From SAR86 cluster bacterium SAR86E (GTDB lineage Bacteria > Pseudomonadota > Gammaproteobacteria > Magnimaribacterales > D2472), in the NCBI GenBank assembly GCA_000307935.1, contig AMWX01000002.1, positions 1-64,000 on the forward strand: 64,000 nucleotides of DNA. Reading direction: 5' to 3'. Shown piece after piece: positions 1 to 64,000 of this stretch; positions within the stretch are counted from its first letter, which is position 1, and the number at the start of each line of letters is the position of its first letter. The translations under genes and the position numbers were made by a program. The notes beneath the pieces are model-generated. The model was given only the letters and a program-made list of their open reading frames with translations, searched no databases and was not told where the DNA came from.

Positions 1-426
1 GCCTTGCAAGGTCCATGTCATGAAAAATTGAGAGAAAGAAGTTTTAATAGAGTCAAATCGCCCATCTTTTTTATCTCTATGAACTCTCATAAATAAAAAT
101 GAGCCGAGCCTTACTGCCCAGATAATAATTGCTGCACCTATGATGAGGCCTCCAAGATCAAAATTTTTAGAATTGTTAGTTGAATATATAGCAATCGAAA
201 TGGCTGCTATGTAGGTAAGACTTCCTGTTAAATCATAGAATTTTTCAGTTTTAAATATAAAAGCAGGTATATATGCTATCCATTGAATAACAAATATCAT
301 GACCAGGAGATGGCCTACTAAGTTCAGACCCGATATCTCGATACTATTGAATGAAATGATATCGGCGTATAGCTTTGTAAAAAGGAAAACTCCAGCAGCG
401 ATAGCTAAATTAGTTAAATGTTTCAT
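1..426 (-). CDS. DUF1295-family membrane protein, C-terminus cut by window edge
   Basis: The frame is open from 426 to the window edge (142 codons), so only the N-terminal half is present. It holds several hydrophobic segments, and the last visible stretch (RLGSFLFMRVHRDKKDGRFD) matches the DUF1295 / steroid 5-alpha-reductase-like family, which ends in a related catalytic-type region outside the window. A GGGAGG Shine-Dalgarno lies at 431-436. Two ATG codons follow in frame (429 and 426); the second overlaps the TGA of the upstream peptidase gene as ATGA, implying translational coupling. The substrate is unknown for bacterial members; a role in lipid or steroid-like reduction is only a family-level guess. 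Confidence 0.75.
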   Translation of the reverse strand, partial: MKHLTNLAIAAGVFLFTKLYADIISFNSIEISGLNLVGHLLVMIFVIQWIAYIPAFIFKTEKFYDLTGSLTYIAAISIAIYSTNNSKNFDLGGLIIGAAIIIWAVRLGSFLFMRVHRDKKDGRFDSIKTSFSQFFMTWTLQG

Positions 427-2255
427 CATCCCTCCCAACCACATGTGCGTTCAGCATTTTGAGTATCAAGCCAATCTTTAAGAGGCTGATAATAGTTTAA
501 CATCGATTTTCCGCTTAGCCTCCTTGTTCCAGTAAGTGCCTCCAATGCTATTTGCCACTCTGCACTTTGCCCGAGTGCGAGCATTGCTCTTAATTTTTCT
601 CCAGCAAGTTCATTGTCATATATTGAGCACTCATGGAGAGGCCCGTTAAAGCCCATTTGATTGCAAAGAGATTCGTGAAATTGATATTGAAGAATTTTTG
701 CTAGGTAATATCTAGTATATGGTGTATTGCCAGGAATATGATATTTAGCCCCTGGATCAAAGGCATCTGCATCACGATCAATGGGTGCTCCAACACCCTG
801 ATAAAACTCTCTTAATTCCCACCAAGTACTATTTAGGTCATCTCGAGCAGTCTCACCAGTGAAAACTTTTGCTCTCCATTTATCTAGCATCAACGTCCAA
901 GGGACAGAAACTACTCCATCCAACGCCTGTTTCATTAATAAGGAGATAGGATCAGCTTTTGCTTGTATAGACTCCTCTTGACTCACCATGCCAATTTTAT
1001 GAAGGTAGTCAGGTGTAATTGATAATGTTAATAAATCTCCAACTGCCTCATGAAACCCATCATTAGCTCCACTTTGAAAAATATCAGGTAAATGACTGTA
1101 AGCTTGGTAATAAAAAATATGGCCCAATTCATGATGAATTACCGAGAAGTCCTCAGCATTTCTTTCAATACACATTTTAATTCTTAAATCATCAATATCT
1201 GAATTAAGATCCCAAGCTGATGCATGACACACAACATTTCGGTCCTGAGGCTTTATGAATAAAGACCTATCCCAAAAGGTATCTGACAAAGGATCGAACC
1301 CAAGCGAAATAAAAAAGTTTTCGGCAATCTTGACCATTTCTATTTCATCAATATCTTTTTCAATAAGTATTTTGGTTAAGTCTATCTCCGTATCAGAATT
1401 GCCGCTTTCAGGAGTGTATACAAGGTCGTAAATATTTGACCATGATTGTCCCCACATATTTCCCAAAACGTGTGCTGGTAAATTACCGGTTCTTGCCACA
1501 ACTTCCTCACCATAATAATTTGACAGCTCATCTCTAACATGACAATGCAAAGCATCATATAATGGCTTTAATTCCTCCCAGACTCTATCAGTTTCATCTA
1601 AAAACTCATCTGCTGGCATGTCATACTGACTAAACCACAAATCTGTTAAGCCTTCATAGCCTAGATCATTAGCTCCTTGGTTCCCAATTTCCACCATTCT
1701 CAAATACTTGTCTTTCATGGGCTTGCCAATATTTCTCCAGCCTTCCCAAGCCTTTAAGAGTTCAGCAGAATCTCTAGAATTATCAATAATGGACTCAAAT
1801 GCTTCTAGATCATAACAATCATCATCTGCGAAACAATGTTGTCCAGTTCCATACATTGCATCTAGTTCAGCGCTGATCGTTGAAATTTCTCCAGCTAAAC
1901 CTTCATCTAAAGGTGATGGCATAACAAATGAGCTCTTAATAAGGTTAAGTTTTCTTCTATTTTCTTGGGAGACCTTTACTCCGTCGAAAGAAGAGGCCTG
2001 CCGCGCACGCTCTAATGCAAGCAATTGGTATCTTTTGCCATAGTCTGCAACTACTTTCTGCGAATCATAAGTGATAAAATTAGCGCCTATCCAATATGCT
2101 GAGCTTGCTATGGGTCCTAAGGTCTTGTCTTCAAGCTCTACTCTTTGAAGAAATGCTTCTGCATCGGATTCAGTGAGAACATTTGATTGCTCATTTGAAC
2201 ATGAGGAAATCACTAGGATAGACAGAAAAATAGTAGATAATAAAAATTTATGCAT
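426..2255 (-). CDS. M2-family peptidyl-dipeptidase (angiotensin-converting-enzyme-like) lipoprotein
   Basis: 609 residues, close to the single-domain bacterial ACE homologues. The N-terminus is a lipoprotein signal with lipobox ISSC (Cys19), so the enzyme is expected on the periplasmic face of a membrane. The gluzincin signature HHELGH at 374-379 gives HExxH ligands His375 and His379 with Glu376 as base; the third zinc ligand is Glu403 in FHEAVGD. M2 enzymes remove dipeptides from peptide C-termini, so this probably takes part in using extracellular peptides. Its start faces the efp gene across 43 bp, and its stop overlaps the following DUF1295 gene. Confidence 0.93.
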   Translation of the reverse strand: MHKFLLSTIFLSILVISSCSNEQSNVLTESDAEAFLQRVELEDKTLGPIASSAYWIGANFITYDSQKVVADYGKRYQLLALERARQASSFDGVKVSQENRRKLNLIKSSFVMPSPLDEGLAGEISTISAELDAMYGTGQHCFADDDCYDLEAFESIIDNSRDSAELLKAWEGWRNIGKPMKDKYLRMVEIGNQGANDLGYEGLTDLWFSQYDMPADEFLDETDRVWEELKPLYDALHCHVRDELSNYYGEEVVARTGNLPAHVLGNMWGQSWSNIYDLVYTPESGNSDTEIDLTKILIEKDIDEIEMVKIAENFFISLGFDPLSDTFWDRSLFIKPQDRNVVCHASAWDLNSDIDDLRIKMCIERNAEDFSVIHHELGHIFYYQAYSHLPDIFQSGANDGFHEAVGDLLTLSITPDYLHKIGMVSQEESIQAKADPISLLMKQALDGVVSVPWTLMLDKWRAKVFTGETARDDLNSTWWELREFYQGVGAPIDRDADAFDPGAKYHIPGNTPYTRYYLAKILQYQFHESLCNQMGFNGPLHECSIYDNELAGEKLRAMLALGQSAEWQIALEALTGTRRLSGKSMLNYYQPLKDWLDTQNAERTCGWEG

Positions 2256-2298
2256 TAAAAAAGCCCTTTTTAAAAATAATAGGAAAGTTAATCACACT

Positions 2299-2859
2299 AT
2301 GAAAATTTCAACAAGCCAATTTCGAAACGGTCTAAAAATTATTATTAATGATCAGCCCTGCTCTATTTTAGAGCATGAATTTCATAAACCAGGAAAAGGA
2401 CAAGCTGTAATGCGAGTAAAGTTTAGAAACCTAATTACTGGCAAAGTTATAGATAAAACATATAAATCAGGGGAGTCGGTAGAAGAAGCAGATGTAATGA
2501 CTATAGAGATGAGCTACCTATATTCAGATGGCACGCAATGGCATTTTATGAATTCTTCTACTTATGAGCAGATCGGCATAAATCAAGATGTTGTGGGTGA
2601 TGCAAAGAAATGGATTATTGGTCAAGAGAATTGTGAAGTTGTTATTTGGAATGACGAGCCTATTTCTGTTGAGGCGCCTCCATTCGTGGAATTGAACATT
2701 GCAAAATCAGACCCTGGTATCAAAGGAGACACTGTATCTGGTGCAACCAAACCTGCAGAACTAGAAACTGGGGTAATTATTCAAGTCCCTTTGTTTGTTG
2801 AAGAAGGTGAGAAAATTAAAGTAGACACAAGGTCTGGCGAGTATTCGGGGCGAGTGTAA
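2299..2859 (+). CDS. efp: Translation elongation factor P
   Basis: 186 residues, the standard EF-P length of about 188. The N-terminal KOW-like domain carries the loop HKPGKGQA, in which Lys33 is the counterpart of the lysine that is beta-lysylated in E. coli. OB domains II and III follow and end in the typical GEYSGRV. EF-P relieves ribosome stalling at polyproline. The ATG at 2299 was chosen because the family starts just before the MKIxxxxFRNG region; a longer in-frame opening back to 2173 overlaps the divergent peptidase gene and has no family support. The lysine-modifying genes epmA and epmB are not in this window. argS follows after 3 bases. Confidence 0.97.
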   Translation: MKISTSQFRNGLKIIINDQPCSILEHEFHKPGKGQAVMRVKFRNLITGKVIDKTYKSGESVEEADVMTIEMSYLYSDGTQWHFMNSSTYEQIGINQDVVGDAKKWIIGQENCEVVIWNDEPISVEAPPFVELNIAKSDPGIKGDTVSGATKPAELETGVIIQVPLFVEEGEKIKVDTRSGEYSGRV

Positions 2860-2862
2860 ACT

Positions 2863-4593
2863 TTGTATAATAATATTTTATCTTCGTTACATGATTTTAT
2901 TAATAATGAGTTATCTCTTCACGCCGATCAAAGAAAAGCATTATTTAATAAGCATAAGCTTAACCTAACAGATTCTCTGCAAAAAGGTCACTGGACAAGC
3001 AATCTATGTTTAGTTGCATCTAATCTTGCAAAAAAAAATCCACGTGACATAGCTTCAGCATTAATATCTAAGCTGGAAGGTCAACCTGAAATTTCAAAAG
3101 TGGAATTAGCTGGCCCTGGCTTTATAAATATATTTTTAACTCGAGAAGCATTTTTAGATCAACTAGATGGCGCCCATAAAAATCCAAATTTTTTCGATAA
3201 TTCTATTCATGCACCCAAAGAAAAAATACAGATAGAATTTGTTTCAGCAAATCCAACTGGTCCATTGCATGTTGGTCATGGTCGGGGAGCTGCTTATGGT
3301 GACGCCATTGGTCGAATCTTGCAACGACTCGGTCATGATGTCTCTAGAGAATATTATGTAAACGATGCTGGAAGGCAGATTGATATTCTGGCATGCAGCA
3401 TCTTCTTAAGGAAATTTGAGTGCATCGATGATAATAATTTTCCTGGCTCTGCATATAAAGGATCATACATTGTAGAAATTGCTCAAGGTATAGAAATTGA
3501 TTCAACTTTTTCACAAGCTGAAAAAGAGACTTTAACGGATGATCTTCCATCTGATGATGAAGAAAAGATAGATGTGTTAATTGAGCGCATCAAGATTAAT
3601 TATTCAAATAATTGGTTATTAATAAGAGAGCATGGCTTGGACTATGTGATTAAATCCATTAAGGAGGATTTAACTGAGTTTAAGGTAATTTTTGATAACT
3701 GGTTTTTTGAATCCTCCCTTGGAAAACTTACAGACAAAGAATCAGAAATTTCTATGGCACTCGATCGAGTTAAAAAAGATCACGCCTATGAAAAGAATGG
3801 AGCTGTTTGGCTTGAGTCAACTAAATTTGGTGATGATAAAGATCGGGTTATCATCCGTGAGGATGGAAGGGGAACATATTTATCAGCTGATTTGGCTTAT
3901 CACAGGAATAAATTAGATAGAGGTTTTGATACCATTATTAATGTTTGGGGCTCAGATCATCATGGATACATTAAAAGAATCGAAGCAACCATTGAAGCCA
4001 TGGGCTATAGCAAAAAACAAATGCAAGTTCAGCTTGTTCAATTTGCCAACCTTTTTGACAATGGTTCAAAAGTTAAAATGTCTACCCGTAGTGGAAATTT
4101 TTATACACTCAAACAATTAATTGATGATATTGGCCCAGACGCATCAAGGTTCTATTACTTGTCAAAACAGGCAGACCAGCACCTTGATTTCGATATTGGA
4201 ATTGCTAGATCTAATTCAAAAGAAAATCTTTATTATTACGTCCAATATGCACATGCAAGAATCTGCTCAGTCGAGAAAAAATATCTTGAATCAGGTGGGT
4301 CTTTACCAGATCAATTTAATGAAGATGGTTTTGATGGTTGCGATGAGCTGCTACAAATGGCTTTGAGTGCACAATTTGTGATTAAGGGTGCAGGGGAAAA
4401 CCTACAGCCGCATCTTATTGTTTATTATCTTAGAGATATTTCACAAAGCTTCCATCAATTTTATAACAGTGTAAATATCCTGAATGCTAAAAAATCACAG
4501 CAAAATAATATTATTCGATCGCTAATCATTGTGAAATCTGTGATAGCTTCCTCTTTAGAATTGTTAGGTATTGAGCCTTTAGATAGCATGTAA
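2863..4593 (+). CDS. argS: Arginyl-tRNA synthetase
   Basis: 576 residues, class I aminoacyl-tRNA synthetase that charges tRNA-Arg. An N-terminal Arg-tRNA-synthetase additional domain comes first. The HIGH-equivalent is PTGPLHVGHGRG at about residues 130-140 and the KMSK-equivalent is KMSTRSG at about 405. The C-terminal DALR anticodon-binding domain ends at the stop. The start is TTG, three bases after the efp stop; the downstream sequence MYNNILSSLHDFI fits the family N-terminus, so the unusual start is accepted. A SPOR-domain gene follows after 5 bases, as it does next to argS in Pseudomonas. Confidence 0.97.
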   Translation: MYNNILSSLHDFINNELSLHADQRKALFNKHKLNLTDSLQKGHWTSNLCLVASNLAKKNPRDIASALISKLEGQPEISKVELAGPGFINIFLTREAFLDQLDGAHKNPNFFDNSIHAPKEKIQIEFVSANPTGPLHVGHGRGAAYGDAIGRILQRLGHDVSREYYVNDAGRQIDILACSIFLRKFECIDDNNFPGSAYKGSYIVEIAQGIEIDSTFSQAEKETLTDDLPSDDEEKIDVLIERIKINYSNNWLLIREHGLDYVIKSIKEDLTEFKVIFDNWFFESSLGKLTDKESEISMALDRVKKDHAYEKNGAVWLESTKFGDDKDRVIIREDGRGTYLSADLAYHRNKLDRGFDTIINVWGSDHHGYIKRIEATIEAMGYSKKQMQVQLVQFANLFDNGSKVKMSTRSGNFYTLKQLIDDIGPDASRFYYLSKQADQHLDFDIGIARSNSKENLYYYVQYAHARICSVEKKYLESGGSLPDQFNEDGFDGCDELLQMALSAQFVIKGAGENLQPHLIVYYLRDISQSFHQFYNSVNILNAKKSQQNNIIRSLIIVKSVIASSLELLGIEPLDSM

Positions 4594-4598
4594 TTAAT

Positions 4599-5135
4599 GT
4601 GAAAGACTTTGCTAAAAAACATCCTATAAACAAATCGAAGACAAAGAGAGTCAAGACATCTTTGCGGGCAAAAAGAGAACTAAATCAACCTCTTAAAATA
4701 AAACATTTATTTATTATTATTACTGTAAGTATTTTAATTTTATTCGCATCAAATTTATTGCTTCAGACTGATGTTGTTAACATAAGAGGAAAAGTAAGTA
4801 ATCCAACCATAGAGTTTTTATATCCTATTGAACTTGCAAAAGATACTGTGCTAATTGAGCTTGAGGGAATTGTTGTTGAAGAAGATTGCGAGTATTTAAT
4901 CCAAATTGAATCATATGGCAAAAGGGTATACGCGCAGGAGCAACTTAGCTCAATGCTTTCATTAGGTTTAGAGTCTTATGTTGAAAGAACATTCAGCTCA
5001 AAACAGCCAGATAAACCATTATTCAGAGTTATGTCAGGCCCTTATCTCAATAAATCTCAGGTGAATAATGCTAGAGAACTGCTAGTAAAAAATGGCAGGC
5101 AACCTCTTATCTACAAAAAATGCACCAAAACATAG
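4599..5135 (+). CDS. SPOR-domain cell-division protein, FtsN-like
   Basis: 178 residues starting with GTG. A short, strongly basic cytoplasmic N-terminus is followed by one membrane segment at about residues 36-58. A periplasmic part then ends in a SPOR-type domain, about residues 100-175, recognisable by the YxVRVMSGPY-like segment FRVMSGPYLNKSQVNNARELL. SPOR domains bind denuded septal peptidoglycan. Topology and position beside argS match the FtsN gene of pseudomonads, but the protein is short and FtsN is not assignable by motif alone. Its 3' end overlaps yggS by 16 bases. Confidence 0.8.
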   Translation: MKDFAKKHPINKSKTKRVKTSLRAKRELNQPLKIKHLFIIITVSILILFASNLLLQTDVVNIRGKVSNPTIEFLYPIELAKDTVLIELEGIVVEEDCEYLIQIESYGKRVYAQEQLSSMLSLGLESYVERTFSSKQPDKPLFRVMSGPYLNKSQVNNARELLVKNGRQPLIYKKCTKT

Positions 5136-5806
5136 CAGATAGACTTATAGATATTTCTAGTAAGATTCAAAATTCTTGCTATCAAGCTCAAAGAGCTGAG
5201 GATGAGATTAAGCTAGTCGCGGTTTCTAAATTGCAATCTGTTGAAGTCATAAAAGAGGCTTATTCACTTGGGATAAATAATTTTGGAGAAAATTATGCAC
5301 AAGAGCTAGCTGAAAAATCATCAACCTGTCCTAATAATATTATCTGGCATTTTATAGGTCCCATCCAGTCTAATAAAACTAGCTTAATTGCTAAACATGC
5401 ACAATGGGTGCACTCCATAGACAGAGAAAAAGTTGCAATGAAGTTAAATAATGCTCTTGAACTTGAAGGCAAAAAAATTCATGCATTGATCCAAGTCAAT
5501 ATTGATCGTGAGGAATCTAAGTCAGGAATTTTTCCAGAGGAAACAATTGATTTTGCGAATAAAGTAATTGCTCATTATCCAAACTTAATCCTCAAGGGAT
5601 TAATGTTTATGCCACAGATTAATGCCTCTAAAAAAGCTAAAATAGAAACTATGAACAAAATAGTTCACTTACATAAATCTTTATTATCGGAGCTGCCTAG
5701 TTGCACAGAATTGTCCCTAGGAACCTCAAGTGACTTTGAGGAATCAATTTTCAATGGGTCAACGATTTTAAGAATCGGGGAGAGCTTGCTAGGCAAAAGA
5801 TCATGA
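5120..5806 (+). CDS. yggS: PLP homeostasis protein YggS/PLPBP
   Basis: 228 residues, a single-domain fold type III PLP protein with no enzymatic activity; in E. coli it buffers pyridoxal phosphate and affects amino-acid balance. The PLP lysine lies in LVAVSKLQ at about residues 32-39; NFGENYAQE and WHFIGPIQSNK are family signatures, and the C-terminal LSLGTSSDFEESI forms the phosphate site. It begins inside the SPOR gene and its stop overlaps the proC start as ATGA. The yggS-proC-yggT order is a long-conserved proteobacterial arrangement. Confidence 0.96.
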   Translation: MHQNIADRLIDISSKIQNSCYQAQRAEDEIKLVAVSKLQSVEVIKEAYSLGINNFGENYAQELAEKSSTCPNNIIWHFIGPIQSNKTSLIAKHAQWVHSIDREKVAMKLNNALELEGKKIHALIQVNIDREESKSGIFPEETIDFANKVIAHYPNLILKGLMFMPQINASKKAKIETMNKIVHLHKSLLSELPSCTELSLGTSSDFEESIFNGSTILRIGESLLGKRS

Positions 5807-6588
5807 AAATTTGTTTTTTAGGGTGCGGCAATATTGCACAAGCGATCATTGATGGATTATTGAATGATGGCATCCAACCATCTAACATCGGATGCATTGA
5901 AAGAAATGAGCAAAGAGTTAGGTCGCTTAAGAAGCAGGATTTGCAAATAGTTGAGTTAGAAAATTTAGCATCACTGAATTTTGATTTAATTGTTCTGGCA
6001 GTCAAACCTAAGGATGCTTTGAGCGCTGAACAAAGTATTTTTAAGCATGCGCCAAAAGCAATCATATTAAGTGTTGTTGCAGGGATTGGTTTAGAAAAGT
6101 ATTCTCAGCCCAAATCTATAATACGCGCAATGCCGAACACAGCATGCGCTTTCAGGAAGGGAGTAACAGCTCTCTATGCTCTTGATCAGAATTCAGAGGC
6201 ATTTATTAAAGCAAACAGCCTATTTAGAAAAATTGGTCATGTCTTAACACTGCAAAATGAAGATGAAATGCATAGATTTACAAGCATCATTGGAAGCGGC
6301 CAAGCTTTTCTATTTCAAGTACTCAATACTTATCTTGAAGAATTAAAAAATATATCTTCAACCGACCAGGCAGCTACTCGATTAATGTTTCAGGATTTTA
6401 TTAGCAGCCTGAGTGACTCATTCTCTCAGGACTCAAATTTTGAAAGCTTGATAAATAAGATAAAATCTCCGGGAGGAACTACTCAGGCTGGTTTAGAATC
6501 TCTTCAAAATAATAATCTTGATAAAATTTTGCAAGATGCTTTTCAGGCTGCCGAAGATAGATCCATTGAGATAAGTAATGAGCAATAA
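5803..6588 (+). CDS. proC: Pyrroline-5-carboxylate reductase
   Basis: 261 residues. It reduces 1-pyrroline-5-carboxylate to proline with NAD(P)H. The N-terminal Rossmann motif is FLGCGNIAQAI at residues 4-14. The P5CR signature runs through the SPGGTTQAGL-like segment near residue 225. AMPNTACAFRKGVTALY at about 107-123 is the usual substrate-site region. The start overlaps the yggS stop by four bases. Twenty bases separate it from yggT. Confidence 0.96.
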   Translation: MKICFLGCGNIAQAIIDGLLNDGIQPSNIGCIERNEQRVRSLKKQDLQIVELENLASLNFDLIVLAVKPKDALSAEQSIFKHAPKAIILSVVAGIGLEKYSQPKSIIRAMPNTACAFRKGVTALYALDQNSEAFIKANSLFRKIGHVLTLQNEDEMHRFTSIIGSGQAFLFQVLNTYLEELKNISSTDQAATRLMFQDFISSLSDSFSQDSNFESLINKIKSPGGTTQAGLESLQNNNLDKILQDAFQAAEDRSIEISNEQ

Positions 6589-6608
6589 CAAACAATATTT
6601 TAGAAAAT

Positions 6609-7124
6609 ATGATTAGTGTAATAGCAATAATTTTGGGCTTTGCAAGCTATGCATTTGTAATCCTCTCAGTGTTCCGGTTGCTTCGAGTTAACTATTTCAA
6701 CCCAATAGTTAAAATATTTGCGACTTATCTTGAGCCAGTTTCAAAAAGCATTTTCTTCTTTTTACCTCCTCTCATTGCAGCAATTGCTTTTGCCCTGGTG
6801 CTCAAGTTTAGTTCTTTTTATTTAGCATACTCATCTGGCTATGAAACCCTAACCCTCTTCTACGTTTCTGTAATAGATGTTTTAAATTCTGGATTTAGGA
6901 TTTTGTTTTATTGCGTTATAGGTTCAGTGGTGCTTAGTTGGGTGGCCCCTGGAAATAATCATCCTTTGCTTCAAATCATTGAAGAAATTTCTGCAGGCAT
7001 TTTGAGTCCTGTTAGAAAGTTTTTACCCCCCATGGGTGGCTTAGACTTTACCCCTATTATTGGATTACTTGTATTAAACCTTATTAATTCCTCATTGGTA
7101 CAAATAATTAGCTCTTTAGTATGA
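6609..7124 (+). CDS. yggT: YggT-family integral membrane protein
   Basis: 171 residues with two YGGT domains, each a pair of hydrophobic segments around a short loop; the second contains SWVAPGNNHPLLQIIEEISAGI, typical of the family. It is probably an inner-membrane protein of unresolved function, often linked to cell shape or osmotic stress. It sits in the classic place after proC and overlaps the metX start by four bases. Confidence 0.92.
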   Translation: MISVIAIILGFASYAFVILSVFRLLRVNYFNPIVKIFATYLEPVSKSIFFFLPPLIAAIAFALVLKFSSFYLAYSSGYETLTLFYVSVIDVLNSGFRILFYCVIGSVVLSWVAPGNNHPLLQIIEEISAGILSPVRKFLPPMGGLDFTPIIGLLVLNLINSSLVQIISSLV

Positions 7125-8221
7125 AAATTGTATCTGAGAAAATATCTTTTGAAGATTCTTTGAAACTCCAATCTGGAGATGTTCTGTCTGGTTTTGAGTT
7201 AATGACAGAAACCTATGGAGAGCTTAATTCGGACAAGAGTAATGCTGTCTTAGTGTGCCACGCCTTCTCTGGCAATCATCATGCTGCTGGCGTTAAAAAT
7301 GGAGAAAAAAAGCCAGGTTGGTGGGATGAAATAATTGGTGATGGGAAAACAATTGATACAAAAAAATTCTTTGTTGTTTCTCTAAATAACCTTGGCGGCT
7401 GTCATGGCTCCTCTGGACCTACCTCCATAGCTGCTGATTCTGACCAACCTTATGGCGCAAGTTTTCCTGAGGTGTCGGTAAGAGATTGGGTTGAAACTCA
7501 AAAACTACTAGCTGATCATTTTGGGATTGATTGCTGGGAAATGGTTGCCGGCGGAAGCTTAGGAGGTATGCAAGCGCTTCAATGGGCAGTCTCATACCCT
7601 TCCAGAATTAAGAAAGCCGCAATTATTGCCGCCTCATCAAAAATAAGCACACAAAATATTGCATTAAATGAAGTGGCCAGAGAAATAATTAAAAAAGATG
7701 GAAGTTTTCACAACGGGGATTACATCGCTAAAGGAGAATCCCCCAAGAAAGGATTGAAAGCGGCCAGAATGCTTGGTCACATCACTTATTTATCTGAATC
7801 CAATATGCGCAAAAGGTTCGGTAGGAAGTTGCAAGATCCAGAAAATAAAATGGATGCAGACGTAAACTATGAAGTAGAAAACTATCTTCAATATAAAGGT
7901 GAGCAATTTGCTAAAACCTTTGATGCAAACAGCTATATTCTAATGACCAAAGCCATGGATAGCTTCGATCCAGCCAAAAGTTTTGATGATGATTTGGTAG
8001 CATGCCTCAAAAATGCTCGAGCTAAATTGCTCATTGCATCTTTTGATTCAGATTGGCTGTTCCCGAAAGAGTATGGATTAGACATTCAAATGTCTGCCAT
8101 TAAGGCGGGCATCAATAGTACCTATATAGAACTAGAAGGTGATTATGGTCATGATAGCTTTCTCTTTCATTCTGACCGATATTCTACCGCGCTAAAAAGC
8201 TTTTTAAATTCAAATGAATAA
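7121..8221 (+). CDS. metX: Homoserine O-acyltransferase (MetX)
   Basis: 366 residues, alpha/beta-hydrolase fold. It activates homoserine for methionine synthesis. The nucleophile is Ser146 in AGGSLGGMQAL. An Asp in ASFDSDWLFP and a His in GDYGHDSFL complete the triad, and the family segment NNLGGCHGSSGPTS lies at about 89-102. MetX enzymes use either acetyl-CoA or succinyl-CoA and the donor cannot be told from these motifs. metW follows with an 8-base overlap. With MetH encoded at 42178-45840, both ends of methionine synthesis lie in the window. Confidence 0.95.
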   Translation: MKIVSEKISFEDSLKLQSGDVLSGFELMTETYGELNSDKSNAVLVCHAFSGNHHAAGVKNGEKKPGWWDEIIGDGKTIDTKKFFVVSLNNLGGCHGSSGPTSIAADSDQPYGASFPEVSVRDWVETQKLLADHFGIDCWEMVAGGSLGGMQALQWAVSYPSRIKKAAIIAASSKISTQNIALNEVAREIIKKDGSFHNGDYIAKGESPKKGLKAARMLGHITYLSESNMRKRFGRKLQDPENKMDADVNYEVENYLQYKGEQFAKTFDANSYILMTKAMDSFDPAKSFDDDLVACLKNARAKLLIASFDSDWLFPKEYGLDIQMSAIKAGINSTYIELEGDYGHDSFLFHSDRYSTALKSFLNSNE

Positions 8222-8801
8222 TCAACTTCAATCAATTGTCCTTGATTGGATACCGAATCAGTCTAAAGTAGTAGATTTTGGTTGTGGGGATGGAGCTCTT
8301 CTTAAAATATTGGCTAAAAAAAAATCTGCGATCGGTTATGGAGTTGAGATTGACGGAGAAAAAATTAATGCGTGTATCACTAACGGTGTCTCAGTGATCC
8401 AACAAGATATTGACGCTGGCATCCAAAATTATAAAGGCATGGGTTTTGATGTCGCTATTATGGCTAGTTCCATCCAATGCCTAAGAAGACCAAGAAATGC
8501 TATGAAAAATATCTTAAAGGTTGCAAATGAGTGTGTAATTACTTTGCCTAATTTTGGAAACTGGGAACTCAGGCTTGGTTTATTAAAAGGTAAAATGCCT
8601 TCCTCGTCTCAACTTCCTGCTAAATGGTATGAAACAAAAAATCTTCATCTTTGTACAATTGCAGACTTCGAAGACTTGTGTGCAGAAGAATCTTTTAATA
8701 TTAAAAAGAAGGTGTATTTAAATAGTCGAGGTAGTTCTTCATGGCTGGCTAACGCTTTCCCTAACTTATTTGCTGCTGAGGCAGTTTATCTCATTGGCTG
8801 A
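8214..8801 (+). CDS. metW: MetW methyltransferase-like methionine biosynthesis protein
   Basis: 195 residues with an S-adenosylmethionine-binding Rossmann fold: motif I is VVDFGCGDGALLK at about 19-31 and an acidic residue follows in GVEIDG. The family signature PNFGNWELRLGLLKGKMP is present near 108-125. MetW is needed alongside MetX for homoserine acylation in several proteobacteria. The coupled 8-base overlap with metX supports joint function. The 3' end overlaps the rdgB start. Confidence 0.95.
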   Translation: MNNQLQSIVLDWIPNQSKVVDFGCGDGALLKILAKKKSAIGYGVEIDGEKINACITNGVSVIQQDIDAGIQNYKGMGFDVAIMASSIQCLRRPRNAMKNILKVANECVITLPNFGNWELRLGLLKGKMPSSSQLPAKWYETKNLHLCTIADFEDLCAEESFNIKKKVYLNSRGSSSWLANAFPNLFAAEAVYLIG

Positions 8802-9399
8802 TAAATCAACCATTGTTGTTGCATCTAATAATCCAGGCAAATTAAAAGAATTTGCCCTGCTTCTGCCCAACTTTAAAATAATTTCGCAAAGCTCTTTAAA
8901 CATTACGCCAGAAGAGGAGCTTGGTGAGACGTTCTTTGAAAACAGCCTCCAAAAAGCTCGAGTGGCAAACAACGTCTCGGGAATGATATCGCTGGGAGAT
9001 GATTCAGGCTTGATAGTACCAGCCTTAAATAATTTACCAGGATTACGCTCCGCCAGGTATGCACATGAGAACGCAACAGACGAAGAAAATAGGCAACATC
9101 TCCGAAAAGAACTAGAAGCATTAGATTTAAATCAAACCAAGGCATACTTTGTTTGCGTTTTAGTTTTAGTGCAGGTTTCTGCAGACCCCTTCCCTCTGAT
9201 TTCAACGGGGCTGTTAGAAGGCTCTGTAAAAACAACAATGCAAGGAACCAATGGTTTTGGATATGATCCTATGTTCTACCCCAAGGATAGCAATTTATCT
9301 TTGGGAGAAATGAATGCAGATGACAAAGCCCTGCTTAGCCATAGAGGAAAAGCTATCCAAGTCTTAAAAAGAAAAATTGAAGGGTTTGTTTCTGAATAA
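8794..9399 (+). CDS. rdgB: dITP/XTP pyrophosphatase (RdgB/HAM1)
   Basis: About 201 residues. It hydrolyses deaminated purine triphosphates such as dITP and XTP, keeping them out of DNA. Motifs: VVASNNPGKLKEF near the start, LGDDSGLIVPALNNLPGLRSARYA in the middle, GFGYDPMF and LSHRGKA at the end. TTG at 8794 is chosen because family members begin just before the VxAxxNxGK motif and a GAGG lies upstream at 8778-8781. A second in-frame TTG at 8770 would add eight residues. The gene overlaps metW by 8 bases. Confidence 0.93.
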   Translation: MADKSTIVVASNNPGKLKEFALLLPNFKIISQSSLNITPEEELGETFFENSLQKARVANNVSGMISLGDDSGLIVPALNNLPGLRSARYAHENATDEENRQHLRKELEALDLNQTKAYFVCVLVLVQVSADPFPLISTGLLEGSVKTTMQGTNGFGYDPMFYPKDSNLSLGEMNADDKALLSHRGKAIQVLKRKIEGFVSE

Positions 9400-10489
9400 C
9401 ACACCTCTCAGTCTTTATGTTCATCTGCCTTGGTGTGAAACACAATGCCCCTATTGTGATTTTTCTATAACTACTGATCCTGTAGATGGCAATGATGTAA
9501 GGCTAGCAGATGCAATCATCAAAGACATTAAACATTCTAGTGATTTAATAGCTGATAGAAAATTTAAAAGTATTTATTTTGGCGGTGGAACTCCCTCACT
9601 TGCTTCTACCCAATCAATCAAACAGATATTAAATTCTATTAGAGATAGACTGGCATCCTCTGAGATTGAGATAACTTTAGAGATGAATCCAAACGATGTG
9701 TCTGAAAAAAAAGTAGAGGAGTTATTGGGAGCGGGTATCAATCGAGTATCACTGGGTATTCAAAGTTATATTAATAAAGAATTGCAAGCTTTGGGACGCA
9801 ACCATGATCGCAAGTCTGCGATCCAAGCTACCAAAATACTCGAAGACGTCAATTCAACTATTGATTTAATCTATGGCATTGAAAAGCAAACACCTGAGTC
9901 ATTGGCTGAAAATTTAGAAATAATAATCGCTTCAAATGTAAATCACTTGTCTTTGTACCAATTAACAATTGAGCCAAATACAATTTTTTATAAAAAAGAG
10001 CTTTTGCTGCCTGATGAAGGTGCAATTGAGAAAATGGAAGTCATTGCAAAAGACCTGCTTGAAAAAAATGGTTTTGAGCAATATGAGGTTTCTTCATGGT
10101 CTAAATCAGGATATAAAAGCCAGCATAATTTAAATTATTGGCAGTTTGGTGATTTTTTAGGTGTAGGGCCAGGATCACATAGCAAAATATCAAATAAGCA
10201 AGAAATTATCAGATACAGAAAAATAAAACCCCTAGAGGGTTATATTCAAAATCAAAAGTCAGCTGACTTAAAAACGATTGTAGACGATGAGCTTGATATG
10301 GATCTTGCAATGAATCTGCTGAGAATTAAAGATGGTTTACAACATCAAGACTTACCAATTGATCTGCCTGCAAGTTTTTTAAAAAAATATCAAAAAGGCA
10401 TTGATGAAGGCTTACTTTTAAAGGATAAAATTGGAGCAACTCAAAAAGGATATCAATTCCTTAATGAAACTATTCAGTTATTTTTTTAG
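9377..10489 (+). CDS. hemW: Radical SAM heme chaperone HemW
   Basis: Up to 370 residues. The radical-SAM cluster motif CETQCPYC lies about 30 residues in, followed by YFGGGTPSL, EMNPND and RVSLGIQS blocks typical of HemW. The HemN-type C-terminal domain is present. HemW binds heme and is not a coproporphyrinogen oxidase. The start is uncertain: TTG at 9377 or 9386 and CTG at 9392 are all possible. CTG at 9392 has the best spacing from GAAGGG at 9379-9384. The gene overlaps rdgB at its 5' end and converges on trmB with a 12-base overlap. Confidence 0.93.
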   Translation: MKGLFLNNTPLSLYVHLPWCETQCPYCDFSITTDPVDGNDVRLADAIIKDIKHSSDLIADRKFKSIYFGGGTPSLASTQSIKQILNSIRDRLASSEIEITLEMNPNDVSEKKVEELLGAGINRVSLGIQSYINKELQALGRNHDRKSAIQATKILEDVNSTIDLIYGIEKQTPESLAENLEIIIASNVNHLSLYQLTIEPNTIFYKKELLLPDEGAIEKMEVIAKDLLEKNGFEQYEVSSWSKSGYKSQHNLNYWQFGDFLGVGPGSHSKISNKQEIIRYRKIKPLEGYIQNQKSADLKTIVDDELDMDLAMNLLRIKDGLQHQDLPIDLPASFLKKYQKGIDEGLLLKDKIGATQKGYQFLNETIQLFF

Positions 10490-11134
10490 AACTTTTAATA
10501 AAAACGTATGAATTGATCTGCCCTCATTTATTGCTCGCTGTTGGAAGCGAGTTATAGGCATGCCCTCATTAGAAATTTTCTTGATCAAAAAATCTTCCTT
10601 AGATTTTTCTGCTTCTTCCTCAATGGAATCAGCATAATTTTCCCAATCCGTTGAAATATAAACCGTCCCCTCTTTCCTTAAAACGTTTGCTAAAACTTTT
10701 AAAAAGTCATGCTTAATTATTCTGCGTTTATGATGTCTGGCTTTTGGCCATGGGTCGGGGCATATGATATAAATTTCATCAAAAATTTCATTTGGAATTT
10801 TTAAAAGGAGCTCGCGCACATCATCATCATAAATTTTTATATTGCTGATAGAGTTCTGAGATATGCTATTAAGAAGGCTGCCTATCCCTGAGAGATAAAC
10901 TTCTGATGCAACGACTAATGCATTGGGGTTTTTAGCTGCTAAGTATGTTGTATTTTCTCCATTACCAAAGCCTATTTCTAAAATACTTTTTTCATAGTCC
11001 TGTACTAATTCAGAGAGCTCATTGGCTTCTGAAAGATGATAGTGCTCCAAAGACTCTAAAGCGCTTTTTTGAGATGAGGTGATGCGACCAAGTCTTTTTA
11101 CAAAGCTCGCTAGGTAAGGCTTATTTTGATTAAT
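10478..11134 (-). CDS. trmB: tRNA (guanine-46-N7)-methyltransferase, apparent ATT start
   Basis: Makes m7G46 in tRNA variable loops. Core motifs: ILEIGFGNGENT (SAM site), CPDPWPKARHHKRR (catalytic Asp and tRNA site), TDWENYA and ITRFQQRAINEG. The first usual start codon (TTG 11050) would remove the conserved N-terminal block, yet the same frame stays open upstream and encodes SFVKRLGRITSSQKSALE, the counterpart of E. coli IRSFVRRQGRLTKGQ. No ATG, GTG or TTG precedes that block after the rpoH stop. ATT at 11132-11134 has AAGG nine bases upstream and gives 218 residues. The start is inferred; the function is secure. It lies 15 bases after rpoH and is probably co-transcribed. Confidence 0.85.
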   Translation of the reverse strand: MNQNKPYLASFVKRLGRITSSQKSALESLEHYHLSEANELSELVQDYEKSILEIGFGNGENTTYLAAKNPNALVVASEVYLSGIGSLLNSISQNSISNIKIYDDDVRELLLKIPNEIFDEIYIICPDPWPKARHHKRRIIKHDFLKVLANVLRKEGTVYISTDWENYADSIEEEAEKSKEDFLIKKISNEGMPITRFQQRAINEGRSIHTFLLKVLKK

Positions 11135-11149
11135 AAGAAAGTGCCTTGC

Positions 11150-12010
11150 TTAGGCTGCGTTAGACATGGCAGCTTTGAGTTTTTTCAATGCTCCATTTTC
11201 AATCTGTCTGATTCTTTCTGCAGAAACATTGTACTCATCAGCTAAATCATGAAGGGTTTCTTTCTCATCTGCTAAATACCTTCTTGCAATAATATCCTTG
11301 CTTCGATCATCGAGGCTAGATAAGGCCATTGAAAGCTCTTGTGAATTATGATCTGAGACCTCTTGGGCCTCAACAAGAATTTCTGGGCTGGATGATTTGT
11401 CTTCAAGATATTGAGATGGAGAGAGGATGTCACCTTCATCATCGCTGCCAACCGGCGCATCAAATGCGGAGTCATGGGAGGTTAAACGGTTTTCCATGTG
11501 CAAGACATCTTTCACTTCTACATTTAAATCTTCAGCTATTTTTTCAGCTTCTTCTTGTGTTAACCAATCTAAAGTTTTTTTCTTGCTTCTTAGGTTAAAG
11601 AAAAGTTTTCTTTGAGCTTTGGTTGTTGCAATTTTTACCATTCTCCAATTTTTAAGAATATATTCATGAATTTCTGCTTTGATCCAATGCACAGCAAAAG
11701 ACACAACCTTAACTCCTCTGTTAGGATCAAAACGATCAACAGCTTTCATCAACCCAACATTACCTTCTTGGATAATGTCTGCTAAGGGCAAACCATAGCC
11801 CTGATAGGATCTTGCAATATGCACAACGAATCTTAAATGTGATAAGACAAGTTGGCGTGCAGCTTCAAGATCATTGTTCTCATAAAGCTTTTGGGCTAAC
11901 TCTTGCTCCTGCTCAGCAGTCAGAATGGGAATAGCATGCACACAGGACAAATATGATTCTATGTCCTTGCCTGGAGTCGATAGCGTAATTGTTTGTAAGT
12001 CTGTACTCAT
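11150..12010 (-). CDS. rpoH: RNA polymerase heat-shock sigma factor RpoH (sigma-32)
   Basis: 286 residues. Region 1.2-2 begins at about residue 15, and region 2.4 contains SFAVHWIKAEIHEYIL. The RpoH box is seen as TTKAQRKLFFNLRSKKK at about 129-145, which separates RpoH from RpoD and RpoS. Region 4 ends with the HTH-like LADEYNVSAERIRQIENGALKKLKAAM. It directs transcription of chaperone and protease genes on heat or misfolding stress. A TATAAT sequence lies a short way upstream (12033-12038), so the leader would be very short; the long thermosensor leader of E. coli is not evident. Confidence 0.97.
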   Translation of the reverse strand: MSTDLQTITLSTPGKDIESYLSCVHAIPILTAEQEQELAQKLYENNDLEAARQLVLSHLRFVVHIARSYQGYGLPLADIIQEGNVGLMKAVDRFDPNRGVKVVSFAVHWIKAEIHEYILKNWRMVKIATTKAQRKLFFNLRSKKKTLDWLTQEEAEKIAEDLNVEVKDVLHMENRLTSHDSAFDAPVGSDDEGDILSPSQYLEDKSSSPEILVEAQEVSDHNSQELSMALSSLDDRSKDIIARRYLADEKETLHDLADEYNVSAERIRQIENGALKKLKAAMSNAA

Positions 12011-12032
12011 ATATATGTTTTACTAATAACCA

Positions 12033-12038
12033 ATTATA
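12033..12038 (-). promoter_or_regulatory. Candidate -10 element of the rpoH promoter
   Basis: Read on the minus strand this is TATAAT, a perfect -10 hexamer, with its 3' end 22 bases from the rpoH ATG. No convincing -35 box is visible at 16-18 base spacing, so only the -10 is supported. If used, the mRNA leader would be roughly 15-20 bases. Confidence 0.35.
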
Positions 12039-12063
12039 ACTCATAGTTATTCAGAACAGATAA

Positions 12064-12879
12064 TTATAGCAAATTTTTACTAAAACCACCTATTAAAGAC
12101 AAAATTGCCTTTTTTTCGTTCAAATTACTTATTGCAATGAACATAGGATTTAATATGCTATCTTTTTTCCCATATTCAAGGGGTTTGTGGTTCTCTATTT
12201 GAAAAATCCCTCCCCCTCTAGATCGGAGCACAGCATCAGCTGCAGCAATATCCCATTCAGAAGTTGGCCCAAATCGTGGATAAATATCAGCTTTTTTGTC
12301 TGCCAAAGCACAGATTTTAAGAGAACTGCCTTTAGATATAATTTTCAATCTTTTTCTTTTTTTATCTAAAAAATTTAAAAAAGCAGTATCTATAACTGTT
12401 CTATGGCTTCTGCTGGAAACTATACGAAGGATTGTTCGTTTTTTAGCATCAGCCTTCTTTTTCTGAGTTGTCTGATTTGCAACGCCTGACCAAACTCTAT
12501 CAAAAGCAGGGGCGCCAACCACGCCCAGAATAGGTTTGCCATTTTGAATAAGTGCAATGTTGGTTGTGAACTCATCGGATTTATTGACAAACTCTTTAGT
12601 GCCATCGATGGGATCGATTATCCAAAACTCTTCAGCAGGCTTATAATTTTTTTGCTTGAAACTCTCTTCTGAAACAACTGGAATGTCAGGAAAGTGTTTC
12701 TTCAAAAACTTAACTATGACTTTGTGCGCATACATATCTGCAGCTGTCACTGGAGACCCATCTTTCTTTTCTTGTGCGTTTGATCTTGGATTCTGATAAA
12801 TTTTAAGAATCTCGGGAAATAAACTACGCGTTAATTCCTCTAATTGAGGGATAATAAGTTCTAAATTTTTAGATAACAT
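12064..12879 (-). CDS. cysQ: 3'(2'),5'-bisphosphate nucleotidase CysQ
   Basis: 271 residues, inositol-monophosphatase superfamily. Metal-site motifs are VVSEES, WIIDPIDGTKEF and the C-terminal SEWDIAAADAVL. DGSPVTAADMYAH near residue 46 is typical of CysQ. It removes 3'-phosphoadenosine 5'-phosphate formed in sulfate activation or by carrier-protein turnover. ATG at 12879 aligns with the E. coli CysQ N-terminus; the frame stays open to 12963 but that would overlap the divergent HAD gene. The start lies 7 bases from that of the opposite gene and no Shine-Dalgarno is seen. Confidence 0.93.
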   Translation of the reverse strand: MLSKNLELIIPQLEELTRSLFPEILKIYQNPRSNAQEKKDGSPVTAADMYAHKVIVKFLKKHFPDIPVVSEESFKQKNYKPAEEFWIIDPIDGTKEFVNKSDEFTTNIALIQNGKPILGVVGAPAFDRVWSGVANQTTQKKKADAKKRTILRIVSSRSHRTVIDTAFLNFLDKKRKRLKIISKGSSLKICALADKKADIYPRFGPTSEWDIAAADAVLRSRGGGIFQIENHKPLEYGKKDSILNPMFIAISNLNEKKAILSLIGGFSKNLL

Positions 12880-12886
12880 TTCATTA

Positions 12887-13537
12887 ATGGTAAAACTTAA
12901 TTCTACCACTGCAATTCTCTCAGATCTTGATGGAGTGATCTTAAATCTTGAGTACGATATCAAGTTTTGGGAATTCTGGTTACCTGAGCATGTGGCCAGC
13001 CAATCAAATCAAAATCTAGAAGAAATTAAAACAAAGATACAGGCAGAAATTGATGCCCAAAGAGGAACTCTGAATTTTTATAACCTAAATTATTGGGATG
13101 ATTTGTTGAATGTTGACTGCATGAAAATAATTAGAGAACAAGAAGAGAAGTGCTCTTACTTAGAAGGTTCTTATGAAGCTTTACAAAGATTATCAACCTT
13201 GAAAAACCCTAAGCATATTTTGACCAATGGAGATCCAAGAGCTCAGGAATACAAGGCTGAGACTCAAAACTTCCTAGAATTTTTTGATTCCATTTTTTAT
13301 AGCATGCAAGCCGGCTATTCTAAAGAGCAAAAAGAATTCTGGGCTTTGGCAAGGCATAATTTAAATTTGGATTTCGAGGATGCGATATTTATTGATGATG
13401 ATTTTAAGGTGGTCACAGCTGCAATTAAAGCGGGGATCAAACAAGTAGCCTGGATTACCCCAGGCAAAAATAGGATTCTCCAAAATGGAATTGAGACATT
13501 TCCAAGCCTAGCTGACTTAGTTAACGCAATTAGCTGA
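12887..13537 (+). CDS. HAD-superfamily hydrolase, IA subfamily (nucleotidase-like)
   Basis: 216 residues. HAD motif I is ILSDLDGVIL at about 11-20, motif II is HILTNGDP, and motif IV is AIFIDDDFKVV. An alpha-helical cap lies between motifs I and II, as in YjjG-type nucleotidases and phosphoglycolate phosphatases. The substrate is unknown. It is divergent from cysQ with a 7-base gap and converges on the alkaline phosphatase gene with a 21-base overlap. All four genes from 12064 to 15506 hydrolyse phosphate esters, which suggests nucleotide or phosphate recycling. Confidence 0.85.
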   Translation: MVKLNSTTAILSDLDGVILNLEYDIKFWEFWLPEHVASQSNQNLEEIKTKIQAEIDAQRGTLNFYNLNYWDDLLNVDCMKIIREQEEKCSYLEGSYEALQRLSTLKNPKHILTNGDPRAQEYKAETQNFLEFFDSIFYSMQAGYSKEQKEFWALARHNLNLDFEDAIFIDDDFKVVTAAIKAGIKQVAWITPGKNRILQNGIETFPSLADLVNAIS

Positions 13538-14653
13538 ATCTAGATTCTCATAATCCAGAGCCTGCAGAATACGCTCGAAGATTTCTGTGTTATCCATCAC
13601 CCCACTAAAAAGTTCTGCGCCTGGACCATACGCATAAATATTTATCGGTGACAGGTCATGACTGCCAGTGGTCCATTGCGCTCTTAAATTTGAACCCCTT
13701 GGGCGCTGCAATACCAAGCCTCCGGTAGCATGATCCGCTGTAACAAGAATGAGGGTGTCTTGATTTTCAATAGCAAAATCTGTCGCAGCCTGAACAGTTG
13801 CATCAAAATCAGCAAATTCAATTAGCATGTACTGAACATTATTATCGTGTCCTGCCCAATCGATTTGACTGCCTTCAGACATTAAAAAAAAACCATTGCA
13901 ATTTTGAGATTTATTTTCAAGAAAGTTCAGTGCAACCTGAGTCATCTCAAGCTGCGATGGAGTTCCTAGTCTTCTATCAAAACCATCTTCAGCGAAGAGT
14001 CCAATCACCTGCTCTTTTGAATTGAGCAATGAGGAATCTAATAGCGTCTTCTCAAAGATCATAAAAGGGCTGTCTTCAGATGAAACATCAAAAAATTCTT
14101 GGCCTCCACCTAACGCAATATCTATATCGGAATCAACGAGCATTTTTGCAATTTCTTTCTCTTTGTAACGGCTATCAATGTGCGCATAAAAAGCCGCAGG
14201 TGTTGCATGAGTGATAGATGAAGTTGCCACCAAGCCAGACTTATAACCTTTCGTGCTTAATAGCTCTGGAATAGTTGGAAGAAATTTCTTCTCAGCGTCA
14301 ACTGCCAAGTACCTATTTTTTGTTTTGACTCCTGTTGCCCAGGTTGTGGCTGAAGCTGCTGAATCAGTATAAAGACTGTCTGAAGAGTGATTGTAGACAA
14401 TCCCCGTGATGGGAAAATTTTCAAAAGATAATCTATGATCAGCTCCGCCAGTTGCAAATTTTGCTAATGCGACTTGATTGGGGCCCATGCCATCTCCAAT
14501 CAATAAAATAATATTTTTTGCTGTGGGCGCTGTTGAGCGTTCAAGTGTTACAGGTGGTTCTGTATCAGAGCCAATAGCAACCAACTCAATATTATCCCCA
14601 GACCCGCAGGCATAGAGCACAAAGGTGCTTAGGATAAGCAAAGATTTTTTCAT
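13517..14653 (-). CDS. Alkaline phosphatase (PhoA family) lipoprotein
   Basis: 378 residues from the ATG at 14653. The start was chosen because MKKSLLILSTFVLYAC is a clean lipoprotein signal with lipobox LYAC (Cys16); the open frame upstream overlaps the next gene. Metal and catalytic motifs: LLIGDGMG (Asp54), YTDSAASAT with nucleophile Ser98, SEGSQIDWAGHDN and TADHATGG. It should release phosphate from monoesters at the cell surface. It lies 4 bases downstream of an acid phosphatase gene in the same direction. No pho box was identified. Confidence 0.94.
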   Translation of the reverse strand: MKKSLLILSTFVLYACGSGDNIELVAIGSDTEPPVTLERSTAPTAKNIILLIGDGMGPNQVALAKFATGGADHRLSFENFPITGIVYNHSSDSLYTDSAASATTWATGVKTKNRYLAVDAEKKFLPTIPELLSTKGYKSGLVATSSITHATPAAFYAHIDSRYKEKEIAKMLVDSDIDIALGGGQEFFDVSSEDSPFMIFEKTLLDSSLLNSKEQVIGLFAEDGFDRRLGTPSQLEMTQVALNFLENKSQNCNGFFLMSEGSQIDWAGHDNNVQYMLIEFADFDATVQAATDFAIENQDTLILVTADHATGGLVLQRPRGSNLRAQWTTGSHDLSPINIYAYGPGAELFSGVMDNTEIFERILQALDYENLDSANCVN

Positions 14654-14657
14654 TAAA

Positions 14658-15506
14658 TTACCTGCTGGGTTCCAGTGATTCAAGGCGAGTTTTATGCACT
14701 TCATCAGGAGATAGCGAATAATCAAAATCATATAATGCTCCCTCCCAATCGCCGTAAGCAATGTTTTGAAGCATGAACCACTTTACTCCCCAATAATCAG
14801 CATAATCTTTAACAATGTTAGCTCGATTGCTCGGACTTAAATTATTGTCTTTAGCATCAACAAAATCTCCCAAGTTGTCTCCGACCATCAGGAGAACTCT
14901 GTATTCATTGCCAATCAGTTTCCTTCTTGGGCCCTTATCAGAGTCCCAGTTATTTTCTCCTCGCATTAAAACAGTATCCATGGTCTGATCCCAGTGAATG
15001 CTGAGCTTGGTGAGATTTTTTTGGGTTGCTTCTTTTAACTCCACCACTCGATTCGTAACATAAAAAATTGTTACGTCTTTTGAAGCAGCGTAATTCAAAA
15101 AGTTTTTTGCTCCAGGAACCTCGGTAGCGGCTGCCTCTTTGCCCCAGCTAACCCACCCCTCTGGATACTTGGTACCATCAAGGATCATACGGGCTTCATA
15201 GGCAGTATTATCTAGAACTGTCTCGTCGACATCGACTATGATGGCTGGCTTCTTACCTTGAATATTTTGCCCTGGTAAAGCACTCCAAGCGGGATCTGCT
15301 AATGCATTGTCTAGCGCTTGCTTCGCTGATTGGAAAGTTTGAAGGCTGCCAGCTAGCCTTTCAGCAGCCGTCTGCTGATAGAGAACTGACATAATATTTT
15401 GTTCTTTTAGATCTCTGACATCTTTTTTTGAACCCTCTGCAAAAACAATTTCTGTTGTCATCAGAGCGTTTAGAAGAAATAAACTTTGCCAGAGACGTGC
15501 TTTCAT
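14658..15506 (-). CDS. Secreted HAD acid phosphatase, e(P4)/class C-like 5'-nucleotidase
   Basis: 282 residues with an N-terminal signal peptide of about 23 residues (cleavage near VFA-EG) and no lipobox cysteine. The HAD motif I of class C acid phosphatases is IIVDVDETVLDN with Asp92 and Asp94. FYVTNR is motif II and LLMVGDNLGDF is motif IV. In Haemophilus the related lipoprotein e(P4) dephosphorylates NMN and other nucleotides for uptake. Forms a two-gene run with the alkaline phosphatase downstream. Close family recognition is firm; the substrate is inferred. Confidence 0.92.
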   Translation of the reverse strand: MKARLWQSLFLLNALMTTEIVFAEGSKKDVRDLKEQNIMSVLYQQTAAERLAGSLQTFQSAKQALDNALADPAWSALPGQNIQGKKPAIIVDVDETVLDNTAYEARMILDGTKYPEGWVSWGKEAAATEVPGAKNFLNYAASKDVTIFYVTNRVVELKEATQKNLTKLSIHWDQTMDTVLMRGENNWDSDKGPRRKLIGNEYRVLLMVGDNLGDFVDAKDNNLSPSNRANIVKDYADYWGVKWFMLQNIAYGDWEGALYDFDYSLSPDEVHKTRLESLEPSR

Positions 15507-15551
15507 AGATTCAAGCTATTATAATTTTTTGTTTAGAAATCTATTGTAGCC

Positions 15552-15716
15552 ATGAGTAAAGAAATAATCACCAAATTAAATGAGTTAGATAATGGGCTGA
15601 AAAAACTTAGCACCGAGAGAAAAGTAGTTCTCCCCCATCACAAAACCTTTGAGTTAGTCGATGAACTAAGAGAGATAGTTCAAAACATAAAAAATGAGGT
15701 AGGTTCGAATGACTAA
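15552..15716 (+). CDS. Small 54-residue protein of unknown function
   Basis: The ATG frame at 15552 encodes 54 residues, MSKEIITKLNELDNG onward. It is charged and mostly helical in character, with leucine spacing that could form a short coiled coil, and has no signal or membrane segment. Its stop overlaps the start of the dienoyl-CoA isomerase by eight bases (ATGACTAA), and that gene's Shine-Dalgarno GAGGT lies inside it. This arrangement suggests a translated leader or coupled partner. I do not recognise a family. Confidence 0.6.
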   Translation: MSKEIITKLNELDNGLKKLSTERKVVLPHHKTFELVDELREIVQNIKNEVGSND

Positions 15717-16569
15717 ATACACATGTTTTGATGTCAGCGTTAAAGACCATATAGCTCATGTAGTCATGAATCGTCCTGATGAATTTAACACTATGACAAG
15801 ATTGTTTTGGAAAGAACTGCCAGAAATAGTTAAAGATCTAGACAAAAATGCTGAGGCTCGTGTGATTCTTCTTACAGGCGAAGGCAAGCATTTTAATGCA
15901 GGCATGGATTTAGCAAATTTTGCTCCTGCAGATAAAGACGGTCCAAAAAAAGATCCTGCTCGAATGCGTGAAACTTTTTATCATGAGGTGCTGGAGCTTC
16001 AAGATACCTTTACAGCTCTAGAAGAATGTCGCATGCCCACAATTGCATCCATTCAAGGAGCATGTGTAGGCGGTGGAATTGATATGGTGGCAGCTTGTGA
16101 TATCAGGCATTGTTCATCAGATGCTTTTTTTAAAATTGCTGAAGTTGATATTGGAATTGCAGCCGATGTTGGTACTTTGCAAAGATTGCCTACCCTGATG
16201 CCAATTGGTGCAGTAAGGGAGCTTGCTTACACTGGTAGAAAGTTTCTTCCAGCTGAAGCCATGGCATTAGGCTTCATGAATAAGGTTTTTGAGACCAGAG
16301 ACGAACTTGAAAAAGGTTCGCTAGAATTAGCAAAAGAGATTGCCTCAAAATCACCGCTAGTTACTCGGGTGATTAAAAAGCAAATTAACTATGCACGCGA
16401 TCACAGCGTAAAAGAATCTCTTGATTATCATGCGGCATGGAATTCTTCATTAATTAGCGGACAAGACATGGAAGCTGCAATGAAAGCTTTTATGGAAAAA
16501 TCAAAAGCTAATTATGATGACTTAGAGCCAACACATTCATTCTGGGAAAAAGACGGGTTAGTCCCGTAA
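15709..16569 (+). CDS. Delta(3,5)-Delta(2,4)-dienoyl-CoA isomerase-like crotonase
   Basis: 286 residues, crotonase superfamily. HFNAGMDL at 61-68 and GACVGGGIDMVAACDIRH at 118-134 form the oxyanion hole and CoA site. EVDIGIAADVGTLQRLP at 145-161 matches the active-site segment of eukaryotic ECH1, with the Glu145 and Asp153 equivalents that move protons across conjugated double bonds. This points to an isomerase for odd-position unsaturated fatty acids rather than a plain enoyl-CoA hydratase. It converges on yaaA with a 12-base overlap. Confidence 0.88.
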   Translation: MTKYTCFDVSVKDHIAHVVMNRPDEFNTMTRLFWKELPEIVKDLDKNAEARVILLTGEGKHFNAGMDLANFAPADKDGPKKDPARMRETFYHEVLELQDTFTALEECRMPTIASIQGACVGGGIDMVAACDIRHCSSDAFFKIAEVDIGIAADVGTLQRLPTLMPIGAVRELAYTGRKFLPAEAMALGFMNKVFETRDELEKGSLELAKEIASKSPLVTRVIKKQINYARDHSVKESLDYHAAWNSSLISGQDMEAAMKAFMEKSKANYDDLEPTHSFWEKDGLVP

Positions 16570-17325
16570 GAACACAGGCTCTGATTCGGTCGAAAGCTTC
16601 TTAGAGTATTTGTAACCTTCAGCATCAAAATTCCTTAAATCCTCAGACTTAGTAACTTTGTTTTTGATCATCCAGTGGCTCATGTAACCTCGAGCTTTTT
16701 TGGCATAGAAACTAATAAGCTTATATTCACCATTTTTAAAATCTTTAAAAACGGGGGAGACAACTTCAACCTCTTTAGGCAGTGAGCCCACCACGGTGAA
16801 GTATTCTTTTGATGCAAGATTAACAATAAGATTAGACTTATTAGTCTTAAGTTCCTTCAAGATATTATTTTGAACTTTGTTGCCCCAGAACTCATATAGA
16901 TTTTTTCCCTTAGAGTTATGTAACTTTGTACCCATCTCTAATCGATAAGGCTTGATGACGTCTAGAGGTCTTAGCTCACCATAAAGGCCAGATAGGATCC
17001 TTAAATGTTTTTGGGCGAAGGTAATATCTTTTTTATTGAAAGTATCGGCTTGTAAACCTTGATACACATCTCCCTGAAACACAAACAGAGCTGGCTGGCT
17101 GTCAGAACTCATTTTTTTAGTTGCCGACCAGCTTTGATAGCGATCAAAATTCAATGTTGCCAACTTGTCGCTGAGCCCCATAAGTGAGGCAATATCCTTG
17201 GGCTCTTTTGTTTTCAGCTCTTTAATTAACTTGGCTGAATCAGATAAAAATGCTGGAGCAGTTGGCTCCACATCAAAATCTTTGGTGTAATCAAGGGTCT
17301 TGGCTGGTGATAATAAAACGATCAT
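16558..17325 (-). CDS. yaaA: Peroxide stress protein YaaA (DUF328/UPF0246)
   Basis: 255 residues, the standard length. The family N-terminus MIVLLSPAKTLDY is exact in pattern, and LSGLYGELRPLDVIKPYRLEMGTKL is a strong internal signature. The C-terminus has the typical FYAKKARGYMSHWMIKN. In E. coli YaaA limits free iron during hydrogen peroxide stress and binds DNA. It is transcribed away from the TRAP transporter genes across a 38-base gap that must hold both promoters. Confidence 0.96.
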   Translation of the reverse strand: MIVLLSPAKTLDYTKDFDVEPTAPAFLSDSAKLIKELKTKEPKDIASLMGLSDKLATLNFDRYQSWSATKKMSSDSQPALFVFQGDVYQGLQADTFNKKDITFAQKHLRILSGLYGELRPLDVIKPYRLEMGTKLHNSKGKNLYEFWGNKVQNNILKELKTNKSNLIVNLASKEYFTVVGSLPKEVEVVSPVFKDFKNGEYKLISFYAKKARGYMSHWMIKNKVTKSEDLRNFDAEGYKYSKKLSTESEPVFLRD

Positions 17326-17363
17326 GGTTCTTATTTTAACTAAATCTCTTTAATATACATAGC

Positions 17364-17816
17364 ATGAGTGATTACTTGGGACGATTTTTTGCACGCCTGA
17401 TACCCGTTTTATTGATATTGGTCATGATAGTTGTCATTGGTCGATATTTTTTTGGGATTGGAAGAGTGGATATCCAAGAATTAGCTTTGTATGTCCATGC
17501 TCTTATTTTTTTAGGCTGCGCTGGTTGGGCCTATTCTGCAGATGAGCATGTGCGAGTAGACATTTTTTATCGCAATGCTTCTTCTGAGTATAAAAAAGCT
17601 GTTAATACTTTTGGGATAATATTTTTTCTGCTGCCAATGATAGGAGTTCTAGGATATTACGCCACAGATTTCGTTTCAGCCTCTTGGTCAGTTCAGGAAA
17701 TCTCCACTGAGCCAGGCGGTTTAAAAATTGTATACATTCAGAAATCATTTATTTTTTTATTTCCGCTCGTTCTAGGTTTAGCAGGAATAAGGGAGCTCTA
17801 TAGATTATGGAAATAA
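17364..17816 (+). CDS. TRAP transporter small membrane subunit (DctQ type)
   Basis: 150 residues with four predicted membrane segments. The sequence GWAYSADEHVRVDIFYRNAS is the conserved DctQ loop between helices 2 and 3. It pairs with the large DctM subunit, whose start overlaps it by 10 bases. The usual periplasmic binding subunit is absent from this operon; the nearest candidate is at 20921-22018 on the other strand. Confidence 0.93.
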   Translation: MSDYLGRFFARLIPVLLILVMIVVIGRYFFGIGRVDIQELALYVHALIFLGCAGWAYSADEHVRVDIFYRNASSEYKKAVNTFGIIFFLLPMIGVLGYYATDFVSASWSVQEISTEPGGLKIVYIQKSFIFLFPLVLGLAGIRELYRLWK

Positions 17817-19135
17817 TCCCAATTCTTTTAATAGTTCTCATCTGTGCTGCCCTGCTAATTGGTTATCCAGTTGCATTCACACTAGCAGGAACCTCAATCT
17901 TATTTGCACTTCTTGGTATCGCATTAGATTTTTTTGACCCTAATTTATTTAAAACCCTACCCATGCGCATCTTTGGAATCATGAATAACCAAACTCTGCT
18001 TGCTGTGCCCCTGTTTGTTTTCATGGGCGTGGTTTTAGAAAGATCAGGCATTGCAGCCAAGATGTTAAGAGATATGGCGATAGTCTTTAAAAATACCAAT
18101 TCGGGTTTAAGCATCTCCATTATTATTGTTGGTACTCTGTTGGCAGCTAGCACTGGAATTGTTGGAGCAACCGTTGTGACCATGGGCCTCATGTCTCTGC
18201 CTGCCATGTTAAAGCAAGGGTATGACAAAGATTTTGCATCAGGCCTGGTTGCCTCCACAGGAACCTTGGGTCAAATCATTCCACCCTCCATTGCCCTGGT
18301 GCTTCTTGGTGATGTGATGTCCAATGCCTATCAAAGGGCTCAAAATAATATGGGAGTCTTTTCACAAGAAACTGTTTCAGTGGGAGATTTATTTGTTGGT
18401 GCAATTGTCCCAGGCATCTTGATTGTTACTGGGTATTTAATTTACACCATCATTACTAATAGAAAAAAAGAATTTATGCCCATAGAAGAAATTGAAGGCA
18501 AAGCCAACATCTTAAAAACTTTACTTCCACCTGCAACTTTAATTTTTATAGTCCTTGGATCTATTATTGCTGGCATAGCAACACCCACTGAGGCTGCAGG
18601 TGTTGGAGCCTTTGGAGCCCTGATTGTTGCTGGACTCAATGGCAGTGCAAATCTAGAACTCCTAAGGGCAACCAGTTACAAAGCTGCAACAGTTACCACT
18701 ATGATTTTTAGCATTCTTATTGGTGCTTCAATTTTCTCTTTAATCTTTAGGGGTGTAGGTGGTGATCTATTGGTAGATCAAATTTTTGAAATGATGCCAG
18801 GCGGAAAATATACTGCCCTATTGTTTATTCTGCTAGCCATCTTCCTCTTTGGTTTTATCTTAGACTTTATAGAAATTTGCTATGTCATTATCCCATTAGT
18901 TGCCCCGCCACTTTTAATGATGGGTTTTGATCCTGTTTGGCTTGGAATCCTCATGGCAATTAACTTACAAACTTCTTTCTTAACGCCACCTTTTGGTTTC
19001 TCTCTCTTCTATTTAAGAGGAGTGGCAGATGAAAGCATTAAGACCACAGATATTTATAAAGGAGTTATTCCCTTTATTTTGATTCAACTAGCTGTATTAT
19101 TGATCGTAATAATTTTCCCATTTTTTATTTTATAA
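17807..19135 (+). CDS. TRAP transporter large membrane subunit (DctM type)
   Basis: 442 residues, about 12-13 membrane segments. The two repeated helical-hairpin regions are visible: ASTGIVGATVVTMGLMSLPAML with GTLGQIIPPSIALVLLGD, and GIATPTEAAGVGAFGALI with NLQTSFLTPPFGFSLFYLRG. It forms the sodium-driven channel for organic acid import. The associated substrate-binding protein is of the TakP/2-oxo-acid type, so keto or hydroxy acids are the likely cargo. A 77-residue membrane gene follows after 4 bases. Confidence 0.95.
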   Translation: MEIIPILLIVLICAALLIGYPVAFTLAGTSILFALLGIALDFFDPNLFKTLPMRIFGIMNNQTLLAVPLFVFMGVVLERSGIAAKMLRDMAIVFKNTNSGLSISIIIVGTLLAASTGIVGATVVTMGLMSLPAMLKQGYDKDFASGLVASTGTLGQIIPPSIALVLLGDVMSNAYQRAQNNMGVFSQETVSVGDLFVGAIVPGILIVTGYLIYTIITNRKKEFMPIEEIEGKANILKTLLPPATLIFIVLGSIIAGIATPTEAAGVGAFGALIVAGLNGSANLELLRATSYKAATVTTMIFSILIGASIFSLIFRGVGGDLLVDQIFEMMPGGKYTALLFILLAIFLFGFILDFIEICYVIIPLVAPPLLMMGFDPVWLGILMAINLQTSFLTPPFGFSLFYLRGVADESIKTTDIYKGVIPFILIQLAVLLIVIIFPFFIL

Positions 19136-19139
19136 GCCT

Positions 19140-19373
19140 ATGAATTCAAACTCTCTCCTTTTTGCATTTGGTGCCATTACTTTTCTTGTAACTTTTTCGT
19201 GGTTTAAATATGCTGCCATGGAAGTTTTTAAAAAAGAGCTTGAATCTGCTGAGGAAGATCAAGGGGTTTGGACAAAACTATTTAAAGTTTTCTTGGTGGA
19301 TTGGTTGGTATGTGTTGCAGGAGTTCTCGGAACGGGAATTTTATTTGTAACAGTCTTTAATATGGCTCACTAA
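19140..19373 (+). CDS. Small two-helix membrane protein, unknown
   Basis: 77 residues with a hydrophobic N-terminal segment (about 5-25), a charged middle ([12 protein letters not shown]) and a second segment (about 50-72). It lies four bases after the DctM gene, so it may be co-expressed with the TRAP transporter. It ends within 4 bases of the opposing lipA end. No family was recognised. Confidence 0.7.
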
Positions 19374-20332
19374 AGGCCAGCATTATTTTTTTCTAATGCT
19401 CTCTCTGCTCGATAGCTAGATCGAACCATGGGTCCAGAGACAACTTCTAAAAAGCCTTTTGATAATCCAATATCTCGATAGCGATCGAATTCTTCTGGAG
19501 TAACCCATCGCTCTACCGGTAAATGATTTAAGGTTGGTCTAAGATATTGGCCTAAAGTTAAGATGTCTACTTTATTGGCAATGAGGTCATCCATGGTCTC
19601 TTCTATCTCAGCATCGGTTTCGCCCAAGCCTAAGATCAAGCTAGTTTTAGTTAAGACTTTTGGATTAATTCTTTTTGATTCTGCTAAAACTTCAAGAGTC
19701 TGCTCATACCCTGCTCTTATATCTCTTACTGGATGAGTGAGCCGTTTAACTGTCTCCACATTTTGAGCAAAAACTTCCAGCCCACAATTAACCAAGGTCT
19801 CAATGGAAGAAGATAGTCCTTTAAAATCTGGAGTTAAAGCCTCAACGGCAGTTTGTGGATTAAGCTCTTTAATGGCTTTAACAGTTTGTGCGTAATGCTC
19901 AGCCCCACCATCTTCTAAATCATCTCTGTTAACAGAAGTTAGAACCACATACTTAAGCCCCATGGTCTTTACAGCTTTGGCTGTATGCATTGGCTCATCT
20001 AAATCCAGCCAACCCTTTGGATTTCCCGTATCTACAGAGCAAAATTTGCATGCTCTAGTACACACAGAGCCCATTAACATGAAAGTGGCTGTTCCTGCCG
20101 ACCAACATTCTGAAATATTTGGGCACATGGCCTCTTCACAGACTGTGTAGAGCTTTTTATCCTGAACTTGTTGTTTTACAGAATTAAATTTTTTATCAAA
20201 TGTTGCCTTAACCCTGATCCACTCTGGTTTCTTCTGGTTTGGAACAGATGAATATTGATTAGCTTTCTGACCATTTTTAACAGCTTTGATGCCATCTCTA
20301 TTGATGATCTTCTGTGTTGGGATAATTTCCAT
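19370..20332 (-). CDS. lipA: Lipoyl synthase
   Basis: 320 residues. It inserts two sulfurs into octanoyl-carrier protein domains. The auxiliary cluster motif is [12 protein letters not shown] and the radical-SAM cluster motif is CTRACKFC. The C-terminal [10 protein letters not shown] supplies the Ser ligand of the auxiliary cluster. It follows lipB directly (1-base overlap), giving a complete lipoate assembly pair for the 2-oxoacid dehydrogenases. Confidence 0.97.
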
Positions 20333-20937
20333 TAACTAAATAGTGTGTGCATTTCTTTTATTGCGACTGATTCTACATCTTCAAGGGTTACATTTGAATC
20401 AAAATGACTAATTTGAGTAACTTCTAGGCCCTCATAGCCACAAGGATTAATCAAACTAAAAGGGGCTAAGTCCATATTCACATTTAAACTGATGCCATGG
20501 TAACTGCGACCCTTCGAAATTCTAAAACCGATAGAAGCTATTTTTTTGTCTTCAACATAGACGCCTGGCGCTCCTTCAATAAAAGAGCTTTCAATGGAGT
20601 AATTCTTGAGTATGTTTTGTATTAGGTTTTGTAAATTTGCAACCAGCGCCTTGGGTCCTAATTTTTTTTCTTTAATATCTAGTAAAAAATAAATGACCAG
20701 CTGACCTGGTCCATGAAAAGTAACCTCGCCACCCCGATCAGTTTGAATAACTGGAATATCTCCTGGATTTAGAACATGAGCTTTATCTGCTGCAGTGCCA
20801 AGGGTGAAAACTGGTGGATGTTCTAAAAGCCAAATTTGATCTTTGAAAGATTTGGCCTGGACCAAAGAGCGCATTTGCTCATAAGTGTCTGCATAGGCTT
20901 GGGTGCCTAAACTCAGAAACTCAGGAGTTTTCGTCAC
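20332..20937 (-). CDS. lipB: Octanoyl transferase LipB
   Basis: About 201 residues. It moves the octanoyl group from acyl carrier protein to lipoyl domains. The signature [16 protein letters not shown] is present, with the catalytic Lys in [10 protein letters not shown] and the catalytic Cys in [13 protein letters not shown] at 20937 gives the expected N-terminus just before FLSLGTQAY; an ATG at 20964 and a longer frame to 21021 are alternatives but run into the upstream TRAP gene. No strong Shine-Dalgarno decides the start. Confidence 0.94.
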
Positions 20938-22018
20938 TGTTTGTGCGTGCTTCAACGAAAGCATCTTCGGCAATGGCATGAAAGCTTTTGACCTCTGCCA
21001 TGAAAGTTTTAAAAGAGTCATAGACTTTTTTTACATCCTGATCATTGGCAGCTGAAGTCTCTAAAATCTCTTCTGAAATAGCTCTAAATTCATTGATCAC
21101 ATCCTCTGGCAATTCTCTTAATTGGACATCATGGTTGGTAATTAAATCCTGAAGCGCTCTGTTATTAGAGGCAGTGTACTCATCCAATAAATCTTGGTTC
21201 ACTGCCTTGGCTGCTACCGTGACAATCGATTGAAGATGAGGTGGCAATGAATTCCATGCATCTAAATTAATAGTGAATTCCAGCATTGAACCTGGCTCGT
21301 GCCAACCTGGATAGTAATAATACTTAGCAACTTGTTGAAAACCAAAAGCAAGATCATTGTATGGACCCACCCATTCAACAGCATCGATGATGCCTGTTTG
21401 CATGGCGGTATAAAGCTCGCCTCCAGGAATATTCACTGGAATGCCGCCAGCTCTTTTAAACACTTCTCCACCAAAACCAGGAAAACGCATTTTTAATCCC
21501 TTGATATCATCAAGTGAATTAATTTCTTTGTTAAACCAACCAAACATTTGAGTCCCAGTATTGCCTCCTGGCAAGGGTTTCATGTTGAAAGGTTTATATA
21601 ATTCTTCCCAAAGCTCTAAGCCGCCGCCCCTATTAACCCAAGCATTAATCTCATCGGCAGTAAAACCAAAAGGCACACCTGCAAAGAATTGTGCAGCTGG
21701 AACTTTACCTTTCCAATAATATGCACCACCATGACCCATTTCGACTGCACCCGAAGAGACAGCATCAAAAACGCCCATGGCAGGAACAAACTCTCCAGCC
21801 CCATAAACTGTTACCTTTAATTGGCCCTGTGACATTCTCTCTACCAATTTACTGAATCTCTCTGGAGCCATTCCTAGACCGGGATAATTTTTTGGCCAAG
21901 TGGTCACCAATGACCATGAAAAGTTTTGAGCCTTTATGTTACTCGTTGTATTTGGCTCTGCTTGTCCGCATGCAAAAAGTAAACTTATAGCCAGACCAGT
22001 TATTAAAAAATTTTTCAT
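20921..22018 (-). CDS. TRAP transporter substrate-binding lipoprotein (DctP/TakP type)
   Basis: 365 residues with lipobox LFAC (Cys17). The mature part opens with SLVTTWPKNYPGLGMAPERF and carries GGAYYWKGKVPAAQFFAGVPFG and the DAVEWVGPYND block, features of the TakP subfamily that binds 2-oxo acids or related carboxylates. It lies between uvrD (4-base overlap) and lipB, opposite to and separate from its likely membrane partners at 17364-19135. Cargo is inferred from subfamily only. Confidence 0.92.
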   Translation of the reverse strand: MKNFLITGLAISLLFACGQAEPNTTSNIKAQNFSWSLVTTWPKNYPGLGMAPERFSKLVERMSQGQLKVTVYGAGEFVPAMGVFDAVSSGAVEMGHGGAYYWKGKVPAAQFFAGVPFGFTADEINAWVNRGGGLELWEELYKPFNMKPLPGGNTGTQMFGWFNKEINSLDDIKGLKMRFPGFGGEVFKRAGGIPVNIPGGELYTAMQTGIIDAVEWVGPYNDLAFGFQQVAKYYYYPGWHEPGSMLEFTINLDAWNSLPPHLQSIVTVAAKAVNQDLLDEYTASNNRALQDLITNHDVQLRELPEDVINEFRAISEEILETSAANDQDVKKVYDSFKTFMAEVKSFHAIAEDAFVEARTNSDENS

Positions 22019-24189
22019 CCCAACATCTCCAATTTAGCAAAAGCGAGTACCAGCCATTTGCTGCCAGCTTTTTCAAAATTAATTTGAACTCTTGCTGACT
22101 CGCCAGATCCCTCATAGTTTAAAACGACACCGAGTCCAAAGGTAGGGTGAACAACTTTTTGTCCCAGCCCAATACCCACCTCATCTTTAAAATCCATAGT
22201 CGATTTTTTTGGTTTACGTACATAAGAAGTTGTCACTGAGGCACGGGGTCTAATCTCCTCAATGAACACTGCTGGAATTTCCTTCAAAAATCTTGAGGGT
22301 GGATTAAACACATCCGATCCATGCAATCTTCTAGATTCGGCGTGAGTTAAATATAATTTTTTCATAGCTCTAGTAATGCCGACATAGCAAAGTCTTCTTT
22401 CTTCCTCTAGTTGCGATGGTGATTCGATAGATCTTCCATGCGGAAAAAGAGTCTCTTCTAAACCCGTTATGAAAACCAATGGGAATTCCAATCCCTTAGC
22501 TGAATGCAAGGTCATTAACTGGACAGCGTCTTGAAACTCATCAGCCTGTGTATCTCCAGCGTCTAAGGAAACTGTATCCAAGAAAATTTCTGCAATCTCT
22601 TTGTGAGATTTTTCCTTTTCAAATGATTGCTCAAAGTTCTTTGCGGAAGTTACAAGCTCTTCTAAGTTTTCTATTCTTGTTTTGCCTTTTTCTCCAGCTT
22701 CTTTTTTATGATAATGATATAGACCTGATTTTTGAATGATCAGTTCCATCAAATCTGACAGAGGAGTTGTATCAAGCAATTCTATGCAGTGTGCAATCAG
22801 TTCAAGATATGCTCTTAAGCCCTGACCAGCCTTACCGCCCATTTTCCCTTCATCAAGGAGTTTTGCTGCTGCTTTTATATAGGACAAGTTATAGGCCTTA
22901 GCGGCATCTCTAATTTTGGCTTGAGACTTTACTCCAATGCCTCTAGTTGGATTAGCTATAGAGCGCTCAAATGCTGGATTATCATGCGGATTAAAGACAA
23001 CCTTTAAATAACTCATGGCATTTTTAATCTCCATGCGCTCATAGAATCTAAGACCGCCATATATTCGATAAGGGATATTAATTCGAAGCAATGCTTCCTC
23101 TAAAGCCCTAGATTGAGCATTGGAGCGGTAGACTATGCCAACATCCTGATAGAGCTCACCGCCATCCATCCAATTTTTAATTGTTCCAGCAATAAATCTA
23201 GCCTCATCCTGTTCGTTGTATGCTTGGTAAAGGGTAATAGGTTCGCCTTCTAACGAATCAGTCCATAGATTTTTTCCTAGCCGATCCTGATTGTTATCAA
23301 TCAATGCATTGGCTGCACTTAAAATCACGCTGGTGGAACGATAGTTTTGCTCTAAGCGAATAATTTTAGCTTTTTCAAAGCTTGCTTCAAAAGAAGCAAT
23401 GTTTTCCACCTTAGCTCCTCGCCAACCATAAATGGATTGATCATCATCTCCAACAGCAGTTATAGTGGAAACATCCGAGGCCACTTCTTTTAACCAGTTA
23501 TATTGAATGGTGTTAGTGTCCTGAAACTCATCAACTAAAACAGCTTTAAATCTATTGTGAAAAAATTCTTTCACGGTTTTGTTGGTTTTAACTAACTCAT
23601 ATGCTTTTAGCAAAAGCTCAGCAAAATCAACCAGACTGTCATTAAGACAGGCTTCTTCATAATGTTTGTAAATGCCTTTAACTGTTTGGGCATAAAAATC
23701 TCCGTTGTCATTAACTTTATCAGCACGAATGCCTTCATCTTTCCAACTATTTATTTGCCATTGCATTTGTTTAGGCGGCCAAGCACCATCATCAAAGCCT
23801 GCCTCTTTAACTAAGCGCTTGATGATCCGTAATTGATCATCGCTATCCAAAATAGTGAAGCCAGAAATTAGGCCTGCTTCTTTATGAAATCGTTTGAGAG
23901 TTCTGTGTGCTAGACCATGAAAGGTCCCGCACCACATATCACCTGCAGGAGATTGAAGCAACTCTTGAATTCTTGATTGCATCTCTTGGGCTGCTTTATT
24001 AGTAAAAGTTACCGCCATGATAGATGAGGGATTAAGACCCATGGCTTCGACGTTCCATGCAATTCTATGAACCAACACCCTGGTCTTGCCAGAGCCAGCT
24101 CCAGCCAAAACTAAAAGACTCTTATCTTCTGAGGTGACCGCTTCTCGCTGAGGGTCATTTAAGTTTTCTAGTATGTGAGAAACATCCAT
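22015..24189 (-). CDS. uvrD: DNA helicase II, UvrD/PcrA family
   Basis: 724 residues, SF1A 3'-5' helicase for nucleotide excision and mismatch repair. Walker A is LAGAGSGKTRVLVHR at about 29-43, motif II is VDEFQDTN, motif III GDDDQSIYGWRGA, motif IV RLEQNYRS, and motif V-VI TLHSAKGLEFPLVFITGLEE with RRLCYVGITRA. The C-terminal tudor-like tail KVVHPTFGLGVVLNYEGSG is present. UvrD rather than Rep is suggested by that tail. Confidence 0.96.
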   Translation of the reverse strand: MDVSHILENLNDPQREAVTSEDKSLLVLAGAGSGKTRVLVHRIAWNVEAMGLNPSSIMAVTFTNKAAQEMQSRIQELLQSPAGDMWCGTFHGLAHRTLKRFHKEAGLISGFTILDSDDQLRIIKRLVKEAGFDDGAWPPKQMQWQINSWKDEGIRADKVNDNGDFYAQTVKGIYKHYEEACLNDSLVDFAELLLKAYELVKTNKTVKEFFHNRFKAVLVDEFQDTNTIQYNWLKEVASDVSTITAVGDDDQSIYGWRGAKVENIASFEASFEKAKIIRLEQNYRSTSVILSAANALIDNNQDRLGKNLWTDSLEGEPITLYQAYNEQDEARFIAGTIKNWMDGGELYQDVGIVYRSNAQSRALEEALLRINIPYRIYGGLRFYERMEIKNAMSYLKVVFNPHDNPAFERSIANPTRGIGVKSQAKIRDAAKAYNLSYIKAAAKLLDEGKMGGKAGQGLRAYLELIAHCIELLDTTPLSDLMELIIQKSGLYHYHKKEAGEKGKTRIENLEELVTSAKNFEQSFEKEKSHKEIAEIFLDTVSLDAGDTQADEFQDAVQLMTLHSAKGLEFPLVFITGLEETLFPHGRSIESPSQLEEERRLCYVGITRAMKKLYLTHAESRRLHGSDVFNPPSRFLKEIPAVFIEEIRPRASVTTSYVRKPKKSTMDFKDEVGIGLGQKVVHPTFGLGVVLNYEGSGESARVQINFEKAGSKWLVLAFAKLEMLG

Positions 24190-24231
24190 TAGGGGTTCAT
24201 TTTTTAATCTAAGAAGCCTATTCTAACCTTT

Positions 24232-25074
24232 ATGCAAACTAAATTATTAAGAGAAATTAAAATAGCGCTGCCTAACTTAAGAAAATCTGAAGTGAAGGTT
24301 GCTGAATATATATTAAATAAGCCAAGCGCTATTATCGAGCTTACAACTGCTCAGGCTTCTAACGAAATTGGTGTAAGTGAGCCAACGCTAATTCGGTTTT
24401 GTAAGGCAATAAGTTTTGATGGTTTTCAGAAATTTAAAATGGTCCTTGCCCAGCAACTTGCAGCAGACGATTACTTTAATTCTTATGAAATTGATCCAGA
24501 AGATTCCATTCAGGAGTTAACAGAAAAGGTTTTTGACAGCACCATTAGTGAAATTCTAAATGTTAGATCTCAGTTAGACCAAGAGGCCCTGGAGGACGCT
24601 ATTGAGACTTTGGCAAATGCTAAACGAGTGGAATTTTATGCATTTGGTGGCTCTGTTCCAATAGCAATGGATGCTCAGCATAAATTTTTTAGGCTAAAAA
24701 TACCTTCTTCATGCATCTCTGATCCACATATTCAATTCATGTCTGCTAACTCCTTAAATGACAAAGATGTTGTGGTTGCAATTTCTCAGTCAGGAAATAC
24801 TGCTGCATTAGTGGAAAGTATAAAAACTGTGAAAAATTTTGGCGTCATAGTGATTGGGTTAATGCCATCAAATACTCCATTGTCAAGGATTTGCGATATC
24901 TCGCTTGATATTGATGTTGGTGAAAATGCAAGGCTTACAAGGCCTTTAACTTCTCGTCTTGCCTACATGGCAATAATTGATGTTTTGGCTATTGGAGTGG
25001 CTCAACTTAAACCAGAAGCACAGGATCACTTATTTAATATTGTGACAAGCCAAAGCTCTCTTAAGATAAAATAA
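24232..25074 (+). CDS. RpiR-family transcriptional regulator (HexR-like)
   Basis: 280 residues. The N-terminal HTH_6 domain occupies about 1-77 and includes TTAQASNEIGVSEPTLIRFCKAISFDGFQKFK. A SIS sugar-phosphate-binding domain spans about 120-260 with VVAISQSGNTAALVESI. Among RpiR proteins the spacing fits HexR, which senses 2-keto-3-deoxy-6-phosphogluconate and controls central carbon genes. No sugar operon sits next to it, so the target is unknown. It is divergent from uvrD. Confidence 0.9.
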   Translation: MQTKLLREIKIALPNLRKSEVKVAEYILNKPSAIIELTTAQASNEIGVSEPTLIRFCKAISFDGFQKFKMVLAQQLAADDYFNSYEIDPEDSIQELTEKVFDSTISEILNVRSQLDQEALEDAIETLANAKRVEFYAFGGSVPIAMDAQHKFFRLKIPSSCISDPHIQFMSANSLNDKDVVVAISQSGNTAALVESIKTVKNFGVIVIGLMPSNTPLSRICDISLDIDVGENARLTRPLTSRLAYMAIIDVLAIGVAQLKPEAQDHLFNIVTSQSSLKIK

Positions 25075-25075
25075 A

Positions 25076-25720
25076 TTAATACCTCAAATTTTGTCTAAAC
25101 CAAAGAGTTACAATCCATTTTTTGCCAGATAAAACTGGCATGCCTGCATGCAATGAATTTGGATGAATGTTTGGATGCCCATTTTGACTATCATCATCAC
25201 AAGTATTGTTAAGAACAACGACATCGCCTTTTTTGGGTGGAATGGTAAATCCAAGCTTCGGGAAATCTGTGCCTCCCCCGCTCTGAACATCATTTAAGTA
25301 GACAATGATTGTTAACATTCTTTGTCCACCAGGTTCCCAATTTTTTTTACCCTCAAGAGTGTCAAAGTCAAATGAATCAAAACGTGGCTTATATTCTTCA
25401 TCTTTTTCATAGCAAGCAAGTTGGTACTGCTCAGCATTCCTTATTGGAATCTGCGCTAAAATAGAGAGCCGCTTGCTTACCTCATGAACAAGCTCATTTG
25501 CATCATGTTCAATCCAACAATTTTGACTCGTTCTAGCCCCTAACTTAATTTCATCATTTGCTCCAATAACAGTAGAGTCTTGTAACCTACCTTCCGCCTC
25601 ATTAATAAAGGCATCACACTCTAAATCACTAAGAAAATTCTTTACTAGATAAACTATTGGATTTACAGAATATAGATAAACATTATCTGCAATTTTTTTT
25701 GGAAATTCTTTGTCTTTCAT
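25076..25720 (-). CDS. Prolyl-4-hydroxylase-like 2-oxoglutarate/Fe(II) oxygenase with altered HxD motif
   Basis: 214 residues. The double-stranded beta-helix core aligns end to end with prolyl 4-hydroxylase alpha: YKPRFDSF at 110-117, SGGGTDFPKLG, PKKGDVVVLNN, LHAGMPVLSGKKW. Asp115 and His191 are the second and third iron ligands and Lys201 should bind 2-oxoglutarate. The first ligand, normally His, is Arg113 (codon CGT at 25382-25384), one transition from CAT. The enzyme may be inactive, divergent or use another ligand. No signal peptide, so cytoplasmic. It starts 39 bases from a divergent GT60 gene. Confidence 0.9.
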   Translation of the reverse strand: MKDKEFPKKIADNVYLYSVNPIVYLVKNFLSDLECDAFINEAEGRLQDSTVIGANDEIKLGARTSQNCWIEHDANELVHEVSKRLSILAQIPIRNAEQYQLACYEKDEEYKPRFDSFDFDTLEGKKNWEPGGQRMLTIIVYLNDVQSGGGTDFPKLGFTIPPKKGDVVVLNNTCDDDSQNGHPNIHPNSLHAGMPVLSGKKWIVTLWFRQNLRY

Positions 25721-25759
25721 GTGAGATAATTGTAATTTAAAAGATTGCTCCTAGCACAT

Positions 25760-26755
25760 ATGAAAATATTTATTTCTATTGCTTCTTACCAAGATCCTTT
25801 GCTGTTAGAAACTTTATGCAGCGCTTATACAAATGCAAGATTTAAAGATAGCTTAGTATTTGGGGTATGTGAGCAGGCTGATCAAGGCATAGACTTAGAC
25901 AGTATAGTTTTTAAGGATCAAATCAAATATGAACTGCTAGATCCAGTGATGGCAAAAGGTCCTTGCTGGGCTAGAGGGCGAATTCAGCAGTATTATTCTG
26001 ATGAAGAATTTTTTTTACAAATAGATTCTCATACAATTTTTAAAGCAAATTGGGATCATATTCTTATTGAAAATTATACTTGGCTTGAAAATACTCAAAA
26101 AGATTCCTTTGTTATCAGCGGGTATCCTAGAGAATTTAAACCTAACTCTGATTTAACATCATTTGAATTAGACACATCGAGCAAAGTTACTTGGGGTATT
26201 GCATTACAAGAAGATAAAATTTTTGATGATGGGCACTATTCTGGTCAAAGGGCTTTTCCTACAGATTTAACCAATCCACTAAAAGGTTATTTAATTGCAG
26301 CTGGCTTTCTTTTTACTAGGGGAGTGCTTGTGAATGAAATACCATATGATCCAAAATTCTATTTCCATGGTGAAGAGCTTAGCCTTGCACTAAGACTTTT
26401 CACGAATCAGTGGGATGTTATATATATTCCGGAAGCGCCATTATTTCATTTTTACACTGATGTAAATAATTTACCAAGAAAGCTACACTGGGATGAAGAG
26501 GATGAAAAAAATAGAATTGAAAAGTGGACTGAATTAGATAAAAAAAGTAAATCTAGATTAACCGACTTGATATTAAATAAATTAGATGAGCCATTTGGAC
26601 TTGGCAATCATAGAACAATTGAAGATTTTGGGGCATTGATTGGAGTCGATATGATTCAAAAAAAAATAAATAATCTTGACTTGGCAACAAAATCTTTATC
26701 TTTTAAAGAAATAACATCCGGCACTTTGCCCTATAAAGAAATACTTTTAAAATAA
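25760..26755 (+). CDS. GT60-type GlcNAc transferase (PF11397, Skp1-GnT-like)
   Basis: 331 residues. It begins with the family opening MKIFISIASYQDP, then GPCWARGRIQQ at 67-77 and the DxD-like metal site LQIDSHTIF at 86-94. The later block YFHGEELSLALRLF at 201-214 is also typical. The Dictyostelium founder adds GlcNAc to hydroxyproline of Skp1 in the cytoplasm. The head-to-head neighbour is a prolyl hydroxylase homologue, so a hydroxyproline-linked glycan is the leading guess. ATG at 25760 is used; a TTG at 25745 would add five residues. The protein acceptor is unknown. Confidence 0.88.
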   Translation: MKIFISIASYQDPLLLETLCSAYTNARFKDSLVFGVCEQADQGIDLDSIVFKDQIKYELLDPVMAKGPCWARGRIQQYYSDEEFFLQIDSHTIFKANWDHILIENYTWLENTQKDSFVISGYPREFKPNSDLTSFELDTSSKVTWGIALQEDKIFDDGHYSGQRAFPTDLTNPLKGYLIAAGFLFTRGVLVNEIPYDPKFYFHGEELSLALRLFTNQWDVIYIPEAPLFHFYTDVNNLPRKLHWDEEDEKNRIEKWTELDKKSKSRLTDLILNKLDEPFGLGNHRTIEDFGALIGVDMIQKKINNLDLATKSLSFKEITSGTLPYKEILLK

Positions 26756-26772
26756 AATTTCATGGAGAAAAT

Positions 26773-27186
26773 ATGCAAGAAGTAAAAAGTTTTTTAAATA
26801 AATATGGTGAATTTGTAACCAAAGTCACAAGTGAGCCAAGCTTAAATCAGGTCAGTTTAGATTCTAGGATGAAAGAGATTGATTCATCCTCTCCGATAGA
26901 ATCTGCAAGGCTGCTTACAGCTGCTCTTGGACTAGGAAGCGAAACAGGTGAATTTGTGGAAATCGTTAAAAAAATGTTTCTTCAAGGCAAGCCTGCATCC
27001 GATGAAAATATTTTTCATATGAAACGCGAGCTTGGAGATATTATGTGGTACTGGACTACCGCATGTTTGGCATTAAAACTTGATCCATTTGAAGTTATTA
27101 AAGAAAACCAAGACAAGCTTGAGGCAAGGTATGGAGAGAAATTTGAAATCGATAGGAGTGAGCATAGACAAGATGGTGACTTGTGA
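26773..27186 (+). CDS. MazG-like nucleotide pyrophosphohydrolase (phage-type)
   Basis: 137 residues, all-alpha NTP-PPase fold. Metal-binding Glu/Asp residues are in SETGEFVEIVKK (ExxE) and MKRELGDIMWYW (ExxD). The ending EHRQDGDL and the HMKRELGDIMWYW block resemble MazG-like proteins common in marine myoviruses and in their hosts. It follows the GT60 gene by 17 bases with a GGAG Shine-Dalgarno and is probably co-transcribed with it. The substrate may be a non-canonical NTP; not determinable here. Confidence 0.85.
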   Translation: MQEVKSFLNKYGEFVTKVTSEPSLNQVSLDSRMKEIDSSSPIESARLLTAALGLGSETGEFVEIVKKMFLQGKPASDENIFHMKRELGDIMWYWTTACLALKLDPFEVIKENQDKLEARYGEKFEIDRSEHRQDGDL

Positions 27187-27210
27187 TTGCTGAGCTAAAT
27201 TCTTATGGAG

Positions 27211-28185
27211 CTAAAAATTAGATTTCTGTTTTAAGTCTTCAACAGCTTCTTTAAATTCTGTAGTTAATTGATCCACAAGCGTTTGCACAGATGGGGAATC
27301 CTTAATAGAACCAATGCCTTGGCCAGAACCCCAAATATCCTTCCATGCTTTAGCATCGGTGTTACCTCCAGATCCAAAATTCATTGATGATTTGTCTGCC
27401 TCAGGAAGATTGTTGGGATCTAGACCGGCATTCTCAACCGAGCCCTTTAAGTAATTCCCATGAACTCCTGTAAATAATGAGGAATATACAATATCGTCAG
27501 CAACACTATCGATAAGCATATCTTTGTATCCTTGGTCTGCATTGGCTTCTTCAGTAGCAATAAATCTTGTTCCTAAATACGCTAGATCGGCTCCTAGCGC
27601 CAAACTAGATGCAATTGCACTACCAGAGCTTATAGAGCCAGAAAGAATAATTGTTCCGTCAAAAAACTCTCTAACTTCTCTTACCAAAGCAAATGGTGAG
27701 AGCGTTCCAGCGTGACCGCCAGCTCCAGCACAAACTAAGATCAAGCCGTCAACACCCTGTTCGGCAGCTTTCTTTGCATGCCTGACACTGATGACATCAT
27801 GATAAACAAGCCCGCCATATGAATGTGCGGCTGTAACGATTTCTTCAGGTGGTCTTAGGGATGTAATGATAATTGGAACTTCATGCTTTACACATAACTC
27901 CATATCACCCATCAACCTATCATTCGAAGCATGACAAATTTGATTAACTGCATAGGGCGCAATCGGTAAATCTGGGTTTTCAGCTTTTGCTTGAGTTAAT
28001 TCTTCTTTAATTCTAATCAGCCACTCCTCAAGCACATGCTGCGGTCTAGCATTTAATGCAGGGAATGAACCTACAATTCCTGCTTTGCATTGTGCAATCA
28101 CTAATTCTGGACCAGAAACCAGAAAAAGCGGAGAACCTATAACTGGAATTGCTAGGTTATCTTGTAAAATTTTTGGAAGTGGCAT
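27211..28185 (-). CDS. Nitronate monooxygenase family flavoprotein
   Basis: 324 residues, TIM-barrel FMN protein of the NMO / 2-nitropropane dioxygenase family. The N-terminus has PVIGSPLFLVSGPELVIAQCKAG. YHDVISVRHAKKAAEQGVDGLILVCAGAGGHAG holds the catalytic His region, and SGSISSGSAIASSLALGADLAYLGTRFIATEE binds FMN phosphate. Members oxidise alkyl nitronates or act as enoyl reductases. It converges on the MazG gene 24 bases away. Confidence 0.92.
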   Translation of the reverse strand: MPLPKILQDNLAIPVIGSPLFLVSGPELVIAQCKAGIVGSFPALNARPQHVLEEWLIRIKEELTQAKAENPDLPIAPYAVNQICHASNDRLMGDMELCVKHEVPIIITSLRPPEEIVTAAHSYGGLVYHDVISVRHAKKAAEQGVDGLILVCAGAGGHAGTLSPFALVREVREFFDGTIILSGSISSGSAIASSLALGADLAYLGTRFIATEEANADQGYKDMLIDSVADDIVYSSLFTGVHGNYLKGSVENAGLDPNNLPEADKSSMNFGSGGNTDAKAWKDIWGSGQGIGSIKDSPSVQTLVDQLTTEFKEAVEDLKQKSNF

Positions 28186-28251
28186 GTGGATCCTTTTAAT
28201 AAGAAGCTAGTTTAACTTAAGCTTTAATGTTATGAAATAGAAGTTAAATGG

Positions 28252-28974
28252 TTAAAAAGCCTCATCTGCTACCCAGCTTATAGACCAATTATGCCCGAGT
28301 CGATTGCCTTTATATGTTTCAGGAAGAACAGTTACTGAACTGCCTTTAATATTTATCTGCTGCGGGTCTTCAGATAAGTATTTGAATGCACTATCAAGTT
28401 GGTGTTGAGTTCTCCATTCAAAAAGTGACGTATTATTTGGGAGCATTTCAATAGGCTCATAGCCACAAATGCTTTTGAGCGTTGAGGTTCCCAATAAAGG
28501 AGATGCGACAACGTGTACCTCCAGCGGTGTGGCTGCATTCCAAAGCTTTAAAACATGAGTTACAAGTATTCCGCCATAACTATGACCAATTAATGATACT
28601 TTTTTGAAAGAATTATTTTGACTTAAAAGATTGTTAATTTCATTTGCAAGTTCTACCGCAGAGCTTTGAAAACACCAATTATCATGCCAACGATAAAAGT
28701 ACATATGTTTCTGCTTTGAATCAATTGTTTTGATGGGGTAGATCCATTCATAGCCTTCACTGCCTGCTCCATGGACAGCAATAAAAATTTCCTGAGCTAC
28801 GTCTTGATTTGCTTCTAATGTATTCAAACCATAAGGTAGATCAATTAATCTCTCTCCTAATTTTTTAACAGAAATATCATTACTTAGATCATTTAATTGA
28901 ATAGGAGGCTGAGGAGCATTACCACAACCAACTGTAAAAAAAACAAGAGCGAAGGTATAGAAAATATGCTTCAT
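28252..28974 (-). CDS. Putative alpha/beta-hydrolase lipoprotein
   Basis: 240 residues with lipoprotein signal, lipobox TVGC (Cys17). IFIAVHGAGSEGYEWIYP is the oxyanion segment and SLIGHSYGGILVTHVL holds the nucleophile elbow GHSYG. A His in GNRLGHNWSISW near the C-terminus is the likely triad base. It probably acts as an esterase or lipase at the periplasmic face. It is the downstream neighbour of a GNAT gene (3-base gap). Confidence 0.75.
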   Translation of the reverse strand: MKHIFYTFALVFFTVGCGNAPQPPIQLNDLSNDISVKKLGERLIDLPYGLNTLEANQDVAQEIFIAVHGAGSEGYEWIYPIKTIDSKQKHMYFYRWHDNWCFQSSAVELANEINNLLSQNNSFKKVSLIGHSYGGILVTHVLKLWNAATPLEVHVVASPLLGTSTLKSICGYEPIEMLPNNTSLFEWRTQHQLDSAFKYLSEDPQQINIKGSSVTVLPETYKGNRLGHNWSISWVADEAF

Positions 28975-28977
28975 AAA

Positions 28978-29478
28978 TTATTTTATAAAATAGGCAACAC
29001 TATGATCGTCAAAGTCCCTGATACCAACTTGATCAAAACCCATCTTCTCATGAAAGTTTAGTGAGGGTTGATTAACAGGTTGAGTGTTAACCTCTAATGC
29101 TACAGGTAAGTTTTCATTGCTGGCTTGAGAAGATATGTCTTCATATATAGCTTGTCCCAAACCTGCCCTTCTATGTTGCTCATCAATTGCAACTCTATCC
29201 ACATAGAGAAACTTCTTAAGCCTTTTAGTAAAGAATTTATAATTTTCAGACCCATAAGCAGAGTTCTCTCTCATGCAAATTATGAATCCAACAATCTCAT
29301 CTTTTTTCAGGACTAACAAATTGTATGCGCTGAAATCGATTAATTGTTTTAAGTGCTGCATGGATTCAAGCGAGCCAACCTCTGGAGTATTTGCCTGATT
29401 TAGATCATAAATTGACTGAAGTTGCGTTTCATTATTGCTGCTATTAGAAAAGGTTTGAAGTCTATAATGAGCATTCAT
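28978..29478 (-). CDS. GNAT-family N-acetyltransferase
   Basis: 166 residues. FLYVDRVAIDEQHRRAGLGQAIYEDI contains the acetyl-CoA pyrophosphate loop R-x-x-G-x-G/A. The C-terminal VNTQPVNQPSLNFHEKMGF is the usual GNAT motif B. The N-terminal half (IYDLNQANTPEVGSLESMQHL) resembles GNATs that act on small molecules. Substrate unknown. Upstream is an M20 peptidase (12-base gap). Confidence 0.85.
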   Translation of the reverse strand: MNAHYRLQTFSNSSNNETQLQSIYDLNQANTPEVGSLESMQHLKQLIDFSAYNLLVLKKDEIVGFIICMRENSAYGSENYKFFTKRLKKFLYVDRVAIDEQHRRAGLGQAIYEDISSQASNENLPVALEVNTQPVNQPSLNFHEKMGFDQVGIRDFDDHSVAYFIK

Positions 29479-29490
29479 TGTTCTTAAATA

Positions 29491-30948
29491 CTAGCTACTT
29501 GAGCCCTCTCTAATAATTTCTATGTATGTTTGCACGCCTGAAACAAAACTATCAATATCTATACTTTCATTGGTGCCATGAAAACCTGTCATGTCTTCCG
29601 GAACTATTGAAAATGGGTTAAAACGAAAAGAGTTATCAGCAATTTTAGAGTAATGCCTAGTATCTGATGCTGCAATCATAAGCCCAGGAACAGAAACAAT
29701 ATCGCCGTAAATTTTATCCAAAGAGGCTGAAACAATCTTAAATCCGGGAGATGTCCATGATGAAATATCTGATGCCTCCATGCCACCCAAATAACGAACT
29801 TCTACCTCATCCGAGCCAACGACTCTTCTTACGTGTTCTGTAACACTATTGATAGAATCTCTGGGATGGAGTCTAAAGTTAATTAATGCTGAGGCCTCTA
29901 TCGGCAGAACATTACTTTTTATACTTCCATTCAACATCGTAGGTGCAGTTGTTGTTCTGATCATGGCATTGATAACTGGTGTTGATGAGATTTGTGAGTC
30001 AATCATGTCTCCAAATAGCCATCTATTTGCAAATAGAAAGCGATAGCCAAACGGCATATGTTTGCTTACTTCATCAAACATGGCTGCGCTTAGTCCCTCT
30101 AAGCTTCCAGGTAAAGGCTCTTTTTCAAGTTTTACCAAAGCTTCAGCCAATATGGTGACTGCAGTTCTTTTTGGAGGTGTTGATGAGTGCCCACCTTTTG
30201 CTTTTGCCACTATCATTAGATTCATAATTCCTTTTTCAGCAACATTAATTGGGGCAATCAATTTTTTTACACCAGGAAAAAATCCTCTATTAACGAATGA
30301 TCCCTCGCCGAGTGACCAGTGAAGTTGTACACCCTCTTTTCTTAGTTTTTCTGTAATCAAAGCCGCCCCGCCACCGCCAATCTCCTCATCATGACCAAAG
30401 CCAAAATAAATAGTCCTCTTTGGCTGGAAGTCATTTTGAATTAAATATGTGGCTGCTTCCATCAGCCCAATGACTCCGCTTTTATCATCCAATGCTCCTC
30501 TGCCCCAAATTCTATTTTTTGCAATTGTCCCGGCAAATGGCATTTCTTCCCATAGATCCTCCGTCCCCGGAATGACTGGAACAACATCATAGTGACCTTC
30601 AAATAAGATTGGCGCTAAAGTTGCATCGCTACCCTCCCATTTAAAAAGCAAAGAGTGTTCAAACTGTTCAAGCATTAATACTTGATGGAACTCAGGATAA
30701 GTAAGTGAGGCCCATTTAATAAAATTATCAAACTCTTGCTGAGGAAATTTTTCTCTTTCTTGATGTGAAATCGTCTTAAATTTGATAGATGCAGACAAGT
30801 TTTGTATAGCTTTGGCTTCGTCAATAGAAACGCCTTTGACTTCAATTGGCTTGGACTCATCAGCTACATGCATAAAGGTTTGAACTAAGGTAACTGAAAG
30901 CAAGGCAAGCAGAATAGTAAAAAGAGACAGAAAGAATTTTTTTAACAT
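29491..30948 (-). CDS. M20-family metallopeptidase (carboxypeptidase S-like), membrane anchored
   Basis: 485 residues from ATG 30948, which has GGAG six bases upstream; a TTG four codons earlier is in frame but unlikely. One N-terminal membrane segment is followed by the M20 fold: FEGHYDVVPV (His and Asp metal site), WGRGALDDKSGVIGLMEA (bridging Asp), GFGHDEEIGGGGA (catalytic and metal Glu), ASDTRHYSKI and FHGTNESID at the end. The carboxypeptidase S / PM20D1 group acts on N-acyl amino acids or peptides in an extracytoplasmic space. Confidence 0.93.
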   Translation of the reverse strand: MLKKFFLSLFTILLALLSVTLVQTFMHVADESKPIEVKGVSIDEAKAIQNLSASIKFKTISHQEREKFPQQEFDNFIKWASLTYPEFHQVLMLEQFEHSLLFKWEGSDATLAPILFEGHYDVVPVIPGTEDLWEEMPFAGTIAKNRIWGRGALDDKSGVIGLMEAATYLIQNDFQPKRTIYFGFGHDEEIGGGGAALITEKLRKEGVQLHWSLGEGSFVNRGFFPGVKKLIAPINVAEKGIMNLMIVAKAKGGHSSTPPKRTAVTILAEALVKLEKEPLPGSLEGLSAAMFDEVSKHMPFGYRFLFANRWLFGDMIDSQISSTPVINAMIRTTTAPTMLNGSIKSNVLPIEASALINFRLHPRDSINSVTEHVRRVVGSDEVEVRYLGGMEASDISSWTSPGFKIVSASLDKIYGDIVSVPGLMIAASDTRHYSKIADNSFRFNPFSIVPEDMTGFHGTNESIDIDSFVSGVQTYIEIIREGSSS

Positions 30949-30978
30949 TTTTTTCTCCAATAAAAGCTTATTGAAAGG

Positions 30979-31569
30979 CTATGACAATTCTGGACGCTTA
31001 CCTGCAAAGTTAGCAAAATACTCTTTGATAAATTTTAGATCTTTATCTGCATCACCCGAGGGACTAAAAAAATCACCCAGTTCAATTGTCTTGTTTGAAA
31101 AGTCAATTCCGGCCATCATGATTTTGCTGTTGGTTTCATTGGCAATTCGTAAAAAGCCAGATTTTAATCTATCAACTTTTTTTCTGGTACCCTCTGGTGC
31201 AATAGCAATTATAAAACCTTTATATTTCTGAGTTACATTATAAATTTCATTTTTTAATGCTTCTGGGTTTGCTCTGTTTACTGGAATGCCTCCCATTTTT
31301 CTTAACAACCGACGAAAACCTTTTTTAAAAATAGAATGTTTTCCAACCCAATGAAGATGAATATCAAGACTTAAGATAAATGACATGGCAAGAACAAAAT
31401 CCCAATTTGATGTGTGGGGTCCAGCTATAAGAACTACACGCTCATCTTTTGGCAAATGACCTGTGGTTTTCCAGCCTGTTATCTTCATTAAAAACTTGCC
31501 CAACCATCTCATCGGTCTAGGCCTATACGCTCGTAAATGCTCAGGAATGAAAGTTTTGTATTTGCTCAT
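30979..31569 (-). CDS. PlsC-like lysophospholipid acyltransferase family protein
   Basis: 196 residues. The acyltransferase catalytic motif is HTSNWD at about 52-57 (H-x4-D), and block III is AIAPEGTRKKVDRLKSGF. Short members like this occur in many marine Proteobacteria and transfer acyl chains to lysophospholipids or related acceptors. There is no long membrane domain. The gene is 30 bases upstream of the M20 peptidase in the same direction. Confidence 0.88.
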   Translation of the reverse strand: MSKYKTFIPEHLRAYRPRPMRWLGKFLMKITGWKTTGHLPKDERVVLIAGPHTSNWDFVLAMSFILSLDIHLHWVGKHSIFKKGFRRLLRKMGGIPVNRANPEALKNEIYNVTQKYKGFIIAIAPEGTRKKVDRLKSGFLRIANETNSKIMMAGIDFSNKTIELGDFFSPSGDADKDLKFIKEYFANFAGKRPELS

Positions 31570-31602
31570 TGGGGTTAGTCTATATTGTTTTAGTAACTAG
31601 TT

Positions 31603-32307
31603 CTATTTATTGAGGCCTGTTAAATTTTCATACTTTTCTATTGCATCTACAATTTTTTGTCTTACCTCATCTTGTGCAGTTTTTTTTGTATTTGCATAAA
31701 AAGGATGGGGTAGTGTTGCTAACTCTTTTGCCTTTTCCATGACCCTTTCCATGAATTGATCCTCAGATACAACCTCATCAATAAAGCCTACTTCTATAGA
31801 CTCTTGAACTGAATAAGCATCTGAATGATAGACGGCTGGATAAAAATATTTTTTATCAACTCTGGCTTTAAGAATTTCCATAATTTGAGTTGGGATGTCC
31901 ATATTGTTTCTTACTTCATTTGCCTGACATACATATTTACCATCAATTGCAATACGGTAGTCTGCTGAGCAAGTTACAAATAATCCGAGAGCGATTGAGT
32001 GGCCGGAAACAGCAGCAACAATTGGTCTGTCAAAAGAAAATAATTCTAAGAGAAGGTTGTACCCCAATTGAACCATTTTAGTGATTTTTTCCATGTCACC
32101 TGTTGCTAATGTTTTAAGATCAAATCCACCTGAAAACAGCCCCTCTCTTCCAGTGATAACTAGTGCTCCTGAGTCTCTTGGCACTTTTACCAAAAGTTCA
32201 TTTACTTGGGAAAGCATGTCGTATGAAAAAGCATTTGCTTTGCCGTCATCGAGCTTAATTATTGAAATATCACTTTCTTTAGATAGGGTTGCAATTGGAT
32301 CTGCCAT
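31603..32307 (-). CDS. Enoyl-CoA hydratase/isomerase family protein
   Basis: 234 residues, short crotonase. ALVITGREGLFSGGFDLKTL and IVAAVSGHSIALGLFVTCSADYRIA form the CoA and oxyanion sites. The usual catalytic glutamates are poorly conserved, with EVRNNMDIP in that place, so the exact reaction is unclear. It lies between an acyltransferase and an SMR transporter gene and is one of two crotonases in the window. Confidence 0.88.
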   Translation of the reverse strand: MADPIATLSKESDISIIKLDDGKANAFSYDMLSQVNELLVKVPRDSGALVITGREGLFSGGFDLKTLATGDMEKITKMVQLGYNLLLELFSFDRPIVAAVSGHSIALGLFVTCSADYRIAIDGKYVCQANEVRNNMDIPTQIMEILKARVDKKYFYPAVYHSDAYSVQESIEVGFIDEVVSEDQFMERVMEKAKELATLPHPFYANTKKTAQDEVRQKIVDAIEKYENLTGLNK

Positions 32308-32325
32308 TTCGTCCTCGGTGCCTGA

Positions 32326-32649
32326 TTAATGAGTTGAATATATGTTAACAAGAATTACCCCATTTACTATTAAGAATAATCCTAAAATAGCTTGCCAGCT
32401 TAATCCTTGCCCATAAATAAAATAAGACAAGACCGCAATTGATAGTACTCCTAAGCCACTCCAACATGCATAAACAATAGCAAGCGGTATGGCTCTTAAA
32501 GCAAGTGTTAAGAAATAGAAGGAAGCAAAATAACAAATGCTCATAATGAAAGTGGGTAACTTTTCAGAGAACTCCTTTGTAAGAGGAAGTATTAGGGTTC
32601 CTGCAACTTCGAAAATAATAGCTCCTAACAAAGATAAATATGCTGACAT
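32326..32649 (-). CDS. Small multidrug resistance (EmrE/SugE-type) transporter
   Basis: 107 residues, four membrane helices. Helix 1 carries the essential Glu in LLGAIIFEVAGTLILPL (Glu14), and IPLAIVYACWSGLGVLSIAV is the SMR signature in helix 3. The protein would form an antiparallel dimer that exports cationic compounds using the proton gradient. EmrE and guanidinium (Gdx) types cannot be separated safely from the motif. Confidence 0.92.
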   Translation of the reverse strand: MSAYLSLLGAIIFEVAGTLILPLTKEFSEKLPTFIMSICYFASFYFLTLALRAIPLAIVYACWSGLGVLSIAVLSYFIYGQGLSWQAILGLFLIVNGVILVNIYSTH

Positions 32650-32665
32650 AAAAATAAATTTTGTC

Positions 32666-33820
32666 TTATTTAGAAATATTGTCTAGATAAGTCTTAACTT
32701 TAAGTATGGCATTCTCCCTAATATCCATATAAAAAAGCGCGTAATCCAAGCCGTGATAGTTTCCTTCTGAGCCGCCAAATGCTTGAAATCTAGTGCCGGT
32801 CTGATCAGTTACAAAAAGCAGTCCATTCTTGCACTGGGCTTGAACATATTGCTTAAGTGGAGCCTCCAAAGGCCCAAAGGTTTCTCCCTTAGGACCATCA
32901 TCGCCAGTAAAATCTAATGCAAATTCACCTGAAACATAAACGGCACCCTTGGCGTCAACAAGATTAGATATAGCCCCCTCGTTTTTCCAAGTGATAGGAT
33001 TAACACAAATATTATTTTTATAAATTGGCATTTCCCTATTTAAATAATTCACATTGTATGTATCCCAATGCACTAAGCACCCCAATTGTGTTGGGCTGTC
33101 ACAAATAGAAATTTCGTTCATTTCATTCATTTTATCTTTAGAAATTGTGCCGCCAATAATATAAGCTCCTACCATCCTTGAATATAAATCTGTTCCATCA
33201 ATTTCTTCTGCTAACAATCTGATAGAGTGATGTGTACCTTGGCTATGACTTGCAATAATAAATGGTCTTCCATTGCTGAAGTTGTTTATAAAATACTCAA
33301 AAGATTTTTGTACATCTTGGTATACAAATGCATGAACCTCCTCACGAAGTTCATCAGTCCCAAAATAACTATAAATAGATGCTTGACGATAATGAGGCGC
33401 ATAAATGCTGCAGCAACCATTGTATGCACTAGCTTGGTTAGCCATCATCCATTGAGTATTTTCTTTTGTTGCTGACTCCTTTTCGAGGGGATCAGTCCAT
33501 GTGTGTCCTTTTAAATAACCAGTAGGATGAACAAAAAATACATCTACCTTTGAATTTAATTGATCAATGTCCTCTTCTCCAGCAGGAATTAAGTCAGCTT
33601 CATCTTCAATTAAAGGCAGAGATGCCCAAGAGCTTTCTTTAGAGTAATCGAGTTGTGGAACTGCATCATCGCGGTTAAAAGGATGGTCTGGTCCACCAAA
33701 GAAATAGCCGTAAGCAGTTTCAAATGTTAGGCCTTGGTGGCGCAATTCATCGATATATGGGAAAACCCATGCTATCAATGCTAAGAAGAAGAGCGCAAAG
33801 ATAAGAAGGGTTTTTTTCAT
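32666..33820 (-). CDS. DUF3089 lipase-like exported protein
   Basis: 384 residues with an N-terminal hydrophobic anchor. DVFFVHPTGYLKGHTWTDPL and YAPHYRQASIYSYF are DUF3089 signatures. PFIIASHSQGTHHSIRLL holds the nucleophile elbow SHSQG of the alpha/beta-hydrolase fold. Members are annotated as lipase-like but the substrate is unknown. The downstream end is 16 bases from the SMR gene. Confidence 0.88.
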   Translation of the reverse strand: MKKTLLIFALFFLALIAWVFPYIDELRHQGLTFETAYGYFFGGPDHPFNRDDAVPQLDYSKESSWASLPLIEDEADLIPAGEEDIDQLNSKVDVFFVHPTGYLKGHTWTDPLEKESATKENTQWMMANQASAYNGCCSIYAPHYRQASIYSYFGTDELREEVHAFVYQDVQKSFEYFINNFSNGRPFIIASHSQGTHHSIRLLAEEIDGTDLYSRMVGAYIIGGTISKDKMNEMNEISICDSPTQLGCLVHWDTYNVNYLNREMPIYKNNICVNPITWKNEGAISNLVDAKGAVYVSGEFALDFTGDDGPKGETFGPLEAPLKQYVQAQCKNGLLFVTDQTGTRFQAFGGSEGNYHGLDYALFYMDIRENAILKVKTYLDNISK

Positions 33821-33824
33821 AGTG

Positions 33825-34127
33825 TTAGTTTATTTTTTTGAGTATCCAAAAACCAAGCCAAGTGCTAACAATCGCTTTAAAGGTTTGAGAGAGAATAAGT
33901 GGTAATGAAAAAACGAAGTTCAACCAAGCATTCCAGAACCATGAGTAAAACCAATCTACTATTGGTAATAATAATGCAAAGTAGTTTTTAATAAATTCAA
34001 TATTAGACAAGGTAAGGATCCCATAATCAGATGACAATACGACTTGCATTCCCCATAAAACAACGATAATTTGAATGGGTGTTGTAGCAATACAAAAGTA
34101 TGCAATAATTTTAAGAAACATATTCAT
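33825..34127 (-). CDS. Small membrane protein, unknown
   Basis: 100 residues with three hydrophobic stretches (about 5-30, 48-65 and 70-95) and few charges. It lies four bases upstream of the DUF3089 gene and is likely co-transcribed. It is divergent from an exported protein gene at 34178. No family was recognised. Confidence 0.65.
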   Translation of the reverse strand: MNMFLKIIAYFCIATTPIQIIVVLWGMQVVLSSDYGILTLSNIEFIKNYFALLLPIVDWFYSWFWNAWLNFVFSLPLILSQTFKAIVSTWLGFWILKKIN

Positions 34128-34177
34128 AGAAAAACCACTCTATGAATAACTATAGTGTGTTTACAGGAGAAACAAAA

Positions 34178-34774
34178 ATGTACAAAAAATTTAGCTTATT
34201 TTCTTTATTAACAATTTTCATGTCAATGTCACTTTGGGCGTATGAACCTTATGGTCCTCATACCTCTGATAAATGGCAAATTTGGGCTTATTCCAGTGCC
34301 GCTCCCTCTTTTATTGGCGATAATGCATCGGTAATAGGAGCTAGTGGAAAAGTAATCAGAGAAGGGTCTAATGGCTGGACATGTCAATCTGGGAATCCTA
34401 GACCTTACCCAGAGAAAGGCTGGAAGAGCCCACATGAAGCAATGGCAGTTTGTCATGACAATGAAGGGATGAAATGGATGATGGCGTATATGCAAGGCAT
34501 CAAACCAGAGCTTGAAAGAGATAGTTACATGTGGATGCTTAATGGAGATATGGGAGAGGATAATACTAAAGCGGGAGTCTTCAACAAAGAAGATTCTACT
34601 CCAGGTGAATGGATTGAATCTGGCCCACATTTAATGTTGATGCCAAAAGACCCAGCTACTATAGAAAAATTTTCAACTGATTTTATGAGTGGAGCGCCTT
34701 ATGTAATGTTTGCAGGAACTGATTATGCTCATTTGATGATTCCTGTTGAAGGGTATTATAAATACACCAAATAA
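34178..34774 (+). CDS. Exported protein of unknown function
   Basis: 198 residues from ATG 34178, which has AGGAGA seven bases upstream; an earlier in-frame ATG at 34142 lacks this. The signal peptide ends at about residue 22 (SLWA-YE). The mature part is rich in Trp and Met (KWMMAYMQG, SYMWMLNGDMGEDN) and has two Cys near 65 and 86. It resembles conserved exported proteins seen in environmental genomes where no function is set. It ends at a strong hairpin shared with the opposing pssA. Confidence 0.72.
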   Translation: MYKKFSLFSLLTIFMSMSLWAYEPYGPHTSDKWQIWAYSSAAPSFIGDNASVIGASGKVIREGSNGWTCQSGNPRPYPEKGWKSPHEAMAVCHDNEGMKWMMAYMQGIKPELERDSYMWMLNGDMGEDNTKAGVFNKEDSTPGEWIESGPHLMLMPKDPATIEKFSTDFMSGAPYVMFAGTDYAHLMIPVEGYYKYTK

Positions 34775-34786
34775 TTAATTTTCAGG

Positions 34787-34816
34787 AGAAACTCCATCTA
34801 GCAAGATGGGGTTTCT
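34787..34816. terminator. Hairpin between convergent genes, likely bidirectional terminator
   Basis: Left arm AGAAACTCCATCT pairs with right arm AGATGGGGTTTCT (13 positions, one G-T wobble) around a four-base loop. It lies just after the exported protein gene and reaches the pssA stop codon. No clear T-tract follows on either strand; an AT-rich run lies beyond on the pssA side. Confidence 0.55.
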
Positions 34817-35540
34817 ACCTTGAGCCTTTTTGCCAAGCAAGAATAGAAAACGGAATTGTAAGCAAATAGATTACAGCCAAAACATTGATTGTGATCCATA
34901 AAAAATTAATCATGCTTAGTGAAATAATTGAAAACATAACTAGAAAGCCAATACGGGACTGAACAAACGACTTCTTTCTTTTAATTGAAAAGGTAGGAAT
35001 TCTGCTTACCAATAAGCCGCTAATTAAAATAATATAACCAGCTACAAAATTTAGATTTTCATAAGCCCAGTCATAACCCATAAATGAGTGCGTTAATGGG
35101 AGCATAATTAAAATTGCTCCCACAGGAGTTGGAATTCCAGTAAAAAAGTGCTCTGGCTCTGCGTCTGAAACCTTAGATTTCTCTAGCCTTACATTGTATA
35201 AGGCCAGTCTTAAGCATGAAAAAATTATGAAAGCCAATGCTGCAAAAGCACCAATCCCATGATCTTGATTGAAAATAGACATGTAGATCAACAAACCTGG
35301 AGCAACTCCAAAACTTAAGAAATCTGACAAGGAATCTAACTGAGCCCCAAGATCAGATTCGTTTTGAAGAAACCTTGCTAGCATCCCATCCAAAACATCA
35401 CAAACTCCAGCAAAGAGAATGCAAACAATGGCTAAATTAAAATCTGATTCAAGAGCAAATCTTATTGAGCTCAAGCCAAAGCTTAGCCCAGTTAATGTAA
35501 CCACATTTGGAAGAAGAACTTTAAAATCTATTTTTTTCAT
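34815..35540 (-). CDS. pssA: CDP-diacylglycerol-serine O-phosphatidyltransferase
   Basis: 241 residues, membrane-embedded type II PS synthase. The CDP-alcohol phosphotransferase motif D-G-x2-A-R-x8-G-x3-D-x3-D is complete in DVLDGMLARFLQNESDLGAQLDSLSD, about residues 49-74. Around eight membrane segments follow. It makes phosphatidylserine, which the Psd encoded 2 bases upstream decarboxylates, giving phosphatidylethanolamine. Confidence 0.95.
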   Translation of the reverse strand: MKKIDFKVLLPNVVTLTGLSFGLSSIRFALESDFNLAIVCILFAGVCDVLDGMLARFLQNESDLGAQLDSLSDFLSFGVAPGLLIYMSIFNQDHGIGAFAALAFIIFSCLRLALYNVRLEKSKVSDAEPEHFFTGIPTPVGAILIMLPLTHSFMGYDWAYENLNFVAGYIILISGLLVSRIPTFSIKRKKSFVQSRIGFLVMFSIISLSMINFLWITINVLAVIYLLTIPFSILAWQKGSR

Positions 35541-35542
35541 CT

Positions 35543-36202
35543 CTATTTGAGTAAAGCCAAAATAGATTCGCCAGCGGTAACCTTGTCGCCAACTTTACAC
35601 TTGGTCTCTGCATCTAGAGGCATGTATATATCAACCCTAGAACCAAATCTTATAAGCCCAAATCTCTCGCCCTGAACAAGCAATTGATCTTGAGAAATAA
35701 AACTGAGAATTCTCCTGGCAATCAACCCCGCAATTTGTACAACTATAATTTTAGTTCCGCTTTCAGTACTAATCACTAAGCTGCTTCTTTCATTTTTATC
35801 ACTGGCTTTGTCCAAACTAGCATTTAAAAATTTTCCTTTTTTATAAACAATCCTTTCTGCCTGTCCTAAAACTGGGCTTCTATTTACATGAACATTAAAC
35901 ACATTCATGAAAACACAGATACGTTTCATTTTGGCAGTATCCATAGAAAGTTCTTCTGGCGGGTAGGCTTCATCTATCAGACACACTTTTCCATCTGCTG
36001 AGCTAATAACCAAATTTTGATCCTGAGGTATATTTCTTTCTGGGTCTCGAAAAAACCAAAGTGTAAAAAAAGTCAGCAAGAAACCAAAGATCGCCAAAGG
36101 CAACCAGAGCATAGATGTGAGGGCAGAAACAATAAAAAAGATTGTTGCAAACTTCCATCCTTCGGGGTGGATGAAAGGTCTTTTTTTTATTGATTTACTC
36201 AT
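35543..36202 (-). CDS. psd: Phosphatidylserine decarboxylase proenzyme (short, archaeal-type)
   Basis: 219 residues, the short Psd class. Two N-terminal hydrophobic segments are followed by SSADGKVCLIDEA and VFMNVFNVHVNRSP. The self-cleavage site is GLIRFGSRVDIYMP, where the Ser of G-S becomes the pyruvoyl group. It lies next to pssA, so the pair forms the complete phosphatidylethanolamine branch. The gene is 64 bases from the NRAMP-like gene. Confidence 0.94.
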   Translation of the reverse strand: MSKSIKKRPFIHPEGWKFATIFFIVSALTSMLWLPLAIFGFLLTFFTLWFFRDPERNIPQDQNLVISSADGKVCLIDEAYPPEELSMDTAKMKRICVFMNVFNVHVNRSPVLGQAERIVYKKGKFLNASLDKASDKNERSSLVISTESGTKIIVVQIAGLIARRILSFISQDQLLVQGERFGLIRFGSRVDIYMPLDAETKCKVGDKVTAGESILALLK

Positions 36203-36265
36203 TTATCTTATCCTAAATTTGGGCAAGTATTTTATGCCATAAAGTCAGGTTTTGAAAACATGAGT

Positions 36266-37579
36266 CTAATTAAAACCAATCATCTGACTATACAAAATTA
36301 ATATTGCCATTGAAAGTTGAAGGCCTAAAGTGATCCAGAGTATAAGTTTAGTAATCGATTTTGGTTGAAGATCTTTGCTTAATTTGCTTGTTAAATACAA
36401 AGCTCCAATGTTGATAACTGGCAAGCCCAAAGCGGCCCAAATGCCAGCAATTAAAAGAAGCGTTATTGGGTTTGGCATTAGGAAATAGGCAATAGCTGAA
36501 AATAATGGTATTACCAATGCAGTGATTTTAATTAATGAGCTGCGAGTATTTTCTTTTTCTGCAACCAAACCCATGGAAATTAAATAGTCTGAGATGGTTC
36601 TAGTAAAGGCTGCCGTTCCAGATAACATAGTTGAAAAAAGAACAAAGAAGGCTAATGGCATGAAAAACCATTTAGCCCAAGTGCCCAAGATAGTTGTGAA
36701 CATATTTAAAAGAGTTTGAATGATGTCGCCATCTGGTGGAGGGTAAAGACCTAATGCATTAAGAACTGCTGCTCCCAACAAGAAAAAGGGTAGCGTACCA
36801 ATTGTTACAAAAAAAACTGTTGCCCAAACATCCGTTTGCATCACCTTAATCCAAGCTTTGACTTCTTGGGGTTCATTGTTGTGCTGAGAATAACCTTTTT
36901 CTAGGCACCAATAAGTGTATGCCATGATTTCTCCATAACTAATCCCAGTAAAGCCAAAAACTGCAAGGGCTAAAGCTGCATGCTCAAATGGAAAAGTGAA
37001 TGAGAGCCCTGTTAAAAGCTGCTGACCTGAAATCGCATAAGGGGTGGATTGCATAGAGATTGCAATTATCAAAGTCACAACAGAAAAAAAGAAAACCATG
37101 CCCAGCAATATTTTTTCAAGAGTTTGATATGTGCCAAGATATAAAACAAACCATGTTACAAAACATGTAGTTAAAACCCATGCCTCAACACTGAGCATTG
37201 GCACCATTAAATTTCCGGCCTCAGCCACAGCACCAGCAAGTCCTCCCATACCAGCAATAGACGGTATAACACCAATAAACATAAACCAAACTAACCAAGA
37301 GGCTTTTTTATCTCTGATGCTTGTCTTTGGCCCAGGCATTTCAGAGAAAGATTCAAGGAAGGTCTTTTTGGTTACAATTACATACCGGCTAATTTCTGCC
37401 TGAATTAAGGGTTTGCTCCAAAGACTTAACAATAACCACCAAAGAAGCGCAAATCCGGTTGCTGCTCCGAGCAAGGGAGACAAAGCAATTGACCCACTGC
37501 CAACAACACTTCCAGTAACAATAATACTAGGACCTATAAATTTTAGGCGCTCAATGAGAGAAGTTGGGGCTTTATTCAT
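36266..37579 (-). CDS. NRAMP-related membrane transporter lacking the canonical metal motifs
   Basis: 437 residues, about 11 membrane helices with the NRAMP (LeuT-like) layout. Helix 1 reads GPSIIVTGSVVGSGSIALSP and lacks the DPGN metal site. Helix 6 reads ALAVFGFTGISYGEIMAYTYW and lacks the MPH motif. Divergent relatives, including bacterial NRAMP-related magnesium transporters, also depart from these motifs. Its cargo is unknown and transition-metal transport should not be assumed. Overlaps the upstream methyltransferase gene by four bases. Confidence 0.85.
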   Translation of the reverse strand: MNKAPTSLIERLKFIGPSIIVTGSVVGSGSIALSPLLGAATGFALLWWLLLSLWSKPLIQAEISRYVIVTKKTFLESFSEMPGPKTSIRDKKASWLVWFMFIGVIPSIAGMGGLAGAVAEAGNLMVPMLSVEAWVLTTCFVTWFVLYLGTYQTLEKILLGMVFFFSVVTLIIAISMQSTPYAISGQQLLTGLSFTFPFEHAALALAVFGFTGISYGEIMAYTYWCLEKGYSQHNNEPQEVKAWIKVMQTDVWATVFFVTIGTLPFFLLGAAVLNALGLYPPPDGDIIQTLLNMFTTILGTWAKWFFMPLAFFVLFSTMLSGTAAFTRTISDYLISMGLVAEKENTRSSLIKITALVIPLFSAIAYFLMPNPITLLLIAGIWAALGLPVINIGALYLTSKLSKDLQPKSITKLILWITLGLQLSMAILILYSQMIGFN

Positions 37580-38211
37580 TTTGTTTTTTGTAAAAATACT
37601 ATGTCTTTTGCTTGAACTTCACATATCCAGTTTCGTTGAGAGGCAATGACTTGAAAAGTTTTTTTAGCATAAAAAGTAACATGAGTAGGGTCTCTTCTAT
37701 AGTACCAATTTTCGAACATGTCGTCTGTTGTTAAAAAAGACGTCATAATACCCAGCCAGCCACCCGGCTTTAAAAGTTTGTCCAGTGTATTAAATTCCTT
37801 GAAAGGATTATAAAAATGTTCTGCTGTCTCGGTGCATGTTATAAAATCATATTTCAGAGATAGCACATTGGTATCAGGATAAAAGAAAGGATCGTAGAGA
37901 GAAACTTTAAAACCATCTTTTTTAAGCATGTCAGCTAAGGCAGGCCCATGGCCACATCCAAAATCTAATCCCCTTGAGTTTGGTAAAATTTTTTCTTTAA
38001 AGGGTATGGCAAGACGTGATAAGAAAGATCTATAGTCAGGATCATCTATCTTATTATTATGTTCTAAATAGCGCTGTCTCTCATTCATGTCTCCAAGAAG
38101 GAAATCTTTATCCAAAAATTTACCGCCACAATAAAAACAGTTCCAATAAATTTTATGGTCAGAGGTTAAAAAACTTTCAACATCCTTCGACCGACAGATA
38201 TTGCAAAGCAT
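37576..38211 (-). CDS. Class I SAM-dependent methyltransferase with N-terminal Cys cluster
   Basis: 211 residues. The N-terminus has CNICRS and NCFYCGGKF, two CxxC pairs that look like a zinc ribbon. A Methyltransf_23-type domain follows with SRGLDFGCGHGPALADML at motif I and YDFITCTETAEHFYNP at motif II-III. The substrate is unknown. It is coupled to the NRAMP-like gene and lies 2 bases after an SRPBCC gene. Confidence 0.85.
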   Translation of the reverse strand: MLCNICRSKDVESFLTSDHKIYWNCFYCGGKFLDKDFLLGDMNERQRYLEHNNKIDDPDYRSFLSRLAIPFKEKILPNSRGLDFGCGHGPALADMLKKDGFKVSLYDPFFYPDTNVLSLKYDFITCTETAEHFYNPFKEFNTLDKLLKPGGWLGIMTSFLTTDDMFENWYYRRDPTHVTFYAKKTFQVIASQRNWICEVQAKDIVFLQKTK

Positions 38212-38213
38212 TT

Positions 38214-38597
38214 CTATAGAATTTTTTTTATCCCATCAATTGAGATTAGCATGCCTTGATGAATGCCCTCTGCAAATACCTCTGGAGATATCTCAGTGGT
38301 CCATGCCAATGAGCACTCCTGATCATTGATTTCAGATATTTTCATCGTAGCAAGATGATGGTCTATTGGGGCAGGCGTCTCGATGGCAGTATACTGAAGG
38401 ATCATTTTCTTTTGATCGCACTTAAGTATTTTTTCAGTTATCTGGCCCATCCCAGCCATTTCAAAATATCGACAATCATCTTTAAGTGATATTTTTTCAA
38501 TTGTAGGCACCCAGTCACACCGCTCAAAATCTGAAAGAATAGTCCAAAGATCTTTTGCTGAGCAAGGAAAAGTCGATTCTGCTTTCAAGGTTTTCAT
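38214..38597 (-). CDS. SRPBCC (START-like) family protein
   Basis: 127 residues. The opening MKTLKAESTFPCSAKDLWTILSDFERCDWV is typical of polyketide-cyclase/dehydrase-like helix-grip proteins that enclose a hydrophobic ligand. The mid segment gives antiparallel strands and the C-terminus a long helix. The ligand is unknown. It sits between a DUF952 gene (directly adjacent) and the methyltransferase. Confidence 0.82.
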   Translation of the reverse strand: MKTLKAESTFPCSAKDLWTILSDFERCDWVPTIEKISLKDDCRYFEMAGMGQITEKILKCDQKKMILQYTAIETPAPIDHHLATMKISEINDQECSLAWTTEISPEVFAEGIHQGMLISIDGIKKIL

Positions 38598-38969
38598 TTA
38601 GCTAGCTCTTGTCTCGGCTTTCAACAATATCTCAATAGGCACCTCAAAAGCATCTTTCTTTAATTGCCATGAGCTTGAAACGTCACCTAACTCTAATTGG
38701 CCATAATAATGAGGAAATACTCCCAAACGTTTGCCAGAAGGTATGGGGGTTTCAAATTTAAGTTTATTTTTAATTCTAGATTGGTCTAACTGAAGCAACA
38801 TAACTTTTTCTTCTTCGTTAAAATATAATGATAGAGTTAAATGTAACTGAGATAAAAAAGATAGGTGAACAAAACCATCTTTTTGATCAAGCTCAGTAGA
38901 AATAATTCCTGAAGCTTGAGCTTGGCCCCACTCTTCCAGCGTGAGAACCTTGAACACTTCGTTTTGCAT
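38598..38969 (-). CDS. DUF952-family protein
   Basis: 123 residues from ATG 38969. The family core is KVLTLEEWGQAQASG, DGFVHLSFLSQL and the C-terminal HYYGQLELGDV, matching DUF952 (ART-like fold). An in-frame opening to 39008 would overlap the next gene and is not used. Function unknown. Ten bases separate it from the DUF6580 gene, in the same direction. Confidence 0.85.
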   Translation of the reverse strand: MQNEVFKVLTLEEWGQAQASGIISTELDQKDGFVHLSFLSQLHLTLSLYFNEEEKVMLLQLDQSRIKNKLKFETPIPSGKRLGVFPHYYGQLELGDVSSSWQLKKDAFEVPIEILLKAETRAS

Positions 38970-38979
38970 AAATGAGTTT

Positions 38980-39477
38980 TTAAGTTTTTGCCAACACCAA
39001 CTTATCAATAAGCTTAATATTTGACTGAGAGACGCTCATGTAAAAGTTTTCTGCGAAATGAAACAGTAATACATATAATCCTGTGCTGACTGCTAATTTA
39101 AAATCAAAGGGTATCGCTGCAATCAATGTGTTCAAAAGAGATCCGCCGCTCGATAACCATACGGCTCCATTGACTGTTACATGCCAGATAAATACTGCGG
39201 ACAAACTTCCCCATAAAAGACTATCACTCTTTCGGCTAATATAAGGAGTCACTGCAAAGACCATCAACATTATAAAAAATACTATCGAGTTGACTGGTTG
39301 TAAAAATAAATTTGTAAATGCAATGATGCAAACTGGCAGCAGATGTTGAATGAGCTTATCATCGGTAAGCCTTGGCATAAAGACTGCCAGTGCTAACAAC
39401 GGAGTAAAGTTTGTTGGCAATCCAATAAATCTACTGGCAATCAACAAAGCTAAAAAAAATACAACATTCTTTAACAT
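38980..39477 (-). CDS. DUF6580-family membrane protein, candidate corrinoid transporter
   Basis: 165 residues from ATG 39477, which has AGAGGAAA upstream. About five membrane helices are visible. GLPTNFTPLLALAVFMPRL and AVWLSSGGSLLNTLIAAIPFDFKLAVSTGLYVLLF match the family of putative S-component-like transporters. A single Cys at residue 50 lies in a membrane segment. It lies downstream of the corrinoid adenosyltransferase, BtuB-like receptor and MetH in the same direction, and no BtuCDF importer is present here, so a role in B12 import is plausible but unproven. Confidence 0.75.
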   Translation of the reverse strand: MLKNVVFFLALLIASRFIGLPTNFTPLLALAVFMPRLTDDKLIQHLLPVCIIAFTNLFLQPVNSIVFFIMLMVFAVTPYISRKSDSLLWGSLSAVFIWHVTVNGAVWLSSGGSLLNTLIAAIPFDFKLAVSTGLYVLLFHFAENFYMSVSQSNIKLIDKLVLAKT

Positions 39478-39534
39478 TAATTTCCTCTTTATCTTATAAG
39501 TCATAGAAATGAATATTATAAATCATCTATTATT

Positions 39535-40140
39535 TTAAAGATCAACGCCCTTGCGTGCCTTTATACCTGAATTATAAGCGTGTTTGACTTCCTTTATTTC
39601 AGAGACCGTATCAGCCCACTCAGTCAATGCTTTCCCGCCGCCCCGACCTGTTACTACAACAGATTGATCTACTGGCCGATTATTGAGCGCCTCTAAAACT
39701 CTATCTTCATTAAGGTATTTAAAACTTAACATGTAGGTGAGCTCATCTAATACAACCAAATGATAACGATCGTCTTGTAACATTTCTTCTGCAATGGCCC
39801 AACTTTTTTTAGCTGCAATAATGTCAGTTGACCGATCTTGGGTTTCCCATGTAAATCCGGTTTTCATTTGATGAAATGAGACAGCGGGGCATCTATCACG
39901 AACAAAGATTTCTTCACCTGAAAGTTGTTGGCCTTTAATAAATTGCACTATCCCAACCTTATATTTATAGCCTAATGCTCGCATTACCATCCCAAATGCT
40001 GAGCTTGACTTACCTTTACCATTTCCGGTCAGCAATATTCCAACTCCTTTCTCAATAGTTGCCGCTGCAATTGATGCATCAATATTTTCCTTGAGCTTTT
40101 TCATTTTTTTCTTATGGATTTTATGCTGCTGGTCCGTCAT
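39535..40140 (-). CDS. cobO: Cob(I)alamin adenosyltransferase, CobO/BtuR type
   Basis: 201 residues. The P-loop is LLTGNGKGKSSSAFGMVMRALG with an inverted-orientation Walker A, and the CobA/BtuR signatures VGIVQFIKG and VLDELTYMLSFKYL are present. It adds adenosyl to cob(I)alamin or cobinamide for salvage. Its place 52 bases after the BtuB-like gene supports corrinoid scavenging. The rest of B12 synthesis is not in the window. Confidence 0.94.
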   Translation of the reverse strand: MTDQQHKIHKKKMKKLKENIDASIAAATIEKGVGILLTGNGKGKSSSAFGMVMRALGYKYKVGIVQFIKGQQLSGEEIFVRDRCPAVSFHQMKTGFTWETQDRSTDIIAAKKSWAIAEEMLQDDRYHLVVLDELTYMLSFKYLNEDRVLEALNNRPVDQSVVVTGRGGGKALTEWADTVSEIKEVKHAYNSGIKARKGVDL

Positions 40141-40192
40141 TCTTTCTCTCTTATTTTTACTCTCACTATATCAGTTGATGAAACTCTGTTTT

Positions 40193-42100
40193 CTAAAATC
40201 TATAGCGCAATCCAAAATGAGCTCCAAATCCTAAAGCTTGGTAGGAATAGACCTCTTCGTAATTCTCATCGAGCAAATTATCAAGCCTAAGATAAATATC
40301 TAACTTTTCATTCGCGCTGAAGTTTGCACTGATATTGACTAATGTGAATCCATCCAATGTTTGCTTGTTAGGAAAAACTATATCTTCCTGAGAACCATTA
40401 AATTGGATATTAGTATTTACATGTAAATTTTTCCTTGCTTGCCAAGATAAATTTAAACTTGAAATATTTCGCGGTCGACGAACCTCATCTTGATATTGTC
40501 CGTTCGCATCTAGCTCTACAGAGTCTGTAAATGTGTATGAGGCATAAATAGATAGCATATCCGTGAGCTGACCAGACAAATAAAGCTCAATCCCCTCCCG
40601 CTTGCTGAGCCCCTGCTTATTAATTGCTGTATAGCCAAAGGTGATAGGATCAAGTGAGTTCCCATCAATTTCATTTTCAAGCTCGGAATTAAAAAATGTT
40701 GCGGCTAAGTTTAGACTGCCTTGAAAAAATTTTTGGTCAATTCCAAGCTCCCAGTTTACAGACTCTTCTGGCTCTAAAAATGGATTGCCAATAAAGTTTG
40801 TATAAAATCCAAAACGTTCAGTAAAAGTTGGATTTTTGACTGCTGTGCCATAGGCGCTGCGAATACTTGCATCATCATTAAGCTCATAAATCACTTCAAG
40901 CCTTGATGTGTTTGCATTTTTAAATTCAGAATTATCATCAACTCTGGTGCTTGCAGCTATAGTAAGTTTTTCAGAAATGTCAGCTCGATACTCTAAAGCT
41001 ATACTGTCTGTATTTCGAGTACGATCTTGATTTGGATCAAAAACTCCATAGCTACCATAATCATTTACAATGCCGCGCTGTTGAAAATTTTCTTCTTCGC
41101 GCTCAATTAACATGGATATCCGTCGAGATAGATCACCCAAAAATAATGATCCAATAAAACGATATTGATCTTTCGAAGAGTTGGTTGAAGTGCCTAAAAT
41201 ATTTTTATTAAAATCTTCATTGTCGTTTTCTGATTGAGAAATTAAAAGCTGATGTTGCCACTTATTGTTTATAGAAACATAGCCAGCCTTGAGTCCAAAT
41301 GCTGAATTTTGAAATTCTGATTTATTATCTTGGTCGTCAACCAAGCCATCAAAGTTAACATCTGCATCATACTCATTCATGCCGTCTGATTGGCGCGCCG
41401 AAAAATCAAACCGTAATTGATTGTTGACATTCAATCCCGATTTAAAGTTTATTTTTGTATTTTCATAGCCATCCTTTTCAAAACCAGTTCGAGCAATATT
41501 GTCACCCTCGGTTTGCAAGAAGCTTACTCCAAGGCGAGCATCAAACTTCCCATTGTTAATGCCTGCACTAAAACCATTATTTTGTGTGTCAAAACTTCCG
41601 CTTTCAACAAAAACTCTAGCACTCAAGGATTGCTCTGCGCTTTGAGTAATAATGTTGATAACACCTGCTAATGCATCACTACCCTGCATTGAGCTCTGAG
41701 GGCCACGAATAATTTCAATGCGCTCAATGTCTGAAGCTACCAATGTACCCCAATTAAGCTCATCACTTTGAGATGCATTGTTTGCCTCAATGCCATCAAT
41801 CAAAACAAGAAGATGATTTGCTTCGCCCCCCCTTATTCTTATTTGAGTTTGTGATCCTTGAACGCCACTTCTGCTAACAGCAAGCCCTGGTACATCTCGA
41901 AGAAGATCACTGACACTGGTAACTGCTCTATTTTTGATCTCTTCTCTATCAATGACAGTGATGGCATTGGCAGATCGTCTAGAATCAATAGGAAGAAGAG
42001 AAGCGTTAACTAAAAGTTCTTCTATCTGATTGTCTAATACCTGTGCAAAAGCAAAGTTCGTAATAAGCGATACTAAAAGTATCAAAAGTAAGTTTTTCAT
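40193..42100 (-). CDS. btuB: TonB-dependent vitamin B12 receptor, BtuB-like
   Basis: 635 residues. Signal peptide of about 19 residues, then a TonB-box-like IEELLVNA. The plug domain contains ITVIDREEIKNRAVTSVSDLLRDVPG and IERIEIIRGPQSSMQGSDALAGVINIIT. A 22-strand barrel follows and ends in an aromatic residue (GLRYRF). The plug sequence and neighbours (cobO, metH) favour B12 over iron-siderophore. 77 bases separate it from metH; no complete cobalamin riboswitch fits in that gap. Confidence 0.9.
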   Translation of the reverse strand: MKNLLLILLVSLITNFAFAQVLDNQIEELLVNASLLPIDSRRSANAITVIDREEIKNRAVTSVSDLLRDVPGLAVSRSGVQGSQTQIRIRGGEANHLLVLIDGIEANNASQSDELNWGTLVASDIERIEIIRGPQSSMQGSDALAGVINIITQSAEQSLSARVFVESGSFDTQNNGFSAGINNGKFDARLGVSFLQTEGDNIARTGFEKDGYENTKINFKSGLNVNNQLRFDFSARQSDGMNEYDADVNFDGLVDDQDNKSEFQNSAFGLKAGYVSINNKWQHQLLISQSENDNEDFNKNILGTSTNSSKDQYRFIGSLFLGDLSRRISMLIEREEENFQQRGIVNDYGSYGVFDPNQDRTRNTDSIALEYRADISEKLTIAASTRVDDNSEFKNANTSRLEVIYELNDDASIRSAYGTAVKNPTFTERFGFYTNFIGNPFLEPEESVNWELGIDQKFFQGSLNLAATFFNSELENEIDGNSLDPITFGYTAINKQGLSKREGIELYLSGQLTDMLSIYASYTFTDSVELDANGQYQDEVRRPRNISSLNLSWQARKNLHVNTNIQFNGSQEDIVFPNKQTLDGFTLVNISANFSANEKLDIYLRLDNLLDENYEEVYSYQALGFGAHFGLRYRF

Positions 42101-42177
42101 TAAATTTTCCTTGCTTTGATAAAAGCGTATATGTTTTTTATTAAGACCGTAGCTATATTAAAAATTAATCGTTTTAA

Positions 42178-45100
42178 TCAATAACCCAATACGGGAGCAA
42201 GCCAAGTTTCATTTTCATCTATGCTTTCTTCACGTGCTTTTGCATATTCCTCTAACTGATCCTTATCAACCCTGCCTAGCTGAAAGTAATGAGATTCAGG
42301 ATGAGAAAAATAAAGACCGCTGACGCTTGCAGTTGGCCACATTGCTAATGAATCCGTGAGCGTTAAATCAATTGCATTTTCAACATCAAGCAACTCCCAG
42401 ATATCTAACTTTTGTCGATGATCTGGGCATGAGGGATAGCCTGGAGCAGGTCGAATGCCCTGATACTTTTCTTTGATTAACTCATCATTATTCAAGTTTT
42501 CTGATTTTGCATAGCCCCAGAAATTTGAACGAGCTTGGTAATGTGCCCACTCAGCAAAAGCTTCTGCAAAACGATCAGCTAATGCTTTAAGGATGATTGA
42601 ATTGTAATCATCAAGGTTTTCTTCAAACCTTTGAATATGATCTTCAATCCCATGCCCTGCAGTAACTGCAAAAGCGCCAATATAATCATCTTTATCGTCA
42701 ATAAAATCAGCTAGCGAATGTGAATCTAAGTCTTCTCTAGATTTTTGCTGGCGCAAACAATGCAGAATAAGCTCTTCATTTGAGCCATCAGATTTATTTA
42801 TTGCAATTGCATCACCGATAGAGCGAGCCGGGAATAAACCAATGACCCCCTTTGGATTGAGCCATTTCTCTTTCATCAACTGGCTAAGGATTGATTGTGT
42901 ATCATCCCATAATTTTCTAGCCTCCGGACCTTTGATGGGGTCTGAAAGTATGTCTGGAAATCTGCCACTAAATTCCCAGGCATTGAAATATGGCATCCAA
43001 TCTATGAATTCATGCAGCTCTTCTAAACTTGGCGCTAAGTTTGTGATTCCAAGTTTTAACGGCGCTGATGTTTTCTTGGCCATATCAATTTTTGGCTTCC
43101 TTGCAATAGCATCAGCAAAGGGCCTTAGGGGGGATTTAGCTCGAGCAGCATATGCATCTCTTTTATTTGCGTGGGCAACAGCAAGCTCTTCGCCATAGAC
43201 ATCTGGGTCACCAATAAGCCTTTGAGCAACGCTTACTGCCCTAGATGCATCTTTAACATAAACTACCGTTCCATTATAGTTAGGATCAATTTTAACTGAA
43301 GTATGAGCTGGACTAGTGGTTGCGCCTCCAATAAGAAGCGGGATGGAAAGGCCTCGTCGATCCATTTCTTTTGCCACTCCTACCATTTCATCAAGTGATG
43401 GAGTGATTAAGCCAGATAATCCTATTAGATCGCAATTTTCTTTTTCTGCCACATCTAATATTTTATCAGTTGGCACCATAACCCCTAGGTCAATAACTTC
43501 AAAGTTATTACATTGCAAAACAACTCCAACAATATTTTTTCCAATATCATGAACATCGCCCTTAACTGTCGCTAGGACCATTTTGCCGTTAGATTGCATT
43601 TCACCGCCACCCTTTTCTTCTTCAATAAAAGGAACGAGATAGGCTACTGCTTTTTTCATCACTCGGGCAGATTTGATGACTTGCGGGAGAAACATTTTTC
43701 CTGCGCCAAAAAGATCACCTACTCTATTCATGCCGTCCATCAATGGGCCCTCTATAACATCTAGTGGCTTTTCTGCTAACAGTCTTGCCTCTTCTACATC
43801 CTCAATAACGAATGTGTCCACTCCAGTTACCAGTGAATGATTGAGACGATCATTCACTTGAAGATTTCGCCAATCTTGATCTTGATTGATAACAGAAGAA
43901 GATTTGCTATCAGCATATTTAGGGGCTAGCTCTAACAATTGCTCGGTCGCATTAGGGCTTCTATTCAGAATGACATCTTCTACAGCATCACGAAGCTCTA
44001 ATGGAATATCATCATAAATTGCAAGTTGTCCTGCATTTACTATTGCCATTGTTAAGCCATTTTTAATAGCATGATATAAAAACACGGAGTGCATGGCTTC
44101 CCGCAGAACATTGTTCCCTCTAAAGCTAAATGAAACATTTGAAAGTCCGCCAGATATAGAAACACCAGGACAAACTTTTTTTATCTCTGCACAAGCTTCA
44201 ATAAATGAAAGGCCATATTCATTATGCTCTTCAATCCCGGTTGCAACTGCAAAGACATTTGGATCAAAAATAATGTCCCTTGGATCCATTTCAACAGTGT
44301 TTAGCAGAATATCGTATGCTCGTTTACATATTTCTACTTTCCTTTGCAACGTCTCAGCTTGACCTTCCTCATCAAAAGCCATGACAACGACTGCTGCGCC
44401 ATGGCGTTTTACTAGTCTTGCCTGTTCAATAAATTGCTCTTCTCCTTCCTTCATGGATATTGAATTAACAATTGCCTTACCTTGTATACATTTAAGCCCA
44501 GCTTCAATGATTGACCATTTGCTTGAATCAACCATAATTGGAACTCGAGAAATATCTGGCTCTCCAGCAATTAAATTTAAGAATTTGACCATTGCAAATT
44601 CTGAATCCAGCATTCCTTCATCCATATTTATATCGATGATTTGTGCCCCATTCTCAACTTGTTGACGAGCTACTTGAATCGCAGCCTCATAATCTCCTGC
44701 CTCAATTAATTTTCTAAATATTGCAGAGCCAGTAACATTTGTACGTTCACCAATATTTATAAATAAACTTTCCGAACTTATTTCAAGAGGCTCAAGCCCA
44801 CTAAGTAACATTGCTTCTGCTGCATCAACCACTTTTCTTGGGGGCAAATCAGACACAACATCTCTTATGAGTTCTATGTGACTGGGAGTAGTTCCGCAAC
44901 AACCACCAACAATGTTCAGGAGTCCTTCTTGTCCAAACTCTTTAATTATCTCAGCCATTTCAGCAGCTGTTTGGTCATATTCACCAAATTGATTTGGCAT
45001 TCCTGCATTGGGATGAGCGCTAACATAACAATTAGAAATTTGGGATAATTTCTGCAGAAAAGGTCTGAGCTCAGCAGCTCCCAAAGCGCAATTAAGTCCT

Positions 45101-45840
45101 ATAGAGATAGGATTGGCATGTCTTACTGAGTGCCAAAAAGCTTCTGTTGTCTGGCCAGATAATGTTCTACCAGAAGCATCTGTTATAGTGCCCGAAATCA
45201 TTATCGGTATATCAATACCTCTGCTCTTTGCGACACAATCAATAGCAAATATTGCAGCTTTGGCATTCAGAGTATCAAAAACAGTTTCAACTAAAAGTAA
45301 ATCTGCGCCACCATCAATCAAGGCTTCTGTAGCTTCGCTAAAAGTTGAAACGAGTTGATCAAAATTAATATTTCGCTGAGATGGATCTTCAACATCCGGG
45401 CTAAGTGAGCAGGTTCGATTTGTGGGCCCTAAGACTCCTGCAACAAAAATATCTTGTCCAGTTTCTTGAATTGCATCATCTGCTGCCTTACGCGCTAATT
45501 TAGCTGCTTCAAAATTTAACTCATGAACCAATTCTTCCATTTCATAATCTGCCATAGATGGCGCATTAGAGTTAAAAGTATTGGTCTCAATAATGTTAGC
45601 CCCGGCATCTATATATTTCCTATGAATTTCAGAAATAATACCAGGCTGAGTTAGCGTAAGCAGATCATTATTGCCCTTTAAATCACATGACCATGAATCA
45701 AAACGTTTTCCACGATAGTCTTTCTCTTGTAGGTCATGAGCTTGAATCATTGTTCCCATGGCGCCATCAAGCAAAAGAATTTGCTTGTCTAAAATCTGGC
45801 TAAGTTTGATACGAAGCGAAGTGTCTATATTTTCCGACAT
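42178..45840 (-). CDS. metH: Cobalamin-dependent methionine synthase
   Basis: 1220 residues with all four modules in order. Homocysteine domain: DGAMGTMIQ, zinc ligands in GLNCALGA and GGCCGTTP. Pterin domain: [16 protein letters not shown] and [10 protein letters not shown]12 domain: [28 protein letters not shown], whose His is the cobalt ligand. C-terminal reactivation domain: [15 protein letters not shown] and [21 protein letters not shown]. It methylates homocysteine using methyltetrahydrofolate. The corrinoid need is met by the neighbouring uptake genes. Confidence 0.98.
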
Positions 45841-46001
45841 ATTTATTCTAATAGTTATGGCAAGATTTAACTTTAACTTTATAACTCCCGGAATTCTTTC
45901 CGTTTTAGCACTTATTTTTTATCGCAGCAATAGGATCAAATCACGATAATGCATGATTATAGTTGTTGAAAATTATTTTGCAAAAATAGCTTGTATATTT
46001 A

Positions 46002-46841
46002 TCAAGTCTGGTTATTGGGGGGGCCAAAAAAGATTGCTAGCTTTTTTCCAAAAGAGCTTACTTGATGCATCTCATTTATAAGTGCAGACCAAGTCATAAA
46101 TGTTACCTTAATAGGATTAAAGGTGTTTACATTTTTAACAAGACCAAATTTTACGTTCTCTTTTTCTGGTTCAAAAGTACCAAACATTCTGTCCCAAATA
46201 ATTAATAAATTGCCATAATTTTTATCTATGTACTGAGCATTAGATCCGTGATGCACCCTATGATGAGATGGTGTATTGAAGAAATATTCAAGTGGACCAA
46301 GCTTGTTAACTATTTGAGTGTGGCCCACAATTCCCCAAAGGGTGCTCATTACTCCTGCAACAGCAATAATAGTTGGATCTAAGCCTATCAATGGTAATGT
46401 AATAAAAAATGGTATCTTAGAAATAGGTCCGAACCATGCCTGCCTGAAAGATACAGTGAAATTCATCTCTTCACTTGAGTGATGGCTTAGGTGAACCGCC
46501 CATAGAAATGCTACACGGTGTGACATCCTATGGTAAATGTAGAAAACCAAGTCTATTAAGATAAAAGTGACTAACCACATACACCAAATGGGCAAATAGG
46601 CATGCAAATCAAAAATTCGAAAATCATATAAGTAGAAATGCAATGCTAATGTAAGGCCTTTAATTGTAAAAGCCATAAACATATTTCCAGCTAATAAGCC
46701 TACCGTGCAAAGAGTATCATCTTGCTTGTAATATGATTTTTTGTTGAGGTTTGAGAAAATAGACTCTACTAAAATCATGGCTAATACAATCGGCACTCCA
46801 ATTGCGTATACTTCAGCAACAGTAAGATTCGTCATGCTCAA
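46002..46841 (-). CDS. Sterol desaturase / fatty-acid hydroxylase family protein
   Basis: 279 residues, integral membrane di-iron enzyme. The histidine boxes are HRMSH, HLSHHSSEEMN and HRVHHGSN, spaced as in the FA_hydroxylase superfamily. Four or more membrane helices surround them. Related bacterial proteins act on lipids, carotenoids or hopanoids; no specific substrate is visible. A 15-base gap separates it from the exported protein upstream. Confidence 0.88.
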   Translation of the reverse strand: MSMTNLTVAEVYAIGVPIVLAMILVESIFSNLNKKSYYKQDDTLCTVGLLAGNMFMAFTIKGLTLALHFYLYDFRIFDLHAYLPIWCMWLVTFILIDLVFYIYHRMSHRVAFLWAVHLSHHSSEEMNFTVSFRQAWFGPISKIPFFITLPLIGLDPTIIAVAGVMSTLWGIVGHTQIVNKLGPLEYFFNTPSHHRVHHGSNAQYIDKNYGNLLIIWDRMFGTFEPEKENVKFGLVKNVNTFNPIKVTFMTWSALINEMHQVSSFGKKLAIFFGPPNNQT

Positions 46842-46856
46842 AATCCTTAATACTTT

Positions 46857-47399
46857 TTATTTCACCCGTCTAACTCTTAAGGCTATTTTTCTATCTACCA
46901 CTTTCAAAATATCTGCACCAAACAAAGCCTCGGAAATAATTACATCTTGTGATTTTTTTATCTTTATTTTGTATATTGATTCAACCGTTCTCCAGACTTG
47001 ACCATTATCAAGTGTTATATCAAGTTTATAGCTTGCTAATTGCTTAACACTAATAATTTTTGCCGCAATCTTAGAGTCCTTTTCAGTTTTAGGCTCCTCA
47101 ATTAGGCGCTTGGTGTCCCCTATACTATTCTCAACTTTTGCTGGGGGTTGGAGAGGCTTAACATTAATATTTCTTGGAGGCGGCCTGTAGTATCTTTGAG
47201 AATTTTGCATGCTTGGAGGCGCACTTGATGGGGCAGAAATAGTCGCGCTATTGGTATCTTTCTTGAATATGCTGTCATAGCATTTTAATCTTATATTGGG
47301 ATTTTCTATTACCGTACAACTTTCAACCTTTGGTTCATTTGCAGAAGCTGAAATATTGAAAAAAAGTACTCCTATAATAAAAAAGGTTCTATGTCTCAT
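46857..47399 (-). CDS. Exported protein of unknown function, proline-rich linker
   Basis: 180 residues with a signal peptide (cleavage near ASA-NE). The mature N-terminus has CTVIENPNIRLKCYDSIF, a C-x-n-RLxCYD motif found in many small exported proteobacterial proteins. A proline- and serine-rich linker (about 55-90) is followed by a beta-rich C-terminal domain (IAAKIISVKQLASYKLDITLDNGQVWRTVE) that resembles an OB or SH3-like barrel. Confidence 0.7.
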   Translation of the reverse strand: MRHRTFFIIGVLFFNISASANEPKVESCTVIENPNIRLKCYDSIFKKDTNSATISAPSSAPPSMQNSQRYYRPPPRNINVKPLQPPAKVENSIGDTKRLIEEPKTEKDSKIAAKIISVKQLASYKLDITLDNGQVWRTVESIYKIKIKKSQDVIISEALFGADILKVVDRKIALRVRRVK

Positions 47400-47488
47400 A
47401 TTGTCCTTGGTTAACCATTGTCGAATTCAAATTTTTTATAGTTAATCATCATAAATTTGATTTAACTGAATTTAAACTCTTTTAAAAA

Positions 47489-48517
47489 TCATTTTTTAGA
47501 AAGCAACTCTAATAGCGAGTTATTAAATTCTTTTAACGAGACGCTGACCCTGTCTTTTATATTTTTCTCTTGATTATGTTGACTGATATGTATTTCGCCA
47601 ATATTGCATCTTTCAATAAATCTTAGGTTTTCATACTTTTCAATAATCTCTTTATATTTTATGGGTGCCGCTATATTAGCTGGATATATGCTGATTGCTT
47701 TTTTACCTGAAGAGATTACTTCGGAAAGCATGGTTGAGCTGTCCTCAGTTACAAATATATGCTCTGCGATGTATAACAAATGAGAGAAGCTGCCTCTTTT
47801 TTGCTCAGAATGAAATAACACAGAAAATGATGTGTCATAGTTTTGATTTATTTCCTCTTCTATTTCTTTGGGGGTTCTTCTGGATGTTATAAACAAGGGC
47901 AAAGAGTTATTGAGTGCACAATATTCTGCAAAGTTCTTAATCATTGCTTGCCACTCTTCTCTTTTATAAGAATAGCCTATTCCATCTCCTCCCATAACCA
48001 GCAAGGCAAAGCTTTTATTTTGAAGTTGATTTTGAAACAAGAAATCTTTTCCTGCTTTTTCACATTTATCTGGATCGAATAAATTTGGCACGATGTCAGG
48101 TGAAAGATTGTTTTTTAATGATGATATTTTTTTAGTTGTTATGTAAGCGGTGAAATCTGCAACGCTCCAATCTCGAACCGAGCTTAAATGAATGTTTTTA
48201 GATCCATATATTTTTGCTAGAGATAAATTTAATGGTGCAAGATTTGCTCCAGAGGAAATAAATATATCTATTGCATCAGGTTTAGAAAATTTATAGCAAC
48301 ACAAGATTAGTTTTGTAGTAAATGAATTTGGATATTTTGAGAGTTTCCTAGAAAAAAAACGCAGGACACTTCTCAATGAATGTAGTTTCCATGCAACGTT
48401 GATGGGGATTACATTTAAATCAATTCCAGAATCAGATAAGCTTTTAATTACGCCTAGCGCTTGACCGTCATGTCCTGCAATGCCCTCTGATATATGACCA
48501 ATTTTAAGCTGCATCAT
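47489..48517 (-). CDS. ELM1/GtrOC1-family putative glycosyltransferase
   Basis: 342 residues. GHISEGIAGHDGQALGV at the start, LVMGGDGIGYSYKREEWQAM in the middle and LFITSRRTPKEIEEEI with EDSSTMLSEVISSGK match the ELM1-like family (PF06258), a GT-B-like fold. Bacterial members occur with surface glycan genes. Its start overlaps the end of the GT4 gene by 14 bases, suggesting the two work on one glycan. Confidence 0.85.
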   Translation of the reverse strand: MMQLKIGHISEGIAGHDGQALGVIKSLSDSGIDLNVIPINVAWKLHSLRSVLRFFSRKLSKYPNSFTTKLILCCYKFSKPDAIDIFISSGANLAPLNLSLAKIYGSKNIHLSSVRDWSVADFTAYITTKKISSLKNNLSPDIVPNLFDPDKCEKAGKDFLFQNQLQNKSFALLVMGGDGIGYSYKREEWQAMIKNFAEYCALNNSLPLFITSRRTPKEIEEEINQNYDTSFSVLFHSEQKRGSFSHLLYIAEHIFVTEDSSTMLSEVISSGKKAISIYPANIAAPIKYKEIIEKYENLRFIERCNIGEIHISQHNQEKNIKDRVSVSLKEFNNSLLELLSKK

Positions 48518-49538
48518 CTATTAAACTTCTTAGGTTAGTAGAGAGTTTCTCTAAACTGAAGTTTGTCCTGATATTTTCTTTTGCATTATTGCTTAACTTG
48601 GTCCTTAGCTCTTTGTTTTGAAGGCTAATTAGGGCATTTTTTATTTCAGCAGGGTCATTAATATTCACCAATAATCCTCCTCTATTTTCTGGATTGCTGC
48701 CGAGTATTTCAAGCCCTCCGTCTGTCTTTGTCGAGACAACTGGAAGACCGGATAGCATTGCCTCGCCAATAATAAGTCCGAAGGGTTCCTCATGCGAAGG
48801 TATACAAAAAATATCGGCAGCTAAAAACTCCTGCGTGAGTGATGAGGTCCAACCCATGACTTCAATGTTTGTTAATCCTAAGGTTTTAATTCTATTAATA
48901 ATAGTTTTTTCCAAAGCGCCACTCCCAAATAATTTTATTTGTACGGGAAATTTTTCATCTTCAAGAATTGCTGCAGCTTCAATTAAATCTGTGAAACCTT
49001 TTTTTTCTACAAACCTACCGGCTGAAATAATTCGCAATACATTATCTTGGCTTATTCTTGAATCAACTAATTCTAAAGAAGTGTCAAAACCATGAGGAAT
49101 TACAACATTCTTAGAACAATTTTTAGGATATCTAGTTAAAAATCTTTTCATGCCCTGATTTGTAATAAAAATATTGCAGGCGTTATGTAGCATATTTCTC
49201 ATTTTTCCTGAGTGATTTATAAGGCCTATTTTATTATGGTAGCCCTTCAGAAATTTAAGAAGCTTAGAGTTGTGTACAAAAATCCATTTGGTCTTTTCAA
49301 ATATTTTTTTTAGCCCCTGATGGAAAAAAAAACGAGTGTATGAATGAAGCCGTAATTTGTTCTTAGACATAGAGCAAATCTTTACATTAGATATCTTAGA
49401 CAATTCTTGGATTACACTGGCATCACTTGGCAAGATTATCCAGTGTTCTTCATGGATCATTTCAAGAGCTTTAGAATATGAAATCAAGCTGTTGGCAATT
49501 CCACCTTTTTTATTATCGAGTGATATCGATACGATCAT
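48504..49538 (-). CDS. GT4-type glycosyltransferase
   Basis: 344 residues, GT-B fold. Donor-site signatures in the C-terminal half are ISAGRFVEKKGFTDLIEAAAIL and PSHEEPFGLIIGEAMLSGLPVVSTKTDGGLEI. The N-terminus has the acceptor-side DNKKGGIANSLISYSKAL. The sugar and acceptor are unknown. Overlaps the ELM1 gene downstream and the 92-residue membrane gene upstream (4 bases). Confidence 0.9.
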   Translation of the reverse strand: MIVSISLDNKKGGIANSLISYSKALEMIHEEHWIILPSDASVIQELSKISNVKICSMSKNKLRLHSYTRFFFHQGLKKIFEKTKWIFVHNSKLLKFLKGYHNKIGLINHSGKMRNMLHNACNIFITNQGMKRFLTRYPKNCSKNVVIPHGFDTSLELVDSRISQDNVLRIISAGRFVEKKGFTDLIEAAAILEDEKFPVQIKLFGSGALEKTIINRIKTLGLTNIEVMGWTSSLTQEFLAADIFCIPSHEEPFGLIIGEAMLSGLPVVSTKTDGGLEILGSNPENRGGLLVNINDPAEIKNALISLQNKELRTKLSNNAKENIRTNFSLEKLSTNLRSLIDDAA

Positions 49539-49813
49539 TTAATCTTTCTTTTGTCGTTCCAGTACACCCCTTTGAGATACTGCTCATAAAGAAATTTTGA
49601 GATTCGATTTTCCTTAATCTTAACTTTTGAATCTATGTCATGTGAATCAACTCTTTGTTCATTCTCCCAGTAAATATGGTCAAAAAATCTACCAAAAATT
49701 ACTACAGTTGCTATGAAAATAATCAATGCAATAAATAAAATTAAGGCCAAGGTATTTTGACCCCAAATCAATAATATTAGTGCCGCAGCTAGCAGCCAAA
49801 TTGCTATGTACAT
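49535..49813 (-). CDS. Small membrane protein, DUF5993-like N-terminus
   Basis: 92 residues with two close hydrophobic segments (about 2-18 and 20-42) and a charged C-terminal tail (DIDSKVKIKENRISKFLYEQYLKG). The N-terminal half resembles DUF5993. Its stop overlaps the GT4 start as ATGA-like coupling. No Shine-Dalgarno precedes the ATG; an AT-rich hairpin lies immediately upstream. Confidence 0.65.
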   Translation of the reverse strand: MYIAIWLLAAALILLIWGQNTLALILFIALIIFIATVVIFGRFFDHIYWENEQRVDSHDIDSKVKIKENRISKFLYEQYLKGVYWNDKRKIK

Positions 49814-49818
49814 TAATG

Positions 49819-49844
49819 AATAGTTTATACCCTAATAAACTATT
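49819..49844. promoter_or_regulatory. Perfect AT-rich inverted repeat before the 92-residue membrane gene
   Basis: Arms AATAGTTTAT and ATAAACTATT are exact reverse complements of 10 bases with a 6-base loop. It ends five bases from the minus-strand ATG at 49813, where a leader would be. It could be an operator or an RNA hairpin covering the start. The AT content makes a terminator for the Msr gene less likely, though not excluded. Confidence 0.4.
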
Positions 49845-49878
49845 GATGTAAGGGTCAGCTTAATTAAAATTCACTTGA

Positions 49879-51150
49879 TTAGGTCTCACCAGATCTAGGC
49901 TTAAACTCCAAGACAGTTGCATTAATGCAATATCTTGGGAGACCATTTGGACCATCTGGAAAAACGTGACCTAAATGTATATCAGAGGACACTGATCTAA
50001 TTTCAGTTCTTCGCATTCCATAACTATTATCAGGTCTTGAGTAAACTGATCCTTCCACGGGTTTTGTAAAAGAAAGCCATCCGGTAGATGAGTTAAATCT
50101 GTCTCTGGTATCAAACAATGGAACGCCGCTGAGTTTATCGATAAAGGTACCATCGGGAGTATTTTTAAAAATTTCATATTCTTTACAGAAACGAGCATCT
50201 GTTCCTTGCTGGAAAGCAACCCGATAGGACTCAGTCTCGCCTAGCTTGAAGAAACCTAATGCTTGATAAAAATCTTTAGGAGCCATATATCCTTGGTGGC
50301 TAAAAACTTCTTTTCCATCATCTAAAAAAATAATTGTTGGGGTCGCCCAGGTTGGCGATGTAATTTCTAGATCGTCTAGCTGATAAGAGAATCTAAATAC
50401 TAGAGGAATAGTGCCAAGATAATCATTAGCTACATTTGATTTAAATTTCTCACAATATGGGCAGTAATCTTCTGAATCTATGACCAAGATTTTTTTTCCA
50501 GTTAACAAATTGGAATTGTCTGTAACTTGAGACCCATCAACACGCGCAAATTTAATTCCAGTTGAGTGATCTGGGCAATATCCATTTGGATTTTTTGCGA
50601 TATAGTCTTGATGGTAATTTTCTGCTTTATAAAACTCTTTAATGGGCTTGACTGCGGTGGTTATCTCTCCGTAACCTGCATTAGACAAAAGGGTTTGATA
50701 CTCTGCAATGATTCTAGTGATAATTTTTTTTTGATCTTCATTTGAAAAGAGAATAATAGATCTATATTGAGTCCCTACGTCATTGCCTTGTCTATTGAAT
50801 TGCGTTGGATCATGAGATTCAAAATAATGAATCAATAGCTTCTCTGTAGAAATAACATTTTTATTGTATGTGACCTCTACAACTTCGGCATGATTGTCAG
50901 GATTAAACTTGTTTTTTAATTTAGTAATTTCTCTATAACTGGGTCGGACGCCATGGCCATCAGCATAGCCAGAAACTGCATCAATAACTCCGGGTAACTC
51001 TTCATAACCTTTTTCTGCGCCCCAGAAACAACCTGAACCAAGAACAATCTTTTCTGAATGAACGGTTGCCTCATTGAGGTTTGAGGATGCAAACAAGCCA
51101 GCACTAAAAATTAAAGTAAATATGCTGAAATATAAAATTGAATTTTTCAT
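49879..51150 (-). CDS. Exported MsrA-thioredoxin-MsrB fusion methionine sulfoxide reductase
   Basis: 423 residues with an N-terminal signal peptide (about 1-21). MsrA domain: SGCFWGAEKGY with catalytic Cys41 and a second Cys192 in YCPDHSTG. Middle thioredoxin-like domain: YCPYC (Cys230 and Cys233). C-terminal MsrB domain: PLFDTRDRFNSSTGWLSF and catalytic Cys408 in RYCINAT. The MsrB zinc CxxC pair normally before PLF is absent. Neisseria PilB has the order Trx-MsrA-MsrB, so this arrangement is different. It should repair both methionine sulfoxide epimers in the periplasm. Confidence 0.92.
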   Translation of the reverse strand: MKNSILYFSIFTLIFSAGLFASSNLNEATVHSEKIVLGSGCFWGAEKGYEELPGVIDAVSGYADGHGVRPSYREITKLKNKFNPDNHAEVVEVTYNKNVISTEKLLIHYFESHDPTQFNRQGNDVGTQYRSIILFSNEDQKKIITRIIAEYQTLLSNAGYGEITTAVKPIKEFYKAENYHQDYIAKNPNGYCPDHSTGIKFARVDGSQVTDNSNLLTGKKILVIDSEDYCPYCEKFKSNVANDYLGTIPLVFRFSYQLDDLEITSPTWATPTIIFLDDGKEVFSHQGYMAPKDFYQALGFFKLGETESYRVAFQQGTDARFCKEYEIFKNTPDGTFIDKLSGVPLFDTRDRFNSSTGWLSFTKPVEGSVYSRPDNSYGMRRTEIRSVSSDIHLGHVFPDGPNGLPRYCINATVLEFKPRSGET

Positions 51151-51160
51151 TGCAAAGAAA

Positions 51161-51523
51161 TTATATTAAGTTAATGCCCATCTTAAATAAGCAAACAATA
51201 GATAGGGCCCATACAAAACTTCTTAGAGGTTGAGCTTGATGACCCGCTTCATTTGCAGGTTTTAATTTAAACCCTGAGATATATATAGCTGCAAAGATTA
51301 CCCTTAATGTGAGCCAATAAGATGCAATCTGAATATTGGCTTGCACATCACCAATAATAGAAAGAACTGCTAAGGCTAAAAATATTGGCAAGGACTCTTT
51401 AAGGTTTTCTGTTGTTCGCCTTGATCTTTCAAACATTGTTGGTGACATTTTTGATTTCAGAACAACGGGAAGAAAAAGCTGCAAGAAAAAGAAAAATAAT
51501 GTGTAAAGGGTAATCTCAATCAT
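51161..51523 (-). CDS. MAPEG-family membrane protein
   Basis: 120 residues, four membrane helices. The MAPEG signature RRTTENLKESLPIFLALAVL (R-x-x-E-N-x-x-E) lies at about 35-54. The family includes glutathione-dependent eicosanoid and detoxification enzymes; bacterial members are uncharacterised here. Ten bases upstream of the Msr fusion gene, same direction. Confidence 0.88.
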   Translation of the reverse strand: MIEITLYTLFFFFLQLFLPVVLKSKMSPTMFERSRRTTENLKESLPIFLALAVLSIIGDVQANIQIASYWLTLRVIFAAIYISGFKLKPANEAGHQAQPLRSFVWALSIVCLFKMGINLI

Positions 51524-51580
51524 AGTATTTTGTGTTCAATATTTTGGGCTCTATATTACATGATCAACAGTAAATAATAA

Positions 51581-52432
51581 TTAATCTGTTTCTTCTAAGT
51601 GCTGAATAATTAAAGTAGGGACATTTTGTGTGTGAGATTTAACTGTTGCAACTAATGTTTTTTCTTTAACACCCTTTTGGATTGGCGTTATCTCAACTCC
51701 TTGATCTATTAATCTTTGATAAGTTTTTTCTATATCTTTAACCTCCCAAGCTAATCCCCACATCCGATCGCTTGGTGGCAAAGTATCTTGTTTTTCAACA
51801 ACTTCTATTGTGGTTTTGTTTATGCGAAAGAAGAGCATGCGTCTCTTCCAATGCTCAATTACTTTATCCAGCGCTAAACGTATATCAAAAATATCTTTGT
51901 AAATTTTTGAAAAACCATCAGCATCATTGGTATTGATCACAACATGATCTAGTCTATGTGGAGTGGAAATATCTAAGTTGTTTGGTCGAGGTAGTTCACC
52001 ACTGACATGCTCAATCACAAAAGAAAACAATCCTCTTGAAAGATCAGGTGGTAAAAATAAATTTTTCCATTTTCGAATCTGCTGGTCTGCTGTGTTAATG
52101 CCAATGCCTTCAGAGGGTTCGCTAACAAGATAGCCATTTTTTTGAAGCGTTCTATGGACGCTGTTTATGTCTTCAGTTGCTAACACCATGCCGGTAAGAC
52201 CCTCTCCATTAAGGTCTAAAAAATGATTTACAACATCGGCACCCAACCCATCACTGGTTGCAGCCAAAAGTTCAAAATATGTATTTTGAAAATTAAATAA
52301 AACATTGCTTGTTCCAAGCTCTTTGTGTACTCCGCTCCACACTGCATTCATGCCAAAAAGCTTCTCATAATTCTTTTGAGCTTCTTTTAAATCTTTAACG
52401 ACAACTATTAGGTGATCTAAATGAGTAAACAT
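51581..52432 (-). CDS. VOC-family (glyoxalase/dioxygenase-like) protein
   Basis: 283 residues. Two VOC-like modules: one opens with HLDHLIVVVKDLKEAQKNYEKLFG, the second with HRLDHVVINTNDADGFSKIYKDIF. The metal ligands of known members (His, His, Glu) are suggested by the HLDH and RLDH segments and a later Glu in TIEVVEK. The substrate is unknown. A single base separates it from the methyltransferase. Confidence 0.82.
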   Translation of the reverse strand: MFTHLDHLIVVVKDLKEAQKNYEKLFGMNAVWSGVHKELGTSNVLFNFQNTYFELLAATSDGLGADVVNHFLDLNGEGLTGMVLATEDINSVHRTLQKNGYLVSEPSEGIGINTADQQIRKWKNLFLPPDLSRGLFSFVIEHVSGELPRPNNLDISTPHRLDHVVINTNDADGFSKIYKDIFDIRLALDKVIEHWKRRMLFFRINKTTIEVVEKQDTLPPSDRMWGLAWEVKDIEKTYQRLIDQGVEITPIQKGVKEKTLVATVKSHTQNVPTLIIQHLEETD

Positions 52433-52433
52433 T

Positions 52434-53060
52434 TTATTTTTTTCCAGTTAAAACTAGAGTTCCGGCCCACTTATCGCTTGAGTTTGCACGCCATGTTTTC
52501 ACTTCTTTGAGGCCCGTTTGTTTAAATATTTCTACCCATTCTTTTTCCTTAAGCATAAGCATTCTTGTTCCAACTTTTTCTTCCCAGGAATGAGAGTCAC
52601 TATTTTCATGATACAGATCTATCCCAGCAATAAATCTGCCTGCTTCATTTAGCCATGAGTCTTTTACCTTTTGTATTATTGAAGCTGGATCTTTTAAGTA
52701 GTAAAGAACTTCCATGGAATGGATCAGGTCATATTTTTGATTTGGCTGATAATTTTCTATGTCTGCAAGTATGTAATTATCTTTTTGACCATTTAATTTT
52801 GCGCTTTCAATCATTTGCTTTGCGCCATCTATGCCATGTGCATGGCTGCAAAAAGAATCTTTGCTAACTTTTCTTACAACCCAGCCATTGCCACAGCCCA
52901 AATCTAAAAAAGAAAATTTTTTATTCATTCTTTCCCTTTCAACCAATGCAAAATCAAGCATTTCTTGAACTGCTGCTGCATGCCCCTTTTCCATGCCCAA
53001 GTCTTTGCCTTGAACGGCCCATTCTCCAAAGACATCGGTCGCCTGTCTTAAATCACTCAT
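52434..53060 (-). CDS. Class I SAM-dependent methyltransferase
   Basis: 208 residues. Motif I is SFLDLGCGNGWVVRKV, the acidic loop is AHGIDGAKQMI, and YDLIHSMEVLYYLKDPASII is the motif II-III region typical of Methyltransf_11/25. Acceptor unknown. Start and stop are tightly packed between the PepSY gene (4-base overlap) and the VOC gene. Confidence 0.85.
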   Translation of the reverse strand: MSDLRQATDVFGEWAVQGKDLGMEKGHAAAVQEMLDFALVERERMNKKFSFLDLGCGNGWVVRKVSKDSFCSHAHGIDGAKQMIESAKLNGQKDNYILADIENYQPNQKYDLIHSMEVLYYLKDPASIIQKVKDSWLNEAGRFIAGIDLYHENSDSHSWEEKVGTRMLMLKEKEWVEIFKQTGLKEVKTWRANSSDKWAGTLVLTGKK

Positions 53061-53728
53061 GATATAACCTCGCTTGAAACATTTGCTTTAAAAAATAATA
53101 TCACTCCTGAAATAGCGCTGATCAAAGCCAAAATAGAAAATACTTTTAGAAATAAGTTATCAATATTGTCTCTTTCCTGCCAATCCATGATGTGAAGTCC
53201 CCACATTAAATCCCAAACCCTCCATTGGGTTGATCTAATTGCAACAATTTCACCACTATAAATATTTATATATACATTGATATCTTTTTCATCTGCGTTG
53301 CGAGCAGTTACTTTGTTTATTGGAAGTTGCCTTCCTCTATATTCAGATGCCTTTTTTGATTTATTGATTTGCTCAACTGCAATGGGTCTGAGAAGTGTGT
53401 TTTTGGCAACGATCTGTTTAGCCTCATCAAATGAGATTGGCTGGAGAGGATCTCCATTTTCATCAAAATATCTCATGCCAGCCTTTGTTGAGGCTCTAAT
53501 GATAGTCTTATCTAGTCTCTTTTTAATGACCAATGATACGGCATCAGGAATTTCAAATTCTATTTTTTTCAAACTATAGGTTGCTGACGGTTGAATTCTA
53601 TACTGCTCTCCACGAACATGCTCTATTTTGTTAAATGCAAAATAAATACCTGAGATTGTCCACAATAATAATTGGAGAGATATAAAAAAACTTAGGTATT
53701 TGTGAATTTTTCTTACAATAGGCTGCAT
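53057..53728 (-). CDS. PepSY-associated membrane protein
   Basis: 223 residues. An N-terminal membrane helix (about 12-34) follows the basic RKIHKYLSFFISLQLLLWTISGIYFAFN typical of PepSY_TM proteins. A periplasmic PepSY-like region lies around residues 90-170 with VYINIYSGEIVAI, and a second helix near 195-217. WDLMWGLHIMDW is conserved in this family, which often accompanies iron or copper uptake and detoxification. Confidence 0.78.
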   Translation of the reverse strand: MQPIVRKIHKYLSFFISLQLLLWTISGIYFAFNKIEHVRGEQYRIQPSATYSLKKIEFEIPDAVSLVIKKRLDKTIIRASTKAGMRYFDENGDPLQPISFDEAKQIVAKNTLLRPIAVEQINKSKKASEYRGRQLPINKVTARNADEKDINVYINIYSGEIVAIRSTQWRVWDLMWGLHIMDWQERDNIDNLFLKVFSILALISAISGVILFFKANVSSEVIS

Positions 53729-53756
53729 CTATTTAAGAGCTTAGATGAAATAAGTC

Positions 53757-54188
53757 CTATTCGTGACAAGCACAATCAAGCTTTTTGCATGCTTGATAAT
53801 TTTGATAATGTGAGAAGGCTACTATAATTGAACCTACCAAAGTCAATGATTGCTCGGCAAATTCTCCAAAAACGCCCTCTCCAAAAAAAACTGCAAAAAT
53901 AAGAAGCCACAAACCTGAGACTCCTAAATAAAGATATGAGAGGATCTTATGGTTTCTGTATCCAGCGATCAAAGCATATAGGCTAACTGGTAGCACTATA
54001 ATTAAAAAAACTTTATGAATAAACTCATTGTCTATCGATAGGGCTAGAAATCCAGATGTCAAAATTAAGAATGCTGGCATTAAAAGGCAATGAATCATGC
54101 ATGCCAATGACAATGTAATTGAAAGCTTATCTGCCTTTACTTGAGTATTCATATCTTTTGTGAGCTTGATTTTATTGGACAAATTCAT
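53757..54188 (-). CDS. MerC-domain membrane protein
   Basis: 143 residues, four membrane helices. LACMIHCLLMPAF in helix 1 has the MerC Cys pair region (C-x-x-H-C), and the C-terminus CKKLDCACHE is cysteine and histidine rich. Chromosomal MerC-like proteins are commonly regulated by metal and sit beside zinc- or iron-related genes. Mercury transport is not implied. An alternative start at Met13 would remove a 12-residue lead. Confidence 0.8.
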   Translation of the reverse strand: MNLSNKIKLTKDMNTQVKADKLSITLSLACMIHCLLMPAFLILTSGFLALSIDNEFIHKVFLIIVLPVSLYALIAGYRNHKILSYLYLGVSGLWLLIFAVFFGEGVFGEFAEQSLTLVGSIIVAFSHYQNYQACKKLDCACHE

Positions 54189-54233
54189 TTACTTCAACCA
54201 TTAAAACATAGTCGTCAAGTGGTGTCTTAGTTT

Positions 54234-55031
54234 CTACCAGTTATCCCGCAATTTACGCAGACCAATAAAGGTTTTTTGATTGTCTAAATTTGCTATGTCT
54301 AAATCGAGGCTTGATGCAAGTTTCGCTCTCACTTGATTTTCATTCAGTCTAAAAAAAACATTGATTTCCCTCTCTAGACCAATGTCGCTGACAAAACTTT
54401 CTGCATCCAACCCATTTTTAAATTTGTCTCGCAGAGAAATTGCCATCTTATTGTCTGGCTCACGATCGAGAGTGAACTCTAGATTGTTTTCAATGTAGTC
54501 ATGGCCAGGAAATATTCGGACATTATCTTCAAGCGGAAAAATATGATCTTCAAAAGTTTTATGGAGAATTTTAGGCTCGCCTCCAAAATCACATCTTCCT
54601 ACGCCTGCATTGAATAATGTATCTCCACAAAATAACGCAGGCTGCTCATCGTTGTTACCAGCAAAATATAAACAAATGTGGCTCATCGTATGTCCAGGTG
54701 TATCCATCACCTTTAAAGTAAATTCACCGCAATGCAAATCATCACCAGCCATTAAACCTCTGTTTACATCCGGAATAGCATCCATTGCGTCTTTATGGGA
54801 TACCAATTCGGCGTTTGTTGAAGCAATCACTGGACCATTGCCGCCAATATGATCATGATGATGATGAGTATTAGCCACTATTTTTATGTTCCATCCCATT
54901 GCATTTGCCGTCTCAAGACATAAAGCATGGTCCAGTGGATCTATGGCTATAGCCTCAGATGTTTTTTCACATGCCAATAGATACATGTAATTTTTTAAGT
55001 CGTTTCGAATGGGTATTTGCTTTACTAGCAT
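54234..55031 (-). CDS. gloB: Hydroxyacylglutathione hydrolase (glyoxalase II)
   Basis: 265 residues. The metallo-beta-lactamase motif is ANTHHHHDHIGGN (HxHxDH), followed by TPGHTMSHICLYF and FCGDTLFNAGVGRCDFGG, with FPGHDYIENNL as the last metal His. The C-terminal HAGH substrate domain is present. It hydrolyses S-lactoylglutathione from methylglyoxal detoxification. Confidence 0.94.
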   Translation of the reverse strand: MLVKQIPIRNDLKNYMYLLACEKTSEAIAIDPLDHALCLETANAMGWNIKIVANTHHHHDHIGGNGPVIASTNAELVSHKDAMDAIPDVNRGLMAGDDLHCGEFTLKVMDTPGHTMSHICLYFAGNNDEQPALFCGDTLFNAGVGRCDFGGEPKILHKTFEDHIFPLEDNVRIFPGHDYIENNLEFTLDREPDNKMAISLRDKFKNGLDAESFVSDIGLEREINVFFRLNENQVRAKLASSLDLDIANLDNQKTFIGLRKLRDNW

Positions 55032-55186
55032 TTTATTTTTGATATAGAAAGACGAAAACTGTTGAACAGAATTTATAAAATGAGACTTTAATTATTGCTT
55101 ATGAGCAACAATCGCAGTTACAACAGCTACAGCAATCACACATATCGATAATATAAACTAAATTAACAATTATTTCATTTCTTGTT

Positions 55187-55237
55187 AAATGTAACCTTTA
55201 CTTCTCATAAAAATGATGATAAGTTTGCGTTACATTT
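55187..55237. promoter_or_regulatory. Spaced inverted repeat AAATGTAAC/GTTACATTT upstream of accessory operon
   Basis: Arms at 55187-55195 and 55229-55237 are exact 9-base reverse complements, 33 bases apart. They lie 23-72 bases before the first gene of an operon that ends in an XRE regulator, with the Shine-Dalgarno AGGAGA next to the ATG. They could be operator half-sites for that regulator. The surrounding 228-base gap otherwise holds only a 16-codon ATG frame at 55101 that has no other support. Confidence 0.4.
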
Positions 55238-55259
55238 TGAGAGAAATTAGGAGAAGATA

Positions 55260-55655
55260 ATGGGTTTAGAAATAATAATACCAATATTAGGAATACTGAC
55301 AGGGATGATCATTCCTCTAGCAACCTTTGTTTGGCTATATAAGGAAAGCAAAGATAAGAACAAAACAATTTTAGAGATAAGCAAAAATATAGAAGATCCA
55401 TCAAAGCTAGAAGACTTGATAACCTTGCTAGATGAAAGAAAAAAAGAGCCAATTGACTATAGAAGATCTGGGGTAATTTGCTTTTTTACTGGCGTTGGTC
55501 TTTTTCTTTTTGGTGTCTTTTTTCTTGGCTCAATCTTAAAAGGCGTGGGAGCGCTCGTCACTGCAATTGGAGCGGGACAAATTGTTGCTGGTTATCTTTA
55601 TCCCAACACTAGTGAAGAAATTACAAATGCAGTCGATGCTTTTGAAAAGAAATAA
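55260..55655 (+). CDS. Membrane protein, DUF6249-like
   Basis: 131 residues. The N-terminal segment GLEIIIPILGILTGMIIPLATFVWLYKESKDKNK is followed by a soluble helix with PSKLEDLITLLDERKKEP, and a C-terminal hydrophobic pair around 70-115. This layout resembles DUF6249. It starts the four-gene plus-strand operon and is followed by a 9-base gap. Function unknown. Confidence 0.72.
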   Translation: MGLEIIIPILGILTGMIIPLATFVWLYKESKDKNKTILEISKNIEDPSKLEDLITLLDERKKEPIDYRRSGVICFFTGVGLFLFGVFFLGSILKGVGALVTAIGAGQIVAGYLYPNTSEEITNAVDAFEKK

Positions 55656-55664
55656 GGCTTTTAG

Positions 55665-55907
55665 ATGAAGAAATATATAAAAATACATTCATCTCTTGTT
55701 GGCCTCGGAGTTGGTTTTTTAAATTTTTATTTCCTTTTCTATTCATGGGGAATGTCTTGGGAAATTAGTTTTGCGTGTGCATTTGCTCTGGGCTATCTTG
55801 CAAGCAGTGCCCTAGAGATCTTCACGGGCATAATAAATCAAGACGATCTTGATATAGATGAAGCCAAAGAAATTTCAAGCGCTGCTGCAGAATTTGAGGA
55901 AAAATAA
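55665..55907 (+). CDS. Small membrane protein, unknown
   Basis: 80 residues with two hydrophobic segments and an acidic C-terminal tail (DDLDIDEAKEISSAAAEFEEK) that ends like its upstream neighbour (EEITNAVDAFEKK). The shared tail pattern suggests paralogy or a common partner. The next gene starts immediately after its stop. No family was recognised. Confidence 0.65.
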   Translation: MKKYIKIHSSLVGLGVGFLNFYFLFYSWGMSWEISFACAFALGYLASSALEIFTGIINQDDLDIDEAKEISSAAAEFEEK

Positions 55908-56351
55908 ATGACATTTTTTAAACGCTTTTTAGTGCTTTTTACATGTGGGTCCGTACAGGTCTTTTTTGCAACTTACCTGCTACTGGAGCTGTTTGGGTTT
56001 GGTTTGGGCTGGCATCTCGCTGTTCATAATATTATGTTTGTTCCTGGTGTTTTAGTGTTCTTGGGGTCAGGTTATCTAACAATCTCCTACTATTTTCTAA
56101 GTGACGATGCATCCAATAATGCTTTATATGATGAATTTACAGCGCTTAGATATTACAAGCTTGCTACAGCAGGATATGTGATTAATGGCATTGGCATTTT
56201 TATGCTCTACTCTGCTCAAGACTGGTCTAGCTGGAGCTTTGAACTGGCTAATAATATGATTTATCAAATAGCAGCTTTTGCTTGGCTCACCTTTGGGGCT
56301 CTTTTGGTTTGGTTTTCTGTTGGCGATTATCGGGAATCAAAAAGTGGGTAA
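55908..56351 (+). CDS. Four-helix membrane protein, unknown
   Basis: 147 residues with about four hydrophobic segments. The middle loop SDDASNNALYDEFTALRYYKL is polar. It starts directly at the previous stop and its end overlaps the GTG start of the XRE gene by eight bases. It may be a sensor or partner for that regulator, as small membrane proteins with XRE regulators often are. No named family. Confidence 0.65.
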   Translation: MTFFKRFLVLFTCGSVQVFFATYLLLELFGFGLGWHLAVHNIMFVPGVLVFLGSGYLTISYYFLSDDASNNALYDEFTALRYYKLATAGYVINGIGIFMLYSAQDWSSWSFELANNMIYQIAAFAWLTFGALLVWFSVGDYRESKSG

Positions 56352-56571
56352 AAGTCATGAAAAACTTCTAAATAATTTAGAAGAATTCAGAAAGGCTGCC
56401 AACTTAACTCAGCAGGAACTATCCGAAAGTGCTGAAGTTTCTAGGAAAAGCATTAATGCGATTGAAAACGGTATTTATGTGCCTTCAACCGTTTTGGCAT
56501 TAAAAATAGCAAGAACGCTTAGCTGCAACGTTGAAGAGCTTTTTAAGCTCCCCGAAGAAAACAACATATGA
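56344..56571 (+). CDS. XRE-family transcriptional regulator
   Basis: About 75 residues from a GTG at 56344. The helix-turn-helix NLTQQELSESAEVSRKSINAIENGIYVPSTVLALKIARTL is the compact XRE type often found downstream of small membrane proteins. The start overlaps the preceding stop; a longer frame from 56278 lies inside the upstream gene. It likely binds at its own operon, possibly the inverted repeat at 55187-55237. Confidence 0.85.
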   Translation: MGKSHEKLLNNLEEFRKAANLTQQELSESAEVSRKSINAIENGIYVPSTVLALKIARTLSCNVEELFKLPEENNI

Positions 56572-56641
56572 TTTACTTGAACATTATAGTTATGATCATT
56601 TATTTCTTAGTCAATTAATTTAGGAAAAATATTTAAATATC

Positions 56642-56815
56642 ATGAATAAAAAATTTAAAAATAGTGGAAGTTGGATTGGAGTTGGCACAGCACTAGGTGT
56701 AGCATTTTATGTTGCGACAAATGACCCGACATGGATCGCGGTTGGTGTAGCAATCGGCGCAGCGCTAGGTTGGCAAAAGCCAAAAAAGAAAAATGAAGAA
56801 AAAAAACTTGATTAG
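56642..56815 (+). CDS. 57-residue glycine-rich membrane protein
   Basis: ATG at 56642, with a weak AGGA-type site upstream at 56621. The sequence is one hydrophobic glycine-zipper-like stretch (GVGTALGVAFYV and AVGVAIGAALGW) followed by a lysine-rich tail. It resembles small glycine-zipper membrane proteins. It lies 70 bases after the XRE gene and may form a separate unit. Too short for confident family placement. Confidence 0.6.
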   Translation: MNKKFKNSGSWIGVGTALGVAFYVATNDPTWIAVGVAIGAALGWQKPKKKNEEKKLD

Positions 56816-56858
56816 TTAATAAAAACTGATAATAAAAAGATTAGGCAACAAAGCTTTC

Positions 56859-57293
56859 TTAGTTATTTCTAGTTCTAACTTTTGCACACTCAACAACATC
56901 ACAGTGTGTCTTTTCCCATCTTTCAAAACTTTTGTTATCGCCAAAATCTACGTTTAAATAGAATGAATTCTTGTCACCCATGAAATTTGGTTTAAATTCT
57001 ATGTTTTCACCCACCAGGGACTCGGTACTGCTGGCTAGAATAGTTTCGGTTACCTCTCCTTTCTGAAGATTATATTTACCTTTATTAAAATGCATTTTAT
57101 TTTCTAGGTAAAACATAACCACAAACTCTCCATTCATGTACATTTTGATAGGAGTTGGGCTTGGTAAATCTTGATATTGGCCATTTACTGCATACTCAAC
57201 CAACCTCCAAGTCCCCATTAGGTCTCCTGTGCTTGCCCCATGCCCAAAAGAGAATGAAGAGAATGAACATAGTAAAAGTAAAATTTTTCTCAT
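56859..57293 (-). CDS. Exported lipocalin-like protein
   Basis: 144 residues with a signal peptide (about 1-18). The start of the mature domain, LMGTWRLVEYAVNGQ, and the repeated beta strands recall lipocalin-like / DUF4488 proteins (GxWxL). Two Cys near the C-terminus (DVVECAK region) could form a disulfide. It is the only minus-strand gene within the plus-strand accessory block. Confidence 0.65.
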   Translation of the reverse strand: MRKILLLLCSFSSFSFGHGASTGDLMGTWRLVEYAVNGQYQDLPSPTPIKMYMNGEFVVMFYLENKMHFNKGKYNLQKGEVTETILASSTESLVGENIEFKPNFMGDKNSFYLNVDFGDNKSFERWEKTHCDVVECAKVRTRNN

Positions 57294-57373
57294 ACTGACC
57301 TCCTTGGTTAATATGTATGAAAATAATATCTGTTTATAATAATCGATCTCTATAAATAAGTAGCAAATAATTT

Positions 57374-57820
57374 ATGGTTTCAAATAAAGTACAGCGATTT
57401 CTAAATTCGTGGAAAGAGGGTGTAATTGCAATAGGTAAGGTTTACGTTAATGGCGGCGATTATAAAAAATATGCACAAGAATTTATATCATCGCACTATG
57501 CTTTTAGTACTGAAAAAGTACTGTTCAAGCCAACTTTTACCAAAACAAAAATCTTTAGAAATGCGCAAGACGAAGCCCTATCTTATTTTGTAAAAGGAGA
57601 TTGTGAAGAAGATCATGGGTTTGCTCTTAAGCCATGGGAAGCAATCACATTAAAGGAATTAAACACCATTGAAGAAAACGAATTGATCGTTGCCATGGGC
57701 ACTCTAAGTTTTAAGCCTATTAACCTAGATCAAACCACTTTGGTAGCTTTTACCTTTTTATTAATAGATATTGATAATGCATTAAAAATAAAAGTCCATC
57801 ACTCCTCTCCAGTTTTATAA
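57374..57820 (+). CDS. NTF2/SnoaL-like domain protein
   Basis: 148 residues. WKEGVIAIGKVYVNGGDY, VLFKPTFTKTKIFRNAQDEALSYFVKG, EEDHGFALKPWEAI and the ending HHSSPV match a marine gammaproteobacterial NTF2-like family sometimes mis-annotated as phosphoribosyl-AMP cyclohydrolase. No HisI zinc motifs are present. A cone-shaped pocket is expected; the ligand is unknown. Two bases before the glycosylase gene. Confidence 0.75.
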   Translation: MVSNKVQRFLNSWKEGVIAIGKVYVNGGDYKKYAQEFISSHYAFSTEKVLFKPTFTKTKIFRNAQDEALSYFVKGDCEEDHGFALKPWEAITLKELNTIEENELIVAMGTLSFKPINLDQTTLVAFTFLLIDIDNALKIKVHHSSPVL

Positions 57821-57822
57821 CA

Positions 57823-58437
57823 ATGTCAGCAGAGAAAGCTTATAGACACTTGTTAAGCATTTCCAAGCGAGAGAAGCATTTTAGCTTTTATAAATTTCTT
57901 CAAAGCTCAGATATCATTTCTATTGAAAGCAGAATCGATGACTCAATTTCATTTGAGTATTTTTTAATCAAAACAATTATTAGTCAGCAAGTCTCTACCA
58001 AAGCCGCCAGATCTATTTGGGCAAAAGTGAAACTGGCCTTAGATTTAAACAATCAGCCAATTTCACTTGGTCTATTAAAAGACTTAGGCTTGTCTAAACC
58101 TAAGGCAACTTATATTTTAGGTGTCATAGAAAACAAACGTATTGCATTATCAACAAAAGAGGACCTGCAACAAATGTCTTATGAGGACCTATCAGATTTT
58201 TTGTTGTCACAAAAAGGGATTGGGCCATGGACATTAAGTGTTGTTAGAATGTTTTTTATAGCAGATACAGATGTTTTTCTTCAAGGAGACTTGGGTATTA
58301 ACAAAGCACTGGAGTATTTTTTTAAAACCAAGGATTATACTGGTGAGGATTATTCTCCATATAAAACATATTTGTGCTTATATTTATGGAGGAGCATAAG
58401 CCAGACAGCAAATGCTGCTGCTCAGCAAGATGGATAA
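57823..58437 (+). CDS. DNA-3-methyladenine glycosylase, AlkA-like HhH-GPD protein
   Basis: 204 residues. The helix-hairpin-helix is LLSQKGIGPWTLSVVRMF, followed by the catalytic Asp in VFLQGDLGINKALEYF, in the position used by AlkA. The N-terminal YFLIKTIISQQVSTKAARSIWAKV is the usual glycosylase helix. There is no Ada or N-terminal TATA-like AlkA domain. It excises alkylated purines. Overlaps the GNAT gene by 8 bases. Confidence 0.9.
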   Translation: MSAEKAYRHLLSISKREKHFSFYKFLQSSDIISIESRIDDSISFEYFLIKTIISQQVSTKAARSIWAKVKLALDLNNQPISLGLLKDLGLSKPKATYILGVIENKRIALSTKEDLQQMSYEDLSDFLLSQKGIGPWTLSVVRMFFIADTDVFLQGDLGINKALEYFFKTKDYTGEDYSPYKTYLCLYLWRSISQTANAAAQQDG

Positions 58438-58897
58438 GTTTAAAGTTGTAACCTATGACAAAAAATATAGAGTCGATTTTGAAACTTTAAATCGAGACTG
58501 GATAGAGCGTTTTTTTACAATGGAAGAAGAAGATTTTAATATTCTCAAAAATCCTGAGTCATATGTAATTAATCGGAATGGAGAAATTTTTTTTGCTCTT
58601 TATGAGGAAAGGGTTGTTGGCACGGCAGCTATGATTGCTGGCTCAGATGGAGTTTATGAGTTAGCCAAAATGGCTGTTACAAAAGACTTTCAAAGACAGG
58701 GAATCGGGCAAATGCTTTTAAATCAATGCATTAAATTTGCTAAAAAAAAGAATGCAAAAGAGATTTTCCTTATCACCAATAATATTTTAAAACCTGCGCT
58801 TAATCTGTATGCATCCTGTGGGTTTGTATTAAATGCTGGCAATGACGACGAAAGGTATCAAAGAGGAAATACCAAAATGAACCTGCTTTTAAAATAA
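58430..58897 (+). CDS. GNAT-family N-acetyltransferase
   Basis: 155 residues from ATG 58430; a start six codons earlier (58412) is in frame but deeper in the upstream gene. ELAKMAVTKDFQRQGIGQMLLNQCI has the Q/R-x-x-G-x-G acetyl-CoA loop. The middle INRNGEIFFALYEERVVGTAAMI fits N-acetyltransferases of small molecules. Substrate unknown. Confidence 0.86.
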   Translation: MDKFKVVTYDKKYRVDFETLNRDWIERFFTMEEEDFNILKNPESYVINRNGEIFFALYEERVVGTAAMIAGSDGVYELAKMAVTKDFQRQGIGQMLLNQCIKFAKKKNAKEIFLITNNILKPALNLYASCGFVLNAGNDDERYQRGNTKMNLLLK

Positions 58898-58921
58898 ATT
58901 TTATTGTATTACTCTAAGAGC

Positions 58922-59368
58922 ATGAATAATAAGATACCTCCACCTGTTGTAACTCTAATATGCGGCATAATAATTTATTTTTCTAGATCGCTATTCCCTG
59001 AGATCACATTTCAGTCAATAAACATTATTAGTGTCTTAATTCTGCTAACCGGAATAGGTACGCTGCTAACAGCTGCATCTTCATTCAAGAAATATCAGAC
59101 CACTATAAACCCATTGCAGCCTGATAAAGCAACGCACTTAGTGGTTTCTGGAATCTTTGGTATATCAAGAAACCCGATGTATCTTGGGATGGCTCTTATT
59201 TTGCTTGCCATATCAGTTAAATTTAATTTGGTAGGCGGCATTATTATCACCTTTACCTTCATTTCGTTTATAACAAAATTTCAAATTATCCCTGAAGAAA
59301 AAGCCATGATGAAATTATTTGCCGATGAGTTTTCTCATTACAAAAAACAAACAAGAAGGTGGATATAA
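58922..59368 (+). CDS. Isoprenylcysteine methyltransferase-type membrane methyltransferase family protein
   Basis: 148 residues from ATG 58922; an in-frame TTG at 58904 would add six residues. The methyltransferase core is GIFGISRNPMYLGMALIL (R-N-P-M-Y) and FQIIPEEKAMMKLFADEFSHYKKQTRRW (EE-x-x-L). Bacterial members methylate lipids or isoprenoid-like acceptors. It is the last plus-strand gene before the displaced glmS end at 59384. Confidence 0.88.
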   Translation: MNNKIPPPVVTLICGIIIYFSRSLFPEITFQSINIISVLILLTGIGTLLTAASSFKKYQTTINPLQPDKATHLVVSGIFGISRNPMYLGMALILLAISVKFNLVGGIIITFTFISFITKFQIIPEEKAMMKLFADEFSHYKKQTRRWI

Positions 59369-59383
59369 GTTTGCTGTTTTGAA

Positions 59384-59407
59384 TTACTCCACGGTTACGA
59401 AGTTGTT
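59384..59407 (-). repeat. Displaced glmS 3' end, copy 3 (encodes FVTVE stop)
   Basis: Minus-strand codons AAC AAC TTC GTA ACC GTG GAG TAA read N-N-F-V-T-V-E-stop. The last four residues and stop match the GlmS C-terminus (K-S-V-T-V-E-stop), with third-position changes. No GlmS coding extends upstream, so it is a fragment and not a gene. Confidence 0.6.
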
Positions 59408-59453
59408 TATAACCGTTACTCGTTTAATCATTTTCATTGATTAAAAGCTGTAA

Positions 59454-59828
59454 TTAATGTTTTGCCTGTTCTTTTCTAAGAGTATAACCAGCTAATATAG
59501 CTAAAATAAATAATGCAGGTATATCTCCCAAAAAATGCCCCATTTCATGATCATCAATAATTGCTTGATAAGCCATAATTCCACCATGAACAATACTGCT
59601 CCAAACAACAAACCATACAAACATATAATGTTGTACTGGTTCTTTTGATGCAATGATCATCATAACTCCAAGAGTCATATAAACGCCTTGAATCATCATC
59701 TCATATTCCCATTGCCCCGGACTCCAAGCCCAGCCACCTAAGGGATCGAGCTTCATCATTGGTATAATTAATATAAATGCTATTCCAAAAACTCTTAAAG
59801 TATTTCTTAATATTGATAAATTATTCAT
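59454..59828 (-). CDS. Four-helix membrane protein, DUF6632-like
   Basis: 124 residues, about four hydrophobic segments. MMKLDPLGGWAWSPGQWEYEMMIQGVYMTLG and WSSIVHGGIMAYQAI are the conserved features, with a histidine pattern (HGGIMAYQ, DHEMGHFLGD) that might bind a metal or heme. It lies alone between glmS end copies 2 and 3 and has GAGAGGAAAG upstream of its ATG. Function unknown. Confidence 0.72.
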   Translation of the reverse strand: MNNLSILRNTLRVFGIAFILIIPMMKLDPLGGWAWSPGQWEYEMMIQGVYMTLGVMMIIASKEPVQHYMFVWFVVWSSIVHGGIMAYQAIIDDHEMGHFLGDIPALFILAILAGYTLRKEQAKH

Positions 59829-59862
59829 GCTTTCCTCTCAAAGTTTAATTCACTGTTATGTT

Positions 59863-59889
59863 CTACTCCACAGTAACGGATTGTTTTAG
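59863..59889 (-). repeat. Displaced glmS 3' end, copy 2 (encodes LKQSVTVE stop)
   Basis: Minus-strand codons CTA AAA CAA TCC GTT ACT GTG GAG TAG read L-K-Q-S-V-T-V-E-stop. The true GlmS end 83 bases away is L-A-K-S-V-T-V-E-stop. Nineteen of 27 bases match, and four of the eight differences are synonymous changes in the SVTVE codons, the pattern of an independently evolved glmS end rather than a fresh duplication. Confidence 0.7.
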
Positions 59890-59945
59890 AAAAGTGAATA
59901 AGTACTTCACGAGTAATTCCGTTGAAAATAATTCTGCAAACGAAA

Positions 59946-61772
59946 CTATTCCACCGTGACTGATTTGGCTAGGTTCCTAGGTTGATCTAAATCGGTTCCA
60001 CGTTGACAGGCAACTTGATATGCAAGAATTTGCAGAGGGATGGTGTAAATAATTGGAGCGAGCAACTCGCTGCATTCAGGCATTTGAATATAGGCGCCTC
60101 TTTCAAGATTAATTTTGGAATTTGGGCCGCCAAATACATAAAGAGTTCCGCCTCTAGCTTTAACCTCCTCTAAATTGGAAACAAGCTTTTCGGTTAATGT
60201 GTTTTCAGGTGAAAGTGCCACGACAGGAATCTGATCATCAACCAATGCAAGAGGGCCGTGTTTTAATTCGCCTGCAGGATATGCCTCGGCATGAATATAT
60301 GAAATTTCTTTAAGTTTCAATGCGCCTTCTTGAACGATAGGGAAGAACATTCCGCGACCTAAAAACAAAGCATTGTGTTTATCTGCAATGTTTGGAACGA
60401 TGCTAAGTATTTCATCGGAAAGCTTCAAAGTTTCTTTAATAACTTCGGGCAATGCTTTTAGTTCTGATGCAAGGTTTTTTCTTAACTCCTGGTCTCTGTC
60501 TAAGCTTTTTGCAATTGACATGGCTAACAGCATTAGGCCTGCAAGCTGAGTGGTAAATGCCTTGGTGGAGGCAACACCAATTTCTGGGCCAGCATTGGTA
60601 AATAAGACATGTTCAGATTCTCTGGCCAATGAGCTGGTTGGCACATTGCAAATTGAAAGAGTGCTCAAATAATCTTTTTCTTGAGCATATCTCAGTGCAG
60701 CAAGGGTATCTGCGGTCTCACCAGATTGTGAGATAGTTACAAATAGGGTGTCCTCTTCGACCAATGGATCTCGGTAGCGGTATTCGCTTGCAAAATCTAC
60801 ATAACATGGAATTTTGGCTATCTGCTCAAACCAAAATCTACCAACCTTGCCAGCATGCAAACTGGTGCCACAAGCAACAAACTGAATTCTTTTAATTTTT
60901 CTAAAAATTTCAGAGGAGTCCAAACCAAAGATATTATCTAGAACATCGTCCTCTCCAAACTTGCCATTGATTGTGTTAGCAACCGCATCTGGTTGTTCAT
61001 ATATTTCTTTTTCCATAAAATGAGAATATTCACCTTTGGTAACAGCATTAACAGCTATATCTATCTCAGTAACATCTCTTGTTACAGGCGAACTTTTGCC
61101 ATCATATACCTGGTAGCTTTGCTTGGTAATTTCGGCAACATCGCCGTCTTCTAGAAAAACAAACTCATTGGTAAGTTGTGAGAGGGCTAATGGATCAGAG
61201 GCAGCAAAATTTTCTTCTAAACCAACCCCGATTAAGAGCGGACTTTTGTTTCTCGCGACAATGAGTCTACTTTTATCGTTGATGTGTATGGCAGCTATGG
61301 CATAAGCACCGTCTAGCTCTTTGATTGCATCATGCATGGCAGCAAGCAGGTCACCAGAAGACTGAAGATGTTGGTGAAGCAAATGGGCTATAACTTCAGA
61401 ATCAGTTTCTGACTCAAATTGATAGCCATCTTTGGTCAATTTTTCAGTGAGCTCAAGATAATTCTCTATGATTCCGTTATGAACAATGTGAACCTCTCCA
61501 CTTGATGCATGAGGGTGAGCGTTTTGTTCTGATGGTTGGCCATGAGTGGCCCAGCGGGTGTGTGCGATTCCAAGTTTACTTTTTGGGCGCTGCTCAATCA
61601 TGCCGTCCTCAAGCAAGCTCACTTTGCCGAAAGTCCTTAAATTAAAGATGCTGTCTTTTTGATGAAGGGCAATCCCGGCTGAATCATAGCCGCGGTATTC
61701 CATTTTATGTAGGCCTTGAACTAACAACTTGCCCACGTTGCGAGATGATGCCGCCCCTATAATTCCACACAT
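59946..61772 (-). CDS. glmS: Glutamine-fructose-6-phosphate aminotransferase (isomerizing)
   Basis: 608 residues, standard length. The N-terminal glutaminase begins MCGIIGAA (Cys nucleophile after Met removal), with GIAHTRWATHG. Two SIS domains carry CGTSLHAGKVG, SQSGETADTLAAL and ISYIHAEAYPAGELKHGPLALV. It ends in DLDQPRNLAKSVTVE. It makes glucosamine-6-phosphate, the first step to UDP-GlcNAc, whose last steps are done by GlmU from the gene 1 base upstream. Confidence 0.98.
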   Translation of the reverse strand: MCGIIGAASSRNVGKLLVQGLHKMEYRGYDSAGIALHQKDSIFNLRTFGKVSLLEDGMIEQRPKSKLGIAHTRWATHGQPSEQNAHPHASSGEVHIVHNGIIENYLELTEKLTKDGYQFESETDSEVIAHLLHQHLQSSGDLLAAMHDAIKELDGAYAIAAIHINDKSRLIVARNKSPLLIGVGLEENFAASDPLALSQLTNEFVFLEDGDVAEITKQSYQVYDGKSSPVTRDVTEIDIAVNAVTKGEYSHFMEKEIYEQPDAVANTINGKFGEDDVLDNIFGLDSSEIFRKIKRIQFVACGTSLHAGKVGRFWFEQIAKIPCYVDFASEYRYRDPLVEEDTLFVTISQSGETADTLAALRYAQEKDYLSTLSICNVPTSSLARESEHVLFTNAGPEIGVASTKAFTTQLAGLMLLAMSIAKSLDRDQELRKNLASELKALPEVIKETLKLSDEILSIVPNIADKHNALFLGRGMFFPIVQEGALKLKEISYIHAEAYPAGELKHGPLALVDDQIPVVALSPENTLTEKLVSNLEEVKARGGTLYVFGGPNSKINLERGAYIQMPECSELLAPIIYTIPLQILAYQVACQRGTDLDQPRNLAKSVTVE

Positions 61773-61773
61773 A

Positions 61774-63126
61774 TTATTTTTTGTTTTTTGCCCAATCTTC
61801 TTTGATTACTTGCTTGCCTCTGCCAACAGCCAAAGCCTCATCAGGAACATCTTTGGTGATTGTGGAGCCTGCTCCCACATAGGCGCCTTTACCAATATTA
61901 ATTGGCGCTACTAATGAAGAATTTGTTCCAATAAAGCTATCTTCACCGATAGATGTTTGATGTTTGTTTGTCCCGTCGTAATTGCATGTGATGGTTCCGG
62001 CCCCAATGTTTGTTTTGCTACCTATATCCGCATCACCCAAATAAGCTAAATGATTGGCTTTGGCCCCATCTCCAAGCTTAGTTTTTTTGGTCTCAACAAA
62101 ATTACCAATTTTGGCATTGTCCCCTATTTCTGAGCCTTCTCTTAGACGCGCATACGGACCTATATTGCAGTTAGAGCCCACGGTTGCAGATGAGAGATGG
62201 CTAAAAGATTCAATGATGGAATTATCTCCAATAGAAACATCTTGCAGAACAACGTTTGATTTGATTATAACGTTTTCACCCAAAACTACCTTGCCTTCAA
62301 ATATTACATTAACGTCAACGGAACAATCTTTGCCGGCCTCGACTTCTCCTCGAACATCGACGCGAGCAGCATCTAGAAGAGTGATTCCTTGTTCTAATAA
62401 TTTTTCAGCGCTCATTTTTCTTAAAATTGATTCTAACTCATGTAACTCATGCTTGTTATTTGCCCCCATTACTTCAGTAGGATTTGCTTGAATACAACTT
62501 ATTTTAACTCCTTTTGCAGAAAGTATCTCTACCAAGTCTGTAAGGTAGTACTCATTAGCAGCATTTTGGTTGCTAATTTCATCTAATGCTGGTTTAAGAA
62601 AGCTGCCGTCGATCAATAAAATACCAGTAAAGACATTTTTAATTTGTTTCTCAACATCGGACGCGTCTTTTTGTTCAATAATTCTTAAGGCTAGATTTTT
62701 TTCATTGGTCATGATTCTTCCGTAGCCAGTTGGATCATCTAATTTCATTGATAAAAGCGTGCAATCTTGATCAGAGTTAATAAGAGCTTCTATGCTCTCG
62801 CTTCTTATCAAAGGCACATCACCATATAAAACTAATACCTTTTCATCATCCTTAATCAAATGAGATGCTGTTTTAACTGCATGTGCAGTCCCCAGCTGTT
62901 CGTTTTGATCCGCTGTCTGAATATTTGGATCAATGTCAGCTATATGTTCTTTTAAAAGATCTTTTTGATGCCCCACGATAACCGTTATATCTTTGCTGCA
63001 AGATTTGGCAGTTTTAATGACATGAGAAACAAGGGTTTGTCCGCCAAGAGGCTGCATAACCTTTGGTAAATTGGTGTTCATTCGAGTTCCCTTGCCCGCT
63101 GCAAGGATAATAGTATGAATATTCAA
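61774..63126 (-). CDS. glmU: Bifunctional GlmU N-acetylglucosamine-1-phosphate uridyltransferase/acetyltransferase
   Basis: 450 residues. The nucleotidyltransferase domain opens with IILAAGKGTRMNTNLPKVMQPLGG and has VLYGDVPLI. The C-terminal left-handed beta-helix has repeated hexapeptides (NVIIKSNVVLQDVSIGDNSII) and the acetyltransferase signature NHLAYLGDADIGSKTNIGAGTITCNYDG. It makes UDP-GlcNAc for peptidoglycan and lipid A. Between atpC and glmS, the usual gammaproteobacterial order. Confidence 0.98.
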   Translation of the reverse strand: MNIHTIILAAGKGTRMNTNLPKVMQPLGGQTLVSHVIKTAKSCSKDITVIVGHQKDLLKEHIADIDPNIQTADQNEQLGTAHAVKTASHLIKDDEKVLVLYGDVPLIRSESIEALINSDQDCTLLSMKLDDPTGYGRIMTNEKNLALRIIEQKDASDVEKQIKNVFTGILLIDGSFLKPALDEISNQNAANEYYLTDLVEILSAKGVKISCIQANPTEVMGANNKHELHELESILRKMSAEKLLEQGITLLDAARVDVRGEVEAGKDCSVDVNVIFEGKVVLGENVIIKSNVVLQDVSIGDNSIIESFSHLSSATVGSNCNIGPYARLREGSEIGDNAKIGNFVETKKTKLGDGAKANHLAYLGDADIGSKTNIGAGTITCNYDGTNKHQTSIGEDSFIGTNSSLVAPINIGKGAYVGAGSTITKDVPDEALAVGRGKQVIKEDWAKNKK

Positions 63127-63158
63127 CGTAATGACGAATTAAGCTTGATACAAGTACC

Positions 63159-63572
63159 TTACTTGTTTTTTCTTAATTTTTGAATGGTTTTGATTCTTGC
63201 GGCCGCTTCTGCAAGTTGAGCTGCTGCTTTGGTGTAATCTAAGTCTGACTCTTTATCATGCATGTTTTTTTCTGCTAGCTCTTGTGCCTTAATAGCTTCA
63301 GCCTCATCCATTGATTCTGCGCGCTCAGCTCGATCAGACAAGAAGGTTACCAAATCAGGTTGTATTTCAATGAATCCGCCTGAGCAGAAAAAAGTTTTTT
63401 CATCATCACCGTTTTGAACTCGTACTGGGCCAGGAGCAAGACCGGTGAGAAGAGGAGTATGCCCGGGCGCAATACCTATCTCACCAAGAGAGCCAGTAGC
63501 AAAAACCATAGTCCCTTCGCCAGAATAAATCTCCTCACTTGATGAAACTATGCTGACTTTAATGGTGGACAT
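63159..63572 (-). CDS. atpC: ATP synthase epsilon subunit
   Basis: 137 residues. The N-terminal beta-sandwich has VSIVSSSEEIYSGEG and GSLGEIGIAPGHTPLLTGLAPG. The C-terminal helices include SMDEAEAIKAQELAEKN. It links the F1 head to the rotor and can inhibit ATP hydrolysis. It follows atpD by 3 bases. A 32-base gap separates it from glmU. Confidence 0.97.
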   Translation of the reverse strand: MSTIKVSIVSSSEEIYSGEGTMVFATGSLGEIGIAPGHTPLLTGLAPGPVRVQNGDDEKTFFCSGGFIEIQPDLVTFLSDRAERAESMDEAEAIKAQELAEKNMHDKESDLDYTKAAAQLAEAAARIKTIQKLRKNK

Positions 63573-63575
63573 AAA

Positions 63576-64000
<425 letters not shown>

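Follow-up and report, generated by a model that had tools for sequence, protein, structure and literature searches.

The glmS gene of SAR86 cluster bacterium SAR86E appears to end three times, because its last codons recur twice behind its stop codon on the same strand. Which process left these ends behind, and what do they enclose? We analysed the locus within a stretch of 64,000 nucleotides, referred to as the window, from an assembly of 1.4 Mb in 13 contigs that is 87.8% complete. A first-pass annotation of the window had taken the repeats for ends of divergent glmS alleles, displaced by an integrase that restores the gene end or by recombination between strains, and had regarded the DNA between and behind them as cargo.

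Three glmS ends in the window

The features of the locus are as follows.

59946..61772, minus strand: glmS, the host gene with the attachment site in its last codons; ORF of 608 aa, TIGR01135 with 802 bits
59946..59965, minus strand: site 1, the true glmS end, attL-like; AATCAGTCACGGTGGAATAG; profile score 37.1
59875..59955, minus strand: cassette 1, about 83 bp from site to site, without a gene; left arm TTTCGTTTGCAGAATTA, right end TTATTCACTTTTCTAAAACAATCC
59863..59882, minus strand: site 2; AATCCGTTACTGTGGAGTAG; AC at 59874-59873; profile score 45.4, also a pattern match
59396..59872, minus strand: cassette 2, about 480 bp, one sense gene; left arm AACATAACAGTGAATTA
59454..59828, minus strand: cargo of cassette 2, a 124-aa DUF6632 (PF20337) protein of unknown function; Pfam E 1.1e-27
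59384..59403, minus strand: site 3, final site of the array, attR-like; ACTTCGTAACCGTGGAGTAA; AC at 59395-59394; profile score 32.3

On the minus strand glmS ends with L-A-K-S-V-T-V-E-stop, while copy 2 (59863-59889) encodes L-K-Q-S-V-T-V-E-stop and copy 3 (59384-59407) N-N-F-V-T-V-E-stop. Coordinates and translations confirmed the three ends, as did a 44-bp site profile built from other genomes with the window left out. On both strands of the window the profile detected exactly three sites with scores of 32.3 to 45.4; the next best score was 2.1. Chance is excluded as their source, since two extra VTVE-stop motifs in 1.5 kb compare with 0.0005 on average over 2,000 dinucleotide-shuffled sequences. 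The exchange dinucleotide AC of site 1 was placed at 59957-59956 by the comparison of cassette exchange points described below.

The proposal of divergent glmS alleles held only in part. The old last codons are indeed present, but because the homology between the copies is limited to about 20 bp (ANTCNGTNACNGTNGARTAR) plus the arm sequences, copies 2 and 3 are, judged by sequence, recombination sites that contain old last codons and not longer ends of glmS alleles. Cassette 1 is probably a deleted or fused remnant because its left arm and right end do not match each other. The arms of cassette 2 agree in 10 of 17 columns, and its DUF6632 gene, located between copies 2 and 3, is cargo as had been suggested. 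The same was not shown for the plus-strand block behind copy 3 (55260-59368), where the profile detected no further site; the region behind site 3 may include old cassettes that lack recognisable sites. A small XRE-type regulator at 56278-56571 on the plus strand resembles a cassette protein of another genome (G006, L039:13483-13698) as well as a family with 8 members in hypervariable regions downstream of glmS.

Cassette arrays behind glmS

The wider survey used SAGs, MAGs and IMG/VR contigs. In 34 of 41 glmS loci, the window included, the glmS-end motif was repeated one to five times within 6 kb downstream. Two of the seven loci without a further motif stop at a contig edge (G010 and G033), which leaves 39 readable loci. 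Within 6 kb of the glmS stop all loci together had 75 motif copies on the glmS strand and none on the other. Farther out there were no copies, at a shuffle expectation of about 0, and in a pattern search of whole genomes nearly all motifs lay at glmS, close to it or at the edge of a contig.

Cutting at the sites defined 216 cassettes, of which 175 were distinct, in about 150 sequence groups. Their median size was about 590 bp and the largest had 5.5 kb. Most contain a single sense gene; the longest ORF was oriented like glmS in 144 cassettes and opposite in 15. Because the site list relies on the exact motif, decayed sites are missed and some of the long cassettes are fusions. Arrays reach up to 6 sites, and order and content of the cassettes differ from genome to genome. 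Alignment with relatives, the check suggested by the first-pass annotation, bore out its expectation that the content beyond glmS varies among strains, as far as the relatives compared are concerned. A genome of the same genus (G007) has no cassette, and the sequence 12 bp past its glmS stop is found 1.2-4.4 kb downstream in five relatives, where cassettes intervene.

The cargo is varied. Besides the DUF6632 protein of the window it includes HIT, sulfotransferase, GFA, DUF805 and MORN proteins, HNH and GIY-YIG nucleases, C5 and N6 DNA methylases, a beta-lactamase-fold protein, a fatty acid desaturase and a MazG-like protein. In a 5.4-kb cassette of G059 (L115:9971-14910, minus strand) two large ORFs follow an ORF of the A5 family introduced below. 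Without a Pfam run they look like modification and restriction subunits of a type III system, i.e. defence cargo.

A few sites depart from the usual layout. A site at L161:6408 (minus strand) is inverted within its array, the sole clear case seen and possibly the result of cassette inversion. Paired sites 24-27 bp apart occur at L126:6957-6995 and in L048 near oriented position 7439; the second site is formed on a left arm (AAACAGTGA-C), which insertion at a pseudo-site or a deletion could explain. In the small non-SAR86 genome G390 (L113:2434 and 3414) a nuclease-like gene separates glmS from a second site located 980 bp behind it.

The point of exchange was mapped by comparing copies of one cassette in different neighbourhoods. 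At right ends the mismatch was 4% at the base left of AC and 85% at the base right of it; left ends gave the mirror pattern with 83% left and 24% right of AC. Because agreement between cassette ends switches across AC in this mirrored fashion, the exchange is assigned to the AC of GTN-AC-NGTNGARTAR. Each insertion would thus supply its own NGT-NGA-RTAR and rebuild V-E-stop. Position -5 is A in 99% of cases and is conserved although it lies outside the search pattern; conservation extends to T at -3 and C at -2. The core, ANTC-NGTN-AC-NGTN-GANT, has approximate symmetry around AC and disregards third codon positions. To the right of the exchange point, wobble bases 5 and 8 differed in 24% and 50% of left-end pairs. 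Unless these differences arose by mutation they exceed what a strict two-base overlap predicts, which counts against the explanation that we favor below.

At positions 11-27 counted from AC, the two ends of a cassette mirror each other as inverted copies; compared with shuffled pairings, z reaches 10. Arms matched in at least 13 of 17 columns in 44% of the cassettes versus 7% by chance. Among the many arm types those with AACAG dominate, and arms vary in sequence yet keep their match. Hairpins form when joined cassette ends are folded, with z from -4 to -7.6. G-T wobble pairs were not enriched among arm mismatches; a protein binding to a dyad-symmetric circular junction thus explains the arms as well as strand pairing does, and pairing of the arms as RNA or DNA, which we had considered, is not needed to account for their match. 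No tRNA or known RNA was found at the site, and arm decay gave no significant indication of an insertion polarity with the newest cassette beside glmS.

The cassettes have spread horizontally. Two genomes of different families (G005 and G052) share one of them without a single difference in 1,376 bp, where their glmS genes are 67.7% identical. Most other cassette pairs tested were 93-99.6% identical where glmS was 63-83% identical. When about 85,000 species genomes were scanned with a core-plus-arm pattern, 91 stretches matched, most of them at glmS ends, and the named matches were mostly SAR86 single-cell genomes and MAGs, in keeping with the assignment of the window genome to SAR86. Other hosts were Porticoccaceae, Halieaceae, Woeseiaceae, Pseudohongiella and OM182 and, beyond the Gammaproteobacteria, the alphaproteobacterial PS1 clade, Rhodospirillaceae, and MAGs of Chloroflexi and Verrucomicrobia. 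The glmS of the Chloroflexi MAG is only 38-40% identical to that of the window, so that misbinned SAR86 DNA is unlikely. For viruses, two arm patterns had no match in IMG/VR and a third gave 39 matches that all lacked the core; plasmid and phage records yielded nothing relevant.

Recombinases and elements at glmS ends

A dedicated recombinase was not found among 60 relatives. Their tyrosine recombinases (PF00589) were mostly XerC and XerD with a few others, none of them at glmS, and none of 8,313 ORFs in array loci was Xer-like. HUH/Y1 and IS110 transposases were absent from the 60 genomes while controls were positive. A resolvase domain occurred in 2 of the 60. No large serine recombinase (LSR) was found in the window genome, at its 87.8% completeness, or inside any SAR86 array. 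A different serine recombinase of 526 aa lies at a contig edge of G030 (L124:325-1902, minus strand), unlinked to glmS.

PF07508, the DNA-binding domain of LSRs, did match short ORFs right behind glmS or within arrays in six genomes. This family (alignment A5) is the first ORF in about ten cassettes. In 275 class-wide genomes A5 matched four, in three of them directly at the glmS end; the fourth match (G116) begins at a contig edge. One element with A5 at the glmS end (G236) carries a small resolvase, a broken LSR and, about 33 bp past the LSR stop, a displaced glmS-like end, ATTCCATTACCGTGGAATAA.

The tail of this LSR served as a query and led to IMG/VR contigs with intact LSRs. Two of them, L271 (10,823 bp) and L272 (10,729 bp), of unknown host, each start within the final codons of a glmS gene, a different one in each contig, and have a perfect site there. 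The elements themselves span 10,571 bp in L271 (sites at 118 and 10689) and 10,538 bp in L272 (sites at 84 and 10622). At the far end an intact LSR gene with resolvase, recombinase and zinc ribbon domains (PF00239, PF07508, PF13408) is followed 33 bp after its stop by the displaced site, i.e. attR; the LSR of L271 has 548 aa. Once the ends of either element are joined, the core is flanked on either side by the arm TGGAATAAATTTCG, and an intact glmS end results when the L272 flanks are joined at AC. The sequence right after the displaced site of L271, GTTTAAGCGGTGAAATTA, is an arm of the cassette type, which puts this element in front of a cassette. Both elements also encode a C5 methylase and a small resolvase, the latter being a second candidate enzyme. 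No such glmS-end site was found at 18 unrelated LSR loci.

The combination of three LSR domains thus occurs in L271 and L272, and neither in the window nor in SAR86 arrays. A restored end, a displaced end and a two-base exchange region are seen in L271 and L272, and for the cassettes the exchange lies within AC, a position that had been worked out from the cassettes ahead of the discovery of the LSR. The earlier suggestion that an integrase restores the gene end and leaves displaced ends is supported by these related elements. Overall the first-pass reading is essentially right, and the system is much larger than it proposed.

Competing explanations and known systems

The most probable explanation, which we hold with good confidence, is gene-end-restoring integration driven by an LSR, with cassettes devoid of a recombinase stacked into integron-like tandem arrays. 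A cassette with its own copy of the site would exchange with the glmS end inside AC, bringing a new V-E-stop and displacing the old last codons downstream, and with repeated insertion small genes oriented like glmS would accumulate in tandem. Because inverted arms about 11-27 bp from AC bound each cassette, the attP of a circular cassette would have dyad symmetry. The array, the exchange point in AC, the arms, the horizontal spread and the LSR element with attL and attR at glmS were directly observed. We infer that glmS ends are the attB of the LSR-element family, that cassettes pass through a circular form, that the LSR of visiting full-length elements moves them in trans, and that their genes are read from the glmS transcript. 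A two-base overlap is a hallmark of serine recombinases, and an exchange within AC fits such an overlap. On the other hand, the arms of the LSR elements differ from most cassette arms and no LSR matches the common AACAG arms.

A single exchange point within AC would also fit the exchange of one strand, cut between A and C, by a tyrosine recombinase acting in an integron-like manner, e.g. host XerC/XerD on a folded single strand. Most of the 60 genomes have no tyrosine recombinase besides XerC and XerD, joined cassette ends form hairpins, and arm sequences vary while the match is kept. Yet the array loci tested contain no ORF for such an enzyme, arm mismatches lack the G-T wobble enrichment, and there is an LSR with the identical site at the end of its own element, so that we regard Xer exchange as unlikely. 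Homologous recombination between strains with different genes downstream of glmS could leave short ends without any site-specific enzyme, and both the differing downstream content of same-genus strains and the cassettes common to several strains would agree with it. The homology of about 20 bp is imperfect, however, and confinement of the exchanges to one dinucleotide already disfavors this route; moreover, cassettes cross families and orders with very different glmS, and matched arms would not be predicted. We consider it highly improbable. Hardly any room remains for Tn7-like transposons at attTn7, even though Tn7 is known to target the 3' end of glmS: Tn7 inserts past the stop codon without restoring the end of the gene, ends of the Tn7 type were not seen, and TniQ/TnsD was found in none of the 60 genomes, though the control genomes gave no match either. 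The doubt about Tn7 voiced at the outset was borne out as far as tested.

LSR-driven integration invites comparison with SCC elements, in which Ccr large serine recombinases act at the rlmH 3' end in staphylococci. Both combine a large serine recombinase, a rebuilt 3' end of a conserved gene, tandem composite islands and members without recombinase. In contrast to SCC, defined by Ccr and rlmH, the target is glmS, the hosts are marine SAR86 and other Gram-negatives, and mostly single-gene cassettes of a few hundred bp form arrays of up to 6 sites with many arm types. With integrons the arrays share small mobile cassettes of the same sense at one fixed site and a pool common to several species. 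Unlike integrons they have no IntI integrase in or beside them, dock in the coding end of an essential gene, and split the palindrome between two cassette ends around the central AC, whereas the integron attC is a hairpin at the cassette 3' end; in addition, the related autonomous element encodes a serine and not a tyrosine recombinase. As with Tn7, the conserved glmS 3' end is a landing place across species that tolerates changes in third codon positions, but here the gene end is replaced and displaced while Tn7 leaves the gene intact upstream of its insertion. The glmS cassette system works like SCC and looks like an integron, but in target, enzyme or site structure it meets the definition of neither.

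With somewhat less assurance we think it likely that the system as a whole is a serine-recombinase counterpart of the integron, in which single-gene cassettes without a recombinase of their own all insert into the final codons of glmS, in an arrangement that lets them be read together with it. The cassettes would form a pool common to marine bacteria, among them Gamma- and Alphaproteobacteria and MAGs of Chloroflexi, and LSRs of visiting elements that differ in arm specificity would move them in trans. Integron-like arrays may then be built with a serine recombinase site. No report of SAR86 glmS cassettes or of a natural LSR site at glmS was found in the open literature searched, which did not include subscription journals and preprints. 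SAR86 are among the most abundant bacteria of the surface ocean, with streamlined genomes and few recognised mobile elements. A common docking place at glmS for single genes from a cross-family pool would explain part of their gene flow, restriction-modification cargo included. The system also offers a defined attB, the glmS end with its tolerance in third codon positions, and a directly testable LSR.

A weak likeness to SCC extends to the A5 family, which resembles the DNA-binding region of CcrB (E 1e-3). The A5 ORF behind a site (L134:7094-7453, and in L021, L067, L011, L044, L046, L110, L189, L204 and L207) shares bases with the core in a different frame, and in most cases no ATG, GTG or TTG precedes its conserved part. 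Joining the cassette ends provides an in-frame ATG in 4 of 10 cases and a TTG in a fifth, so the A5 gene may be whole only in the circle.
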